NCBI GenBank assembly: GCA_007182875.1
Contig: AP019514.1
Location: 2,728,001-2,792,000, forward strand
Direction: 5' to 3'
Length of the DNA stretch: 64,000 nucleotides
Source: Vreelandella sulfidaeris
Lineage (GTDB): Bacteria > Pseudomonadota > Gammaproteobacteria > Pseudomonadales > Halomonadaceae
Shown here: one piece after another, positions 1-64,000 of the stretch
Layout: each line of letters opens with the position of its first letter
Position numbering within the stretch: position 1 is the stretch's first letter
The notes under the pieces: model-generated
The model's input: only the letters and a program-made list of their open reading frames with translations
Databases searched by the model: none
Told to the model about the DNA's origin: nothing
Position numbers and translations under genes: made by a program

Positions 1-509
1 CAGCCAGTAAAGAGCCCATAGCAACGTAGAGGCTAAGGCCATCACTATCCCAAACGGGTCGGCGAAAGAGACATCAAATACCGAGCCCCGCGTCGCGATG
101 ACCCATACGCCGGCATAGGCCACCAGCCCAGCCATAACATCCATGCGCGTCAATCGCTGCCCAAGCAAAGGCACAGCTAAGAACGCCATCGCTAAGGCCC
201 AGGTATAATTTAGCGCCATTGCCTCCCTGTCCTGGTAGGCGGTCATAGGCGGCGAACAACACCAAGTAATAGGCCACTGGGTTCATCAACCCCGCCCACG
301 CAGCGGTTTTCCAGCCGGTGCGAAGCGCTGTGGCTATATTGCCTTGCTTGACGACCAGCCCCCATCAACACCCAGGAAACAAGCGCCGCGAGCCACATCA
401 GCTCCAAAGGACTCATCCAAGCAAGTGCCACTTTAAAAGCTGTCGCCACGGTCGACCATAACGCGACAGCCCCTAACCCATAGAGGATAGCTTGCCGGTC
501 CTGACTCAT
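1..509 (-). CDS. EamA/DMT-family transporter (C-terminus outside window, frameshifted)
   Basis: Inner-membrane permease of the drug/metabolite transporter superfamily. The first residues after the ATG at 509 (SQDRQAILYGLGAVALWSTV) give the typical first EamA helix, and a second hydrophobic stretch around 74-289 (NPVAYYLVLFAAYDRLPGQ) continues the same fold in another frame. Frame breaks lie near 345 and near 220-260. The start overlaps the stop of the upstream selenoprotein-W-like gene by four bases (ATGA), so the two are probably co-transcribed. The substrate cannot be told from sequence. The gene runs off the left edge of the window. Confidence 0.75.
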
Positions 510-774
510 CGGTCGATATGCCCTAAATCTCGACCTGGCTCTAGCTGGTCCCGCACACGTTGTTTGAGAAGCTTGATATCGGGAAAACCACCATCCCGCT
601 TACGCTCCCATAACAAGACGTCATCAAACCAAATTTCGAACGTTCCGCCATGGAGGGAGCCAGCGAGACTTCGCTTAAGCCCTCGCCAAAGGTTGAAAGT
701 AATTCTTGTGCATACCAACCACTACGCAGAAGCCACTGGCATTGAGTGCAATAACGGATTCGAATACGTGACAT
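506..774 (-). CDS. SelT/SelW/SelH (Rdx) family protein, frameshifted
   Basis: Small thioredoxin-fold redox protein of about 90 residues. The N-terminal frame carries the CxxC motif (RYCTQCQW) where selenoprotein W has CxxU, so this is the cysteine form. The C-terminal frame has the family's EIWFDDVLLWERKRDGGFP block. The two halves are in different frames, joined near 655. The stop overlaps the start of the DMT transporter by four bases. The family is believed to act in thiol redox chemistry, but its partners are unknown. The family call is firm and the function is not. Confidence 0.8.
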
Positions 775-885
775 CCACGAACTCCCAGAAAAGTTAATAT
801 GGCAACCTTAAACGATATACTCTCATTTAGAGATAGCCTGAGTTAGATAGCGCTTGAAATAGATAGAAACCGCCAAGGACCTCCA

Positions 886-2191
886 ATGGCCGAACATAAC
901 ATTTCACAATCTCGCCTGTATGAATGGTTAACAGGCGATGAAGATAGTCGCATGTGCGCCGACATACCTGAAGGTGCGTGTAACGAACAACCGCGCAACT
1001 TTTTCCTACACTTATGGGCGTCTTTGGGCAATAAGCTGGCTGACGAGCTGTCTAGCGCACGCTTAGTTTTGCCATGGCTGATGGGTATTATCGGCGCTCC
1101 GGTATGGATGGTAGGCCTGCTAGTGCCCATCCGTGAGGCAGGCGCCTTACTTCCACAAATTTTGTGGCTGGCTTTATCCGCTTAAAGCCTAAGCGCAAGT
1201 GGGTATGGGTAGCCGGCGCATTGATCCAAGCGCTAGCGGCACTAACACTGCCGTACTTGCATTAGTCGCCTCGGGCTCTTTGGGGGTGCGTTAGTTCTTG
1301 CGACGCTAGTTCTGCTGTCCCTTGCTCGGGGTTTATCGTCTATCGCGACGAAAGACGTACTGGGCAAAACAATTGCCAAGCGCCGCCGCGGTACGTTAAT
1401 GGGCTGGAGCGGCAGCATTGCCGGTTGCGCCACACTCGCAGCAGGAGCTGTTTTAATGCTGCTCGATAGCCAGTCCAGTGGCTACATTGTGGCTATATTA
1501 CTAGCGGTTGCTGCTAGCGGTTGGTTAATGAATGCCTTGGCCGCAGCCCGCATTAAAGAGACATCTGGCGCCATAGAAGGAGGAGAAAGCGGCTGGAGCA
1601 GCCTTAAACAGGGTTTATCGTTACTCAAAAAAGACCGCACTTTTTACACTTTAATCTTGCCAGGGCGTTGCTACTCTCAAGTGCGCTCGCCCTGCCGTAC
1701 ATCACCTGCTGGGGCAAGACCAAAGCGGTACCGACCTCAGCGGCTTAGGCATATTGATTGTGGTATCCGGACTTGCCGCGATGGTAGCAAGCCCCGTTTG
1801 GGGGAAACGCGCGGATCAGTCGAGCCGAGGCGTCATGCGTGATGCAGCGATCGGTACCGCTATTTGCTGTTTACTGGGCGCCAGCTTAGCCTGGTTACCC
1901 GGCGGATGGGCGCAAAGCATTTGGCCTTATGCTGTGGTATACGCGTTATTGGTCATTATTCACCATGGCGTACGCCTAGGACGTAAAACTTACCTAGTTG
2001 ACATGGCAGGCCAAGATAATCGCGCGCTTTATGTTGCTCTCTAACACCCTTACAGGCCTATTAATGCTGCTCGTAGGTGGCATTATTGGTGCCCTGCTCA
2101 ATGGTTTGGCAGTACTGTATTGCTAATAATTCTTGCCACTACCGCGGTTGGGGCAATACTAAGCGCGCACCGATTACCCGAAGTAGAGTGA
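886..2191 (+). CDS. MFS transporter, frameshifted
   Basis: Twelve-helix type major facilitator permease of about 430 residues, split over at least three frames (886-1185, about 1200-1675 and about 1690-2191). Hydrophobic segments such as PWLMGIIGAPVWMVGLLVPI and the loop WGKRADQSSRGVMRD between helices 6-8 fit an MFS protein. Frame breaks lie near 1165, 1260 and 1665, with another before 2044, after which the reading ends at a TGA at 2189-2191. I start it at the ATG at 886. There is no partner gene that names a substrate. Confidence 0.75.
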
Positions 2192-2301
2192 AGCAGCACC
2201 GCCAATCTTGATAAAACGCAAGCCCTCATTAGAAAGCGCTATCAACGTTAGGATAATGTTCATGATTGCAATGCGTGACAACGCTCGCCATGATAGGCCC
2301 A

Positions 2302-2330
2302 AATAAAAGTAATGTATGAACACTTTTATT
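2302..2330. promoter_or_regulatory. Inverted repeat upstream of the LOV gene
   Basis: Perfect 9-bp arms AATAAAAGT and ACTTTTATT are separated by 11 bases, giving a 20-bp centre-to-centre spacing of about two helical turns. A second, imperfect inverted repeat (CACTT...ATTAT / ATAAT.AAGTG) overlaps it and reaches about 2349. It lies about 100 bp before the LOV start and about 110 bp after the MFS stop. It could be an operator for the LOV gene or, less likely given the weak stem, a terminator for the MFS gene. Confidence 0.4.
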
Positions 2331-2427
2331 ATTCTACTTATAATAAGTGATTAGAAATTCAGCCAGTTTATGGACAAAAACCACCTTGAACGGCTGAAAG
2401 GACTGGAGCTACTACAGGACCCCCTTG

Positions 2428-2849
2428 ATGAAACGATCTCCCTTGATTAGCCCAGAGTTGCTCGAACGTATTGTTGACGCGTCGGATGACGGTATTGTTG
2501 TTGCCGAACGAGAAGGGGATGAAAATATCCTCATCTACGTTAACAAAGGGTTTGAGCGCTTAACGGGCTATAGTGCGGATGAAATACTGTATCGCGACTG
2601 CCGTTTTTACAAAACGAAGATCGTGATCAGGATGCGCTAATCTCAATTCGTGAAGCACTGAACGATGGCCGCTCCTCACGTGAAGTACTGCGTAATTATC
2701 GCAAAGACGGCACCATGTTTTGGAATGAGCTATCCATTACCCCGGTCTACGACGAAGCTGATGAGCTAATGTATTACATTGGCGTACAAAAGGATGTGAC
2801 TGAACGCGTAGAAGCGCAGCTTGCATTAGCGGAGCTACAAAACCACTAG
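2428..2849 (+). CDS. Short LOV blue-light receptor protein, one frameshift
   Basis: Single-domain PAS/LOV protein of about 140 residues with short flanking helices and no effector domain. The N-terminus reads ELLERIVDASDDGIVVAERE, followed by ILIYVNKGFERLTGYSADEI and then YRDCRF. The Cys codon at 2599-2601 sits where LOV domains (consensus NCRFLQ) form the flavin-cysteinyl adduct. Five T's at 2604-2608 break the frame; one more T restores RFLQNEDRDQDA. The downstream frame has NYRKDG, FWNELSI and GVQKDV, carrying the Asn, Asn and Gln that contact FMN. The whole matches my memory of Pseudomonas putida SB1-LOV and SB2-LOV. Start chosen at ATG 2428 with AGGA at 2416-2419; a start at 2370 is in another frame. 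Output partner unknown. Confidence 0.85.
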
Positions 2850-3050
2850 ATATTGGCGAAAGATTAACTTTCTCACTAAAAAAAAGCCATCAATGCTTGA
2901 ACTTCATCCCAACTGGCGTTATATAGCGGCAAGGCGCGCGAAATGCGCTAGGCGCTTCACTTTATAGAAAGCATGTGCTTAATGGTTCGCATATGAAAAC
3001 AAGTGAAGCCATTGTTACGCCGGCACGCCGGCTGGGTTGGAGGACATCAC

Positions 3051-3263
3051 ATGAGCCGTGATCCCCTAAGTCGTGACACGTTTACTAATGAAGCACTCGA
3101 CACCGAAGAGTTCGAAAGCTTAGATGCCGTCAATGATGACCACTACGGTAAAAGTAAACCAAGTAAAGCGGACAGTTTGCGCGCGCGTCGCCAAGTGGAA
3201 GCGTGGTTAGAAGAACGCCGATTACAGCGCGCCATTGAAGATGACTGGGACGAAGAAGAGTAA
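3051..3263 (+). CDS. PA3496-family small acidic protein
   Basis: Intact 70-residue acidic protein beginning MSRDPLSRDTFTNEALDTEE and ending in a charged helix (ARRQVEAWLEERRLQRAIED) followed by DDWDEEE. The C-terminal arrangement of R/K-rich helix and acidic tail is that of the PA3496 family, annotated as putative envelope integrity protein in pseudomonads. The start at 3051 is preceded by GGAGG at 3039-3043, which decides it over an upstream in-frame start at 3003. Biochemical function is unknown. Confidence 0.75.
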   Translation: MSRDPLSRDTFTNEALDTEEFESLDAVNDDHYGKSKPSKADSLRARRQVEAWLEERRLQRAIEDDWDEEE

Positions 3264-3277
3264 GTCTAGAACGGTGC

Positions 3278-3301
3278 GGCCTTCTCAATAATGAGAGGGC
3301 C
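3278..3301 (+). terminator. Possible terminator hairpin after the PA3496-like gene
   Basis: Ten-base arms (GGCCTTCTCA / TGAGAGGGCC, one G-T pair) close a four-base ATAA loop 15 bases after the stop. No T-tract follows, so it may only be a stabilising hairpin. Confidence 0.4.
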
Positions 3302-3416
3302 CAGCCTGCCAACTAGCAAGCAACCTAGCCTTTCCTGGCCCAGACCACTATCATCACTCCTTAACCAGTAGTTTGCTGCTGTCACTTTATTCCTTTCAAC
3401 AACCTAACGGATCTCC

Positions 3417-5076
3417 ATGGCGCAATACGTTTTCACCATGAATCGGGTTGGCAAAGTAGTGCCTCCCAAAAGCAAATTCTCAAGGATATTTCGCTATCGT
3501 TTTTTCCTGGCGCCAAAATTGGCGTATTGGGTCTTAACGGTTCGGGTAAATCCACACTGCTGCGCATTATGGCCGGTGTCGATAAAGAGTTTGAAGGTGA
3601 AGCTCGTCCGATGCCTGGCATCAACATTGGCTACCTTCCCCAGGAGCCGGAGCTGGACGATGAGAAAAACGTCCGCGACACCGTGGAAGAAGCGCTAGGG
3701 GCGATTAAAGAAGCGCAAGAAAAATTAGATGCAGTGTACGCAGCCTATGCAGAACCAGACGCCGACTTCGATGCCCTAGCGAGCGAACAGGCACGGTTGG
3801 AAAATATTATCGAAGCGGCCGATGCGCATAACCTTGAGCGCAAGCTGGACGTGGCTGCCGAAGCGCTCCGCCTCCCCCCTTGGGATGCCAAAGTAGGTAA
3901 TTTGTCAGGTGGCGAGCGCCGCCGTGTCGCGCTTTGCCGCTTGCTGCTCTCTAGCCCGGATATGCTGCTGCTGGATGAGCCTACCAACCACCTTGACGCA
4001 GAATCGGTGGCTTGGCTTGAGCGCTTCTTGCATGACTACAACGGCACGGTAGTGGCCATCACCCACGACCGCTACTTCCCTGGATAACGTGGCTGGCTGG
4101 ATTCTTGAGCTAGACCGTGGCCAAGGCATACCGTTTGAAGGCAACTACTCCCAGTGGCTTGAGCAAAAGACCAGCGCTTGAATCAAGAAGCCAAGCAGGA
4201 AGCCTCGCGCCAGAAAGCCATTAGGCATGAGCTTGAGTGGGTACGTAGTAATGCCAAAGGCCGCCAGGCGAAAAGCAAGGCCCGTTTGAATCGCTTTGAA
4301 GAGATGCAGTCCGGCGACTTCCAAAAGCGTAATGAAACCAATGAGATTTATATTCCGCCTGGCCCACGGCTCGGGGACAAGGTCATTGAGTTTCATAACG
4401 TCACCAAACGATTCGATGACAAACTGCTTTATCAGGATTTGTCTTTCACGATTCCTCCCGGCGCCATTGTCGGTATTGTGGGCGGCAACGGGGCAGGCAA
4501 ATCGACCATGTTCCAGCTTATTACCGGCAAACAGCAACCGGATGCTGGCGAGGTGGTGATTGGTGAGACTGTCGATATCGCCTACGTTGAGCAGCTTCGC
4601 GACAACTTGGACGATAAGCAGACCGTCTGGGAGGCCGTCTCCGATGGTCAGGACATCCTCAACATTAATGGCTACGAAGTCTCTTCTCGTGCCTATGTGG
4701 GTCGCTTTAATTTTAAGGGCAACGACCAGCAGAAGCGCTTATCGGAGCTTTCCGGTGGTGAGCGCGGCCGCTTACAACTCGCCCAAACGCTCAAACAAGG
4801 CGCTAACGTTTTGCTTCTTGATGAGCCCTCTAACGACTTGGATATTGAAACCCTGCGGGCACTGGAAGACGCACTACTGGCCTTCCCTGGCTGCGCCATG
4901 GTGATCTCTCACGATCGTTGGTTCCTGGACCGTATTGCTACGCATATTATGGCCTTCGAAGGTGATTCAGAAGTGGTGCTATTTGAGGGCAACTACGCAG
5001 AGTACGAAGAAGACCATAAAAGCGGGTCGGTACCGATACACCTAAGCGCATGAAGTACAAACGTATTGATGCCTAA
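3417..5076 (+). CDS. ettA: Energy-dependent translational throttle protein EttA, multiply frameshifted
   Basis: ABC-F ATPase that binds the ribosomal E site and gates entry of initiation complexes into elongation according to ADP/ATP. The N-terminus [17 protein letters not shown] is diagnostic. Two ATPase domains are visible: Walker [10 protein letters not shown], signature LSGGERRR and Walker [12 protein letters not shown] in the first; [18 protein letters not shown] and [11 protein letters not shown] in the second. The linker between them contains the R/K-rich PtIM region ([20 protein letters not shown]). Frame breaks lie near 3475-3510, at about 4077 (one extra C in RYFLDN), near 4175 and near 5018. 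Repairing the last gives the family C-terminus MKYKRIDA ending at 5076. No other substitution would block ATP hydrolysis. Confidence 0.93.
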
Positions 5077-5112
5077 TAATTCGTTTCTATCTGCAATAGA
5101 TGTTGAGAGTAC

Positions 5113-5138
5113 AAGGCCCCGCTTAGCGGGGCCTTTTT
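5113..5138 (+). terminator. Rho-independent terminator of ettA
   Basis: Perfect 10-bp stem AAGGCCCCGC / GCGGGGCCTT with a three-base TTA loop, followed by TTT, 37 bases after the ettA stop. The A's on the left arm make it potentially bidirectional, so it may also serve coq7 arriving from the other side. Confidence 0.9.
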
Positions 5139-5194
5139 CGTTTGCGATGGCGCTGTAGCAACGCTACATTCATCAGCTACGTCGTGAATGTGTT

Positions 5195-5834
5195 TTATAA
5201 GTGATAAACGCTTTTAGTGATTGCTTTCGAGGCAAGACGCATTCCCCATTTCACCGGCGCTGGAAAGCGTACGCCTCCCGACTCTGAGGCAAGATGCGCG
5301 TGATGCGCTTCATCAACCGCTATTTGACGCAGTATGGCACGTGAGCGATTGTCGCCTAAGGGAAGCGACTTTTGGTGTGCATCAAGTTGCTTCACAGACT
5401 GTTCTTCGGTCGCTGCTACGAAACCTAAGCTAACGCGATCGCTTACTGCCCCCGTCGCGGCCCCGATGCCAAATGAAGCTACATAAAAGAATGGGTTTAA
5501 ATAACTGGCGCGGCTGTGCAACTGCTCCAGACGCTCGTCACACCATGCCTGATGATCGGTTTCCTCCAACGCTGACTGCTCCATCTGCCTACGCGCATGA
5601 GGGAGCTTCGCCGTCATCCCTGCCCTTGGTACAGCGCTTGGAGACACACTTCACCGGAATGATTAATGCGCATTATACCCGCTGCATGGCGGCGCTCTTG
5701 ATCATCAAGCGCTCCATCGATCACACCTTCAGCAGGATTAGTGCGTTGCGAAGAGGCAGCATGCGGCATTAGCGTACGTAAAGGGTATCAAACTGATGAA
5801 TAATACGATCTGAACGACTCTGGTGACGATCCAT
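5195..5834 (-). CDS. coq7: 2-nonaprenyl-3-methyl-6-methoxy-1,4-benzoquinol hydroxylase (Coq7), frameshifted
   Basis: Di-iron monooxygenase of ubiquinone biosynthesis, hydroxylating demethoxyubiquinol on the membrane. The C-terminal 150 residues are in one frame and carry [31 protein letters not shown] and DEAHHAHL, which supply the carboxylate and ExxH iron ligands. The N-terminus begins at ATG 5834 ([19 protein letters not shown]) and continues through [15 protein letters not shown] in a shifted frame, with breaks near 5765 and 5645. Total length of about 213 residues fits the bacterial short Coq7. It is convergent with ettA. Confidence 0.9.
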
Positions 5835-5873
5835 GGCAACACTCCATTGTTTGACGATAGCGGGTTGCTTTGC

Positions 5874-6232
<359 letters not shown>

Positions 6233-6257
6233 TTACAAGCAATGCTGGCCGTCACGA

Positions 6258-7129
6258 TTAACGGAAGCGACGCTGCGCCAGTAGATGCCTAACCAAGGGA
6301 GCGAGTATTAGCTCCATTGCCAGCGACATCCTGGCGCCAGGTACCACCAATGTATGCGGGCGGGTCATAAACGAGTCTTTAATCATCGCCAGCAGCCAAG
6401 GGAAATCAACAGTGGAGGGGTCTCGGAATCGGATGACCACGAACGACTCTGCGTCAGTAGGAATATCTTGCACTTCAAAGGGGTTAGAAGTATCGACGGT
6501 AGGTACACGCTGAAAATTAATGTGGGTACGCGAAAACTGCGGTTGAATATAGCGCACGTAGTCGTCCATCCGGCCCAAGATAGTGTCAATGACGGCTTCT
6601 TGTGAATAGCCACGTAGCTTGGTGTCACGGTCAATTTTTGAATCCACTCTAGATTCATGGTCGGTGCGACGCCTACCAACAGATCCACATGACGAGCAAT
6701 ATCGTACTCTTCAGTGACCAGTCCACCGTGCAAGCCTTCATAAAATAGCAAGTCTGTTCCACAGGGCAGTGATTGCCATTCGGTGAAAGTGCCTACACGG
6801 TAGCCCGCTTCAATTTTCTGCTTATCTTCGGCGTGAATATAATGCCGAAAAGTACCCGAACCATGTTCGCCATACTCGCTGAACAGCCCTTCCAGACGAT
6901 CCAGCAAGTTAGCTTCAACCGCAAAATGAGAAAGCTCATCTTTTCGCTCAGGTTCTTCACGGAAGATACGGTGCAAATCATCGCGGGTGTAGCGGTGAAA
7001 GGCATCGCCATCAACCACCGCAGCATGCACATCTTCACGCAGAAACATCCGCTCAAAGCTGCGCCGAACGGTGGTAGTACCCGCACCTGAAGAGCCAGTC
7101 ACCGCAATAATCGGATACTCCCGCGACAT
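6258..7129 (-). CDS. prkB: Phosphoribulokinase family protein (PrkB-like), frameshifted
   Basis: P-loop kinase with Walker A GSSGAGTTTV at residues 12-21, followed by DGDAFHRYTRDD and the LLFYEGLHGGLV block of phosphoribulokinases. About 290 residues, the length of the non-Calvin enterobacterial/gammaproteobacterial PrkB type. One frame break sits near 6640 between LEWIQK and IDRDTKLRGYS. No RuBisCO or other Calvin gene lies in the window, so a role in CO2 fixation is unsupported; the physiological role of this paralogue is not established. Its ATG overlaps the TGA of the upstream thioesterase by one base (TGATG), implying translational coupling. Confidence 0.88.
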
Positions 7130-7569
7130 CAGCCATTCCTCGCGTGGGCAAGCGCTTGTTTAACCTGTTCAGGCACTTCAACCGGACGCCCAGTGGCTAA
7201 ATCGACCAGCAGTTGGTTGACCCGTGCTGTTGCCACTATCTGCTGAGAATCGACTTGGTAAATACGCTGGTAAATCGTCAACGCTTTACCCTGTGGCTCA
7301 GGCACGGCAGTCGCAATCATTAATGCGTCAGGCCAGCGTGCTTCATGTTGATACTGTACCGCGAGATCAGCGACAACCGAAGGATATCCATGCATATCCC
7401 ACTCGGGCAGATCCAGCGCTGCAAAGGCTTGAATTCGCGCCTCATGCAGCAAAGATACCAGTGCATCATGCCCCAAGTGGCGCCCGTAATTCATATCGGT
7501 TACCCGCACTGTCAAAGGATGCCGATGAATAACCGCTTCCGCGGGAAAGTCCAGCGTGACACGCTCCAT
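7129..7569 (-). CDS. Acyl-CoA thioesterase, hotdog fold (YbgC/4HBT type)
   Basis: Intact 146-residue hotdog-fold protein. The pattern RVTDMNYGRHLGHDALVSLLHEAR matches the 4-hydroxybenzoyl-CoA thioesterase family, in which the Asp/Asn region and the following helix form the active site, here with N in place of the more common D. Substrate is unknown. It heads a two-gene unit with prkB (TGATG overlap). Confidence 0.8.
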   Translation of the reverse strand: MERVTLDFPAEAVIHRHPLTVRVTDMNYGRHLGHDALVSLLHEARIQAFAALDLPEWDMHGYPSVVADLAVQYQHEARWPDALMIATAVPEPQGKALTIYQRIYQVDSQQIVATARVNQLLVDLATGRPVEVPEQVKQALAHARNG

Positions 7570-7650
7570 GTCTGTTTCCTCGTCAGTGGATTAGGAAGCC
7601 TCTGATTAATCGGGTATCCGTTTAGTAGTTACCTTCAGTGCCAGGCTTAC

Positions 7651-8951
<1,301 letters not shown>

Positions 8952-9017
8952 GTGCATCCTTCTCAAACGGGAGAGCGTTATCGGCGGCATTATGCCACAG
9001 CATGGCAACGAGTGGGC

Positions 9018-9524
9018 TCAGGAGGAGGGCTTGTTATCATTGCGGGTGTCACTACTATCTCCCTCAGGCTGCTCCGCATCGCCAGGCTCGTCGGTTTGGC
9101 CGGGCTGATTCAAGGTGTTTTGCCAAAAGCGCATGTTCTCTTCGGCTAGTTCGCGCATAAACTCCAACGGTGTGTTACGCATCGCCTGCTTCCACTGGCT
9201 TTGTAGGCGTTTTTGCTGCTCTAACATCAGTTGCGTGCCCTGCTCTAGATAACGCGACAGTGGCAACGGTGATGTCATATCGTAAACACGAATTAACTGT
9301 GCCAACAGATCGTTAGAAAACACTTCCGCCTCGCTGTCCGCCTGCTCCTGCTCGATAATGATGGAAAGCAAAATAGTGCGCGTCAGGTCTTCTCCGCTTT
9401 TGGCATCTTCCACCCGAAACGGCTCTTCTTCGATGATTAAATGACGTAGATCCTCCAGCGTGACATAACGACTTTGCTGAGTATCGTACAACCTTCGGTT
9501 AGCATACTTGCGAATAACGCGCAC
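9018..9524 (-). CDS. phaR: Polyhydroxyalkanoate synthesis repressor PhaR
   Basis: Intact 168-residue regulator. The N-terminal DNA-binding half (MRVIRKYANRRLYDTQQSRY, residues 1-60) is highly characteristic, followed by the PHB accumulation domain around residues 65-110 (DLLAQLIRVYDMTSPLPLSR). The C-terminal tail is acidic and low in complexity. PhaR binds PHA granules and DNA and represses phasin and its own gene when no polymer is present. No pha synthesis genes are in the window. RBS AAGGAG lies directly before the ATG at 9524. Confidence 0.95.
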   Translation of the reverse strand: MRVIRKYANRRLYDTQQSRYVTLEDLRHLIIEEEPFRVEDAKSGEDLTRTILLSIIIEQEQADSEAEVFSNDLLAQLIRVYDMTSPLPLSRYLEQGTQLMLEQQKRLQSQWKQAMRNTPLEFMRELAEENMRFWQNTLNQPGQTDEPGDAEQPEGDSSDTRNDNKPSS

Positions 9525-9658
9525 GGTGCATCTCCTTAAACGCGATAGGGGTTTTTATTCCCGTTACTGGTATTGTGCCTGCACCACGCGCCCATGCAAG
9601 CCACCTTGCTATATTGATAAGCGCACTGCGCCTGTTCTGTGACCAATAGACCAACACT

Positions 9659-10371
9659 ATGAATTTGATATTGCTCGACCCTAACGATCTTACCGACGAC
9701 GGCCACGTCTGCATCACCGACCCACGTCGACTGACACATCTGCGCGACGTCCATCGTTCAACCCCAGGCGACCTTCTGACGGTGGGAGTACAGGGCGGCA
9801 ACATGGGCAAAGCACTGTTAAAGAGCTCACCGCGGAACGCGCGTATTTCAAGTTGGAAACCCTTGAAGAGCCACCGCCACCACCGTTACCCGTGCATCTA
9901 GTGTTGGCCCTGCCCCGCCCACGGATGCTAGCGCGCACCCTAGAGCACGTAACCGCATTGGGCGTAAAAGAGATTACCCTGCTGCATACCAAACGGGTAG
10001 AAAAAAGCTACTGGCAGTCCCCTGAATTACGCCCTGATAAAATTCACCAGCACCTGCTCTTAGGCTTGGAGCAAGCGCGCGATACACAGCTACCCATTGT
10101 CACCTTGAGCAAAGGCTTCCGCCCCTTTCTTGAGCAGCAATTGCCCGGTTTACTTAGCCAACGAAGAGGCCTGCTCGCCCACCCTGGCATGCCAAATGCC
10201 TGCCCAAGAAATATCAATGAACCTACTTTATTACTGGTAGGCCCAGAGGGTGGCTTTATTAACTGGGAAGTTGAGCAACTGCTAGCGGCTGGCTGCGAGG
10301 GAATGCATCTTGGCCCGCGCATTTTACGTGTCGAAACAGCCGTGACCGCGCTACTGTCACGGCTGTTTTAA
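9659..10371 (+). CDS. rsmE: 16S rRNA (uracil(1498)-N(3))-methyltransferase RsmE, frameshifted
   Basis: SPOUT-class SAM methyltransferase acting on 30S subunits. The PUA-like N-terminal part (DPRRLTHLRDVHRSTPGDLL) is in one frame and the catalytic part in the next, with a break near 9818. The second half contains LVHLVLALPRPRM-like strand, HTKRVEKSYW and the trefoil-knot signature LLVGPEGGF followed by LGPRILRVETAVTALL. About 238 residues. It stands divergent from phaR and ends seven bases before the stop of the convergent protease gene. Confidence 0.92.
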
Positions 10372-10378
10372 GCGGCGA

Positions 10379-10931
10379 TTAAGACTGGTTATCTTCGGGG
10401 TCATGGGGAACAACGTCAGCGTTTTCCCCACACTCTGGATCTTGCAAGAAGGTGTTACGCACATCAAGCAAGCCTAAATGACTAATCGTGCGGCGACCTA
10501 GCAGTAACGGATAATTCATTTCTTCACGATCACGCAGGCTGAACTGTTCTTCGTAAATAGTATCCCCATACAAACTTCCAACAGCACGACTGGGCGCTCA
10601 TCGCGCCCCCAGCGCCACGCACGGCAAGCTCACGGTAGAGGGGACGCTCGATTTGATCGCTAAACACATCACCACTCGCCTGATCTTCAAGCTTCAGACG
10701 AAAGCGCACCCACTCTTGGTCATCTTTTTCAAAAAGCTCAATATTTCGCGCATCGAGGGAGGAGGTTAAGGCCCCACTATCGAGTTTGGCTTTTACTTCG
10801 ATATCCCAGGGCTGTAGCGTTGCTTTTTCAACCCAGCCGAAGACTTGTTCGTCATCAGCCATCGTCACAGAGGCTGAGAGCAACCCACCCATCAATATAC
10901 CGCCAATCAACAGTTTATCCATTAATTGCAT
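10379..10931 (-). CDS. Retropepsin-like (ATP-dependent zinc protease family) periplasmic protein, frameshifted
   Basis: Exported protein of about 184 residues with a signal peptide (MDKLLIGGILMGGLLSAS, cleavage likely near MAD). The mature part has FGWVEKATLQPWDIEVKAK and LDSGALTSSLDA, where DSGA is the retropepsin-type catalytic motif of the family annotated as putative ATP-dependent zinc protease or RimK/LysX-associated protein. It ends with MNYPLLLGRRTISHLGLLDV. The frame breaks near 10600. Actual proteolytic activity and metal use are unproven for the family. The next gene on this strand is the lytic transglycosylase, 42 bp upstream. Confidence 0.75.
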
Positions 10932-10973
10932 AGCATCATCCTTGGTCCATTTAAATCACTTCACAATCATTGC

Positions 10974-12200
10974 TTACTGGAAACGGCTGCGTAATCGTTC
11001 AAGCAACGCTTGTGTCGCAAATCCATCGGGTATTAACCCTTGATCACGCTGAAAGTTCCGTAAACCTTGCCGCGTATTGGGCCCCATGACGCCATCAGCG
11101 CCGCCTACCGAGTAACCGGCACGGTTTAACGCCCGCTGAAGCTCTTGAACATCGTCACGAGTGAGTGGCTCTTGATCCCGCGGCCAGCCGTGCTGAATAC
11201 CATCTCGTCCGGCAATCGCATCCCCGAGCGTTGCCACGGCCAACGCATAACTAGTGGCATTGTTATAGCGTAGGATCGCGCGAAAGTTAGCGCCGACTAA
11301 AAAAGCGGGGCCATCCGCGCCAGCCGGAATGACGATGGCAGCGCTATCGAAGTTCGGCAACTCACCCTGTTGCGCCTGAACGCCCTGAGAACGCCATTCG
11401 GCGGTGCTGCGTCGCTCGGTTTGGGCATAATCAAAGCCTTCAGGCAAACGCACCTCAACCCCCCAAGGCTGACCTGTTTGCCAACCGGCTCGGTCAAGAT
11501 AGTTAGCTGTTGATGCCATGACGTCGGGGATGCTGCCCCAGATATCACGACGTCCATCGCCATCACCATCTACGGCATAGGCTTCAAAGCTGCTGGGAAT
11601 AAACTGGGTATGACCCATAGCCCCCGCCCAGGATCCTTTCATCTGCTCAGCAGCGATATCTCCCTCGTCGATGATACGTAAAGCAGCGAGCAATTCACCA
11701 CGAGCAAAATCACGGCGCCGGCCATCATAAGCCAGCGTGGCAAGGGACTCTAACGTCGAAAAATCACCGAAATTACTGCCGTAGTTACTTTCAATGCCCC
11801 AAATGGCAACAATAATTTCGGCAGGCACGCCAAAACGCTGCTGCATCTGCAGTGCGGTATCGCGGTGCTCAGCTAGTTTCTCACGGCCGGTATTAATACG
11901 TGTGGACGAAACGGCGGTATCAAGGTACTCCCAGATAGGTCGCACGAATTCAGGCTGATAGCCGTCGAGTTCAATGACACGCTCACGGTAGCGTACGCCA
12001 TCCAACGCATCGCTCAGGGTCGCTTCGCTGATTCCCTGATCCGCTGCATACTGACGAAATTGCTGAAGCCATTCTTGAAAATTAGCGTAGCTAACCTCGG
12101 TGGCCGCCTGAGTATCTACTTCTGACATTAATTGAGCGTTTGCTAGCGCTACGCTTCCTGCAAAAGACGTGCTTAACGCTGCTATTAATGAAAAACACAT
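10974..12200 (-). CDS. Lytic murein transglycosylase (MltB/SLT_2 family) with peptidoglycan-binding domain
   Basis: Intact protein of about 408 residues. A signal peptide (MCFSLIAALSTSFAGSVALA) precedes an MltB-like catalytic domain (about residues 30-330) with the general-acid Glu in WGIESNYGSNFG, plus MKGSWAGAMGHTQFIPSSF and GDGRRDIW. A C-terminal PG_binding_1 domain (about 345-405) contains VQELQRALNRAGYSVGGADG. It cleaves glycan strands to 1,6-anhydromuramyl ends in the periplasm. I prefer ATG 12200; a TTG at 12212 is the in-frame alternative. Confidence 0.93.
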   Translation of the reverse strand: MCFSLIAALSTSFAGSVALANAQLMSEVDTQAATEVSYANFQEWLQQFRQYAADQGISEATLSDALDGVRYRERVIELDGYQPEFVRPIWEYLDTAVSSTRINTGREKLAEHRDTALQMQQRFGVPAEIIVAIWGIESNYGSNFGDFSTLESLATLAYDGRRRDFARGELLAALRIIDEGDIAAEQMKGSWAGAMGHTQFIPSSFEAYAVDGDGDGRRDIWGSIPDVMASTANYLDRAGWQTGQPWGVEVRLPEGFDYAQTERRSTAEWRSQGVQAQQGELPNFDSAAIVIPAGADGPAFLVGANFRAILRYNNATSYALAVATLGDAIAGRDGIQHGWPRDQEPLTRDDVQELQRALNRAGYSVGGADGVMGPNTRQGLRNFQRDQGLIPDGFATQALLERLRSRFQ

Positions 12201-12203
12201 AAA

Positions 12204-12220
12204 GGGCGGCAACGCCGCCC
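12204..12220 (-). terminator. GC-rich hairpin before the lytic transglycosylase start
   Basis: Seven-base arms GGGCGGC / GCCGCCC close a three-base loop and, on the minus strand, are followed by TTT then TTTTT ten bases on. It lies about 165 bp after the photolyase stop and abuts the ATG at 12200, so it could terminate or attenuate photolyase read-through. It may instead be a leader structure of the transglycosylase gene. Confidence 0.45.
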
Positions 12221-12384
12221 AACCGATAAATTACCAACCATTATTTATATCCTTAGGCAGTCCTTGGCATGCCCGGGATGATGGCCTAGAAAAGTCGTAG
12301 ATACCAGCCCTCACGGCTGTTCAGTGTTGGCAATTAACCTATTGCGCTACCCAACCCGAGCGTCGGGCTTGATATTCCTATCGC

Positions 12385-13776
12385 TTAGAGAGGAATCAAC
12401 CATCGCTCCCACTGCTTAGGCTCGACACAAGGCGCCTCAAACGCCAAAGGATAGGCACGCCAAGGCTGGTGACGCTTTGAACCGTAGGGAAGATTGGCGA
12501 GCGGCTTCAGCCAGTGAGCTACATAAAGCCCCTTGGGATCGTAATGGCTCGCCTGTTTCAACACATTAAAATAACGGTCCTGACGTGGGTCGCGCCCTAT
12601 CCCGGCAATATAGCGCCAATTGCCCCAGTTACTCGCAACATCGTAGTCAATCAAGCAGTGTTCAAACCATAGAGCGCCCAAACGCCAATCCACTTTTAGA
12701 TCGTTAACCAAAAGCTGGCCACATTCTGCCGGGCGCGATTGGAAAGCCAACCCGTATAGCGAAGCTCCAGCATTGCCGCATCGACAAACGGCAACCCGGT
12801 GGTGCCATTGCGCCAAGCATTGAAAGCGGCACATGGCTTGGCAGGCTGTCGAGAGCCAAACATTTTCGGCCCTTCCAACTCGGCAGCACGGATAAAATAC
12901 TCCCGCCAAAGTAGTTCGAACGTAATCCAATAGCTCGATTCGCTGCTGCCATACTCTGCTTCCCAAGCCTTCACCGCATCATTGACTTGGCGTGCTGACA
13001 GGCAGCCACGGGCAAGCCAGGGAGAAACACGGGTTGAAAAATTAGCGCCCAGTAGACCATTGCGGGTTTTTTTATAAGTTGCCGCGCCTCGAAGGCGCCA
13101 CAAGTAGTCGTTCAGGCGTGCATGTGCCGCTGATTCACCGCCTCTATACATGTAACCCTGGCGGTTATCTGGCTGCCAGGTAGCGCTCTGTTCGCATACG
13201 GCTTTTAGGGGAGGAAAACCTCTTGGCGCTTCAGGCCACGGGGCAGCGTTATAGGGGCACAGCGACTGCTGGGCACCGTGCATGCTTGCTCAACGCTGCG
13301 CCTAAATGCAGAAAAGCTTTCAGGCAACGCCTCACGCTCAAAAGGTAACGCTTGACGGGCCAACAGCCGTCCACCCTCTATGCATTCAAATGTCGTTTGA
13401 CTGGGCAGACCTTGGGAAACCCTCTGAATATGCGCACTTTCTTCAACGCCAGCATGCTCGGCAACGCGTACTTGTCGTGCATTAAGCGAATCCGCCAGCT
13501 CAATTACAACGTCACTGGGCTTGCCAATCCGTACTAGCAAGTCACTGCCGCGCTGCAACAGCTCGCCGCGCAATTCCATCAAGCTTTGCCATAAAAAGCG
13601 TAAGCGTGCGGGCCCAATACGCGGTGTCAGCTCACCATCAATTAATGGCGCAAACCACTGCTCATCGACAACGTAAAGGCACACTAGGTGGCTAGGGGGA
13701 ACAGCGAAGTGAAAAGAGGATTATCAGCAATACGCAGATCGTCTTGCAGCCACACTATGTTAATCATGCTGTTCAT
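12385..13776 (-). CDS. DASH-family cryptochrome / deoxyribodipyrimidine photolyase, frameshifted
   Basis: FAD flavoprotein of about 465 residues. The N-terminal Rossmann photolyase domain starts at ATG 13776 ([20 protein letters not shown]), eight bases after AAGGAGG; a break near 13690 leads into [18 protein letters not shown]. The FAD-binding half carries [50 protein letters not shown], then [20 protein letters not shown] and [19 protein letters not shown], which match DASH proteins better than class I CPD photolyases. Further breaks lie near 13240 and 12705. DASH proteins repair pyrimidine dimers in single-stranded or looped DNA and may also signal. A TGTACA repeat cluster lies about 95-135 bp upstream of the start. 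Confidence 0.88.
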
Positions 13777-13869
13777 GCTCGTGCCTCCTTAGGGCGCTTA
13801 AATACTCACTACTTGTATGCTCCCTACATGGGTTTCCAGCACAATAAACATGAACTATCTACCTTATGC

Positions 13870-13910
13870 TGTACAATTATTGTACATCATTTGAGCCAAT
13901 TACTTGTACA
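13870..13910. promoter_or_regulatory. TGTACA repeat cluster upstream of the DASH photolyase
   Basis: TGTACA occurs at 13870-13875, 13881-13886 and 13905-13910. The first two are spaced exactly 11 bp start to start and form a 17-bp inverted repeat TGTACAAT-T-ATTGTACA. Operators of the B12-binding MerR-family light regulators (CarH/LitR) are, as I recall, built from 11-bp repeats with a TNTACA core, and such regulators control photolyase genes. The position 5' of a photolyase makes this a good candidate operator. No regulator gene of that family lies in the window. Confidence 0.55.
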
Positions 13911-13941
13911 ACAATCTCGGGTTTTCTTAACCGTCAGGCAT

Positions 13942-13962
13942 AAAAAAACCACCCGTAGGTGG
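13942..13962 (-). terminator. Terminator of the mrp operon
   Basis: On the minus strand CCACC-TACG-GGTGG is followed by seven T's. It lies 56 bases after the mrpG stop, at the end of the mrp operon. Confidence 0.85.
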
Positions 13963-14017
13963 CTCAATAATGGTTAATCTCACTGTCTTCGCTGTGTCTC
14001 GCTTTTTCTAGCTGATC

Positions 14018-14422
14018 TTAATCGGGATCTGTCTCCCTTGGCTGACGCTTGGCGTTTTCTTGGGTTTCCAGGCCACTTTTTAGTTCATGGGTTAACGGAT
14101 CGTAATTAGGTCGCAACTCATCCTTCACCGTGCCGCTCCATAGTTTTGAACCTACAAAGTAACCGGCTCGACCAATGACATGCGCAGCCACCGGTGCGGT
14201 CATCAAAATAAACACTATGATGGCAAATGACCGGGCGACAATGCCCACTTCAGCAAAATGCATAGCAGCCGCCAACATAATCAAGATGACGCCTAACGCC
14301 GCAGCCTTGGTGGTCGCATGCATGCGGGTTAACAAGTCAGGCAACCGCAGCAGACCTATCGAGGCAAGCAGTATAAACAGAGCGCCACCAATGATTAACG
14401 TGCCTTTTATAAAGTCAATCAT
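14018..14422 (-). CDS. mrpG: Na+/H+ antiporter subunit G
   Basis: Intact 134-residue subunit with three hydrophobic segments (from IKGTLIIGGALFILLASIGL) and the family motif RLPDLLTRMHATTKAAALG. A hydrophilic C-terminal tail of about 40 residues follows. It belongs to the seven-subunit Mrp complex that exchanges Na+ for H+ and supports salt and alkali tolerance. Start overlaps the stop of mrpF by four bases (ATGA). Confidence 0.95.
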   Translation of the reverse strand: MIDFIKGTLIIGGALFILLASIGLLRLPDLLTRMHATTKAAALGVILIMLAAAMHFAEVGIVARSFAIIVFILMTAPVAAHVIGRAGYFVGSKLWSGTVKDELRPNYDPLTHELKSGLETQENAKRQPRETDPD

Positions 14423-14685
14423 CGCGCGGTCCTCCCCCTTTCCAAAAAGCGTGCAAATGCAATCGCTGCCAAAAACCCCATCAAAGCGATCACAATAGCG
14501 GCATCCAGAAAGCTCGCGACGTCTGACTTAATCGCATATACACCCACTAATCCCACCACAGTGGTAGAAAACAGCTCTAAAGCAACCACACGGTCAGGTA
14601 AGCTGGGACCGCGCACCACACGAACAAAAGTAAGAATAAGCGCCAAACTCATGATGACTTGGCTTATTAAAATGACGATATCCAT
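14419..14685 (-). CDS. mrpF: Na+/H+ antiporter subunit F
   Basis: Intact 88-residue protein with three transmembrane helices and the MrpF signature VRGPSLPDRVVALELFST followed by FLDAAIVIALMGFLAAIAFA. Its start overlaps the end of mrpE by one base and its end overlaps mrpG, consistent with one tightly coupled operon. Confidence 0.95.
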   Translation of the reverse strand: MDIVILISQVIMSLALILTFVRVVRGPSLPDRVVALELFSTTVVGLVGVYAIKSDVASFLDAAIVIALMGFLAAIAFARFLERGRTAR

Positions 14686-15158
14686 TAGCGAAACAACTCC
14701 AAAGCCCGGTGCTCCATCTCTTTTAAGTTGCGCCGCAGTTCCTCTTCATTGTCTAAAAACATTGCGTGAATATACAAAACCTTACGGTCATCAGACACAT
14801 CCAAACTCAGCGTGCCAGGTGTTAACGAAATCAGGTTAGCCACCAGGGTGATTTCCATTTCAGTGCGGGCAGAAAGTGGCAAGGCAATAACACCAGGTTT
14901 CATATGCCAAGGCGGGGTTACTATATCGAAGGCCACACGTAAGTTGGCTTGAATTAATTCTTTAAGAAAAAAACCGATAAAGCCGATGAAACGTGGTATT
15001 CGCGCTGGGTAGCCCTTCAAAGAATCGAGTTGAGGTTCAATCAATACCAGCGTGAAATAACCAAATATTAACCCGACAAGGAGATTCAAACCGCTAAAAT
15101 CACCGCTTAACAACACCCATGCGAGTCCTAGCAACAGATTCCAAATTGCACCGGTCAT
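14685..15158 (-). CDS. mrpE: Na+/H+ antiporter subunit E
   Basis: Intact 157-residue membrane protein. Two or three N-terminal helices are followed by a cytoplasmic domain with LANLRVAFDIVTPPWHMKPG-like sequence and LVANLISLTPGTLSLDVSDD, the MrpE hallmark. Its start overlaps the mrpD stop by four bases. Confidence 0.95.
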   Translation of the reverse strand: MTGAIWNLLLGLAWVLLSGDFSGLNLLVGLIFGYFTLVLIEPQLDSLKGYPARIPRFIGFIGFFLKELIQANLRVAFDIVTPPWHMKPGVIALPLSARTEMEITLVANLISLTPGTLSLDVSDDRKVLYIHAMFLDNEEELRRNLKEMEHRALELFR

Positions 15159-16759
15159 GGCGTCATCTCCCCGGCTTCAACTTCGGGTTCTTCCTCTGCA
15201 GTAGCAGCGGGTTCCAGTAGCACATCGTCAGCACTCGCTGAAGCACCCAGCACGGCTTCTACATACCCGGAAGGCTCATACAATTGATCCCCAATAGCCA
15301 TCATCACCCACATGATAGGCTCGGCGAGCACACCAATCATTAAAGAGCAGAGAGCCAACACCATCACCGGCGAATACATCATCCACAGGCTTGGCTTTAA
15401 CAGCCGCCCATCGTCACCCGTCGGCGTGGCGGTTTCAGGCACTTGGTTATCTTCAGGGAGAGATTTCCAAAACACCTCATTCCAGATTTTCACCATGGAA
15501 TAGAGCGTCATTAACCCAACGGCCAGCGCGATACCGGTCACAACATAGGCTTCAATTTCTAAACCGGCGCGTACAATCACAAATTTGGCAAAAAGCCTGA
15601 TAACGGCGGCACACCCGCCAGTGAAAAGGCAGACACGAAGAACGCAACGGCGAGCCAAGGGCGCTCCCGGTACAACCCTCCCATTTTTTTAAGTTGATAG
15701 GTGCCCTGCAGACGATGAGTGATACCACTAATGAGGAAGAGGTTGGTCTTCACCACCATGTTATGGACGATCGCAAACACGCCACCGGCTATCGCCAAGG
15801 GGGTGTATAACGCCAGCCCCAAGATCATGTAGCCAATCTGGCTGACAATGTGAAATGACAAAATGCGCCTGAACTCGTACTGAGCTGCCGCGCCTAAAAC
15901 ACCCGTTACCATGGTAAAAACCGCGCCCCAGAGCATAATATCCTGAAGATAACCCATGGTTTGATCGAAGATTAAAGTGAAGACGCGGAACATTGCATAA
16001 ACGCCTACCTTGGTGAGAAGCCCAGCAAACAAGGCTGAAACTGCTACCGGTGGCGTGTGATAAGAGGCTGGCAGCCAAAAGAACAACGGAAAAGCCGCTG
16101 ATTTAATCCCGAAAGCGACCATAAACATGACCGCTAACACTTCAACCATGCCGGTGTGTTCCGCCTCATCCATGCGTAATGCTATATCCGCCATGTTGAG
16201 CGTCCCTACCATCCCGTAGAGCAGCCCCACAGCCGACAAGAAAATAACCGATGCCAGCAAATTCAAGGTAACGTACTTAATCGCGCCTTCCATTTGTGCG
16301 CGCTCGCCGCCCAGAATCAGCAGCGCAAACGAAGCCACCAGCATCACCTCAAACCACACATAAAGATTAAAGATATCGCCGGTTAGAAACGCCCCCATCA
16401 CCCCCGGCAAGCAGCAGGTGCATCAACGGATAATAACCAAATTTTTCATGGCCACGGCCAGTCGTCGCCAACGAGTAAATCCCCATTGCCAAGCCGATAA
16501 TCGCGGTCATTAATACCATCACCGCACTCAGTAAGTCGGCAATTAAGGTAATCCCAAACGGGGCTGGCCAACTGCCCATTTGCATAGTGACGTAGCCATC
16601 CGACAGGGTCGATACAAACAACCACAAGCTGACAATTAATAACGCAATATTGCCCGCCACAGCCACAAAGCGCTGCATAGGCCGTGAGCGCCAAAACAAT
16701 AACGAGATGGCTCCTGACAGCAACGGCAAGAGGACGGGAAGAGCGACTTCAGGCCTCAC
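15155..16759 (-). CDS. mrpD: Na+/H+ antiporter subunit D, frameshifted
   Basis: Fourteen-helix subunit homologous to the proton-pumping NuoL/M/N subunits of complex I. Three frames contribute: 16759 to about 16400 ([20 protein letters not shown]), about 16400-15600 ([20 protein letters not shown], with the membrane Glu; [20 protein letters not shown], with the conserved Lys; [20 protein letters not shown]) and about 15600-15155. Breaks lie near 16405 and 15600. The C-terminus carries an unusually acidic, alanine-rich tail (about 30 residues, [15 protein letters not shown]). About 535 residues after repair. Confidence 0.93.
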
Positions 16760-17103
16760 GTGTCAGTATCCTTCATCTTATCGAGATCATCGGCTTTAAC
16801 GACTTCGTAGGCGCGTCGAATCAATACCACCGCAAACGCAAGCACCCCAAAGGCAATCACGATCGCCGTTAGCACTACCGCTTGGGGTAAGGGGTCGGCG
16901 ACACCGCTAGGTGGCTGCATCATGCCTTCTGCAATCAACGGCGGTGCTCCCCGCGTCATGCCCGCCGTGGTAAATATCAGCAAATTGGCGGCGTTAGAAA
17001 GCAGCATCAAACCAATGACCAGTTTGACAATGGAGCGACGCAGCATCATGAAAATAGCCGTCGCATACAGCAGGCCAATGGCCAATGCCATTAATGGTTC
17101 CAT
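16756..17103 (-). CDS. mrpC: Na+/H+ antiporter subunit C
   Basis: Intact 115-residue NuoK-like subunit with three helices: the first near [17 protein letters not shown], the second [18 protein letters not shown] and the third [20 protein letters not shown]. The conserved LPQALVLTAIVI-type motif is present as [12 protein letters not shown]. Stop overlaps the mrpD start by four bases. Confidence 0.95.
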
Positions 17104-17121
17104 ACGAAGCCTCCTGTTAAC

Positions 17122-17553
17122 TCACGGTTCATCCTTATCAACCTCCATCAGCGTCATTACCATGCCGGTGACAGAACCGAGCACAGCAAAATAGACACCA
17201 ATATCAAAAAATCAGCGGCGTAGAGGCTTTAAAGTCAATGACCGGCACTGTCCACCATTGAGCGGTCAAAAATGGTTGGCCCATAAACCAAGCGGGAACC
17301 ACTGAGACCATCCCCAGCAGCAGGCCAACGCCGATCAGATCGCGGGGATCGACCATTCGCAGTACTTCTTTGGTAGCGCTCACACCAAAGGCAAATAGAT
17401 AGAGGGTAAACGCCCCGCCGCCACCAAGCCGGCGATGAAACCACCGCCGGGTTCATCGTGCCCTCTCAACAACAAAAACACCGAAAAAAGCAACTGTAAC
17501 GGCATCAAAAAGCGGGCGGCCGTATTGAGAATAATCGTGCCTGACTTAACCAT
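17122..17553 (-). CDS. mrpB: Na+/H+ antiporter subunit B, two compensating frameshifts
   Basis: About 143 residues, hidden from simple translation by two breaks that cancel. From ATG 17553 it reads [20 protein letters not shown], then [20 protein letters not shown], the MnhB signature. A base is missing near 17410 (restoring [14 protein letters not shown]). The middle frame continues [20 protein letters not shown]. An extra T in the run near 17205-17212 returns the frame at [20 protein letters not shown]. Start overlaps the end of mrpA by eight bases. Confidence 0.88.
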
Positions 17554-19906
17554 CGTAAGGCTCCTTAGCTACCTTGCTGCTCGTTTCGCTTTTGCCGCTG
17601 CTGCCTTCCCCATGACGTGATTCACCCTGACGCAACTTGAGCATGGCGATAACGCCAATGGCTGCGAGTGCCAGCACGAACATTTCACCAAGCGTATCCA
17701 GAGCGCGGTAATCGACCAAAATAACGTTGACGATATTACGGCCATGGGCCAATGGTGCACTGTTCTCGATCATATAGGTTGAAATCGGCTCAAACTGTTG
17801 AATGCTCCACGCTGTCATAATCAGTAGGCAGATCAAAATGCCGACCATAGCGGCTACGGAGCCATCACGTATACGCTCAAGGTTGGTCGAAAGATTAGAG
17901 AACCGTGGTAGCCGGAACAACACGAGCACCAGCAAAATCACCGTTAGGGTTTCCACCAATAATTGGGTAATCGCCAAATCGGGCGCGCTGAACAGAATAA
18001 AAATTAACGCAATGGAAAACCCATCACCCCAACAGACACCACCGCTCCAAGACGTGAACGAGTCGTTGTGGCAAAAGTGCACCCATCGCCATGGTGCCCG
18101 CCACGACCACCTCGTGGAAACGAACATCAAGTTCAAAGGTAAACATTGGCGAATGACGCAGTAAGATCGAATTACCAATAAGCGCGATGAGCGTTACTAA
18201 CATCACCAGGATGTAATTGCGCATATAGCCGTTTTGCAACAGCCGCGTCTGCCATTCAGAGAACTGCACGATGCCGTTCATCATGCTTTCATAGCCTGCT
18301 TCAGGTCCATGGCGCATGATCGGTGCCAATATAGAAAGCTTGGCACGCACACTGTCCCAACGTTTAAAGAGTAGAAAGCCAAAACCAATGCTAATGATCG
18401 ACATTATCAAAGCGACATTGACACCGTACCAAAGCGACAGCGCCACCTCGATGGTTTGACCAGAAATGGAGGTCGCCGCCGCCGTCAGCAGCGCGTTTGC
18501 ACCTAAAACTGACGGTAGCAAACCCAACAGTAGCGACCCCAGTGCAAGCAAGGCAGGCCCTATCAACATGCTGTTAGGCGCTTCATGGGGCTCGCTCGGG
18601 GTATGGTGACGTTTACCGAAAAACGGACGCAACGCCACAATAAAGGCAACGGCAATCGTTAAGACGGAGGCAAAAAGGCAAATAGCACTAGCAGTGTTTG
18701 GAAGCTATCAGCGCCGAGCACTGACTCTAGCATTAACTCCTTACCTATAAAGCCAATCAGCGGCGGCGCCCCTGCAAGAGAAAGTGCAGCAACCATGGCG
18801 ATAGTCGCCGTTAGCGGCATCACCGAACGCAGCCCGCCCATCTGAGTAACGTCTTTGGTCCCGGTTTCATGGTCAAGAATACCGGCGACCATAAACAGCG
18901 CCCCTTATACAACGAGTGCGCCAACAGGAAAGTGACGAAGGCAGTCATCGCGTACTCGGTGCCGATGCCCAGTAGCATGGTGAGTGTGCCCAGTGCCATG
19001 ATGGTCGAGTAGGCGAGCAGCTTTTTAATATTGGTGTGATGAATAGCTAAAAATGCACCGACCAGCATCGTGGTCGCACCTACCACGGAAAGAATTCCAA
19101 CCCATAGGGCCGTGCCGCCCAGCTCCGGATGCAGGCGCGCCAACAGGTAAATACCGGCTTTCACCATAGTGGCAGAGTGCAGGTAGGCGGACACCGGTGT
19201 GGGCGCCGCCATTGCGTTGGGTAACCAGAAGTGGAACGGGAACTGAGCTGACTTGGTAAATGCCCCCAACAACAAGCAGATCAACATAGGGTATAGAGCG
19301 CGTGTTCGCGCAAATCGGCTTCCTGGCTAAGAATATCCGCCAGCGACCAGCTTCCACTCGCAATTCCAAGCAGCAGTAGCCCTGCCATTAATGCCAAACC
19401 GCCGGCGACAGTGACGAATAAGCCCTGTCGCGCTGACTTGCGAGCATTGATGTCAGCGTGGTTAAAACCAATCAACAGATAGGAGGTAATGCTGGTCAGT
19501 TCCCAGAAAATAAATAGCGTAAAAAGCCCATCGGCGAGTACTAGCCCCAGCATGGAGACCATGAAGGCGACGAGAGCAAAATGAAATCGAGGAAGGTCAG
19601 GGTGATTTTTTAGGTACCCACCGGCATACACCAGCACACAGGCACCCATCACAGTAATCAATAGCCCAAAGAGCAGCGATAATCCGTCCAACAGAAAAGA
19701 AAGACTGATTCCAAGAGAAGGCACCCACTGCCACTCGAAGAGTAAGCGACCGTTTTCAAGAACTTCCGGCGCCTGGAGTAACAGCCACACCGTTAGCGCA
19801 GCAGGAAACAGGGCCAAAAAAGGCTGGTACGCTGGCCAAACCAGCGGTTCAACACAGGCGACAATGCGGCCAGTACGAAGCCCATTAACACGGCGAACTG
19901 TATCAA
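17546..19906 (-). CDS. mrpA: Na+/H+ antiporter subunit A, multiply frameshifted
   Basis: Largest Mrp subunit, NuoL-like with an MrpB-like C-terminal extension, about 790 residues. Frames follow one another: [20 protein letters not shown] (19.5 kb), [20 protein letters not shown] and [20 protein letters not shown] (19.2 kb, with the catalytic Lys), [20 protein letters not shown] (18.75 kb) and [20 protein letters not shown] plus [20 protein letters not shown] at the C-terminus. Breaks lie near 19835, 19285, 18900, 18650 and 18030. I start at TTG 19906, eight bases after GGAGG, because the family N-terminus ([19 protein letters not shown]) begins there; a later ATG is possible. Confidence 0.92.
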
Positions 19907-20068
19907 GCGAAACCTCCAAAATGACGAAAGGCTCACCCTTCAAGTCGAGGTGAATACCAGGCACGCTACCTTGCCACTGGCATTTAAGCGTTGAAGAAAT
20001 GTGATTCCAAAGTTGTACACCTTATAACAGCTAGTTTTGACAGGCTAGCCAAACTCATAAACGCAAAC

Positions 20069-20099
20069 AGCCGCTAGCGATTAAAATCGTCTAGCGGCT
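20069..20099. terminator. Hairpin between hemH and mrpA
   Basis: Nine-base arms AGCCGCTAG / CTAGCGGCT, extended by CGAT / ATCG past a one-base bulge, with a TAAA loop. It lies 40 bases after the hemH stop on the minus strand. GTTTGCGTTT follows, a weak T-rich stretch, so it is a probable hemH terminator. Confidence 0.6.
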
Positions 20100-20138
20100 A
20101 GTAGTAGCTACTTTCTGGGGGAAAGAGGGTATTACAGG

Positions 20139-21217
20139 CTAGGCAACCGGCAACCAACCGGCTAATTCATTGTTGATAACGTCTAGCAGCGCTTCGATAT
20201 GGTCGTCTCGGTCGTTCAGGCATGGAATATAGCTAAACGTTTCACCGCCCGCCTCCATAAAGCTATCGCGTATTTCCTCTTCTATCTCCTCCAGAGTTTC
20301 GACGCAATCTGACGAAAAGGCCGGCGACATAATCGCAATATGTTTATGTCCCTGCTTGGCGAGCTCCGCTACGTGATTAATAGTTTGCGGGCCGACCCAC
20401 TTCTCAGGGCCAAACTGTGACTGGAAGGCGGTATCCACCTCCTCTTTGCTGAAGCCAAGCTTCTCACGCAGTAGGCGTGTGGTTTTCTGGCACTGACAAT
20501 GGTAAGGATCGCCTTCCAACAGGTAGCGTTCGGGAACCCCATGGTAGCTAGCAACCAGCTTGGTAGGCCGGGTAGAAAAAACCGTCGTAGGCTTCTTCCA
20601 CTGAATTGGCCAACGCCTGGATGTAAGCAGGATGTTCGAAATAAGCGGGCACCGTACGAATATAAGGCTGCCACTTCATTTTCATCAGGGTGCGAAACGC
20701 CTGATCATTCGCCGTTGCCGTGGTCGGCGAACCGTACTGTGGGTAGAGCGGAAAAAAGACGATTCGCTCGCAGTCCTTCTCTTTAATCGTGTCAGCACGC
20801 TTTGCGTAGAGGGATTACCGTAGCGCATACAGAAATCGACTTCGACATCGTCACCGTAAAGGGCTTTCAACCGAGTGGTCATCTTCTCGGTCTGAGCACG
20901 GGTGGTCGTCAATAGTGGGCTTTCGTTTTTTCATTATTCCAGATTCCCCGGTACGCCTTGCCCGATGAAAATGGTCGCTTAGTCAAAATAATTAGCTGTA
21001 GTAGCGGCTGCCATTTCCAACCGGCATAGTCGACCACACGCTTATCAGAAAGAAATTCATTTAAGTAACGGCGCATTGACCAATAGTCGGTGGCATCCGG
21101 GGTTCCCAAGTTGGCTAGCACAACACCCACTTTGGCACGAGACACGGCGGGATGATCGCTGGGTGCATGGGCCAAGCGGCCCTCGCCCGGGTGATCCTTG
21201 ACGACATTCTCGGTCAT
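20139..21217 (-). CDS. hemH: Ferrochelatase, frameshifted
   Basis: Inserts Fe2+ into protoporphyrin IX at the end of heme synthesis. The first frame reads VGVVLANLGTPDATDYWSMR and EFLSDKRVVDYAGWKWQPLL. Later frames carry VDFCMRYGNPSTQSVLTRL, the metal-binding His in VASYHGVPERYL (around 20535) and EGDPYHCQCQKTTRLLREKL, then the conserved IMSPAFSSDCVETLEEI block. Breaks lie near 20920, 20800, 20580 and 20525. About 360 residues, on the long side because of a hydrophilic N-terminus. Confidence 0.92.
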
Positions 21218-21388
21218 TACGCTTGCTCCTGGAAAATTACGATATTACTCACAATCACTATAAACTGGCTAAATCCTATCACTTTTCGTCAAAGCGGCGG
21301 CATAAAGTTATACTATCGACATCATTTGTATAACTACATACCAACTCATGTCTAAGCCTTTGGTCCAAAGCGATGCTAATAAGGAGTC

Positions 21389-21788
21389 ATGATGAGTCGC
21401 TACACACCGCTGCACGCTTCACCACCCGTCACACTGTTTCATGATGGGCACTGTCCTTTCTGCCAGCAAGAAGTGGCGTGGCTAGAAAAGCATCGTCATC
21501 GGGAACATATTGCGCTGGTAGATATTCAGGCCAATGACTTTAACCCCCAAGCATATGGGCAGGAATTTAACGCGATGATGGGCCAGCTACATTTAAAAGA
21601 CAGCAAGGGAGAATGGTATATCGGTATGGATGCCAGCCGTGCCCTCTATGCAGTATTGGGCTACCGGCGGCTGGTGAAGATTTCGTGCTTACCGGGAATA
21701 CGCGGAGCTATGAACGCCGGTTACCGCTTTTGCCCGTCGCCGAATTAAGCTTGGACAATGGTGGGAAAGGAGTCAGGCTAAACGTTAA
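21389..21788 (+). CDS. DCC-family thiol-disulfide oxidoreductase (DUF393), frameshifted at the C-terminus
   Basis: About 130 residues. The family's DxxCxxC motif appears as FHDGHCPFCQQEV near residue 17, followed by the middle block DASRALYAVLGYRRLVKISC. The TTTT run near 21728 contains one T too many: removal gives GYRFARRRIKLGQWW and an end at 21788 instead of 21748. AAGGAG at 21381-21386 fits the second ATG (21392) better than the first. Redox partner unknown. Confidence 0.82.
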
Positions 21789-21803
21789 AGGGAAAGCATA
21801 ATG

Positions 21804-22106
21804 TTAAAAAACAAGCGGCATACGCGATGTCAGCGGCTCACTGTAGTGCGCATCGCGACCAATCACTTCATCGTGTGGCACGTGCTGAACTAAGTAAGCA
21901 CGATGAATGCCGGCCCGCTTGAGTTCCATATAAGCATCATCCAGCGAGCGAAATAACATCGGCTTAGCGCGTTGCATCAGCATATGACGCTCGCCTTCTA
22001 CATCTTCAAGCTCGACTTGATAAAAGCGACTACCCGAATGGGTGATGACGCGAATTTCAAAGTTGTCGTGACTGGCGACAAACTGTTTAAGATCCTTCAG
22101 TTCCAT
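21804..22106 (-). CDS. DUF6482 family protein
   Basis: Intact 100-residue soluble protein starting MELKDLKQFVASHDNFEIRV, with a central YQVELEDVEGERHMLMQRAK and a helix LDDAYMELKRAGIHRAYLVQ. It has no signal peptide or membrane segment. I recognise the family as DUF6482, common in Halomonas and Pseudomonas, of unknown function. AGGAGTG precedes the ATG. Confidence 0.7.
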   Translation of the reverse strand: MELKDLKQFVASHDNFEIRVITHSGSRFYQVELEDVEGERHMLMQRAKPMLFRSLDDAYMELKRAGIHRAYLVQHVPHDEVIGRDAHYSEPLTSRMPLVF

Positions 22107-22288
22107 GGTTCACTCCTGTTATTCGTATATGCCATTAGGGCCCAGCATGGCTGTACCCGATGACATTTCTGTTGCTTTGTTATTGCAGTGTCGTGACGAC
22201 ACTAAAATATAACCTTCAAGTAGTATTCAACTACTAGGAAAGCAACAGCGCAAGAGAGTTCCTGACCGAAGGGTCAAGAAATTATTTT

Positions 22289-22582
22289 TCACTGGTATTC
22301 AGAGGGATCAATGGCTTTACCAAGCGAATTACGGTCAATCCAATTACCGCCTTTGGTTTCTTTATAGCGGAACACAACCTTGTCTCCTACAGCGACAGGC
22401 AGCTCCCCATCTTCGGTTTGATAGCTATACTTCTCGCCCTCTACCACCAAATGATAGCGATACAGATCCGGCATACCCAACCATTCTTTAAAAGGGCCTT
22501 CTCGCTCTAACGATTCCAATTCACCACGCCCTTCTAACTTAGGAAGACGCTGCCGATTACCGCGCCGAAATCCACCTGCCAT
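22289..22582 (-). CDS. Conserved hypothetical protein, 97 residues
   Basis: I do not recognise a characterised family. The protein opens with a basic segment (MAGGFRRGNRQRLPKLEGRG), continues FKEWLGMPDLYRYHLVVEGE and ends KVVFRYKETKGGNWIDRNSL. The second half looks like a small beta-barrel (alternating hydrophobic strands with VGDKVVFRY). Intact frame and codon use like its neighbours support a real gene. It lies in an isolated position between DUF6482 and dnaB. Confidence 0.6.
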   Translation of the reverse strand: MAGGFRRGNRQRLPKLEGRGELESLEREGPFKEWLGMPDLYRYHLVVEGEKYSYQTEDGELPVAVGDKVVFRYKETKGGNWIDRNSLGKAIDPSEYQ

Positions 22583-22664
22583 TTGCTACTCCCGTTTTTG
22601 TACATCGTGGGTGAGGCATTATACGAGCTTACTCCCCACCCTCAAACGACTCACCACTCGCCTG

Positions 22665-22738
22665 TCATTTAAAACTTAGTCATTAAAAGCTTAGCCACTA
22701 AAAACCTAGCCATTAAAAACCTAGCCATTAAAAACTAG
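22665..22738. repeat. 15-bp degenerate tandem repeat at the dnaB 3' end
   Basis: Five consecutive units of 15, 15, 15, 15 and 14 bp with consensus CCATTAAAAACCTAG, starting at 22665, 22680, 22695, 22710 and 22725. The last unit overlaps the dnaB stop codon (TAA at 22730-22728 on the minus strand). Units differ at two to four positions, so the array is either old or tolerant of change. Confidence 0.85.
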
Positions 22739-24122
22739 TCACCAAAGGCTTCACCGTAACTATCGGGGCCAGATCTTCGAAGCGGGTATATTTGCCGATA
22801 AACGCCATGTGCACCGTGCCAATGGGACCATTACGTTGCTTACCGATAATTAATTCCGCGATACCCTGGTTATCGGGGTTATCTGGATTATAGACCTCAT
22901 CGCGATAAACGAAGGCGATAACGTCTGCGTCCTGCTCGATGGCGCCCGATTCACGTAGATCCGACATCACCGGCCGCTTATTAGGTCGCTGCTCTAACGA
23001 GCGGTTCAACTGTGAAAGTGCCACCACGGGGCAATTAAACTCTTTCGCCAAGCCTTTTAATGAGCGCGAAATCTCAGAAATCTCACCGGTGCGGTTTTCG
23101 CTAAAGCCTGGGATCTGCATCAACTGAAGATAATCGATCATCACTAGCGCAATATTGCCATGTTCACGCACCACACGGCGCAACCTGGAGCGCATCTCGT
23201 TAGGTGACAAGGCCGCGGTATCGTCGATAAACAGCTGCTTGTCTTTGAGCAAGTTGACCGCGGAAGTTAAGCGCGGCCAATCCTCATCTTCCAACTGCCC
23301 TGTGCGCACACGGGTCTGATCAATTCGGCCCAGAGATGAAAGCATCCTAAGCATGAGCGATTCTGCTGGCATCTCCATGGAAAACACCATGACCGGCTTG
23401 TCGCTGGAAATAACCGCATGCTCAACCAGGTTCATGGCGAAGGTTGTTTTACCCATTGAAGGACGCCCGGCGATCACCACCATATCCGACGGCTGTAGCC
23501 CGGTGGTCATTTCGTCCAGGTCACGGAAACCGGTCGAAAGCCCGGTCATTTCGCCCTTGAGGTTGAACAACTCATCAATACGATCGACGGCTTTGGTCAA
23601 TAGATCGCTCATGCCGATAGGGCCGCCGGTTTTAGGGCGTTCCTCGGCAATCTGAAATACTAACCTCTCAGCTTCATTAAGCAGTTCATCCGCAGGACGA
23701 CCTTGGGGAGAAAAAGCACTATCTGCAATTTGATTAGCCGCACGGATCAACTTACGTAGTGTTGCCCGCTCACGAACGATATCGGCGTAGGCACGAATAT
23801 TACTGGCGGAGGGCGTGTTACGCGCAAGCTCAGCCAGAAACGCTAACCCGCCGACTGTATCCAATTGGTCACGTGCTTCCAGTGCTTCGGAAAGTGTCAC
23901 CACGTCTAATGGTTGACCGGCTTCAGCCAGATGGATCATCACATTGAACACTAACCGGTGTTCATAACGATAAAAATCATCAGCAACCAGTCGTTCTGAG
24001 ACGTTATCCCAGGCTTGGTTGTCTAGCATGAGCCCGCCCAATACCGACTGCTCCGCCTCCAGCGAGTGCGGCGGCAGTTTTAGCGCTGCCGTTTCTGTAT
24101 CAGCAGAAGGCTGGTCCTGCAT
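22728..24122 (-). CDS. dnaB: Replicative DNA helicase DnaB
   Basis: Intact 464-residue hexameric helicase that unwinds DNA at the replication fork. The N-terminal primase-contact domain spans about residues 15-120 (PPHSLEAEQSVLGGLMLDNQ). The RecA-like motor starts near residue 185, with Walker A AGRPSMGKTT near residue 222, Walker B LVMIDYLQLM, the LSQLNRSLEQRPNKRPVMSD loop and RESGAIEQDAD. No intein or insertion is present. It follows rplI in the common rpsF-rpsR-rplI-dnaB order but has its own upstream region after the rplI terminator. Confidence 0.97.
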   Translation of the reverse strand: MQDQPSADTETAALKLPPHSLEAEQSVLGGLMLDNQAWDNVSERLVADDFYRYEHRLVFNVMIHLAEAGQPLDVVTLSEALEARDQLDTVGGLAFLAELARNTPSASNIRAYADIVRERATLRKLIRAANQIADSAFSPQGRPADELLNEAERLVFQIAEERPKTGGPIGMSDLLTKAVDRIDELFNLKGEMTGLSTGFRDLDEMTTGLQPSDMVVIAGRPSMGKTTFAMNLVEHAVISSDKPVMVFSMEMPAESLMLRMLSSLGRIDQTRVRTGQLEDEDWPRLTSAVNLLKDKQLFIDDTAALSPNEMRSRLRRVVREHGNIALVMIDYLQLMQIPGFSENRTGEISEISRSLKGLAKEFNCPVVALSQLNRSLEQRPNKRPVMSDLRESGAIEQDADVIAFVYRDEVYNPDNPDNQGIAELIIGKQRNGPIGTVHMAFIGKYTRFEDLAPIVTVKPLVTSF

Positions 24123-24308
24123 AACGAGCTCCTTTAAACATTACAGCGTAGCCATTGAAGAGGAGGTATCTTAGTCGGAGCGAGAGAGTTCCACCACCGA
24201 CATCACCATCAATCTAGACGTTGTCTGAAAACGCCAAACCTTAATAGTCCGGACGGTTTTATGACACTATCCAGCACAAACACCGATAAACACAGGCATC
24301 AGAAATAA

Positions 24309-24338
24309 CAAAAGGCGCGGGGAAACCCGCGCCTTTTG
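24309..24338 (-). terminator. Terminator of the rpsF-rpsR-rplI operon
   Basis: Perfect 13-bp stem CAAAAGGCGCGGG / CCCGCGCCTTTTG with a four-base loop, about 45 bases after the rplI stop and about 185 bases before dnaB. T-rich sequence (GTTATTTC) follows on the minus strand. Confidence 0.85.
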
Positions 24339-24382
24339 AGGCGGTCATGCTAGTGCAGCAAACAACGACGTTACGTCGTCAG

Positions 24383-24830
24383 TTACTCTGCCACTACCAC
24401 AACGCGTACAACCGCATTCACTTCAGCATGCAAGTGAAGGTCGATGTCATATTCGCCAGTCTGACGAATCGGACCATTCGGCATACGCACTTCGCTCTTG
24501 GCAACATCGATGCCGGCAGAGGAAATGGCGTCAGCCAAATCACGCGGACCAATAGAACCGAACAGCTTGCCTTCGTCGCCAGCTTTAGAAACCAAAGACA
24601 GTTCGATGTCATTCAGTTGCTCAGCGCGCGCTTCGGCTTTCTGCCTTACGCTCAGCGGCTTGAGCTTCGAGCTCAGCACGCTGTGCGTCAAATGCTTCGA
24701 TATTATCTTTAGTGGCCGGAACGGCTAAGCCGTAAGGCACTAAATAGTTACGACCATAACCAGGCTTTACAGTGACCTTGTCACCCAGGCCGCCCAGCTT
24801 ACCAATGTTGTCGAGCAGAATGACTTCCAT
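24383..24830 (-). CDS. rplI: 50S ribosomal protein bL9, frameshifted
   Basis: About 149 residues. The N-terminal frame from ATG 24830 reads [20 protein letters not shown] and [14 protein letters not shown]; the C-terminal frame has [20 protein letters not shown] and ends [16 protein letters not shown] single base lost near 24640-24650 in the linker helix breaks the frame. Because the operon is essential, the break supports an error rather than loss of function. RBS GAGG lies at about 24840. Confidence 0.95.
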
Positions 24831-24845
24831 CTCGTAAACCTCTTG

Positions 24846-25701
24846 TCAGTTGCTGCGGGCAAGGCGTGCGCGAACGTTCGCGAATGTATCAATCAGCCCC
24901 AACAGCAGCACAATGAGAATCGTGGGCCAGGTCGTGATCAGGAGCACATAAAATGCTACCAACCACAGCCCGTTCATCCCCTTTAATCCAATAAACCCGT
25001 GCACTAACGCAACGCCAGCTACCAATAGCGGAATCCAGCCAAGCATCGCCAACGCATGAGCGCCTAGCAGCATGCCGATTACCCCAATGAAGACCAACAC
25101 GGCCAGTTCTTTAGGGGTTAAGCGCAGTGCGTGAAACTCTTCGCGAAAGCCACCTGGGTTATACAACCCAGCTTGCCAACTCCGCGCAAGTGCCAAACAC
25201 ACGATGGCTGCTAACAGCACAACAAGCCCGGTAACCCCACCCACCACCAGTGTGGCGATGGTTTGAGTATCGTAGCCTTGATTGGCAAACTCCGTGAGCA
25301 TGCGATCCACTTCTTCTGAACCTTCACGCAACTGCTCAAGCATTAGCTCAGTGCCGCCTGGCGGGCTGAAGATGCCGAGTTGAACCATGGCGGCGGCGAC
25401 CAACGTCCCCACGATCAAGGTTTCACCCCAACGCATCCTCTCGCGCAGAATAACGGCCATCAGCGTTACCAGCAGTATGCTAGCAAGCGGAATCACATCA
25501 CCCTGAGCCCACCACCAACCAGCCGGCAGCGCTGCTGCAATGATGACCGGCAGCGCAGGCACGAACCCTTTGCGTAGAGTCATCAAGGCGGCAATAGCTG
25601 CTCCTAACCAGAACAACCAAGGCACTAGCGTTGCTAGGGCCGCCCTCGCCAGCAGCATAAGGCGTACCACGCATTAGCCATCGGGCTAGGGCCAGCATCA
25701 C
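24846..25701 (-). CDS. DUF2232 (YybS-like) membrane protein, frameshifted near the start
   Basis: About 285-residue polytopic membrane protein with roughly eight hydrophobic segments, for example LATLVPWLFWLGAAIAALMT and TLVVGGVTGLVVLLAAIVCL. The N-terminus lies in another frame (ATG 25701, MMLALARWLMRGTPYAA), joined near 25650. The last part (AFYVLLITTWPTILIVLLLG) resembles YybS/DUF2232. Its place between rpsR and rplI is conserved in related gammaproteobacteria; function unknown. The start is nine bases from the rpsR stop. Confidence 0.8.
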
Positions 25702-25710
25702 GTTAAACGC

Positions 25711-25937
25711 TTACTGGTGGCTATCGGAATAGGGCAGCAGTGCCAGATAGCGTGAACGCTTAATAGCGGTCGCTAGCTGACGCTGATAGCGTGCTTTGGT
25801 GCCGGTAATACGGCTTGGAACGATCTTGCCGGTTTCGGTGATGTAAGCCTTCAGCGTATCCAGATCTTTGTAATCAATCTGCTTGATGCCTTCAGCGGTA
25901 AAGCGGCAAAACTTACGGCGACGGAAAAACGTGCCAT
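25711..25937 (-). CDS. rpsR: 30S ribosomal protein bS18, frameshifted
   Basis: 75-residue protein read from ATG 25937. The observed ACGGAAAAACGTGCC on the plus strand lacks one base: an additional T in the coding run gives [20 protein letters not shown], and the frame then runs through [20 protein letters not shown] to DSHQ at 25711. The observed length is 227 bases instead of 228. GGAG before the ATG fits. This is the clearest case in the window of a one-base homopolymer loss in an essential gene. Confidence 0.95.
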
Positions 25938-25970
25938 GGACTAGCTCCTTAAAACGTGCAGTGAATAAAA

Positions 25971-26348
25971 TCAGGCAGTTTCTTCTTCTTCAGCGCGCGG
26001 TTTTTCTTCGCGACGCGGACGTTTTTCTTCTGCCGGCTTCATCATCGGGGAAGCTTCAGTAACAGCTTCTTTGCAGCGAACAACCAGGCTGCGGATGATG
26101 GCATCGTTGTAACGGAAGATATTCTCGATTTCATCGAGCGTTTCGCCGTTACATTCAACATTCATCAGCACGTAGTGGGCTTTGTGGATCTTGTTGATCG
26201 GGTAAGCCAAGTGACGACGGCCCCAATCTTCTAGACGGTGCACAGTGCCGCTGTTTTCAGTAACGATGCTGGTGTAGCGCTCAACCATCGCCGGCACCTG
26301 CTCGCTTTGATCCGGGTGGACCATAAACACGATTTCGTAATGACGCAT
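25971..26348 (-). CDS. rpsF: 30S ribosomal protein bS6
   Basis: Intact 125-residue protein. I start at ATG 26348 ([20 protein letters not shown]), seven bases after AAGGAG, rather than at the longer in-frame start at 26414. It has [20 protein letters not shown] and an acidic/basic C-terminal tail with repeated EE and RR, as in other gammaproteobacterial S6 proteins that are substrates of RimK-type glutamylation (known for E. coli; not shown here). Confidence 0.96.
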
Positions 26349-26535
26349 GGGATCTCCTTGCGAGTTTGACAGCTTCCGTTGTGTGCTACTGCTAAAGGCA
26401 ATAAACGACGACAAGGAAGCAAGGAGTTAACTGAAGTGCTCCGCCACCGCACTAAACGGCTAGGGGCATCAAACAGAACTTTTATTTCATCAACTGTTTA
26501 CAACGACAGTTTCAATTACTAATTCTCACAGCTAA

Positions 26536-26559
26536 CGCCCGCTTGCAGACAAACGGGCG
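26536..26559 (-). terminator. Hairpin after rlmB
   Basis: Ten-pair stem (CGCCCGTTTG / CAAGCGGGCG, one G-T pair) with a TCTG loop, 24 bases after the rlmB stop and before rpsF. There is no clear T-tract, so termination is uncertain. Confidence 0.5.
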
Positions 26560-26582
26560 CGTGTATCTTAGTAGTAAGACGT

Positions 26583-27370
26583 TTAACTTGCAAGCTGGCG
26601 CTGGCGGACTGCCTCAAACAAGCAAATACCGGTGGCCACCGACACGTTTAGACTGGAGACCTCTCCCGCCATCGGTAGTTTGGCTAGGTTATCGCACGCT
26701 TCGCGAGTTAAGCGCCGCATGCCCTTGCCTTCTGCCCCCATGACCAATGCAGTAGGGCCGGTCATATCAATGTCGAACACGCTGGCCTCGGCCTCGCCTG
26801 CCGTGCCCGTTATCCAGACACCCGCATCTTTTAGCTTAGCAAGCGTACGCGCCAGGTTGGTCACTTGATAAACAGGCACTACCTCGGCAGCACCACAAGC
26901 TACTTTACGTACCGTTGCATTGAGCGGGGCCGCTTTATCTTTCGCCACGATCACGCCATGCGCACCGGCAGCATCCGCGCTGCGCAAACAGGCACCGAAG
27001 TTATGCACGTCCGTCACACCATCTAGTATCAGCAACAGCGGTGGCGTTGACGACGGCCAAGCGCGCAGCTTAAGCCAAAGCGACTCCTCGCCCTCAGGGG
27101 GTTAAGGGCGGGCAGAAAGCCACCACCCCTTGGTGGGCAGCGCCCTGGGTTAGCTGATCGAGCAAATCTCGTGGCTGCTCTTTCACACGAGCCCCATTCG
27201 CCTGAGCCTGAGCAACCACCTCTTTTAAGCGATTGCCTGCTCCCTGCTGCACCCACAACTCGCGGGGCGCTTCCCCCTCTGTCTAACAGGCTTTGCAATG
27301 CATGAACGCCATACACCTGATCCAGACCATCAGGGGTCTTGGGACCCCTCCGAGACGACGCCGACTTCAT
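26583..27370 (-). CDS. rlmB: 23S rRNA (guanosine(2251)-2'-O)-methyltransferase RlmB, frameshifted
   Basis: SpoU-family SPOUT methyltransferase of about 265 residues. The substrate-binding N-terminus ([19 protein letters not shown]) is in one frame, followed by several breaks between 27030 and 27290. The catalytic part from about 27035 has motif 1 ([20 protein letters not shown]), motif 2 ([17 protein letters not shown]) and motif 3 ([20 protein letters not shown]). Starts three bases after the rnr stop; the pair is conserved in gammaproteobacteria. Confidence 0.93.
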
Positions 27371-27373
27371 GCT

Positions 27374-29818
27374 CAGCCCTTATTCGGTGATGGTTTGCGT
27401 GGGCCGTTCCGTGTGCGGCGTGGGCCGCGACGCGTAGCGGGCTTCTCACTCTTGGGCGGCTTGTCACCAGAACCTTTGGCATTAGAAGCTTTGGCGCTAG
27501 AAGTCTTGGCCCCCCGGCATTGGCCTTAGCGCCCTCTTCCCCACCGCGGCTCTTTCGTGGCTGGCGACGTGGACGAGGCTTTTCATCCCCCAGACCGAAG
27601 TCAATTTTACGGTCATCCATATCGACACGCGCCACCTGAACAGTAAGGCCATCGCCCAAGCGGTAGGTCGTGCCGGTGCGCTCGCCTTTAAGACGGTGCT
27701 TCTCGGCTTCGTAGTGGTAGTAGTCCGAAGGCAGCGATGTCACATGTACCAAGCCTTCCACGAAGAACTCATCCAGACGAACAAACAGACCAAACTGAGT
27801 GACCGAGGCAATGGTGCCATCGAACGTTTCGCCCAATTTGTCAGACATAAATTCGCATTTCAGCCAGCTTTCTACATCACGCGTAGCTTCATCAGCGCGA
27901 CGTTCAGTCATTGAGCAGTGCTCACCCAGCTCAAGCATCTGTTCGAAGGTATACGGGCACCACTTGCTCGGCGGCTCAACCGGCGCACCCTCGACACGCA
28001 ATACTGTGTTGGTCTGGCGCGGACCACGGATCACCGAGCGGATAGCCCGGTGTACCAGCAGATCGGGATAGCGCCGAATCGGTGAGGTAAAGTGGGCGTA
28101 GGCCTGGTAGGCCAAGCCAAAGTGACCTTCGTTTTGTGGCGAATAGACGGCTTGATTCATCGAGCGCAGCATCACCGTCTGGATAATATCGAAGTCAGGG
28201 CGGTCGGCAATCGTTTCTCGTAGCGCCTGATAATCCTGCGGGGTCGGCATATCGCCGCCGCCAACCGCAAGGCCCAACTCATTCAAGAACAGACGCAACT
28301 TATCAAGCCTTTCCGGCGTCGGCCGCTCATGGATACGGTAAAGTGCAGGCAAATCATGCTTATCCAGGAAGCGTGCGGTCGCCACATTGGCCGCCAGCAT
28401 GCACTCCTCAATTAACTTATGCGCATTGTTACGGCTGCGTGGAACGATTTTTTCAATCTTACGTTCATCATTAAAGATGATCGCCGTTTCAGTGGTATCA
28501 AAATCGATCGCACCACGCTCGGCACGCGCTTCGCGCAATAAGTAGTAAAGCTCTTCTAGGTTTTTTAGCGGCTTAACCAGCTCGCTGTGCTTCTTTGCGT
28601 AGCGCCTCGCCCTCTTCACTCTCCTCGTCGAGAATCGCGGCCACCTTGTTATAGGTCAGGCGAGCGTGGGAATTCATCACGGCTTCGTAGAAGCGGTAGC
28701 GACTAATCGCACCGGTTTGCGAAATATTCATCTCGCACACCATGACTAAGCGATCCACATGGGGATTCAGCGAACAGAGCCCGTTTGACAGCAGCTCCGG
28801 CAGCATGGGCACCACTTGACCCGGGAAGTAAACCGAGTTCCCTCGAGTGCGCGCTTCATCGTCAAGAGGAGTGCCAGGGCGTACATAGTGGGAAACGTCC
28901 GCAATGGCGACCAGTAGTTTCCAACTGCCGGATTTGGTTTTCCAGGCACACACCGCATCGTCGAAGTCTTTGGCGGACTCATCATCAATGGTGACCAGCG
29001 GCACATCGCGCAGGTCAACGCGGTGCTGCTTATCTTCTTCCAGTACTTCGGCGGAAATACCGGCAATTTGGTCGAGGACTTCAGGCGGAAACTCAGCAGG
29101 AATATCGTAGCTGCGAATCGCAATATCAATTTCCATACCCGGGTCCATGCGCTCGCCCAGCACTTCGACAACTTCGCCCACCGGCTGCACACGCGTCGCT
29201 GGCTGCTGAACGATCTTGGCCGAAATCACTTGGCCATCTTTAGCGCCAGCACAGGCACTATGCGGAATAATCACTTCCTGCGTAATGCGCGGGTTTTCCG
29301 GGATCAGAATGCCGAACTCAGGGTATTGCTGCGGTAAACACCAACGATGGTTTGGGTGTTACGTGCAATCACTTCGGCAATCGTCGCCTCATCACGACCA
29401 CGGCGATCACGCCCACTAACCCGAGCCAATACGTGGTCACCATGAAAAACACGCCGCATTTGGCGCGGCGGCAATACCAAGTCTGGCTTTTGCCATCATC
29501 ACGCAAGAGGAAGCCAAATCCATCGCGGTGCCCAAGCACTTTGCCTTTGATCAGATCAAGCTTGTCGATTAACGCATAGGCGCCCCGACGATCACGCAAC
29601 ACTTGCCCATCGCGCTCCATCGCCGCCAAACGGCGCCTGACAGCCTCGATGAGCTCTTCATCTTCCAGCCCCAGCATGCGGCTCATATTTTCATGGGTAA
29701 TTGGCTTGCCGTAAGCCTCTAAGGCAGCAAGCAAATACTCCCGGCTAGGCGCGGGATTACCATATTTATGCGCCTCGCGCTCGGCATGGGGATCATCACT
29801 TAACGTCCAATACTTCAT
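27374..29818 (-). CDS. rnr: Ribonuclease R, frameshifted
   Basis: 3'-5' exoribonuclease, about 815 residues. Order of parts: N-terminal winged-helix region from ATG 29818 (MKYWTLSDDPHAEREAHKYG; REYLLAALEAYGKPITHENM), cold-shock domains (LIKGKVLGHRDGFGFL), RNB catalytic domain with the Asp cluster in DDESAKDFDDAVCAW, then an S1 domain (GETFDGTIASVTQFGLFVRL) and a basic K/R/P-rich tail. Breaks lie near 29455, 29310, 28600 and 27515. Repair of the last gives a tail ending KPSPNKG at 27374. It acts in structured RNA decay and rRNA quality control. Confidence 0.94.
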
Positions 29819-30066
29819 ACGAGCAACATCCTTAATGGCGTCATTTGCGAGAGGCATAAAAAAGCGCATACGCGGTGCGTTGCGGGCGGGAGGTTTCAGT
29901 GTTTGGAAAGCTGAAATGAATAGGGTTTTGTTTAGTCATAGGCGCAGTATAGCGCTGCACGTTCAATCACCCAACCGTCTTAGACATTGTTTATACAATT
30001 TGCTTTATAAAAACCGAGTTCAGGGTCTTGCATTTAAGCATCACCCCGGTATTATACGCGCCAATT

Positions 30067-30153
30067 GCCCAGATGGCGGAATTGGTAGACGCGCTAGCTT
30101 CAGGTGCTAGTGTCCGTATGGACGTGGAGGTTCAAGTCCTCTTCTGGGCACCA
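30067..30153 (+). tRNA. tRNA-Leu(CAG), copy 1
   Basis: 87-base tRNA with CCA encoded. Acceptor arms GCCCAGA / TCTGGGC, D-loop AATTGGTAGA, anticodon stem CTAGC / GCTAG around loop TTCAGGT, so the anticodon is CAG at 30101-30103. The long class II variable arm GTCCGTATGGAC and T-loop TTCAAGT confirm a leucine tRNA. It differs from copies 2 and 3 by a compensating change of the seventh acceptor pair (A-T instead of G-C). Confidence 0.97.
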
Positions 30154-30265
30154 TACTGTTTTATATGATTCCCTCTTTATATAATCAGTGCGGTGCCAAG
30201 CAATTGTAAGAACGTGATTGTAAGAACGTAGTCAATAGCTTTATCGTGGTAAATGGTTTGTGTTC

Positions 30266-30352
30266 GCCCAGGTGGCGGAATTGGTAGACGCGCTAGCTTC
30301 AGGTGCTAGTATCTGTATGGATGTGGAGGTTCAAGTCCTCTCCTGGGCACCA
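30266..30352 (+). tRNA. tRNA-Leu(CAG), copy 2
   Basis: 87-base class II tRNA, same anticodon CAG, acceptor GCCCAGG / CCTGGGC. The variable arm is ATCTGTATGGAT, differing from copies 1 and 3 by paired changes (GTCC/GGAC to ATCT/GGAT) that keep the stem apart from a wobble. CCA is encoded. Confidence 0.97.
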
Positions 30353-30397
30353 TACGAACACAAACGGCAAGTAGCTTATCTTAGCTGTAAATGATGC

Positions 30398-30484
30398 GCC
30401 CAGGTGGCGGAATTGGTAGACGCGCTAGCTTCAGGTGCTAGTGTCCGTATGGACGTGGAGGTTCAAGTCCTCTCCTGGGCACCA
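30398..30484 (+). tRNA. tRNA-Leu(CAG), copy 3
   Basis: 87-base class II tRNA with acceptor GCCCAGG / CCTGGGC and variable arm GTCCGTATGGAC. It is 45 bases after copy 2 and 244 after copy 1, so all three probably come from one precursor. CCA is encoded. Confidence 0.97.
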
Positions 30485-30582
30485 TGGCTCACATGGCCCG
30501 CCCGCATCATTAAGACGGTCTTTCCTTTCAATTGTTTTAAGCCATCCCCTCTTATTCTTTCTGTTTATTGATATCTCCCTAT

Positions 30583-31447
30583 TTATTGAAACCGCCCTGG
30601 GCGTCGCGCCACTTCTTCAAGCGCCCATCCCTGTAAGCGAAGCTCTCCTTCCAACACAGACTCCACCTCCGTCGTTAACGCGGGGAAGAAGTTAAGCCCG
30701 TGCGCGCTTCGATTTCATCGATCGTTACCAAGTAATCATCCAATGGCTCATTACCGCGAACGTCTTGCGGCATAATAAACGCCAGCGCTAATGGCGCTTC
30801 GCTATGCGGCGCTACAATGATCTTATAAAACGCCTCAGGCACTTCGACCAGACCCACCCGATTAAACACGTTATCCATAAAATGTTCTGGAAAGATGGGC
30901 CCTGTTATTACCTGCAGGCGCTCAAAGCGCGGCGCGAAGTGATCCATCACCGACTCCTCTAACCGCTGCCAGAGCTGACGATTTAGATTGGGCCGCTGAG
31001 GAGTCATATTACTCATTAAGAAGGTGTCGACCTGGGCACTACGACCATGCACAGCGGCGATTGCGTAGTTAGGTGCTAAATGGCCTCGGTCGTAGCCACT
31101 GCCCGCGTAGCTGTCAGTGCCTACAGGCCATAGCGTGCGCCAATCGGCTTGAAAATTAGGTCGGGAGCCGATGCTAGAGTCATCCACCGCTTCCACCTGA
31201 TAGCTTACCCACAGCGGGTTTACTCTTACATCAGACCAGCCCACTAAATAGCCATCATTACGCAGCACTCGATGCATCGTGGTGGGGCGGAATTCCCTCC
31301 CCAGGTAGGCACCCCCATCCAGGTGTATGCATCTTTATGTTGACGTTCCTGAAACTCCCAAAGGCCCGTCCCCACCACAACAAACAGCACGGCAATACCA
31401 AAGCGCCGACCTTGCCGACGCCAGCTCGAAAGCGATGTTCCCAACAC
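30583..31447 (-). CDS. DNA/RNA non-specific endonuclease (NUC1 family), frameshifted
   Basis: About 288 residues. The N-terminus has a signal-anchor or signal peptide (RRFGIAVLFVVVGTGLWEF). The catalytic His lies in YDRGHLAPNYAI (DRGH motif), with the Mg-binding Asn in MSNMTPQRPNLNRQLW. Breaks lie near 31275 and near 30690; repairing the second gives a longer C-terminus (FFPALTTEVESVLEGEL) ending at 30583 rather than 30675. It is likely secreted or periplasmic and degrades extracellular or incoming DNA and RNA. It lies tail-on to the tRNA cluster. Confidence 0.85.
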
Positions 31448-31533
31448 TCTTACTCCCTGGCTAGCGCTATCGAGCGCCTATCGTGTTATCCACTCTTATA
31501 ATACTGATTACCGCGGCGGCAAAACGGCTCAAA

Positions 31534-31809
31534 CTACCAACCGAGTGAAAACATCGTTTCTAGGTCATGGCGGGAGTGAACCTGCATAGCATTCAGGGTT
31601 TCGGTATCGCTGATCCCCTCAACCGCGTTTAAGCGCTCAGTCACTAGCTCAGCCAAGCTCTCGAAATCACGGGTGCGAGCAATCGCCACCAAGTCGTAGC
31701 GGCCACAGGTAGAGTAAACTTCGCTAATGCCTTCTACATCGGCTAGGCGCTCGGCCACGGCTTTCACCTGGCCTTTATCGGTATTGATTAAAATGACTGC
31801 GTTTTGCAT
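31534..31809 (-). CDS. Stand-alone Lrp/AsnC ligand-binding (RAM) domain protein
   Basis: Intact 91-residue protein consisting only of the RAM domain: MQNAVILINTDKGQVKAVAE, then VYSTCGRYDLVAIARTRDFE and HSRHDLETMFSLGW. There is no helix-turn-helix and no upstream frame that could supply one. Such stand-alone RAM proteins form decamer-type rings and are thought to sense amino acids or modify Lrp-type regulators; the ligand here is unknown. Confidence 0.85.
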   Translation of the reverse strand: MQNAVILINTDKGQVKAVAERLADVEGISEVYSTCGRYDLVAIARTRDFESLAELVTERLNAVEGISDTETLNAMQVHSRHDLETMFSLGW

Positions 31810-32082
31810 AGCGCGACCCTTAAGAAAAAATAGTAACTAAAAAGTAGTATATAGGCTGTGCAGAGTATAACAGCGACCCGTTAGTGGGGCACCACTCAAC
31901 GCCAGCGTGACCAATTGTCGCTATACCGGCTGGGGTATTCGCACAACCTTTGTACATCCGCTAGCATGTAATTGATGGATGTCGTAGAAACTCCGGCTTG
32001 TAAGATTATTCGGAGCATTAAGAGGTGGATAACCACCCGCTAAACGTGACTAAACGTCAGACCGTGACGATAAGGAGAAATC

Positions 32083-32397
32083 ATGGCTAATAAAAGCCGT
32101 CGTGACTTTATGCGCAACAGCATGTTGGGCCTTGCGGCCCTTCCACTGGGCGTTGGTATTCTTTCCAAGACTGCTTTCGCCCAAGAGCTGCCGCGTCTTG
32201 ATCCTTCCTCAAGCAACGCCCAAGCACTTAATTACGTAGAAGACGCCAGCGAAGCCAGTGATCATCCGGCTTATGAAGAGGGCGAACGCTGCGACAACTG
32301 CATGTTCTTCGTTGAAGAAACGGAAGGCTGTCAGCTGTTCCCCGGAAACAGCGTAGAGCCTGGTGGCTGGTGTCAATCCTGGACGGCACAAGCTTAA
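32083..32397 (+). CDS. High-potential iron-sulfur protein (HiPIP)
   Basis: Intact 104-residue periplasmic electron carrier. The N-terminus carries a Tat signal (KSRRDFMRNSMLG; cleavage after TAFA), as expected for a protein folded around its cluster before export. Four Cys at residues 70, 73, 83 and 97 (CDNC, GCQLF, GGWCQSW) bind the 4Fe-4S cubane. RBS AAGGAGA lies seven bases before the ATG. HiPIPs pass electrons to terminal oxidases or photosynthetic reaction centres; no such partner is nearby. Confidence 0.95.
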   Translation: MANKSRRDFMRNSMLGLAALPLGVGILSKTAFAQELPRLDPSSSNAQALNYVEDASEASDHPAYEEGERCDNCMFFVEETEGCQLFPGNSVEPGGWCQSWTAQA

Positions 32398-32424
32398 ACA
32401 ACTAGCAATTGATTAGCTGTTACT

Positions 32425-32452
32425 AACTACCCCGCGCATTGCGCGGGTAGTT
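32425..32452 (+). terminator. Terminator between HiPIP and spoVR
   Basis: Stem AACTACCCCGCGC / GCGCGGGTAGTT with one bulged C and an ATT loop, 27 bases after the HiPIP stop. It probably serves both convergent genes; T-tracts are weak on both sides. Confidence 0.65.
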
Positions 32453-32456
32453 GCAT

Positions 32457-34024
32457 TCAAGATGGCGCCTTGTCGTCCCTCTATCGGCCAATGGAAACGC
32501 CGCGTCACCCGTCCCTCTTCTAAAGAGACAAGATGAACAGGAAATCCCCACAGTTGCTGTAAATGGCGAATGACCGGATAAACGCTGCGCCCTAACGGAC
32601 GGCGGCTATCCTGCACGTGATGAAGCGTCAATGAACGGTCTCCGCGAATAGCCGCTTCGACCACTTGGATGTTAGGTTCACGGACTGAGAGGGCATACTG
32701 GTGGCAAGCGCTTCGCGAACCTGCCGATAGCCCTGCTCGTTATGAATCGCCGCCACTTCAAGCGTTTCCGCCTGATCGTCATCGACAATTAAAAACAGCT
32801 TATGGTCACGCATTACCTTCGGCGATAAAAACTGCTGGATAAATGACTCATCCTTGAAGTTGCGCATCGCAAACTCCAGTGTCTCACGCCATGGAGAGCC
32901 CGCCACATCTGGGAACCACTCGCGATCTTCATCGGTGGGGGATTCACAAATGCGCTTGATATCCATAAAGATCGCAAAGCCTAGCGCATACGGGTTAATC
33001 CCACTGAACTGCGGGCTGTCAAAGCCAGGCTGGTTAATGACCGCCGCATGAGACTGCAAAAACTCAAGCATCAGTCCCTCGTCGACATTACCGTCATCGT
33101 AGAGCCGATTCATTAATGTGTAGTGCCAAAAGCACGCCCAGCCCTCATTCATTACCTGGGTTTGCCGTTGAGGGTAAAAGTATTGTGCCAGTTTACGTAC
33201 GATACGCACGATCTCACGCTGCCATGGCGCCAGCAGCGGCGCATTTTTTCAATGAAGTAAAGTAGGTTTTCTTGAGGCTCCGAAGGATAATGGCCTCCGT
33301 CGTGTAAGCCCAGCGGGTCATCGTCGCTATGCTGGCTACCATGCTCCTGCAATGATTCCCCGCCAGCGGGCTCTGGAATAGTGCGCCACAGCATATTCAC
33401 CTGGGTTTGCAGATAAGCTTCTCGCTCATCCTGGCGTTTCGCCTCCTCTTCGGCAGAAATCGGTGAAGGGCGTTTGTAGCGGTCAACGCCATAGTTTTGT
33501 AGGGCGTGACAAGCATCCAACAACTGCTCAACGGCCTGCACGCCATGACGCTCTTCGCATTGGGTAATATATTTACGCGCGAACACTAGATAATCAACAA
33601 TTGAAGAGGCGTCGGTCCAGGTTCGGAACAGGTAGTTGCCCTTGAAGAAAGAGTTATGACCGTAGCAGGCGTGGGCCATTACCAGCACCTGCATCATTAG
33701 CGTATTCTCCTCCATCAAATAGGCAATGCATGGGTCAGAATTGATCACCAACTCATAAGCCAGGCCCATCTGACCACGCTTGTAAGCGCCTTCAACGGCT
33801 AAAAATTGCTTGCCAAACGACCAATGATGATAGCCAACAGGCATCCCTACACTTGCATAGGCATCCATCATCTGCTCGGTAGTGATCAATTCTATCTGGT
33901 TGGGATAGGTATCCAGCCGATACTCATCGGCGAGCCTAGCCAGCTCCGCATCAAAACGTTCCAGTACACTGAAGTTCCAATCGGAGCCGGTGGCAATCGG
34001 CTTGCGCTTGCGGGTCGCACTCAT
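32457..34024 (-). CDS. spoVR: SpoVR family protein, frameshifted
   Basis: Soluble protein of about 522 residues of the SpoVR/YcgB family. The N-terminal frame has SDWNFSVLERFDAELARLAD and NQIELITTEQMMDAYASVGM; the middle contains MNEGWACFWHYTLMNRLYDD and FSGINPYALGFAIFMDIKRI, the most conserved parts. Breaks lie near 33225, 32680 and 32490. The last uninterrupted frame runs to 32413, through the terminator; one base earlier it would end KAPS at 32457, which I prefer. It follows yeaH and prkA; in enterobacteria these respond to stationary phase and nitrogen stress. Molecular role unknown. Confidence 0.9.
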
Positions 34025-34032
34025 AGCCCACT

Positions 34033-34071
34033 CCTCTACACGCGGTTACTAGCCTCTACACAGGTCACTAG
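34033..34071. repeat. Two-copy 19-20 bp tandem duplication between yeaH and spoVR
   Basis: CCTCTACACGCGGTTACTAG at 34033-34052 is followed directly by CCTCTACACAGGTCACTAG at 34053-34071. The second copy reaches into the yeaH stop codon (34068-34070). Copies differ by four substitutions and one base of length. Confidence 0.7.
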
Positions 34072-35352
34072 GACTGGCTTAAGCGGCGCTTAAACAATTC
34101 ACGAAAGACCGGATAAATATCGCCCGCCTCCACAATTTGTCGCATAGCAAAGCGCTCGGGAAACTCCTCAACCACACTTTCATACTCATGCCATAACGAT
34201 TGATGGTCGTGAGGCGTAATCTCAACGTAGGCATAATATTGCAACTGCGGCATTAGTTGTTTGACCAGCAAATCGCGACAGATATTAGAATCATCGTCCC
34301 AATTATCGCCGTCGGAAGCTTGTGCCACATACAAATTCCATTGCCCCACGGGATAGCGCTTTTCAATAATTTTATTCACCAGGTTCAGCGCACTGGAAAC
34401 AATCGTGCCGCCGGTTTCTCGTGAGTAGAAGAACTCCTCCTCGCTTACTTCACGAGCAGCCGTATGGTGACGTACAAATATCAGTTCGACTTTCTCGTAG
34501 TGCTTCTCCAAGAACAGGTAGAGCAGGAGAAAAAAGCGCTTAGCGATATCTTTGTGGTTCTGGGTCATCGACCCCGAAACGTCCATAACGCAAAACATCA
34601 CCGCTTGGTTGGAAGGCTGCGGCTGTGCGCTGAGTTGGTGGTAGCGCAAGTCATAGGTATCAATAAACGGCACGCCTTCAATGCGCTTCTCAAGCCTTTC
34701 AATCTCTGCTTTCAGTTCGGCAATACGGGCAGGGTTACGCAGCACCGAATCTTTTTTCTCCTCGGTTTTCAGCAATTCTTGAGCTTCTTTTAGTGCCCGC
34801 TTGATAGGCGCTCGCATCGCTATGCGCCGAGCATAGGCCTCACGCATCGAACGGGTAATACTAATTCGAGAAGGCACGCCGTCGCGGGAGAGCCCTGCCC
34901 GTACCATTTTCACCTCTTCCAACGATTTTAACGGCTTACGCTGAAGATGCGGCAGCTCCAGTCCGTCAAAAACAAACTCAAGAAACTCTTCACGGCTCAG
35001 GGTGAAGGCGAACTCATCGACGCCTTCTCCCTGGTTAGAGGCACCCCTTCCCCCGAACCACTGCCCCCGCCCTGGCCGCCGGGGCGACGAATCTTATCGC
35101 CCTCGACAAACTCCTTATTACCCGGTGAAACGATGTTACGTGCCCCACCAGGGCCATGCTGGAAAACCGGCTCAGAGATATCTTTGCTGGGATCGAGATT
35201 TTCTCACCACGCTCCATATCGGTAATCGAGCGGCGATTAACAGCTTCTTCTACCGAGCGCTTGATATGCTTGCGATAGCGCTCCAAAAAGCGCTGACGGT
35301 TCACTGCGCTTTTATGCTTAGCGTTAGGCCTTCGATCAATAAAGTAGGTCAT
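34068..35352 (-). CDS. yeaH: YeaH/YhbH family protein (DUF444), frameshifted
   Basis: About 427 residues. N-terminal frame from ATG 35352: [20 protein letters not shown] and [20 protein letters not shown]. After breaks near 35195 and 34945, the C-terminal frame carries a von Willebrand A-like domain with the MIDAS start [19 protein letters not shown] (DxSxS) and [20 protein letters not shown]. Sits between prkA and spoVR in a conserved three-gene stress unit. RBS AAGGAG lies before the ATG. The family is known to be co-regulated with the PrkA kinase; its biochemical activity is not established. Confidence 0.92.
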
Positions 35353-35360
35353 ACGAACTC

Positions 35361-35440
35361 CTTAAGTACCCGTCTTAATCGCTGTGTTTAAATACTGTCT
35401 TAACTACTGTCTTAATTACTCTTAACCACTAACCCTTACT
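35361..35440. repeat. 10-13 bp degenerate tandem repeat between prkA and yeaH
   Basis: Six units beginning CTTAA or TTTAA start at 35361, 35374, 35387, 35399, 35411 and 35421, with lengths 13, 13, 12, 12, 10 and 10 bases; consensus CTTAACTACTGT. A seventh, worn unit contains the prkA stop codon at 35436. The unit length shortens from yeaH towards prkA. Confidence 0.8.
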
Positions 35441-37354
35441 GGGATTTACGCACGCGCAGATACCATTCGGAGAGTAATCGAACCTGTTTTTCGGTGTAGC
35501 CACGCTCAACCATCCGTGCCACAAAGTCCTCATGCTTCTTCTGATCCGACCGGGAGGCCTTGGCATTAAACGAAATGACCGGCAGCAGCTCTTCGGTATT
35601 GGCGAACATTTTGTGTTCGATCACGCCTTTTAGCTTTTCATACGACTGCCAGCTGGGGTTCATGCCATTGTTTTGCGCCCTTGCCCGCAGTACAAAGTTG
35701 ACTACCTCGTGGCGGAAATCTTTGGGGTTTGAAATACCCGCCGGCTTCTCGATTTTCTCCAGCTCTTCATTCAGCGCTTGGCGATTTAGCAACTCACCGG
35801 TCTCGTGGTCACGATACTCCTGATCCTGAATCCAAAAGTCTGCATAGGTGACATAACGGTCAAAATGTTTTGGCCATATTCGCTGTAGGATTCGAGGTAA
35901 GCGGTTTGAATTTCCTTACCGATGAAGTCCACATAGCGAGGCGCCATATACTCTTTGATAAAGCCCAAGTAGCGCTCAAACACTTCTGACGGCAGCTGTT
36001 CACGCTCTAATGCTTGCTCCAATACGTAGAGAAGATGGACCGGATTGGCGGCCACCTCGGTGCTGTCAAAGTTGAATACCTTGGAAAGAATCTTGAACGC
36101 AAAGCGCGTAGAAAGCCCTGCATCCCTTCATCAACGCCCGCCGCATCGCGATACTCTTGAATCGACTTGGCACGTGGGTCGGTGTCTTTTAGGTTTTCAC
36201 CGTCGTACACACGCATTTTCGAGTAGATGTTGGAGTTTTCCGGCGCTTTCAGTCGGGAAAGAACCGAGAACTGTGCCAGCATGCGCAGCGTATCCGGCGC
36301 GCAGGGAGCCGCGTTTAACGAAGAGTCTTCTAGCAACTTTTGATAGATTTTGATCTCTTCGGTGACCCGCAGACAATAAGGCACCTTGACGATATAAACC
36401 CGGTCAAGAAATGCCTCGTTGTTGCGATTATTGCGGAACGCCTGCCATTCGGATTCGTTAGAGTGAGCCAGGATGACGCCATCAAAGGGGATAGCGCCCA
36501 TGCCTTCAGTGGGGTTGTAGTTACCCTCCTGTGTCGCGGTAAGCAGTGGATGCAGCACCTTGATAGGCGCTTTGAACATCTCCACAAACTCCATCAACCC
36601 TTGGTTGGCGCGGCATAAACCGCCCGAGAAGCTGTAGGCATCCGGGTCGTCCTGGGAATACAGCTCCAACTGACGAATATCGACTTTACCTACCAGCGAA
36701 GAGATATCCTGATTATTTTCATCGCCCGGCTCTGTTTTAGAAATAGCAATTTGATTCAGCCGTGAAGGGTACAAACGCACTACCCGGAACTGGGAGATAT
36801 CACCGCCATACTCTTTTAATCGTTTCGCCGCCCAAGGTGACATCACACTGCGTAGGTAACGCTGTGGAATACCGTACTCTTTCTCCAGCAACTCGCCGTC
36901 CTCTTCGGGAGAGAACAGGCCAAGCGGTGACTCATAGACCGGTGACCCCTTGATGGCATAGAACGGAATGCGCTCCATCAATAGTTTAAGGCGCTCCGCC
37001 AGCGATGACTTACCGCCCCCACCGGGCCTAGCAGATAGAGGATCTGTTTACGCTCTTCAAGCCCTTGGGCAGCATGGCGAAAGTAAGCCACGATTTGCTC
37101 AATGGCCTCCTCCATACCATGGAACTCTGCAAAGGCAGGATAGCGGCGAATTACTTTGTTGGAAAAATGCGTGACAGACGCGGGTCTTTCGCCGTGTCGA
37201 TCACTTCAGGCTCTCCGATGGCTTCCAGCATGCGCTCGGCGGCGCTGGCATAAACCTTCGGGTCACGGCGACAAAGCGCCAGATACTCCTCAAGGCTCAT
37301 GTCTTCTTGCTGAACGCGGGCAAATCGGTCTTGAACGTGATCAAAGATACTCAT
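35436..37354 (-). CDS. prkA: PrkA family serine protein kinase (YeaG-like), frameshifted
   Basis: About 640-residue AAA+/kinase-like protein. ATG 37354 (MSIFDHVQDRFARVQQEDMS) follows CAGGAG. A break in the C-rich run near 37020 falls inside the P-loop region (GGGKSSLAERLK). The main frame has FYAIKGSPVYESPLGLFSPE, VRLYPSRLNQIAISKTEPGD and RANQGLMEFVEMFKAPIKVL. Further breaks lie near 36115, 35865 and 35800. In E. coli the homologue phosphorylates proteins under nutrient stress and its operon depends on NtrC/sigma-54 and RpoS; a sigma-54-like site lies upstream here. Confidence 0.92.
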
Positions 37355-37406
37355 GGAAATCTCCTGTGGCCCATCCCCAGGCAGACACCGCCAAGCCAAG
37401 TGTTTC

Positions 37407-37420
37407 GCAACGGTGTGCCA
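37407..37420 (-). promoter_or_regulatory. Possible sigma-54 promoter of prkA
   Basis: On the minus strand TGGCAC-ACCG-TTGC resembles the -24/-12 consensus TGGCACG-N4-TTGC, but the GG to GC distance is one base shorter than the strict norm. Given the many one-base losses in this sequence, a missing base is plausible. Transcription would start about 40 bases before the prkA ATG. The gene-free stretch 37355-37707 (353 bp) holds this site and the 15-bp repeat at 37528; I see nothing else in it. Confidence 0.45.
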
Positions 37421-37527
37421 AACGAAATGTCGCTTTATTTAGCGTAGTCAGCATTAGCAAAAGTGATGACTAAAAGCTTCAACGCAGCGGCGTTATGGAT
37501 AAGAGAGATTTTCAGGAGATTAGTTGC

Positions 37528-37590
37528 GTAGAACCTAGTTGAGCAGAATCTAGCTGGGTAGAACCTAGTGGGATAAAACCTAGTGAGGTA
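37528..37590. repeat. 15-bp degenerate tandem repeat between prkA and ltaE
   Basis: Four exact 15-base periods start at 37528, 37543, 37558 and 37573, with consensus GTAGAACCTAGTGGG, followed by a partial unit (GTAGAGCAG). The AAACCTAG core and the 15-bp period are shared with the repeat at the dnaB end. Confidence 0.85.
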
Positions 37591-37707
37591 GAGCAGCGCG
37601 GCAAGAGGAGCCCCTAAAGGGCGCTAACCGCGACGTCGCTTGAGGAGCGGCATCGCTTGGGTAAGAGTGCCCAATAGCGGCACGACGAGAAGGATCAAAC
37701 GTGGCTT

Positions 37708-38754
37708 TTATTGCGCGATCACTGCGCGAACATCAGCCAGTAACTCGTCTAGCAATTCAACGGTAGTATTCCAAGCACAGACAAACCGGGCACCGCCCGC
37801 ACCAATGAAGGTGTAGAAGGTCCAGCCTTTGGCTTTCAACGCTTCAATGGCTGGAGGCGGCAATTCAACGAAAACGCTATTGGCCTGGGTGGGAAACATC
37901 AGCGACACGCCGGGTAATGCCTTCAGGCCTTCTGATAAGTAGTAGGCCATGGCATTAGCGTGCTGAGCGTTCGTAAGCCAGGCGCCACTTTCTAATAACC
38001 CTAACCACGGTGCTGATATAAACCGCATTTTTGAAGCCAGCTGGCCTGCCTGCTTGCAACGGTAAGAGAAATCCTCAGCCAGGTCACGGTTAAAGAACAG
38101 GATCGCTTCGCCAAATGCGAGACCGTTTTTGGTTCCCGAAAAACACAGTGCATCCACACCCACTTGCCAGGTAAGCTCCGCTGGCGAGGCATTAAGGCTC
38201 GCACAGGCGTTAGCAAAGCGGGCGCCATCCATATGCAGGCGCAGGTCATGTTTATCGGCAATGGCGCGAATGGCCATCAGCTCTTCGCGGGAATATAGCG
38301 TCCCCACTTCGGTCGCTTGAGTGAGCGATACCACTTTGGGTTTAGGATAGTGAATATCGCTGCGCTTAGTGACCAACGCCTCAATACCTTCCGGCGTTAG
38401 CTTGCCATTAGCACCTGGTGAGGTAAGCAGCTTCGCACCGTTAGAGAAAAATTCCGGGCCACCGCATTCATCAGTTTCAATATGCGCCAGCTCATGACAA
38501 ATGACGCTGTGGTAGCTGCGCCCCATTGCAGAAAGCGCCAATGAGTTAGCAGCGGTGCCGTTAAAAACGAAGAAAACTTCGCAGTCGTAATCAAACATAT
38601 CGCGGAAGCGGTCTGCCGCGCGGGCCGTCCAGAGATCATTACCGTATGCCAAATCATCGCTACGATTGGCTTCAAGCAGGTATTCCATCGCCTCCGGGCA
38701 GATACCTGAGGTGTTATCACTGGCTAAAAAACGCGGGCTACACTCCGAGGTCAT
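37708..38754 (-). CDS. ltaE: Low-specificity L-threonine aldolase
   Basis: Intact 348-residue PLP enzyme that splits threonine or allo-threonine into glycine and acetaldehyde. The N-terminus reads FLASDNTSGICPEAMEYLLE; the PLP lysine is K209 in CFSGTKNGLAFGE; the aspartate that holds the pyridine nitrogen lies in RLHMDGARFANA. Start preceded by a weak AAAGGAC. It stands alone with a strong palindrome upstream. Confidence 0.93.
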   Translation of the reverse strand: MTSECSPRFLASDNTSGICPEAMEYLLEANRSDDLAYGNDLWTARAADRFRDMFDYDCEVFFVFNGTAANSLALSAMGRSYHSVICHELAHIETDECGGPEFFSNGAKLLTSPGANGKLTPEGIEALVTKRSDIHYPKPKVVSLTQATEVGTLYSREELMAIRAIADKHDLRLHMDGARFANACASLNASPAELTWQVGVDALCFSGTKNGLAFGEAILFFNRDLAEDFSYRCKQAGQLASKMRFISAPWLGLLESGAWLTNAQHANAMAYYLSEGLKALPGVSLMFPTQANSVFVELPPPAIEALKAKGWTFYTFIGAGGARFVCAWNTTVELLDELLADVRAVIAQ

Positions 38755-38816
38755 GACGACAGTCCTTTTATCTGGCGATCGAACGGCGCGAGCTGGGTGC
38801 CACTCGCGCCTTTAAT

Positions 38817-38841
38817 ATCTAGCTATTCTTAATAGCTAGAT
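38817..38841. promoter_or_regulatory. Perfect palindrome upstream of ltaE
   Basis: Eleven-base arms ATCTAGCTATT / AATAGCTAGAT surround a three-base CTT centre, 63 bp before the ltaE start and 83 bp after the fadH stop. There is no T-tract and the arms are AT-rich, so it looks more like a dimeric operator than a terminator, though a fadH termination role cannot be excluded. Confidence 0.5.
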
Positions 38842-38924
38842 TAGTCATTAGTCTATCGCCATTTATGGGCTAACGTCACCCGCGCTTTTAAGCACTTACT
38901 TATTAACCTGATCTTGTGCGTTTT

Positions 38925-41022
<2,098 letters not shown>

Positions 41023-41115
41023 TTAGATGCTTGGTCCCTCGATACTTGGGCCAACCGCTTGCCCAACGCGCGAATCCACGTCACATTACCCGGCTAACGA
41101 TAAGGAACCGTTGTT

Positions 41116-42026
41116 ATGCCCTTAATTTACTTTTACCGCCGCTCGCCACCGTATTGATTTGGTCGGGCAATATGACCATAAATCAACTTAGCGTAGGCGC
41201 CATTACTAAGCAGCATTGCTTTTTTTACGCTGGCTGTTAGCGCTGGCGGTGATGACCCCGTTTGTGCTCCCTGCGGTCATTCGCCACCGTGACGAGATTC
41301 GTCGTCAATGGCCTAAGTTGGCGCTGCTTGGGCTACTCGGCATGGGTCTATGGCAAGGGCTTGCTTATGTAGCGGCAGAAACCACGACCGCCACCAACAT
41401 GGGGATTCTTGCCGCCATGGTGCCATTGCTGACGGTACTGCTTAGCGCGCTGATTCTCCGCGAACCACCCACCTTGGGCGGGGTTTTAGGCGGGGTACTG
41501 GCGTTTGTGGGGGTCACCGTACTACTTGGGCGCGGCAACCCGCTTTCGCTGCTACAACTGCAAGTCGCCCTCGGTGATGCACTCATGGTCGTGGCGGCTA
41601 CCTGCTACGCATTGTATGGCGTCATGCTAAAACGCTGGTCGATGAATCTGCCGCCCTGGGTGATGCTCTATGCACAAGTCTGTTTTGCCGTTCTGTTCTT
41701 GTTGCCGCCCTATTTGATGGGCCCCATGACGCCCATTGATGGACAGAATATTGGGCTGATTCTCTATGCGGGCATCCCTGCGTCTATTATCACCACTTTT
41801 TATGGATGCGCGCAGTACGCCAGATTGGCGCTAATCAATCGAGTATTTTTATCAATTTAATGCCGTTGTTCAGCGCGCTGATTGCGATGATCTTTTAGGC
41901 GAACGTGTGGCGGGTTTCCACTTTGCGGGTGGGCTGCTGATTCTTGCTGGGGTCATCATGGCGCAAACCCTGACACGACCACTAACCCGCGAGTTAACCT
42001 CAGATAAGCCGAGCAGCGTCCAATAA
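41116..42026 (+). CDS. EamA/DMT-family transporter, frameshifted
   Basis: About 303-residue ten-helix permease. ATG 41116 follows AAGGA; a base is missing directly after it, restoring LNLLLPPLATVLIWSGNMTI. Another break lies near 41210. The main frame reads FLRWLLALAVMTPFVLPAVI, TTTATNMGILAAMVPLLTVL and GALMVVAATCYALYGVML-like sequence. A third and a fourth break near 41830 and 41896 lead to LGERVAGFHFAGGLLILAGV and an end at 42026. Substrate unknown. Confidence 0.8.
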
Positions 42027-42068
42027 TGTTAGAATGGTCGTTTACTTCTGACGCTGGGAAGCCCTGAT

Positions 42069-43635
42069 ATGTCCCTCGAAGAACTGCATCTTAATCTGCG
42101 CAACCTAATGAGCGATGACTACGATCAGCTCAAGGCATTGATGGACGCTGTCTATCACGATATCGGCGGTGCCTGGCCGAAGCGCACGATCGACAAATTA
42201 ATTCAGGAATTCCCTGATGGCCAAATCGCGATTGAAGACGACGGCCTTCTGGTGGGTGTGGCGCTCACCGTACAGGTGGATTACGACGAGTTTTCCAACC
42301 CGCACAAATACGATGACTTGATCGGGCACCGCGAAACCATCCTCAACAACGAGGATGGTGACGCCATGTATGGGTTGGATGTGCTGATTCATCCCGACTA
42401 CCGTGGGTATCGCTTGGGCCGCCGGCTTTACGAAGCGCGTAAAGAACTATGCCGTTCAATGAACCTGCGGGCGATCCTGGCGGGTGGGCGCATTCCTGAA
42501 TATTACCAGCACGCCGATGAACTCACGCCTGCTCAGTACATTGATAAAGTCTCGCGCAAAGAGATCTACGATCCGATTCTCTCTTTCCAACAGGCGAATG
42601 ACTTTCAGGTTAAGCGCCTGCTGCGCAAATACCTGCCCGAAGATGAGCAGTCGCGCGGCTACGCTACCTTGTTAGAGTGGAATAACATCCTGTTTGAGCC
42701 CGCTGCCAACGTGCTAGATACCCGCCCACCCAGGTGCGTGTAGGCGCAGTACAGTGGCAGATGCGGGAGTTCTCCTCGGTGGAAGCTGCCCTCCAGCAAA
42801 TCGAATACTTTGTGGATGCGCTTTCTGACTACCAAAGTGATTTCGCCGTTTTCCCGGAACTGTTTAACGCGCCGTTGATGGGTCTTCAAGACCGCGCTGC
42901 CCAGCAGGATCAAATGGGTGCGATTCGCTTTTGGCCGGTTTTACCGAGCGCTTTAAGTCTGAGCTCTCCCGCATGGCGGTGTCGTACAATATCAATATTG
43001 TGGGCGGCTCGATGATTGAAGTCGGTGACGATGACCGGCTCTACAACATTGCCTACCTGTTCCACCGCGATGGCAGCGTTGAGCGTCAGGCCAAGTTGCA
43101 CATTACGCCTCAAGAGCGGCGCGACTGGGTCATTGAGGGTGGCGATGAGTTGCAGGTATTCGATACCGACGCTGGCCGTGTGGGCATTCTGATCTGCTAC
43201 GACGTGGAATTCCCGGAGCTTGGGCGTTTGTTGGCCGACCAGGACATGGACATTCTGTTTGTACCCTTCTGGACCGACACTAAAAATGGCTACTTGCGCG
43301 TTCGCCACTGCGCTCAGGCGCGGGCGATCGAAAACGAGTGCTACGTGGTGCTCTGCGGTAGTGTCGGCAACCTGCCCTCAATTGAAAATCTGGATATTCA
43401 GTACGCGCAATCAGCAGTGTTCTCGCCCTCTGACTTCGCTTTCCCTCACGATGCGGTGCTGGCGGAAACCACGCCCAATACCGAGATGATCTTCTTCTCG
43501 GATCTGGACTTGACCCGCCTGACGGTTGTACGTGCCGAAGGCTCAGTGACCAATCTCAAGGACCGCCGCAAGGATCTGTTTGATCTACGCTGGCGCGACT
43601 GGTCATGGAAATCGGGTGCTAATCTGGAGGATTGA
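42069..43635 (+). CDS. Fused GNAT N-acetyltransferase / nitrilase-superfamily hydrolase, frameshifted
   Basis: Two-domain protein of about 521 residues. Residues 1-220 are a GNAT domain with the acetyl-CoA loop in DVLIHPDYRGYRLGRRLYEA. The second half is a carbon-nitrogen hydrolase with the catalytic triad Glu in AVFPELFNAPL, Lys in RQAKLHITPQERRDW and Cys in ILICYDVEFPELGR. Breaks near 42733 and 42940 separate the parts, but no stop or new start lies at the junction in the repaired frame, and this fusion is a recurrent architecture. The pairing suggests an amide made or cut in two steps; the substrate is unknown. It ends at a strong terminator. Confidence 0.88.
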
Positions 43636-43650
43636 AGTGAATCATGAAGT

Positions 43651-43685
43651 CAACAACGCCGCCCAATGGGCGGCGTTGTTGTTTC
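43651..43685 (+). terminator. Terminator of the GNAT-nitrilase gene
   Basis: Perfect 14-bp stem CAACAACGCCGCCC / GGGCGGCGTTGTTG with an AAT loop, followed by TTTCT. Sixteen bases after the stop; it may also serve the convergent Atl-like gene. Confidence 0.9.
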
Positions 43686-43702
43686 TAAAAGAGTTATATA
43701 GC

Positions 43703-44002
43703 TCAATCAGGCCACACAAGATGCGCGGGTACGCGGCCTTTGGCATCGAACAGCACCCCTTCATCGCGTAATTTACGGAGCTGTCGCTCGGCGCCACCGT
43801 GGTCAGCAAGCTTGAGTGATGCTGCGATCACGCGATGCCAGGGCAACTGATGGCCGTCAGGCAAGTGACGCATCGCTGAACCCACCATGCGCGGGGTAGC
43901 GCCCTCGGTCATTGCCGCAATGCGCCCATAGGTCGTCACTCGGCCCGGTGGAATTTGATCAACGATGGTGTAAATTTGCTCGAGTAATTCGGGCCGGGCC
44001 AT
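43703..44002 (-). CDS. Alkyltransferase-like (Atl) MGMT-fold protein
   Basis: Intact 99-residue protein with the methylguanine-DNA methyltransferase fold: IPPGRVTTYGRIAAM (DNA-binding wing) and LPWHRVIAASLKL. The active-site Cys of PCHRV is replaced by Trp (residue 55), the defining feature of Atl proteins, which bind O6-alkylguanine and hand it to nucleotide excision repair instead of removing the alkyl group. Confidence 0.9.
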   Translation of the reverse strand: MARPELLEQIYTIVDQIPPGRVTTYGRIAAMTEGATPRMVGSAMRHLPDGHQLPWHRVIAASLKLADHGGAERQLRKLRDEGVLFDAKGRVPAHLVWPD

Positions 44003-44043
44003 ACAACGTTATCCTCTTAACGCATAAACGTTTTTGCGGGTCC

Positions 44044-44649
44044 TTATAAACCCTCAACTAATTGATCAATTGCCTGGAAAGCTTCCTTGAGAGCAGCGTC
44101 ACGATGCTGTTCACCCATATTCAAGCCTTCAGCATAGACCACATGAGTATCTTTGATTCCCATGAGGCCTAGCATGGCTTTGAGGTGCGGCGTCTGGCTA
44201 TCCATTTCAGTGCCTGCGTATTTTCCACCACGAGCTGCCAGAATAATCGCACGCTTGCCTTCTACTAAACCTTGGGGGCCGTTCTCGGTGTAGCGGAACG
44301 TTTCACCGGCTCGCAATACGCGGTCAAACCACGCTTTCAGCTGTGAAGGGATGCCCAAGTTATACATCGGCACCGCAATTACCAGTACATCGTTAGCACG
44401 CAGCTCGGCCAGCAACGTCTCTGAGCGCGCAGCTAATGCCTGCTGCTCAGCGGTGCGCTCGGCGGCCGCCTGCCAAGCACCTAACTCGTTAATGTCCAGG
44501 TGGGGCAGCGCATTTTTGACCACATCACGCTGGGTGGCTTCGATACCATTGCGAGCGTTTGCTTGCTCGATAAAGCGGTTAGCCAGTGTGTTGGATTGGC
44601 CATTTTCCGCCAGAATAGAAGAGGTAATTATCAGGGCACGCGTCGTCAT
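44044..44649 (-). CDS. azoR: FMN-dependent NADH-azoreductase
   Basis: Intact flavodoxin-like quinone/azo reductase of about 201 residues. The FMN phosphate loop is ITSSILAENGQSNTL, and the flavin-contact segments are AVPMYNLGIPSQLKAWFD and LAARGGKYAGTEMDSQTPHL. I start at ATG 44649 (MTTRALIITSS); a TTG at 44661 is in frame. A palindrome of LysR-box type lies about 90-106 bp upstream. Confidence 0.92.
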   Translation of the reverse strand: MTTRALIITSSILAENGQSNTLANRFIEQANARNGIEATQRDVVKNALPHLDINELGAWQAAAERTAEQQALAARSETLLAELRANDVLVIAVPMYNLGIPSQLKAWFDRVLRAGETFRYTENGPQGLVEGKRAIILAARGGKYAGTEMDSQTPHLKAMLGLMGIKDTHVVYAEGLNMGEQHRDAALKEAFQAIDQLVEGL

Positions 44650-44738
44650 TGAAAGCTTCAAGGATCATTAGGTTGATGAGTTAGAGGCTATTCTACGACG
44701 CCCTACAGAAAGCAAAAGCGCAACGTTTTCCGGCTTGT

Positions 44739-44755
44739 ATTCGATTAAATCGAAT
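44739..44755. promoter_or_regulatory. LysR-type operator candidate upstream of azoR
   Basis: Perfect 17-bp palindrome ATTCGATT-A-AATCGAAT. It contains the T-N11-A pattern of LysR boxes (TTCGATTAAATCGAA). It lies between the azoR start and the end of a LysR gene on the same strand. Confidence 0.6.
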
Positions 44756-44848
44756 CATGCTGATGAAGGCCACGCTTTATTCATACTGTTTAATGATGCG
44801 GTGACCAGCTTAGCAAGCTAATAAGTGATACAGGCACTGCTCGTTATT

Positions 44849-45715
44849 CTATTTTATAGAGTCGCAAAGCCACTGCCACACCACCCTGCTTCGTCGCTAA
44901 TATGGCGCCGGCTTGGTCGTACCAGCCAGAAGCGCTCATCGCTAGGCACAGTGATATCAAAGGGCGCCACTAAGTCACTACGCTGCTCCATCAAGCGCCG
45001 ATGGGTTAGCGAGACACCGCCACCCTGGCTTGCCAGTGCCAACGTCATTACTTGATTATCGCAAGTGAGCGACCAGCACTGCGCTTCCACATGGGCAACG
45101 CCCGCTTCTTGTAGCCACCCCGGCCACCCTACCCCAAAGCCGACTGCATGCAGTAGCGTGTGCCCGGCGAGATCCTCTGGCGCAGAGAGCGTCTTTGCCA
45201 AAGTCTCCGAGCACACCGGCAACAGGTGTTCTTCCCCCTAGCGGCTGCATTTCAATCCCCGTCCACTCCCCCCTTACCGTAGCGTATTTCGATATCGGCG
45301 CCTTCGGGGCCAAAGTCATCGGGCCAGATAGCACTCACCAAACGAATCGCCACCTGAGGATGCGCGCGATGAAAAGCAATTAAACGCCGTGCCAGCCACG
45401 ACTGCTGAATGACTGGCGTAGCACGCAGTGTGACCGGCTGCTCTGAGGTGCTACCAAACACTTCTAAAGTGCCTTCGCTAATACGCACAAAGGCATCGTG
45501 AATACTTGGCAGCCACGCCTGTCCGGCAGGCGTTAACGTTAAACTACGCGCATGGCGCACGAACAGCTTTGTCCCACGCGATCTTCCAGCAGCCTGACGC
45601 GCTGGCTGATCGCCGCTTGAGTGACACCGAGTTCATGGCCAGCGGCAGTAAAACTCAAGGTACGCGCCGCAGATTCAAAGGCTTGCAGCCATAGCAATGG
45701 CGGTAACTGACTCAT
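44849..45715 (-). CDS. LysR-family transcriptional regulator (GcvA-like), frameshifted
   Basis: About 290 residues. The helix-turn-helix is in the first frame (LLWLQAFESAARTLSFTAAG; ELGVTQAAISQRVRLLEDRV) from ATG 45715. Breaks near 45575 and 45240 lead to the effector-binding domain (TLRATPVIQQSWLARRLIAF) and a C-terminal frame ending near 44849. The layout resembles GcvA/AmpR-type LysR proteins. It is divergent from the gamma-butyrobetaine dioxygenase gene with 121 bp between starts, so control of that gene is likely. It also precedes azoR. Confidence 0.85.
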
Positions 45716-45836
45716 GAAAAGAGACCTATAAATTAAATGATGTCTTAGGGGCCAGATTAATCGTTTGTCAGCGCCGCTGCTACTCCCCATCCTAGGTAAC
45801 CCTTATGCATTGCAGCAAAGGGAGCGATTCGGAGTG

Positions 45837-47038
45837 ATGATGAATAGCGCAGTACAAGCGACACCAACGACAATGACAGCGACAACAACAAAACAATCCC
45901 AAGCCCCCGAGATGGGCGAATTAAGCCCTTATCAAACGGGTCCGGCGCTTACCCAAGCGACCCTGGTGCAAACAGGTGTGGCACTTGAATGGCAAGATGG
46001 CCAGCAAAGCACGCTGCCCCTACTTTGGTTGCGCGACCACTGCGCATGCCAAGCCTGCCGCCACCCGCAGACCCGCGAAAGGCTGTACCTGCCCCTTGAA
46101 CCGATTACTGAACCGCCCAGTGTTGCTCTGCTGGACGGGCACTTACATATAAACTGGCAGGATGGTCATGTCAGTGCGTTTCATAGCGGCTGGCTCTACC
46201 AACGCCGCCCGGAATCCAAGCTAGTCTCGTCAGTACCCAACGCAAAGCCGTGGAAAGATAACTTCACTCCCGAGTGCGTGCGGCACGATGATTTTTTAAA
46301 ACCTCAGGGGTGAAAAAGCGGCTAACCGCCATGCTTCGCGACGGCTTGGCATTGATTACCGACGGCCCGCTGGTCGAAGAAGAAGTGAGCCGCTTGGCTG
46401 AGCGCATTGGGCCCCAACGCGCCACCAATTTTGGCGCCCGTTTCGATGTACGCTCCAAGCCCAATCCCAATAATGCAGCGTACACCGCCGTCGGTTTGCC
46501 GCTGCATATCGATTTGCCCAACTGGCGTCATCCGCCGGACATTCAATTACTCTATTGCCTTCAGAATGGAGCCAGCGGCGGTGAATCGCTGTTTGCTGAC
46601 GGTGCCCGCGTGGTAGAAGCGCTACGCCAGCAGGACCCAAAAGCGCTCGCCATACTCAGCGAAACGCCCATCGACTTTCGCTTCCAGGATGAGAGCCACG
46701 ATATTTCAATGCGAGCGCCGGTAGTTACGCTAGATAGCACGGGTAACTTGGTCGAGATGCGGCTGAACAACTGGATTCGCGATGCGCTTCATTTACCGGT
46801 AGAACAAATGGATGCTTGGTACAGTGCTTACGCTTTACTGTGGAAGCTGTTCCATAGCGAGGCCCACCAGATAGAGTTTACTCTTCGCCCTGGGCAAATG
46901 GTCGCCTTTGACAATCGCCGTGTACTTCATGGGCGTCGCGAGTTCGATCCCAACAGTGGCGCACGTCATTTACAAGGCACCTATCTAGACCGCGATATGC
47001 TGGCCTCACGCCTTCGCGTGTTAGCCCGCCAAGACTAA
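45837..47038 (+). CDS. Gamma-butyrobetaine dioxygenase, one frameshift
   Basis: Fe(II)/2-oxoglutarate enzyme of about 400 residues that makes carnitine from gamma-butyrobetaine. The N-terminal zinc-binding domain has LWLRDHCACQACRHPQTRER (three Cys and a His). The TauD-like domain follows after a break near 46308: TAVGLPLHIDLPNWRHPPDI supplies the HxD iron ligands and RRVLHGRREF the distal His and the 2-oxoglutarate Arg. I start at ATG 45837, about a dozen bases after AGGGAG. Next to a betaine-type binding protein, it suggests uptake and turnover of quaternary amines for carbon or osmoprotection. Confidence 0.9.
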
Positions 47039-47114
47039 TTAAACGCGGCATTCAGTTAGCGTATTTGATTAATAAAAACACCTATCTGACAATAAAACCT
47101 AGCAAGGAGATCTT

Positions 47115-48050
47115 ATGACACACCTCAAACCGCTCGCTTCAGGCATTGCACTCGCCACCACCGCGCTCTTCGTCTCGGCCGCTCAAGCCGACGATCAGAC
47201 CCTGGATTTCGGCGTACCTGCCTGGCCCGGCATTACCGTCAAAACCGCCATTGCCGAGCAGCTATTGAATCCGCTCGGCTACGACACCTCTACTCAGGAC
47301 ATCGGCCTGCAGGTAATTTACCAAGGTATCGAAAGCGGCGATATTGACGTATTTCTAGGGGCATGGCTGCCCGCCCAGCGCGACATGTTCAATCCGCGTA
47401 AAGAATCAGGCGTACTCATCGATGTCGCCAATAATGTCGATGGCGCACAAATGACGTTGGCGGTGCCGGAATACCTCTATGAAAGCGGCATTCAAAGCTT
47501 TGCCGATCTAGATGAGCACCGCGATCAGTTCGATGGCGAAATACATGGCTTTGGTGCAGGCTCTGCCGCCAGCGAGATACTCCACAATGCGATCGATAAC
47601 GACATCTGGGGATTAGGAGACTGGCAGGTTGTCGATACCAGTGAAGTGGGCATGCTTTCAGCAGCGAAAGATGCAATCTCGGGAAGAACCCATTGTATGG
47701 GTAGGCTGGACACCCACTGGATGAACCTTGAATTGCCGATGCGTTACCTGGAAGACCCCGAAGATCTGTTCGGTGAAAATAACGGCGAAAGCGACGTATT
47801 GACCCTTCTGCGTAGTGACTACGCCGAGGCCAATCCTAACGTCGTGGCGTTCTTTGAGCAGTTCACCTTCTCTGCCGAAGAGCAGAGCTGGATGATTCAA
47901 GCCTTCGGTCAGGAAGAACAAGACCTTGCCGATGTCGCCGAACAGTGGATCAACGATCACCCTGAGCGTATCGAAGCGATGCTGGCTGGCGTCACCACCA
48001 CCGATGGTGAACCTGCATGGCCGGTGATTGAAGCGCAGCTCAACAACTAA
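47115..48050 (+). CDS. Choline/betaine-type ABC transporter substrate-binding protein
   Basis: Periplasmic OpuAC-family protein, 311 residues, with signal peptide (ALATTALFVSAAQA, cut before DDQTL). The start LDFGVPAWPGITVKTAIAEQ and GAWLPAQRDMF match ChoX-type choline/glycine-betaine binders, where Trp residues form a cage round the quaternary ammonium. The frame is open throughout, but residues about 190-200 are out of frame between two indels (near 47680 and 47714); repair gives EEPIVWVGWTPHWMN with the expected Trp residues. No permease or ATPase gene is adjacent. Its place after the gamma-butyrobetaine dioxygenase suggests a carnitine, butyrobetaine or choline ligand. Confidence 0.88.
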   Translation: MTHLKPLASGIALATTALFVSAAQADDQTLDFGVPAWPGITVKTAIAEQLLNPLGYDTSTQDIGLQVIYQGIESGDIDVFLGAWLPAQRDMFNPRKESGVLIDVANNVDGAQMTLAVPEYLYESGIQSFADLDEHRDQFDGEIHGFGAGSAASEILHNAIDNDIWGLGDWQVVDTSEVGMLSAAKDAISGRTHCMGRLDTHWMNLELPMRYLEDPEDLFGENNGESDVLTLLRSDYAEANPNVVAFFEQFTFSAEEQSWMIQAFGQEEQDLADVAEQWINDHPERIEAMLAGVTTTDGEPAWPVIEAQLNN

Positions 48051-48083
48051 CCATCAGCATTAAAGGCGCCTTCATCCCATCGG

Positions 48084-48110
48084 GCGGCTAGCGTATGCTA
48101 GCGCTTTTTT
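48084..48110 (+). terminator. Terminator after the binding-protein gene
   Basis: Stem GCTAGC-GTAT-GCTAGC, extendable on the outside with a bulge, followed by TTTTTT at 48105-48110. It lies about 35 bases after the stop. Confidence 0.8.
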
Positions 48111-48134
48111 AGCTTTTAGCCGCTGGGAATAGGC

Positions 48135-48858
48135 ATGTCGAGAACACTGAGTAAGGGCGTGGGCCTGCTGGTAGCCGTCGTGTTGTTAGGCGTTATGTGG
48201 CATTTGCTACAGCGCTACGATCTACTGACCCAGGCACGCCTTAGCGAGCTGATCGGTTACATTCGCCAGTGGCGTACCGCGCCCTGGATGTTTGCGGCGG
48301 TGATGGCCGTCTACGCTGGTGCCCTACTGGTAATGTTTCCGCTTAGCCTACTGGTAATCGTCACGGGCTTACTGTTTGGCCCGGCGTGGGGAGCTTGGCA
48401 TACGCCACACTCGGTACGTTGACGTCATCGGTTGTGTCGTACTGGGTAGGCCACTGGTTAGGTCGGGAAGCGCTGATACGCTATGGCGGGCGTCATTTGC
48501 GCGGCCTTTCGGGTTACTTATCGAAGCGCGGCATTCGCACCATGACGGTCATTAATCTGCTGCCGCTCGCACCGTTCACGCTGACGAATATGTTGGCGGG
48601 TGCCTTTCATCTTAAATTTCGCGACTACATGATCGGTTCCACCCTCGGTATTGTGCCGGGGTTGGCAGCGGTCATTCTTTTGGGTAGCCAGCTAGGCGCT
48701 CTGTTTACTGCGGCTTCCACAAAGAACTCATATTGGCAGGCGCCGGGCTTGTCGCTGGGGTTAGCCTGCTGATCGGGCTTAAGTACTATGCCAGCCAGCG
48801 TCAAGATGCCAACCGCCGCCAAGCAGCCAAAAAACGGCCTCACCGTGATGGGGAGTGA
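48135..48858 (+). CDS. TVP38/TMEM64 (VTT domain) membrane protein, frameshifted
   Basis: About 241-residue membrane protein. N-terminal helix GLLVAVVLLGVMWHLL, then VYAGALLVMFPLSLLVIVTG and GLLFGPAWGA, a break near 48405, then SYWVGHWLGREALIRYGG, INLLPLAPFTLTNMLAGAFH and GIVPGLAAVILLGSQLGAL, the family's re-entrant and core segments. A further break near 48725 leads to a basic tail ending at 48858. VTT proteins (DedA relatives) are linked to lipid scrambling and flippase activity. It overlaps the convergent glycosyltransferase by 19 bases. Confidence 0.87.
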
Positions 48859-50025
48859 TACTTGGCGAGCACTTCAGCGTAAAAGGCTGCTACCGCGGTG
48901 GCAAAGTTGGCAATATCGAACTCTTCGGCAAAATGGCTGGCCTGTTTGCCCAACTGCTGGCGTAGCACTGCATTATCTTTTAGCTCGAGGACTTTTGGCC
49001 CCACGCCTGACGATTTTGCGGCGTTTTGAAGCCATTCACGCCCTGGCGCACTACGTCATCTATCCCGCTCGAGCGTACCGCCACCACGGGCAGACCCGCC
49101 GACATCGCTTCGAGAATCACCATCCCCTGGGTTTCCGACGTAGAAGCGAACACAAATATATCGCCCAGGTGATAGTAAAGCGCCATTTGATCAGGCGGCA
49201 CCGCCCCACTAACGTGACCCATGCGGTGAGCTTTAAAGTATCGATCTGATATTGAATCGCCTCGCGGTCCGGCCCGTCACCGATGAGCAGTAGATGAAAG
49301 TCCTCATGCCTTTGGGTCTGCAACTCGGCGAGCGCTTCCAACATAAAGCCAATATTCTTCTCTTTGCTAATGCGCGAGACGCTAATCAATATTTTGCGCG
49401 CGGGATCGATTGCCAGCCGCTTACGTAATACTTCTAACTCCCCCGCCTCGGCATGTGCAAAACGCTCCACATCAATGCCCGTGGGTTGCACTAGCGAGGG
49501 CGTTTTAACGCCGATCATGCGTAGATACTCCTCTGCGGAGTAGGTGGGCACGATCACCCCTTGGCAGCGGTTTGAGAAGTGCTTAATCAGGTAGTGCGAG
49601 ATCAAATTACGAAAAAGCGCACCGGGCAGCGGCACAAAGTGGGCATAGTGCTCTAGGCGGGTATGATAAGTGTAGACCACCGGCACCTTCAGCCGACGCC
49701 CCATCAACAGCCCCATGGAACCAAGCCAAAAGGGGTGGTGAACATGAATTAAATCGGGCTTGAAGGCACGCAGGCAATGGCGAAAGCGGACGCTGAATGG
49801 GTTGGTTAGCCGGAACTCGCCCTTCTCACCAAATGCCATCAATGTCGGGATACGTTTTATCGACTTATCGTCCTGCCAGGCTTCTCGGTAGCGTGGCACT
49901 AACAGCTGGATCGAATGCCCTAAGTCGTGCAAACCATTGCGCAAGCGATCCACCGATACCGACACGCCGGACACAAACGGAAAGTAGTTATTGGATACCA
50001 TCGCCACCCGCAAAGACTTACCCAA
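48840..50025 (-). CDS. GT4 glycosyltransferase resembling diacylglycerol glucosyltransferases, frameshifted
   Basis: About 395-residue GT-B enzyme. The N-terminal half reads LRVAMVSNNYFPFVSGVSVS, LIHVHHPFWLGSMGLLMGRR and PVVYTYHTRLEHYAHFVPLP, the pattern of glucosyl-diacylglycerol synthases. The donor-site ExxxxxxxE motif is ETQGMVILE (around 49115), preceded by FVFASTSETQG. Breaks lie near 49210 and 49010; the C-terminus ends at 48840. No ATG with a ribosome site fits: the only start keeping the first strand is a TTG at 50025, so it may be the C-terminal half of a protein that begins with the upstream phosphoesterase. Lipid acceptor is inference. Confidence 0.85.
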
Positions 50026-51083
50026 AAGGGCGTTGGATCGATATCAAAGTCGGGATAGTAATGTCGGTCTTCAAAAATGAGCCGATATAAACGCAGTGCT
50101 AACAGCGTCAGCAAACCCACAATCAGTAAAAAGCGGGTATAGCTGACGTAAAAGAAGGCGTACACCGTTGACCCAACGCTACTCAGCACCCGCCACCAGC
50201 CGGGGCTATCCACATTTAAGCGTACCGGCGCAATGGCGACATTTTCGCCCTCGACATCAACAATAACGTAGTGATGAAAGCTACTATCGGCATCAATCAA
50301 AATGCCGCCGGCGCCACCCGTAGTGACGTAATCCACCCCATTAATCGTCTGCTGTGAAAAGAGCGTTAAGTTAGCGGAGAATACCGTATCCACATTATGT
50401 TCCTCCGCCAGTGCCATGATGCCATCAGCCAGCCGGGGGTCATTAAGGTAATTGTCGGCTTCAAACAGCGGCGCATCGCTCACTACGTTGTGCAGAGGCA
50501 AGCCAATAAACAGGAACCGGTGCTGTGCTTCGGAAGCCGCGAGCTCCCTGGAGAGCCAATCAAGCTGCCAGGAGGTGGACGACTTGCCCGTACCATCAAG
50601 AAAAATAAAGTGGCTATTGCCTGCAACGAAAGAGTAAAAATGCGGGCCAAAATACTCATAAAAAAGGTAACTGCCAAAATCACTGTCTTCGTTGTCGCCA
50701 TAGGTGAGTAAGTACGGGACATTAAGCAGTTCCAGGCTGTGGTAGATCGCCTGATAGCTCTCCTGTTGACCTCCGCTGACGGCGTTACCTGCCGAGATAA
50801 GAAAGTCGATTCCACCCTGGTTGATCAGCGGCACAATCTCATCTTGAAAAACGTTTACCGAGTTATTGATATTACCCACCACGGCAAAACGGTAGTCGGT
50901 TCGCTCCGTCAACACCTCACGGATATCGGCCACCTGGAGAGTATGCACCGATTCAAACTCAGGTTCCGCCACGTACAGCCAAATTTGGTGAGCAATCAGG
51001 CCAACCACCAGGGCGAGATTAAGAGAGAAAAACAGCCGCAACCAGCGCTGGTGTGAGAGACGAAGAAAGGAACGTCGTGGCAT
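50026..51083 (-). CDS. Degenerate metallophosphoesterase-like membrane protein, possibly fused to the GT4 domain
   Basis: About 353 residues: cytoplasmic start MPRRSFLRLSHQRW, helix LRLFFSLNLALVVGLIAHQI, a periplasmic calcineurin-like domain (about residues 60-300), then a second hydrophobic region around FLLIVGLLTLLALRLYRLIF. The fold is recognisable from YEYFGPHFYSFVAGNSHFIF and INGVDYVTTGGAGG, but each metal-ligand motif is changed: the first Asp motif is VVGNINN, GDxV is AGNAV, GNHD is GDNED, the HxP region is GLPLHN and GHxH is ANLTLF. It is thus probably inactive. The frame runs on without a stop into the glycosyltransferase; one added T near 50020 would join them. A TGA 22 bases before the GT4 TTG allows two genes instead if an earlier indel exists. 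Confidence 0.75.
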
Positions 51084-51119
51084 TTAAAAGTGCTTTTCAA
51101 TGATAAATGGGGTGCACCG

Positions 51120-51626
51120 CTACTGCAGCGGTTCAAGCCTTAAAATGCCATTACTATACAGCAACACAGCAGCGCTGAGTCGAGTAGACGTCCCCGCGTT
51201 AGCGAGACTCACACCGTTTAAGGTGGCTAGCAAACGCCTTGGTCCCGCTTGGTTGCGGTGCTCTCCTAGCCATATTCCCTGCCAAGTACCTAAGGCCAGG
51301 CGACCATCCCGTACCGCCAAGGTGAGTTGAGTACCTAGCAAGCTGGCAACGACGTGCGCAGGCATATCATCGGGTCCTTCCAGGGTATGACGAAAATAGG
51401 GTAAATCTTCAGGTACTAGGCGACTCAAGAAGGCATCCAGATCGTGGCGTACATCCGGATCAGTATTTTCATTGAGCGTTAACGAGGGCGGAAGTATGCA
51501 TTAACTGTAGGTGCAACATGCCGATATGAACGTCGTTCAAACATGGCAGCGCCCTGGCCACATCATCGGTAATAAGATGAAAACCGCGGCCCATCTCAGG
51601 TAAATGAATCTCTTGTTGGAACCACA
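51120..51626 (-). CDS. yjbQ: YjbQ/UPF0047 family protein, frameshifted
   Basis: Small protein of the secondary thiamine-phosphate synthase YjbQ family, about 140 residues plus a tail. ATG 51626 follows AGGTGG and opens [21 protein letters not shown] missing base near 51492 separates it from [20 protein letters not shown], then [13 protein letters not shown] and [20 protein letters not shown] follow. The family normally stops soon after this; here the frame runs another 30 residues, so another indel near the end is likely. Confidence 0.87.
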
Positions 51627-51700
51627 TAAACCCACCTTTTATTTGTTATGTAAACGAAGACACGTCATCACCAGCGTGCTCTTCTTGTGTGGCAAAATAA

Positions 51701-51757
51701 CGACGGTTAATAGTATGACGACGACTAATAGCATGACGACTACTAATAGCATGACGG
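51701..51757. repeat. 18-bp tandem repeat between yjbQ and a LysR gene
   Basis: Three 18-base units (CGACGACTAATAGCATGA and variants) start at 51701, 51719 and 51737, with a fourth beginning at 51755. Two to four differences separate neighbouring units. It lies 27 bases after the LysR stop and 75 bases before the yjbQ start. Confidence 0.85.
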
Positions 51758-51783
51758 CTACCCGTAGGCGTTAGTGGCAGGCC

Positions 51784-52722
51784 TTAGACAATAAGTCCCT
51801 CACTCTCTGGCAGTATCGACACCCGCCCTGCCATCTCGCGCTGAATAAACTCAATAAAGGCACGCAGCCGAGTAGGCACATGTCTGCGCTGCTCATACAC
51901 AGCATAAAAATCCGCGCGTATACTTTGCCATTCAGGTAGCAATGCTACCAATGCCCCGCTGGCAAGATGCTCGTTCACATCCCACCACGAGCGCAGCATG
52001 ACGCCATGCCCATCCAAAGCCAAACGAGTGATCACCTCTCCATCGTTGCTGGCTAAGCGACCACTGACTTTTACAGACTGCGCCTGGGTTGGTTGGTTCT
52101 TGCACTCAAAGCGCCATAGCGGGAAATCACTGTCGTTCTCGCGAATCACCAAGCATGCATGCTGCTGCAAATCTGCCGGGGTTTGAATCGGCGATGCTTG
52201 GGCAATATAGGCAGGCGATGCGCAGAGTATCCGGCGATTAGTCAAAATTCGCCGGGCGACTAAACGTGATTCCGGCGGCTCCCCAACGCGAATGCCAATA
52301 TCAAAGCCATGGTCGCTCAAGTTGAGCGGAAAATTGGTCAGTTCCAACCACCCTTCGACCTGGGGATGTTCGGCGCAAAAACGCGATAGCAATGGCGCAA
52401 TATGACGACGACCAAAGCCGAACGTGGCGTTCACCCGCAATCGCCCGCTAAGCGCCTGATTAGCACGCTCACCCAATGAACTCTCCAGCTCATCAAGCTC
52501 ATCTAAAATGAGCGCACCACGGGCCAGATAGCGTTCGCCCTCAGCAGTCAGCGTTAAACGCCGAGTAGTGCGGGCAGCCAACTCTACTCCCAGACGCGCT
52601 TCCAGCTGCTTTAAGCGCTTGCTTACCGCCGAAAGCGACAGCCCCAGCTCGCGTGCGGTCGCCGTTAAATTGCCTGCCCGGGCCAGATGCTGAAAAAACG
52701 CTAAATCATCCAGATACGCCAT
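51784..52722 (-). CDS. LysR-family transcriptional regulator (DmlR-like)
   Basis: Intact 312-residue regulator. Winged helix-turn-helix at residues 1-60 (AFFQHLARAGNLTATARELG, LSLSAVSKRLKQLEARLG) and a periplasmic-binding-like effector domain. Divergent from the D-malate/tartrate dehydrogenase gene with about 177 bp between starts; in E. coli DmlR sits divergently from dmlA and activates it with D-malate or L- or meso-tartrate. The same relation is inferred here. Confidence 0.92.
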   Translation of the reverse strand: MAYLDDLAFFQHLARAGNLTATARELGLSLSAVSKRLKQLEARLGVELAARTTRRLTLTAEGERYLARGALILDELDELESSLGERANQALSGRLRVNATFGFGRRHIAPLLSRFCAEHPQVEGWLELTNFPLNLSDHGFDIGIRVGEPPESRLVARRILTNRRILCASPAYIAQASPIQTPADLQQHACLVIRENDSDFPLWRFECKNQPTQAQSVKVSGRLASNDGEVITRLALDGHGVMLRSWWDVNEHLASGALVALLPEWQSIRADFYAVYEQRRHVPTRLRAFIEFIQREMAGRVSILPESEGLIV

Positions 52723-52899
52723 GCCACCTCAGCCATTCTCCACTTTTTCGCAACAATAGCTTGAATAGTAGCCTAATTATCTCTTCCTAAATAGCCGCTA
52801 CACTTGATCTTACTAGCCGGCTTGCTAGCGGTCTTACTAGCACGCGCCAGACCCGACACTTACAACCTCATCGTCATCAATAAAAACCAAGGAGTCACC

Positions 52900-53972
52900 A
52901 TGGCCCACCGTATTGCCATTATCGCCGGGGACGGCATCGGCACCGAAGTGATGCCCGAAGGCATTCGCGCGCTTGAAGCTGCGGCAAAGCGTTTTGATAT
53001 TGAGCTTGAGTTCACTACCTTTGAGTTCGGCAGCTGCGACTATTATTTAGAGCACGGCAAAATGCTACCGGATGATTGGTTTGAGCAGCTAAAAGGCTTT
53101 GATGCACTGTTTTATGGCGCGGTGGGCTGGCCCGATAAAGTACCTGATCACATTGTCTGTGGGGTTCACTGCTGCAGTTCCGTCGCCGATTTGATCAGTA
53201 CATCAATCTGCGCCCCTGCAAACTGATGCCCGGCATTAAAAGTCCATTAGCAGGCCGCGAACCCGGCGATATCGATTTTTATGTGGTGCGTGAGAACACC
53301 GAAGGCGAGTACTCAAGCGTTGGCGGCAAAATGTATGAAGGCACCGAGCGCGAAATCGTCATTCAGGAAACGGTGATGAGCCGCACCGGCGTTGATCGAG
53401 TGCTGAAATACGCGTTCGAATTGGCGCAAACCCGCCCGCGCAAGAAGCTTACGTCTGCCACCAAGTCCAACGGCATCTCAATTACCATGCCGTACTGGGA
53501 CGAACGCGTGATCGAAATGGCGAAAAGCTACCCAGAGATCGCGGTAGATAAATTCCATATCGATATTCTGACCGCCAACTTCGTTCTTCACCCGGATTGG
53601 TTCGACGTCGTCGTCGGCAGTAACTTGTTTGGCGACATCCTCTCCGATTTGGGGCCCGCCTGCACCGGCACGATCGGCATTGCGCCTTCGGCCAATATTA
53701 ATCCCGAAGGCAACTTCCCTAGCCTGTTCGAACCGGTACATGGCAGCGCACCAGATATCGCTGGCAAAGGTATTGCCAACCCCATCGGCCAAATCTGGTC
53801 AGGCGCCATGATGCTGGAGCATCTGGGCTACAAAGAAGCCGGTGATGCGATCGTGACGGCTATAGAAGAGGTACTTAGCGAAGGCAACAGCCAAGTTCTC
53901 ACCCGCGACGTAGGCGGCCAAGGCACAACAGAAAGCCTGGGCAAGGCGATTGCAGAGAAGCTCATCAAATGA
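52900..53972 (+). CDS. dmlA: D-malate / tartrate dehydrogenase (decarboxylating), one frameshift
   Basis: NAD-dependent beta-decarboxylating dehydrogenase of about 358 residues. The N-terminus is AHRIAIIAGDGIGTEVMPEG; a missing base near 53160 breaks LQFRRRFDQYINLRPCKL. The second half has FYVVRENTEGEYSSVGGKMY, ATKSNGISITMPYWDERV, the divalent-metal Asp in LFGDILSDLGPACTG, and EPVHGSAPDIAGKG. ENTEGEYS with GGKMY separates it from isopropylmalate and isocitrate dehydrogenases. RBS AAGGAG precedes ATG 52900. Regulated probably by the divergent LysR protein. Confidence 0.92.
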
Positions 53973-54020
53973 AACTGGCTAAATAGGGTTGTTGGTGAGC
54001 AATACCATGCTTAGCAACAG

Positions 54021-54056
54021 AAAAGCCTCGCTGGGCAAGACCCGCGAGGCTTTTTT
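54021..54056 (+). terminator. Terminator between dmlA and wrbA
   Basis: Eleven-base arms AAAAGCCTCGC / GCGAGGCTTTT with a 12-base loop and a run of T's to 54056. Symmetric A and T tracts make it suitable for both convergent genes. Confidence 0.88.
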
Positions 54057-54074
54057 ATGGCTGGCTAAAACGGA

Positions 54075-54674
54075 TTAACTGGCCAGCTTGGCAGCTGTTT
54101 TCGCGACTAGCTCACCCTGGAAACGGGCAATTTTCAGTTCACGCTCATCGGGTTGGCGAGAACCATCGCCACCGGCGATGGTCGCAGCGCCATAAGGCGT
54201 GCCGCCGCTAACCTTGGAAATATCAAACTGCTCTTCCACACCGTAGCCAATCGGCACAATGATCATGCCGTGGTGGGCAAGCGTAGTCCAGGTAGAGGTA
54301 ATTGTCATTTCATCGCCACCGCCTGTGCCGGTTGATGTGAACACACTGGCGACTTTACCGCGTAGTGATCCATTCGCCCACAGACCGCCAGTTTGATCAA
54401 AGAAAGTGCGCATTTGACCTGCCATATTGCCGAAGCGCGTCGGCGTGCCGACGATAATTGCATCGTAATCAGCAAGTTCTTGCGGAGTAGCTTCTGGCGT
54501 ATCGTAATCCTGCTTACCGCCTGCGTTTTTAAATGCTTCCGCTGGCATGGTTTCAGGCACTCGCTTAACCGTTACTTCTACGCCGCTAACGCCTTTTGCG
54601 CCCTCTGCGACGGCATGTGCCATCGTATCGATATGGCCGTACATGGAATAATAAAGAACCAATACCTTTGTCAT
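54075..54674 (-). CDS. wrbA: NAD(P)H:quinone oxidoreductase WrbA
   Basis: Intact 199-residue flavodoxin-like FMN enzyme reducing quinones in two-electron steps. FMN loop [35 protein letters not shown], and [20 protein letters not shown] with [13 protein letters not shown] are diagnostic. RBS AAGGAG lies before the ATG. A 13-bp tandem repeat lies 24 bases upstream of the start. Confidence 0.95.
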
Positions 54675-54697
54675 TGCTATCTCCTTGGCTACGTATC

Positions 54698-54762
54698 GCT
54701 TACATGAGTTGCTTACATGAGTTGCTTACATGAGTTGCTTACATGAATCGTTTTACATGAAT
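54698..54762. repeat. 13-bp tandem repeat upstream of wrbA
   Basis: Three identical units GCTTACATGAGTT start at 54698, 54711 and 54724, followed by two worn units at 54737 and 54750. It occupies positions about -24 to -88 relative to the wrbA ATG, where promoter elements would be expected. The identity of three units points to recent expansion. Confidence 0.9.
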
Positions 54763-54966
54763 GGCTTAGCGGTGCACTGGGCGTTTCCCCATGACTGCCC
54801 GTTCCCCCATAAAACAGTACCCTCAACATAGCGCACTCAAGCGTAGATAAAAGCGAATGTTTTCGTCCGCGGGCATCGATTTCATCGATGATCGCCCCCT
54901 GCGCTTTATGAGATCCACCACTAACTTTTACATTGTTTAACTTTTAACGTATCCAAGGAGTCTGGA

Positions 54967-55406
54967 ATGACGATTTTTGAAGCCCTGCGCAAGGATCATG
55001 ATATTCAGCGTGATTTGCTTGCCCGCCTAGTCGAGACTCATGGAGACAGCGACGAGCGCGACTCACTCTACAAGCAGGTGAAAAAGAGTTGCATGGTCAT
55101 GCCGCCGCTGAAGAGCGGGCTTTCTACATCCCGCTCATGGAAATGGACCTGACCCAGGAAAAGGCACGACACAGCGTGGCCGAGCACCATGAAATTGACG
55201 AGCTTATAGAATTGCTTGATGAAACCGACTACAGCGCTACTCATTGGCTGACCCACGCCAAACAGCTTCAGGAGCTAGTGACCCATCATTTGGATGAAGA
55301 AGAGCAGGAAGTATTTCAACTGGCTGGCCGAGGCCTGAAAGATAAGCAAAAGACCGCGCTCGCCAGTGAGTACCATGAAGAGATGCAGCGCCAACGTTCG
55401 GCGTAG
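54967..55406 (+). CDS. Hemerythrin-domain protein, one frameshift
   Basis: Four-helix di-iron protein of about 147 residues. MTIFEALRKDHDIQRDLLAR is followed by a break near 55085 (a base lost in KKELHGHAAAEE). The His and Glu ligands lie in KDHD, HGHAAAEE, AEHHEIDELIE and THHLDEEEQEVF. Hemerythrins bind O2 or protect against NO and peroxide; the specific role is unknown. RBS AAGGAG before the ATG. Confidence 0.88.
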
Positions 55407-55425
55407 CCATAGCTACCGATTCATA

Positions 55426-55455
55426 AAGCGCTTATGCCTTCGGCATAGGCGCTTT
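55426..55455 (+). terminator. Terminator after the hemerythrin gene
   Basis: Stem AAGCGCTTATGCC / GGCATAGGCGCTT (one mismatch pair inside) with a TTC loop and following TTT, 20 bases after the stop. Confidence 0.85.
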
Positions 55456-55606
55456 TTCATGCCCGCTCCTTTAGGCTTTTCACGAATACGCTGGGCTTTT
55501 TCACGCGAACGACCTCCAGGCTTGTGGCAACCGCCCAGCGTGGTAAACCTAGGTTGACTTATTGACGGGTAACGATACTGAAAACAATCTATTCAAGGAG
55601 CCGACA

Positions 55607-56581
55607 ATGCTAGGCCAATGGCTCGACTGGTCGCTCGATGGGCAGCTTCCCGCCGCCAGCCAAGGCGTCTTCGCAAGCGGCACTTACCATTTGCATGCAC
55701 CTGGCATTTTGGAATTAATCCCGAACCAAGTCAGTTCTGCCGCCCATGCATGCATTTACTCAGCCGCGGTCCATGGTAATGAAACCGCCCCGGTTGAATT
55801 AGTGGGTGAATGGTTAAGCGGCATAGAAGCCGGTAGCGTAACGCTTGGTGCCCCCGTACTGGTGATTTTAGGAAACCTGCCTGCGCTTAAAGCACAACAG
55901 CGTTTTCTTACTACCAACTTAAACCGGCTTTTTAACCGAGACCTCGACGCTGAAGGCGAAGAGCCAGACCGCGCCCGGGAATTAATGACCGCCGTGGATA
56001 ATTTTTATGCGCGGCATTCAGCGCTCCCAAGCTGCACTACGACCTGCATACCGCCATTAGGGATAGCCGATACCCCGTTTCGTAGTGGAACCCTTTGCCG
56101 AGTCACCCACCAATACTCAACAGTGGGGCTGGTTAGCCGCCGCAGACATGCAAGCAGTATTGCATCAGCACCAACATAGCTGGACATTCTCCCACTACAG
56201 CAAGCATTATCACGCTGCTCAGGCATTTACCTTTGAATTAGGACGCGTGGCTCCTTTTGGCCAGAACGATATGGCATCACTAAAACCGATGCGTGCGTTG
56301 CTCACGGCGTTAAGTGAAGGCCGCTCCCTGCCGATCGGCCAGCCGCTCAACTGCTTTTTTTCCAGGTTCAACACGAGTTAATTCGTCACTCCGAGAACTT
56401 TCAACTCTGTTTTTCTGAGGACACGGCCAACTTCAGCCGTTTCGAGCCGGGCACTCTGCTGGCACAAGACGGCGAAGCGGGTGATTTTCGGGTAGGCGAT
56501 ACGCCCCTCTACGTTGTGTTTCCTAATGCTAACGTTGAAGTAGGCGCCCGCGCGGCGCTGTTGGTAGCACCGATTACCTAG
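55607..56581 (+). CDS. astE: Succinylglutamate desuccinylase, frameshifted
   Basis: Zinc carboxypeptidase-like amidohydrolase releasing succinate and glutamate at the end of the arginine succinyltransferase pathway. About 325 residues from ATG 55607 (RBS AAGGAG). Zinc ligands lie in AAVHGNETAPVELV and in LHYDLHTAIR (after a break near 56025); the catalytic region is TFELGRVAPFGQND. Breaks also near 56075 and 56360. Upstream of an arginine/ornithine-type ABC transporter, it parallels Pseudomonas aot loci that include an AstE relative. The other ast genes are not in the window. Confidence 0.88.
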
Positions 56582-56631
56582 GGGCTCACCACGGCTAAAA
56601 CAGTTTTAATACCGTCCTTGTGTTAGAAAGT

Positions 56632-56661
56632 TTGACAATAACAATAGCGTGGCGATATCAG
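56632..56661 (+). promoter_or_regulatory. Possible sigma-70 promoter of the aot-like operon
   Basis: TTGACA at 56632-56637 and TATCAG at 56656-56661 with an 18-base spacer, about 165 bases before the transporter ATPase start. The -35 is perfect and the -10 is weak. Confidence 0.35.
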
Positions 56662-56823
56662 GCCGCTCGACACCGATACGACTATCGTCGAGTGCTTAAT
56701 GTGAAAGGAGGGCGCGCATATTGCGTCCAGCCTGATAGAATCGCCCCTTTTTTCGCGCCAGCCGCATCACAGCCTGTTCTTGACAACCCGTTGCTGCGGC
56801 AACTCTGTACTGGAGCCAATGTT

Positions 56824-57591
56824 ATGGCCGCTACGCCTACTCCCCCTTGAAGTGCGTAATATTAAAAAACGCTTTGGCAATACGGAAGTTCTGAAAGGCC
56901 TTTCACTACAAGCCCAAAGGGCGATGTGATTACCCTGATTGGTGCCTCTGGATCGGGTAAAAGTACTTTTGCGCTGCATGAACTTGCTTGAACAGCCCGA
57001 CGAAGGCGATCTCATTGTTCACGGCGACCCTATCCGCTTTAAGACCACGAAGCACGGCCGCGAACCTGAAGATTGGAAGCAAGTGGTACAGATGCGCGCC
57101 AAGCTCTCCATGGTGTTCCAGAGTTTTAACCTATGGGCGCATATGACGTTGTTGGAAAACATCATCGAAGCGCCTATTCACGTGTTGAAAAAACCCAAAA
57201 AGAAGCGTTAGAGCAAGCCCACGCCTTGCTTGACCGTGTGGGTTTAACGGCGCGCGCAGATGCCTACCCAGCGCAGATGTCAGGCGGCCAGCAGCAGCGT
57301 GGTGCCATTGCCCGCGCGCTGGCAATGGACCCTGAGGTCATGCTCTTTGACGAACCCACCTCCGCGCTGGACCCAGAGCTGGTCGGCGACGTATTGAAAG
57401 TCATGCACGGCCTCGCTGAAGAAGGACGTACCATGGTCGTGGTGACCCATGAAATGGGGTTTGCCAGGGAAGTTTCCAGCCAAGTGATTTACCTTCATCA
57501 GGGCCTGGTGGAAGAGGCTGGCCCGCCCGATCAAGTGCTTGGCAACCCGCAATCACCGCGCCTGCAGCAATTCCTGGCTCCTAAATACTGA
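56824..57591 (+). CDS. aotP: Arginine/ornithine (HisP/AotP-type) ABC transporter ATP-binding protein, frameshifted
   Basis: Polar amino acid uptake ATPase, about 257 residues. From ATG 56824: [19 protein letters not shown], Walker [30 protein letters not shown] (Q-loop), signature [15 protein letters not shown], Walker [17 protein letters not shown] and VTHEMGFA (H-loop). The insertion between Walker A and the Q-loop ([14 protein letters not shown]) is that of the HisP/AotP/ArtP group. Breaks at about 56850, 56915, 56970 and 57205. Ligand assignment is inference from astE next door. Confidence 0.9.
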
Positions 57592-57606
57592 TCCGCGAGG
57601 CTCACC

Positions 57607-58308
57607 ATGATTGATTTGCAAGGTTATGGTCCCCGGCTGATCGAGGGGGCAGGCGTTACCGTTCAATTAGCGGTACTGTCGCTGATTTTGGCGATTATTT
57701 TGGGACTACTGACGGCCAGTGCGAAGATGTCGCGCAATTGGATTTTAAGGCGTACAGCAACAGTTTACACCACGCTGATTCGCGGCGTGCCGGATCTCGT
57801 TTTGATGATGTTGCTGTTTTTTGGCGGTCAGATTGGCGTTAACGCTATCAGCGACATGCTCTATTACAGCTACGATATCGACATTTATATTAACTTCAAT
57901 GCCTTCGCTGCGGGCGTGCTGACCATTGGCTTTATCTTCGGCGCCTATATGGGCGAAACCTTTCGCGGTGCCTTTATGGCGGTGGATAACGGTCAGATAG
58001 AAGCGGGCAAAGCCTACGGCATGAGCAGCAGCCTTGTCTTTCGCCGCATCCGCTTTCCGCAAATGATGCGCCATGCGTTACCGGGGCTATCCAACAACTG
58101 GATGGTACTGCTCAAAACCACCGCGCTGGTCTCGGTCATTGGCTTGACCGATATGGTGCGGGTGGCAGCAGAAGCCTCCCGAGCGACCCACGAGCCCTTT
58201 ACCTTCTTGCTCCCCGTCGCCGTAGCGTACCTACTCATCGCCAGCGTATCCGAATGGATTTTTGCGCGCCTGCAGAAACACTACGACATCGGCTTTGGAG
58301 GTCAGTGA
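57607..58308 (+). CDS. aotQ: Arginine/ornithine-type ABC transporter permease (HisQ/AotQ)
   Basis: Intact 233-residue inner-membrane permease. MIDLQGYGPRLIEGAGVTVQ, four or five helices, and the EAA loop EAGKAYGMSSSLVFRRIRFP that contacts the ATPase. It starts 15 bases after the ATPase stop and is followed at once by the second permease (ATG two bases from its stop). Confidence 0.93.
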   Translation: MIDLQGYGPRLIEGAGVTVQLAVLSLILAIILGLLTASAKMSRNWILRRTATVYTTLIRGVPDLVLMMLLFFGGQIGVNAISDMLYYSYDIDIYINFNAFAAGVLTIGFIFGAYMGETFRGAFMAVDNGQIEAGKAYGMSSSLVFRRIRFPQMMRHALPGLSNNWMVLLKTTALVSVIGLTDMVRVAAEASRATHEPFTFLLPVAVAYLLIASVSEWIFARLQKHYDIGFGGQ

Positions 58309-58309
58309 C

Positions 58310-59030
58310 ATGCTCGATATTTCCACTTGGTTCAATGACCTGCTAGCTGGCAACGTGATTTTCACGGCAGATACGCTGGGTTACTACTGGGAAGGCTTGG
58401 TCACGACCACCCAACTGGTATTTTTATCGCTGATTGCGGGGCTCATTCTCGCTGTACCACTGGCCATTATGCGCAGCTCGAAGCATAAATGGATTAGCCT
58501 GCCGGTCTACCTCTACACCTACGTATTCCGAGGCACGCCGCTGCTGATTCAGCTCTATATCATTTACTACGGTGTCGTGTTTATTGATGGTATTCAAGAG
58601 AGCTTTTTATGGCCAGTACTGCGCGAAGCTTTCTACCCGGCGCTTATCGCCTTTACGCTGAATACTGCCGCTTACACTACCGAGATTTTTCGGGGGCGCC
58701 ATCAAGGCCACGGCCCAAGGCGAGATTGAGGCCGCGCGCCTATGGCATGTCGCAGAATTTAATGATGCGTCGAATCATCTTACCCAGCGCCTTTCGTCGC
58801 GCCTTGCCCGCTACGGCAATGAAGTGATCTTTATGCTTCACGCCAGCGCGATTGCCAGCGTGGTCACGCTGATGGATTTAACCGGTGCTGCCCGCTTTGT
58901 CTACGCCCGTTACTACGCTCCTTTCGAGGCATTTCTATTCGTGGCCGCGATTTATCTATGCTTAACCTTCGCGATTTTGTTCTTCTTCCGCTATCTCGAG
59001 AAAAAGCTACTCGCACATCTAAATCCATAA
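58310..59030 (+). CDS. aotM: Arginine/ornithine-type ABC transporter permease (HisM/AotM), frameshifted
   Basis: About 240-residue permease. From ATG 58310: TLGYYWEGLVTTTQLVFLSL, VFRGTPLLIQLYIIYYGV and LNTAAYTTEIFRGAIKATAQ after removal of an extra G near 58696. The EAA loop EIEAARAYGMSQNLMMRRII is intact after repair near 58738. A base is missing near 58811 (PAYGNEVIFMLHASAI). Forms a heterodimer with the preceding permease. Confidence 0.92.
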
Positions 59031-59213
59031 GTACGCCCACAAGATGCTTAATCATGGAAAAACGGTGCAATCGTCAAACAAACGTTAGTGCAAAACCCGG
59101 CAGCCTCTTTTCGTCAACGCCAACCTGGGTTAGTTTAATTGTCGGCTAACAACTATTTATCAGTTAAAAACTGGGATCACTCTCAAGTGAACCGCTTTCT
59201 ACGGAGTAACAAG

Positions 59214-59992
59214 ATGAAAAACTACTATCCCTTTCATTGCTAGGCTTGGCAGTCGCTGCCGCTTCCTCGGCACAGGCCCGTGACTACGATAACGTGCGCA
59301 TTGGTGTTGACGTCCCCTACGAGCCCATGGAGTTCCGCACTGCTGAAGGCGAGCTTACCGGTTTTGATATTGACCTTGGCAACGAGCTGTGTGACCGCAT
59401 GGGCGTTACCTGTGAGTGGGTCGAACAAGAGTGGGACGGCATCATCCCTGGCCTTATGTCACGCAACTATGACGCCATCATGTCGTCAATGACCATTAAC
59501 GATGAGCGTCGTGAGCAAGTGCTGTTCTCTGACCCCTACATCACCATGCCTTCTGCATGGTTCGCTGCTAGCGACCTGGGCATCAGCGAAGCCACTAAAG
59601 AGACGCTGGAAGGCATGACCATTGGTGTTCAGCGTGGCACCCTGCAGGACAACTACGTGACTGACAACTTCAGCGACGTTGCTGATATCAGCCGCTACTC
59701 CACTGCCGACGATATGGTCCTGGATATGGAAGCCGAGCGTTTGGATATCGTTTTCCTCGACTTCCCGATTGGCCAATCCACGCTGCTGGAAAGCGAAGAC
59801 GGTGACTACGTTGTGGTCGGCGAGCGCATCAGCGAACCGAAGGAATACTTCGGTGACGGCTTCGGTATCGCCTTCCGCCAGCGCGACGAAGCGCTCGCTG
59901 AGAAATTCAACGAAGCCCTGGCCGAAGTGCAAGAAGACGGCACTTACGACGAAATCTATAACCGTTATTTCGGTGAAGAAGACGCAGAGTAA
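59214..59992 (+). CDS. aotJ: Arginine/ornithine-type ABC transporter substrate-binding protein
   Basis: Periplasmic amino acid-binding protein of about 259 residues. The signal peptide (LLGLAVAAASSAQA) lies in a frame broken near 59220 (MKK-LLSLSLL). Mature part: VRIGVDVPYEPMEFRTAEG, FDIDLGNELCDRMGVTCEWV and the SBP_bac_3 signature block, then LDIVFLDFPIGQSTLL. The Asp/Ser/Arg-type ligand site of HisJ/ArgT is suggested by FRTAEGELTGFDIDL, RGTLQDNYV and the Asp in VFLDFP. Expressed probably at a higher level than the rest because of a 183-bp gap before it. Confidence 0.92.
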
Positions 59993-60001
59993 TCTGCTCT
60001 C

Positions 60002-60028
60002 GCCTCCCCGGTGCAACGCCGGGGAGGC
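60002..60028 (+). terminator. Terminator after the aot-like operon
   Basis: Perfect 10-bp stem GCCTCCCCGG / CCGGGGAGGC with a seven-base loop, nine bases after the stop. The T-tract is poor. The gene-free stretch 59993-60305 (313 bp) holds this hairpin, the repeat at 60049 and the traX ribosome site; I see nothing else. Confidence 0.7.
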
Positions 60029-60048
60029 ATCGCAATATTAAGCCTTGG

Positions 60049-60110
60049 AAACGCCTCTACCCCTTTAAACGCCTCGCTTCTAAACACCTGTATTTAAACA
60101 CCTAGCTTCC
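60049..60110. repeat. 14-18 bp degenerate tandem repeat after the aot-like operon
   Basis: Four units beginning AAACGCCT or AAACACCT start at 60049, 60067, 60082 and 60096, with lengths 18, 15, 14 and 15. They lie between the operon terminator and traX. Confidence 0.65.
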
Positions 60111-60305
60111 CTCTCTCAATCACCTGCTTGCCCACTCATTTAGCAAGAGCCTGTTGTAAGAGACGCCATCATTGGTCTAAACCGGGTAAACTCCATAGCG
60201 TGTTCATCGCGACGTTGAGAAAGATGAGAAAATTGCGCCGATGCAACGAACTCGCGCATGTGATGCCGGTCTTTACTTATCAACGGAATCTTACAAGGAG
60301 GTATC

Positions 60306-61124
60306 ATGGTTGGAAAAAACAGCCGGTCATGCAATAGCACATGAGGCTGCTGCAACATTGCGCCCTTCTTCCCACTGGACCGGTTGGGGCCAGTGGCTGG
60401 CACTGGTAACCATGACCATTGATCACCTCACTCGTTACATACTCCCCGGCGATTGGGATTTGAGCTGGGCGGGGTCTTCCATTGGCCGTATTGCCTTTCC
60501 GCTGTTTGCCGCCATGGTGGCGTGGCACGGGCTATTTAATACCCGAAACCCGTTGCGTTACTCGCGGCGAATTTTGATCATCGGCCTGGTCGCCCAACTC
60601 CCCTATATGATGATGCCGCGTACGTCAGACGCCTTTATCTTGAATGTCTGCTTTACCCTGGCCAGTGGTTTAGCGTTAGGAGCGCTGGTGCGTCAAGGAT
60701 GGCAGCATTACCAGCAACAAACCTTGACGATGCCTTGGCTGCTGGCCGGTGCTGCGCTGGGTGTTACCGTGTGGTATCTACTAGGGTTCTGGGTGGAGTA
60801 TGGCCATAACGGTTTACTGCTGATTCCGCTATTAATGTTTGCTATGCATTCGCTAAGCCAAGCAGACAGCGATTTTCAATCGCGCCTCTGGGCAGGTTTA
60901 GCGGCCTTCCGGTCCTTTGGATCGCAGGGCAAATGAATGCATCCGACATGGCCAAATCGTTTACCGTCGGTACCTGCGTGGTGGTACTGATGCTTGCCGC
61001 GGGTGTCGCCCAGCGTATTCCTGCTCTTAACCTGGCGATGCCGCGTCGTTTATGGCTGGCATGGTATCCCGGCCATTTTGCGTTAATCGCGTTATGGTTA
61101 CTGCTTAGCGGTCAGTTGGCTTAA
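60306..61124 (+). CDS. TraX family membrane protein, frameshifted
   Basis: About 272-residue polytopic membrane protein of the TraX family. ATG 60306 lies six bases after AAGGAGG; one A too many in the run near 60311-60319 is needed to reach the main frame (GKTAGHAIAHEAAATLRPSS). The family core is LVTMTIDHLTRYILPGDWDL, GRIAFPLFAAMVAWHGLFNT and ILIIGLVAQLPYMMMPR, with the IDH motif. A second break near 60925 leads to FTVGTCVVVLMLAAGVAQRI. TraX acetylates F pilin in plasmids; chromosomal members have unknown substrates. Confidence 0.88.
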
Positions 61125-61128
61125 TTGC

Positions 61129-62704
61129 CTATAGCATTTCATCGCGCATCCAGGGTTCGAAGCGACATAACCTCGCTCGTCCCTGGGTTTTGGCACGATA
61201 CATCGCAATATCCGCCTGTTTGAGTACTTCCTCGTGCTCACATAAGGATGCCGTAAAGCAGGTATAGCCCATGCTTGGAGTGACCTTTATCCCCTATTTT
61301 CAAGCCAATAGGTAGGTGAGAGGGCGAGTTGAACCTTATGCATATACGTCTCAGCACTGATCTCTAACGCCTCATCTGAGCACTTATCAAATAGCGCTAA
61401 TAGTACAAACTCATCGCCGCTAAGCCGGGCGGCCAAATCGCCTTCAGCCAAACAACTTTCTAAACGGCGCGCGACCTGTATCAGCAAACTATCCCCAGCG
61501 GAGTGGCCCAACGTATCGTTAATCAACTTGAAATGATCTAAATCTAAAAACATCAGCAGCCCTCCCCGCTTTTCTGCTTCATGTTCATCACAGAGGGAGG
61601 CCAAACGTTCGATCAAAAGACGCCGATTGGGTAAGTCGGTCAGCGCATCATAGAAAGCTTGACGGTAAATAATGGCTTCAGCGCGTTTTCGCTCGGTGAA
61701 GTCTTCAACAATAGCCACCCACCGATGATCTCATTGCCTGCACTATGCACACCGTTAAAAAAATGCACGTAAAGGCGTACCAGCGCTTGCTCTGGGCAAA
61801 TAAAATGTTCCCTCGTAATAGCCGGTTCCCTTGGCCAGCGCATCACGGACGGCCTTAGCGACTCTCGCATCAGCGGCGCGGTCCAACATCCGGTAGCCGA
61901 GCAACTGCGCGCGATTCACCTGCAAAATTCTAAGCAGTTTATGGTTGCAATCAGTTACTTGGCCATGCTCATCAAAATGCAACACCCCCAGTGGTGAGTT
62001 TTGAAAGATGGAGCGGTAGCGGTTTTCACTCTCTTGCAACTGCGCTTCTCGGGCGGACATGCTCACCCGCAAAGCAATGTTGTCGTGGATAATTCGGCTT
62101 AAACGGCGGCTGGTCGTAATAATCAGGCCTAGGAACAAGCAAAGCATGGTGCCAATTAAAATTGCCAGCGTTGACCCCAGTAATAAAAACTGCACGAGTA
62201 AGGGGGAGTATGATCGGCAGCACAAAACCCAGCGCCACCCACCATACGGCGGACAGTGTCGTCACCCCGCCCGCGGCAATGCCCGCCAAAACGATCGAAA
62301 GCGCCGCCACTTGGCCATGATTTTCACCGGTAAAGAGAACAACCCCCGCCGGCTCCCCACACACAGCCAGCGGCAATCGCCCCGGCACTAAACCGATATA
62401 GCCAACGGCGACGGCGCTGTTGCAGCGCAGGTAAGCGGCGAAAATAAGAGGCCAAGGCAAGACGAGCCAGCGATACAACGACCAAAAGAGCGAGCCAGGT
62501 GAGCAGTATCCAACTCGTCACCACCGGCCACATCGCTGCCACTAACAGCGCGCCTGCCAACACACTGCTAAGCACCGGTTGCCAAAGATTATCGTACAGC
62601 AATCGTACTTTTTCGCTATGTAAGCGATTTATAGTGAGATGATGATCACGGTGATAACCACTACGCAGCCCGGACGTTGTGCCAGTATTTGAGAAGTGAG
62701 GCAT
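61129..62704 (-). CDS. Membrane-bound PAS-GGDEF diguanylate cyclase, frameshifted
   Basis: About 525 residues. Order: N-terminal membrane region from ATG 62704 with several hydrophobic segments (WQPVLSSVLAGALLVAAMWP), a PAS domain around 62030-61700 (RYRSIFQNSPLGVLHFDEHG), then a GGDEF domain with FYDALTDLPNRRLLIERLAS, FLDLDHFKLINDTLGHSAGD and RLSGDEFVLL. The active-site loop is SGDEF, a functional variant; no RxxD inhibitory site precedes it. Breaks near 62390, 62210, 61800, 61715 and 61295. The last leads to ADIAMYRAKTQGRARLCRFE and an end at 61129. Probably makes cyclic di-GMP in response to an unknown signal. Confidence 0.88.
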
Positions 62705-62828
62705 ACAGACTACCGTCGAAAGGGAGAAATGACTTATAAGCCTTTTTACTAGCCTATTTTTTATTTTTGGTTAATTTGTAATCTATTTACGCCGATTAAG
62801 CGAGAAAAGTTTGATTATTATTGAAATA

Positions 62829-62854
62829 TAAAAAAACCGCCTGAGCAGGCGGTT
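62829..62854 (-). terminator. Terminator of purK
   Basis: On the minus strand AACCGCCT-GCTC-AGGCGGTT is followed by TTTTTT, 26 bases after the purK stop. Confidence 0.88.
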
Positions 62855-62879
62855 ATAAAATACGGGTTATCATCAAAGC

Positions 62880-63997
62880 TTAAACTGGGGGCGGTGCCTC
62901 AGGCAAGAGTGCCTGGCAGGCGCGCACTTTTTCCAGCAATTCAGCATGGTTAGGCGCTAGGATATTGATGTGAGCAAGCTTGCGCCCGGCACGCTCGGCT
63001 TTGTCATAGCGATGCAGATGCGAATCGTCAAGTGCCAAGATCGCTGCATTATCGCCCTCACGGCCAATGACATTGACCATACAGGTAGGTGCTATCGCCT
63101 GGGTACTTCCTAGGGGCAAACCCTGAATCGCACGCAGATGATTTTCAAACTGGCTGGTCACCGCGCCGTCCATCGTCCAATGCCCGGAATTATGCACACG
63201 GGGCGCCATTTCATTGGCCAGCAGGCTGCCATCGCGAGTCTGAAACAGCTCAAGGGCCAGTACACCGACATAATCCAACTCATTCAACAGTGCACGAATA
63301 TAGCTATCCGCGGTTTTCTGAACACTTGCGTCCAGGTCTGGTAGCGGCGCCACGGAGTAACGCAGAATACCATCCACGTGTTGATTTTCCGCCATGGGGT
63401 AGAAGACCACCTCGCCATCGCGACCGCGGACAGCAATCATCGAAACTTCGCGTACAAAATCAACGAACTCCTCAACGACGAGCTGCGAGTGGCCAATAGA
63501 GTTCCACGCCTCTTGCGCCTGCTCAGGCTGTTTCAGCACCGCCTGGCCTTTGCCGTCGTAGCCCTCGGTAACCGATTTAGCAACGACCGGGCAGCCCAAT
63601 TCACGGGCGGCGGCTTCAAGCTGTTCGGCGCTCTCAACGATACGATAAGCGGCTGTCGGGATACCTAAGCGATCAAACAGGGCTTTCTCTTCGACCCGGT
63701 TCTGGCACACTTCAATGGCACGGCTACTGGGGTAGACCGGTTTATGCTGCTCAATTTCCCGCACCAGTTGAACAGGCAAGTGCTCAAATTCGTAGGTCAC
63801 CACATCGACGTTGGCCAAAAACTCGGCCAGGCGTTGGTTATTCGGGTCAACCATCACCTCGCCAATGCCCGCACTGGGGTTACCCGTGGTATCCAGAAGG
63901 TGAAGCGGTTACCCAACGGGTAACCCGCCAATGCCAACATGCGACCTAGCTGGCCTGCGCCCAAAACGCCGATATTTTTGATAATGTCTGAATTCAT
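62880..63997 (-). CDS. purK: 5-(carboxyamino)imidazole ribonucleotide synthase (PurK), frameshifted
   Basis: ATP-grasp enzyme of purine synthesis converting AIR and bicarbonate to N5-CAIR. From ATG 63997: IGVLGAGQLGRMLALAGYPL, a break near 63900, then GEVMVDPNNQRLAEFLANVD and the ATP-grasp blocks PVVAKSVTEGYDGKGQAVL, VEEFVDFVREVSMIAVRGRD and EMAPRVHNSGHWT. About 373 residues with complete N- and C-termini. purE would be expected just beyond the right edge. Confidence 0.94.
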
Positions 63998-64000
63998 GGC

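What the first reader, a model, noticed from the sequence alone, without database searches (positions are those of the whole stretch)
48840..51083. Pseudo-metallophosphoesterase apparently fused through a membrane segment to a lipid-type GT4 glycosyltransferase
The periplasmic domain keeps the calcineurin-phosphoesterase fold markers, but every ligand motif is altered (VVGNINN, AGNAV, GDNED, GLPLHN, ANLTLF), so metal binding is very unlikely. There is no stop before, and no good start for, the following GT4 enzyme, whose donor-site ETQGMVILE is intact; one added base joins them. That would place a dead phosphatase outside the membrane on a cytoplasmic glycosyltransferase that resembles diacylglycerol glucosyltransferases. 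A sensor or substrate-presenting role is a testable idea. I know of no described system with this layout.
Basis: partly seen in the sequence, partly recalled or inferred. Interest (0 to 1): 0.68.

Follow-up and report, generated by a model that had tools for sequence, protein, structure and literature searches.

The report
Glycolipid synthase with dead-phosphatase ectodomain
A bacterium of the salt-loving Halomonas group carries one membrane protein that joins a likely sugar-to-lipid enzyme inside the cell to an outward-facing phosphatase-type domain whose key metal-binding residues are replaced; relatives keep the same fusion, nearly always beside a gene for one of two kinds of likely lipid-flipping protein, which suggests an undescribed kind of glycolipid factory.

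Summary
In the window the gene (48840-51083, minus strand) is cut by single-base gaps, but in relatives it is one open frame (739-880 codons, stop to stop): membrane helix, calcineurin-type phosphoesterase domain, membrane helix, GT4 glycosyltransferase. I found it in ten family-level groups of one bacterial class. The ectodomain has the phosphoesterase fold (best Z 18.3, to GpdQ), but both metal-binding Asp positions are lost in 52 of 52 distinct proteins, replaced by Asn in 51 and 52 of them; the other ligands are changed or variable. The GT4 part is nearest to diacylglycerol and phosphatidylglycerol glycosyltransferases, below the cut-off of either family.

New here: the gene next door is a VTT-domain protein (23 of 52) or an MprF-type flippase-like protein (27 of 52); 2 have neither. 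Within the genus all 21 genomes with the gene also have the VTT orthologue, and 14 of the other 16 lack it. In relatives without the fusion an ordinary GT4 can stand beside the VTT gene at the same place.

Best reading: a glycolipid synthase with a dedicated flippase and a repurposed periplasmic receptor or scaffold domain. The lipid, the flipping and the ectodomain's role are untested. Nine searches of an open-access library found no description of this layout.

The parts
48840..51083 (-). Fused gene: N-terminal helix, periplasmic pseudo-metallophosphoesterase, second helix, cytoplasmic GT4 glycosyltransferase. Broken in this assembly by single-base gaps near 50026, 49205 and 48996.
   Evidence: one open frame in relatives
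50970..51032 (-). First membrane helix (about residues 18-38), preceded by an Arg-rich N-terminus
   Evidence: hydropathy of seven representatives; helix 11-38 in the low-confidence full-length model; topology inferred
50184..50963 (-). Calcineurin-like phosphoesterase-fold ectodomain, residues 41-300, metal ligands replaced (N71, N73, N100, D130/N131, L195, N238, T240)
   Evidence: model m5534766f2d90, fold searches, alignment with ordinary phosphoesterases, ligand table
50073..50171 (-). Second membrane helix (about residues 305-337)
   Evidence: hydropathy; helices 296-312 and 315-337 in the low-confidence model
48840..50025 (-). GT4 glycosyltransferase domain (frames broken near 49205 and 48996); SETQGMVILE donor-site motif
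48135..48858 (+). VTT-domain membrane protein, convergent with the fused gene and overlapping its 3' end by 19 bases; also split by frame breaks in this assembly
   Evidence: co-occurrence; stop position read by comparison with the relative's protein

Best explanation
The protein is an inner-membrane glycolipid synthase. Its cytoplasmic GT4 domain most likely transfers a sugar (glucose or GlcNAc from a UDP-sugar) to a membrane lipid (diacylglycerol or phosphatidylglycerol). A partner encoded next door, a VTT-domain protein in some lineages and an MprF-type flippase-like protein in others, most likely moves the product to the outer leaflet. The periplasmic domain is a phosphoesterase that has lost its classical catalytic site; most likely it binds the flipped lipid's head group or the flippase and so couples or regulates synthesis. 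Shown here: the fusion, the fold, the loss of the Asp ligands, the GT4 donor motif, the partner association. Inferred: lipid acceptor, sugar, flipping, topology, and any regulatory role of the ectodomain.
For: Fusion kept as one frame in ten family-level groups: f1, f20, f6, f288, f291, f16 and f275 and f25, f180 and f128. Ectodomain fold: GpdQ 2zo9 Z 18.3, rmsd 3.3, 214 aligned; purple acid phosphatases Z up to 17.9. Ligands: motif I Asp is Asn in 51 and Ser in 1 of 52, motif I His is Asn in 48, motif II Asp is Asn in 52 of 52, while mean column conservation in the ectodomain is 0.64; G99, N100, E132, S236, G256, G259 and G260 are invariant, which suggests a pocket under constraint. GT: best NCBIfam match alpha-monoglucosyldiacylglycerol synthase, 209.8 bits, then GlcNAc-phosphatidylglycerol synthase, 138.5 bits; SETQGMV[IVL][LI]E in 52 of 52 (the script asked for ETQG, and none of the 53 loci given was dropped for lack of it). 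Partner: 50 of 52 distinct loci have a VTT (23) or LPG_synthase_TM (27) gene next door, against 2-7 VTT and 0-3 LPG_synthase_TM hits in each of nine whole genomes. Family of the partner checked by Pfam for three representatives and by TIGR00374 'flippase-like' for one; the rest rest on tblastn similarity. Co-occurrence in 37 genus genomes: 21 both, 0 fusion only, 2 VTT only, 14 neither (Fisher p about 2e-8, not corrected for relatedness). The tree needs two partner changes. Precedent: gpgSDF (GT4, deacetylase, predicted UPF0104 flippase) makes GlcN-PG in Pseudomonas aeruginosa (PMC12713373, abstract and passages read).
Against: No biochemical data. The GT scores are about half (209.8 of 400) and under a third (138.5 of 480) of the two families' cut-offs, so acceptor and sugar are open. 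Of the eight ligand-site positions only three are strongly conserved in their new state (0.98, 0.92, 1.00); the other five are at 0.42-0.77, near or below the domain mean, so the case for a used pocket is partial. A DedA-family protein, PA4029, flips undecaprenyl phosphate and prefers it over phospholipids (PMC12893004, abstract and outline read), so a VTT partner may serve lipid-carrier recycling instead. No deacetylase was among the six neighbours, from three LPG_TM-type loci, that I scanned, unlike gpgSDF. The precedents do not prove flipping: the PA14 mutant in the predicted flippase still makes GlcN-PG, at a lower level, and overproduced HexSD without HexF makes near-normal product. The ectodomain model is weak at motifs II and III (pLDDT under 50; mean 70; only the best of five models is usable, the others 44-55). 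Two loci have neither partner next door; in one (G025) the VTT gene is on another contig, in the other a DUF374 gene lies there.
Confidence: 0.55

Rival explanations
1. The GT4 domain glycosylates a polyprenyl-phosphate lipid carrier or an envelope polysaccharide precursor, and the VTT or MprF-like partner flips or recycles that carrier. The ectodomain helps downstream transfer in the periplasm.
For: DedA-family PA4029 is an undecaprenyl phosphate flippase (PMC12893004, abstract). In one lineage (L083) two further genes clustering with GT4 lie near the fusion.
Against: The two best NCBIfam matches of the GT domain act on diacylglycerol or phosphatidylglycerol, ahead of the polyprenyl-linked families listed. 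In most of the stretches read the neighbours do not look like a polysaccharide cluster (read by eye; ten neighbours by Pfam).
Confidence: 0.2
2. The ectodomain is a pure scaffold: an inert fold that holds a partner, as Vps29 and GAP50 are thought to do, with no ligand pocket.
For: Among the fold matches are GAP50, titled the anchor in the Plasmodium inner membrane complex (3tgh, Z 17.5), and Vps29 entries. That these work mainly as scaffolds is recalled. Five of the eight ligand-site positions drift.
Against: Three ligand positions are nearly invariant as Asn (51, 48 and 52 of 52) rather than drifting.
Confidence: 0.25
3. The ectodomain is still an enzyme with a changed metal site or none, for example trimming the head group of the flipped lipid.
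For: An acidic residue at the motif III Asn position in 35 of 52, invariant E132, His at motif IV in 25 of 52.
Against: No Asp at motif I or II in any of 52; His positions vary between lineages.
Confidence: 0.12
4. The apparent fusion or the dead site is a sequencing artefact of this assembly.
For: The assembly has many frame breaks.
Against: Relatives from other assemblies have the fusion in one frame and the same substituted motifs. The artefact is the opposite: errors split a real fusion.
Confidence: 0.01

Closest known systems
gpgSDF of Pseudomonas aeruginosa (GlcN-phosphatidylglycerol synthesis; PMC12713373)
   Same: A GT4 lipid glycosyltransferase encoded with a predicted UPF0104 flippase (abstract and passages).
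   Different: GpgS is predicted cytoplasmic in the paper's table, the word metallophosphoesterase does not occur in the text, and a deacetylase is part of the operon. Our GT scores 138.5 against a cut-off of 480 for that family, and the partner of L076 43.5 against 320 for the GlcN-PG flippase.
hexSDF of Clostridioides difficile (PMC10128005)
   Same: Glycolipid synthase plus MprF-like predicted flippase as one operon (passages read).
   Different: HexS is annotated as a monogalactosyldiacylglycerol synthase; the passages I read mention no phosphoesterase ectodomain; a deacetylase is present.
alpha-monoglucosyldiacylglycerol synthase (NF049988)
   Same: Best family match over the whole GT4 domain.
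   Different: About half the curated cut-off; the 398-position model matches only the GT4 part.
GpdQ and purple acid phosphatases (calcineurin-like phosphoesterases)
   Same: Fold of the ectodomain.
   Different: Metal ligands replaced, held between two membrane helices and joined to a glycosyltransferase.
GAP50 of Plasmodium (3tgh)
   Same: A phosphatase-fold protein titled as a membrane-complex anchor.
   Different: Not joined to a glycosyltransferase (recalled); 15% identity in the structural alignment.

Membership tests
Calcineurin-like metallophosphoesterase superfamily (PF00149) | Phosphoesterase fold | tested here: met
   VIA Z 18.3 to GpdQ over 214 residues; Foldseek E 7e-11. By sequence PF00149 gives 24.0 bits in L020 (cut-off 21.5), but 18.3 in L024 and 19.1 in the window, both under it.
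Calcineurin-like metallophosphoesterase superfamily (PF00149) | Metal ligands Asp-x-His, Asp, Asn-His, His, His-x-His (pattern recalled, and seen in ordinary members) | tested here: not met
   Both Asp positions lost in 52 of 52; His positions changed or variable.
GT4 retaining glycosyltransferases | GT4 domains and E-x7-E donor motif | tested here: met
   PF00534 129.8 bits, PF13439 104.8 bits; MshA, BshA and PimB' structures among the best fold matches of a low-confidence model; motif in 52 of 52. Retention of configuration not testable here.
alpha-monoglucosyldiacylglycerol synthase NF049988 | Curated cut-off 400 bits | tested here: not met
   209.8 and 213.1 bits.
GlcNAc-phosphatidylglycerol synthase NF053787 (GpgS) | Curated cut-off 480 bits | tested here: not met
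   138.5 and 117.3 bits.
gpgSDF / hexSDF-type module | GT gene next to a UPF0104/MprF-type flippase gene | tested here: not met
   Not met in the window, where a VTT gene stands in that place; met in 27 of 52 related loci.
gpgSDF / hexSDF-type module | Deacetylase gene in the operon | tested here: inconclusive
   None among six neighbours from three LPG_TM-type loci; not searched systematically.
VTT domain (PF09335), for the partner | Pfam gathering score 33.9 | tested here: met
   Partner of the nearest relative 84.6 bits, that of L084 86.6. The window's own copy is split and was not scanned.
Glycolipid flippase, for the partner | Translocation of the glycolipid | not testable with these tools
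   Needs a transport assay.

The most novel reading that the evidence does not exclude
A VTT-domain protein is a dedicated glycolipid flippase that can be exchanged for an MprF-type flippase. The glycolipid synthase it serves reads the result on the far side of the membrane through a metal-free phosphoesterase pocket that binds the flipped head group, so synthesis and flipping are coupled across the membrane by one polypeptide.
Probability: 0.27. Interest if true: 0.82.

Novelty: new variant of a known kind. Interest (0 to 1): 0.62.

Why it matters
Glycolipids are made on the inner leaflet and many are displayed on the outer one; how a cell matches the two steps is, to my knowledge, largely open. 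A synthase with its own outward-facing, catalytically degenerate domain and an exchangeable flippase-type gene would offer a simple genetic handle on that coupling. It would also point to glycolipids as possible cargo for one branch of the VTT superfamily. The family occurs in named, culturable Halomonas and Vreelandella strains, so tests are practical.

Tried and rejected
Separate genes with a stop at the junction: rejected; apart from copies broken by indels or contig ends, the relatives are one frame. Restored metal ligands in relatives: looked for and not found at the Asp positions. Pseudo-domain encoded without the GT: not found in the samples searched; in the class sample, besides the fused genes, the ectodomain query matched 12 of 369 genomes weakly (E from 1.8e-7 to 1e-3), and those matches that I read in full (five) look like ordinary phosphoesterases. 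Full-length structure model: poor (mean pLDDT 59, pTM 0.42); only its GT matches were used. Several recent swaps of the partner: I expected them, but the tree needs only two changes, and it is a quick tree with long, unsure branches (L202, L049 and others). The co-occurrence test is not corrected for relatedness. 'VTT or LPG_TM, not both' was seen only within the flanks held, which are short (about 0.2-0.3 kb) on the 3' side of the loci. Repeats in the region: nothing of note. Paper searches for the layout or for glucosyl-phosphatidylglycerol in Halomonas: nothing relevant in the listings; two searches gave the three papers cited. The library is open-access only, so a description elsewhere is possible. 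That Halomonas makes glucosyl-phosphatidylglycerol is my recollection and was not confirmed. One search was a mistyped, empty query and tells nothing.
Full report
What is there. The gene runs from the ATG at 51083 to the stop at 48840 on the minus strand. In this assembly it is broken: compared with its nearest relative the window lacks single bases near 50026, 49205 and 48996, and the assembly is only 74.6% complete by estimate. That guess is right.

The fusion is real. Of 58 related genomes 22 have a match to the N-terminal part; 20 show one open frame of 748-794 codons, one is the window's own genome and one is cut by a contig end. In 21 named loci, all labelled Halomonas or Vreelandella, 18 have one frame covering both parts; L044 ends with its contig; L039 carries several one- or two-base indels and L040 a 35-base duplication against relatives. 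One relative of the window's genus, G031, has the same protein as Vreelandella neptunia (L003 and L024), which places the window in the Halomonas group. Wider searches found the full fusion in 28 of 390 genomes of the order (E <= 1e-150, matches spanning both parts). In the phylum sample 12 of 398 genomes matched at E <= 1e-60: six over both parts in one frame, the own genome in two pieces, five on the GT part only. In the class sample 7 of 369 genomes had strong matches, one of them the broken own copy, and 12 had weak ones; five of the weak ones, read in full, look like ordinary phosphoesterases. In the order of one distant carrier it was 4 of 63.

Anatomy. Hydropathy of seven representatives shows one membrane segment near the N-terminus and one before the GT4 domain (residues 307-338 in L003); L049 has a further weak peak in the GT part. 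With an Arg-rich N-terminus and basic residues after the second helix, the middle domain should be periplasmic and the GT4 domain cytoplasmic (inference). The ectodomain was modelled alone from 19 sequences (best model mean pLDDT 70, pTM 0.77; the other four 44-55). It matches GpdQ (Z 18.3, rmsd 3.3, 214 aligned), purple acid phosphatases (Z up to 17.9) and GAP50 (Z 17.5) (Foldseek list). The loops at motifs II and III and after the TGGAGG stretch are under pLDDT 50, so the reading of the site rests on sequence alignment.

The metal site. Aligned with seven ordinary phosphoesterases from the same searches (13 fused proteins), the ligand positions are clear. In 52 distinct fused proteins (53 loci, one genome counted twice; the own broken copy, the contig-end copy L018, repeat fetches and the named loci L024-L044 were not put in): motif I Asp is Asn 51, Ser 1; motif I His is Asn 48, Ser 3, Arg 1; motif II Asp is Asn 52; motif III Asn is Glu 24, Asp 11, Pro 9, Ala 5, Gln 2, Lys 1; motif III His is Asn 29, His 14, Lys 5, Gln 2, Arg 1, Glu 1; motif IV His is His 25, Leu 18, others 9; first His of motif V is Asn 40, others 12, none His; last His is Ser 22, Pro 10, Thr 9, His 6, others 5. 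So no protein has either Asp, and the two-metal site cannot form in the known way. Against a fully metal-free reading, 35 of 52 have an acidic residue at the motif III Asn position and E132 is invariant. Three of the eight positions are more conserved than the domain average of 0.64 by far (0.98, 0.92, 1.00), which argues for a pocket in use; the other five (0.42-0.77) are not, which argues less for it.

The glycosyltransferase. Pfam domains of GT4 enzymes score far over cut-off. The best NCBIfam model is alpha-monoglucosyldiacylglycerol synthase (209.8 bits; cut-off 400), then GlcNAc-phosphatidylglycerol synthase (138.5; cut-off 480). It is a relative of these, not a member of either. The donor motif is intact in 52 of 52.

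The partner. Next to the fused gene lies, in 23 of 52 loci, a VTT-domain gene and, in 27 of 52, an LPG_synthase_TM gene; not both within the flanks held; in 2 neither. Nine carrier genomes hold 2-7 VTT hits and 0-3 LPG_synthase_TM hits each, so chance adjacency should be below about one in a hundred (my estimate). The LPG_synthase_TM gene is on the same strand just upstream, and the ends overlap by four bases in the five 14-15 kb stretches of that kind that I read with both genes called (L076, L085, L086, L081, L082, with the L076 start); the VTT gene is convergent in some clades and divergent in others. TIGR00374 names the LPG_synthase_TM partner of L076 'flippase-like' (97.2 bits, cut-off 43.2). 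Of 37 genomes of the window's genus, 21 have the fused gene (one seen only as a contig-end piece, one broken) and the VTT orthologue, none the fused gene alone, 2 VTT alone, 14 neither (Fisher p 2e-8, uncorrected). In G025 the two are on different contigs and both are kept. L202 has a DUF374 gene (27.6 bits, cut-off 26.8; lipid acyltransferase-like by recollection) where the partner would be.

The same locus without the fusion. In four genomes of other genera of the family (L071-L074) and in G030 of the window's genus (L177) an ordinary GT4 stands directly beside a VTT gene. The window's flanking genes recur there: the glycine-betaine-type binding protein gene beside the VTT gene in L073, L074 and L177, and the LysR-type gene on the other side in L073 and L074 (71-74%) and, less alike (51-53%), in L071 and L072 (PF04069 in the window). 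So L073 and L074 share both flanks with the window, L177 one, L071 and L072 one weakly. The two of these GT4 enzymes that I scanned also have alpha-monoglucosyldiacylglycerol synthase as best model (158.9 and 166.1 bits). Against a general rule, seven GT4 paralogue loci (L112-L118) and those of G039 and G051 (L075, L090, L091, L180) had no VTT match in the flanks held; a longer stretch of G051 (L179) has a weak one further off. In a second clade of the genus (L077, L078) the fused gene lies elsewhere, without that binding-protein gene, and divergent from its VTT gene.

History. On a quick tree of 52 proteins the two partner types need two changes, against a shuffled mean of about 17. Long branches make the deepest part unsure. 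I had expected more swaps; the data show two.

Mechanism proposed. Synthesis by the GT4 domain on the inner leaflet, movement by the partner, and reading or holding by the ectodomain outside. Precedents for GT plus predicted flippase are gpgSDF (PMC12713373, abstract and passages) and hexSDF (PMC10128005, passages); in what I read flipping itself was shown in neither, and in both the product is still made without the predicted flippase. A DedA protein flips undecaprenyl phosphate (PMC12893004, abstract and outline), which is the main rival cargo.

Novelty. Nine paper searches listed no description of a phosphoesterase domain fused to a glycosyltransferase with this layout; the library is open-access only. 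I rate it a new variant of the known GT-plus-flippase module.

Noticed in passing
window 43703-56179 and whole assembly: Several genes look split by frame breaks, for example a dehydrogenase at 52804-53972, a LysR-type regulator at 44854-45790 and an oxygenase at 45765-47038 (names by eye); the assembly is 74.6% complete by estimate.
   Followed up: partly
L039 and L040 (fused gene): Two named public genomes carry the same fused gene broken: L039 by several one- or two-base indels, L040 by a 35-base duplication in the ectodomain region.
   Followed up: partly
L176 6434-7117 (G024): A VTT orthologue without a GT4 gene beside it but with the window's LysR-type and dehydrogenase genes near by, perhaps a locus that lost the synthase.
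   Followed up: partly
L071-L074, L177: The ordinary GT4 beside the VTT gene runs on past the GT4 domain with a C-terminal extension of unknown role, longer in some than in others.
   Followed up: no
L077 8396-11449, L078 9048-12086, L084 7944-11084: A large gene that looks like an RND-type exporter lies next to or near the fused gene in three loci (named by eye).
   Followed up: no
L024 2784-3413: A lipocalin gene lies two genes from the fusion; relatives of it are in L033 and L088. A lipid link is possible.
   Followed up: no
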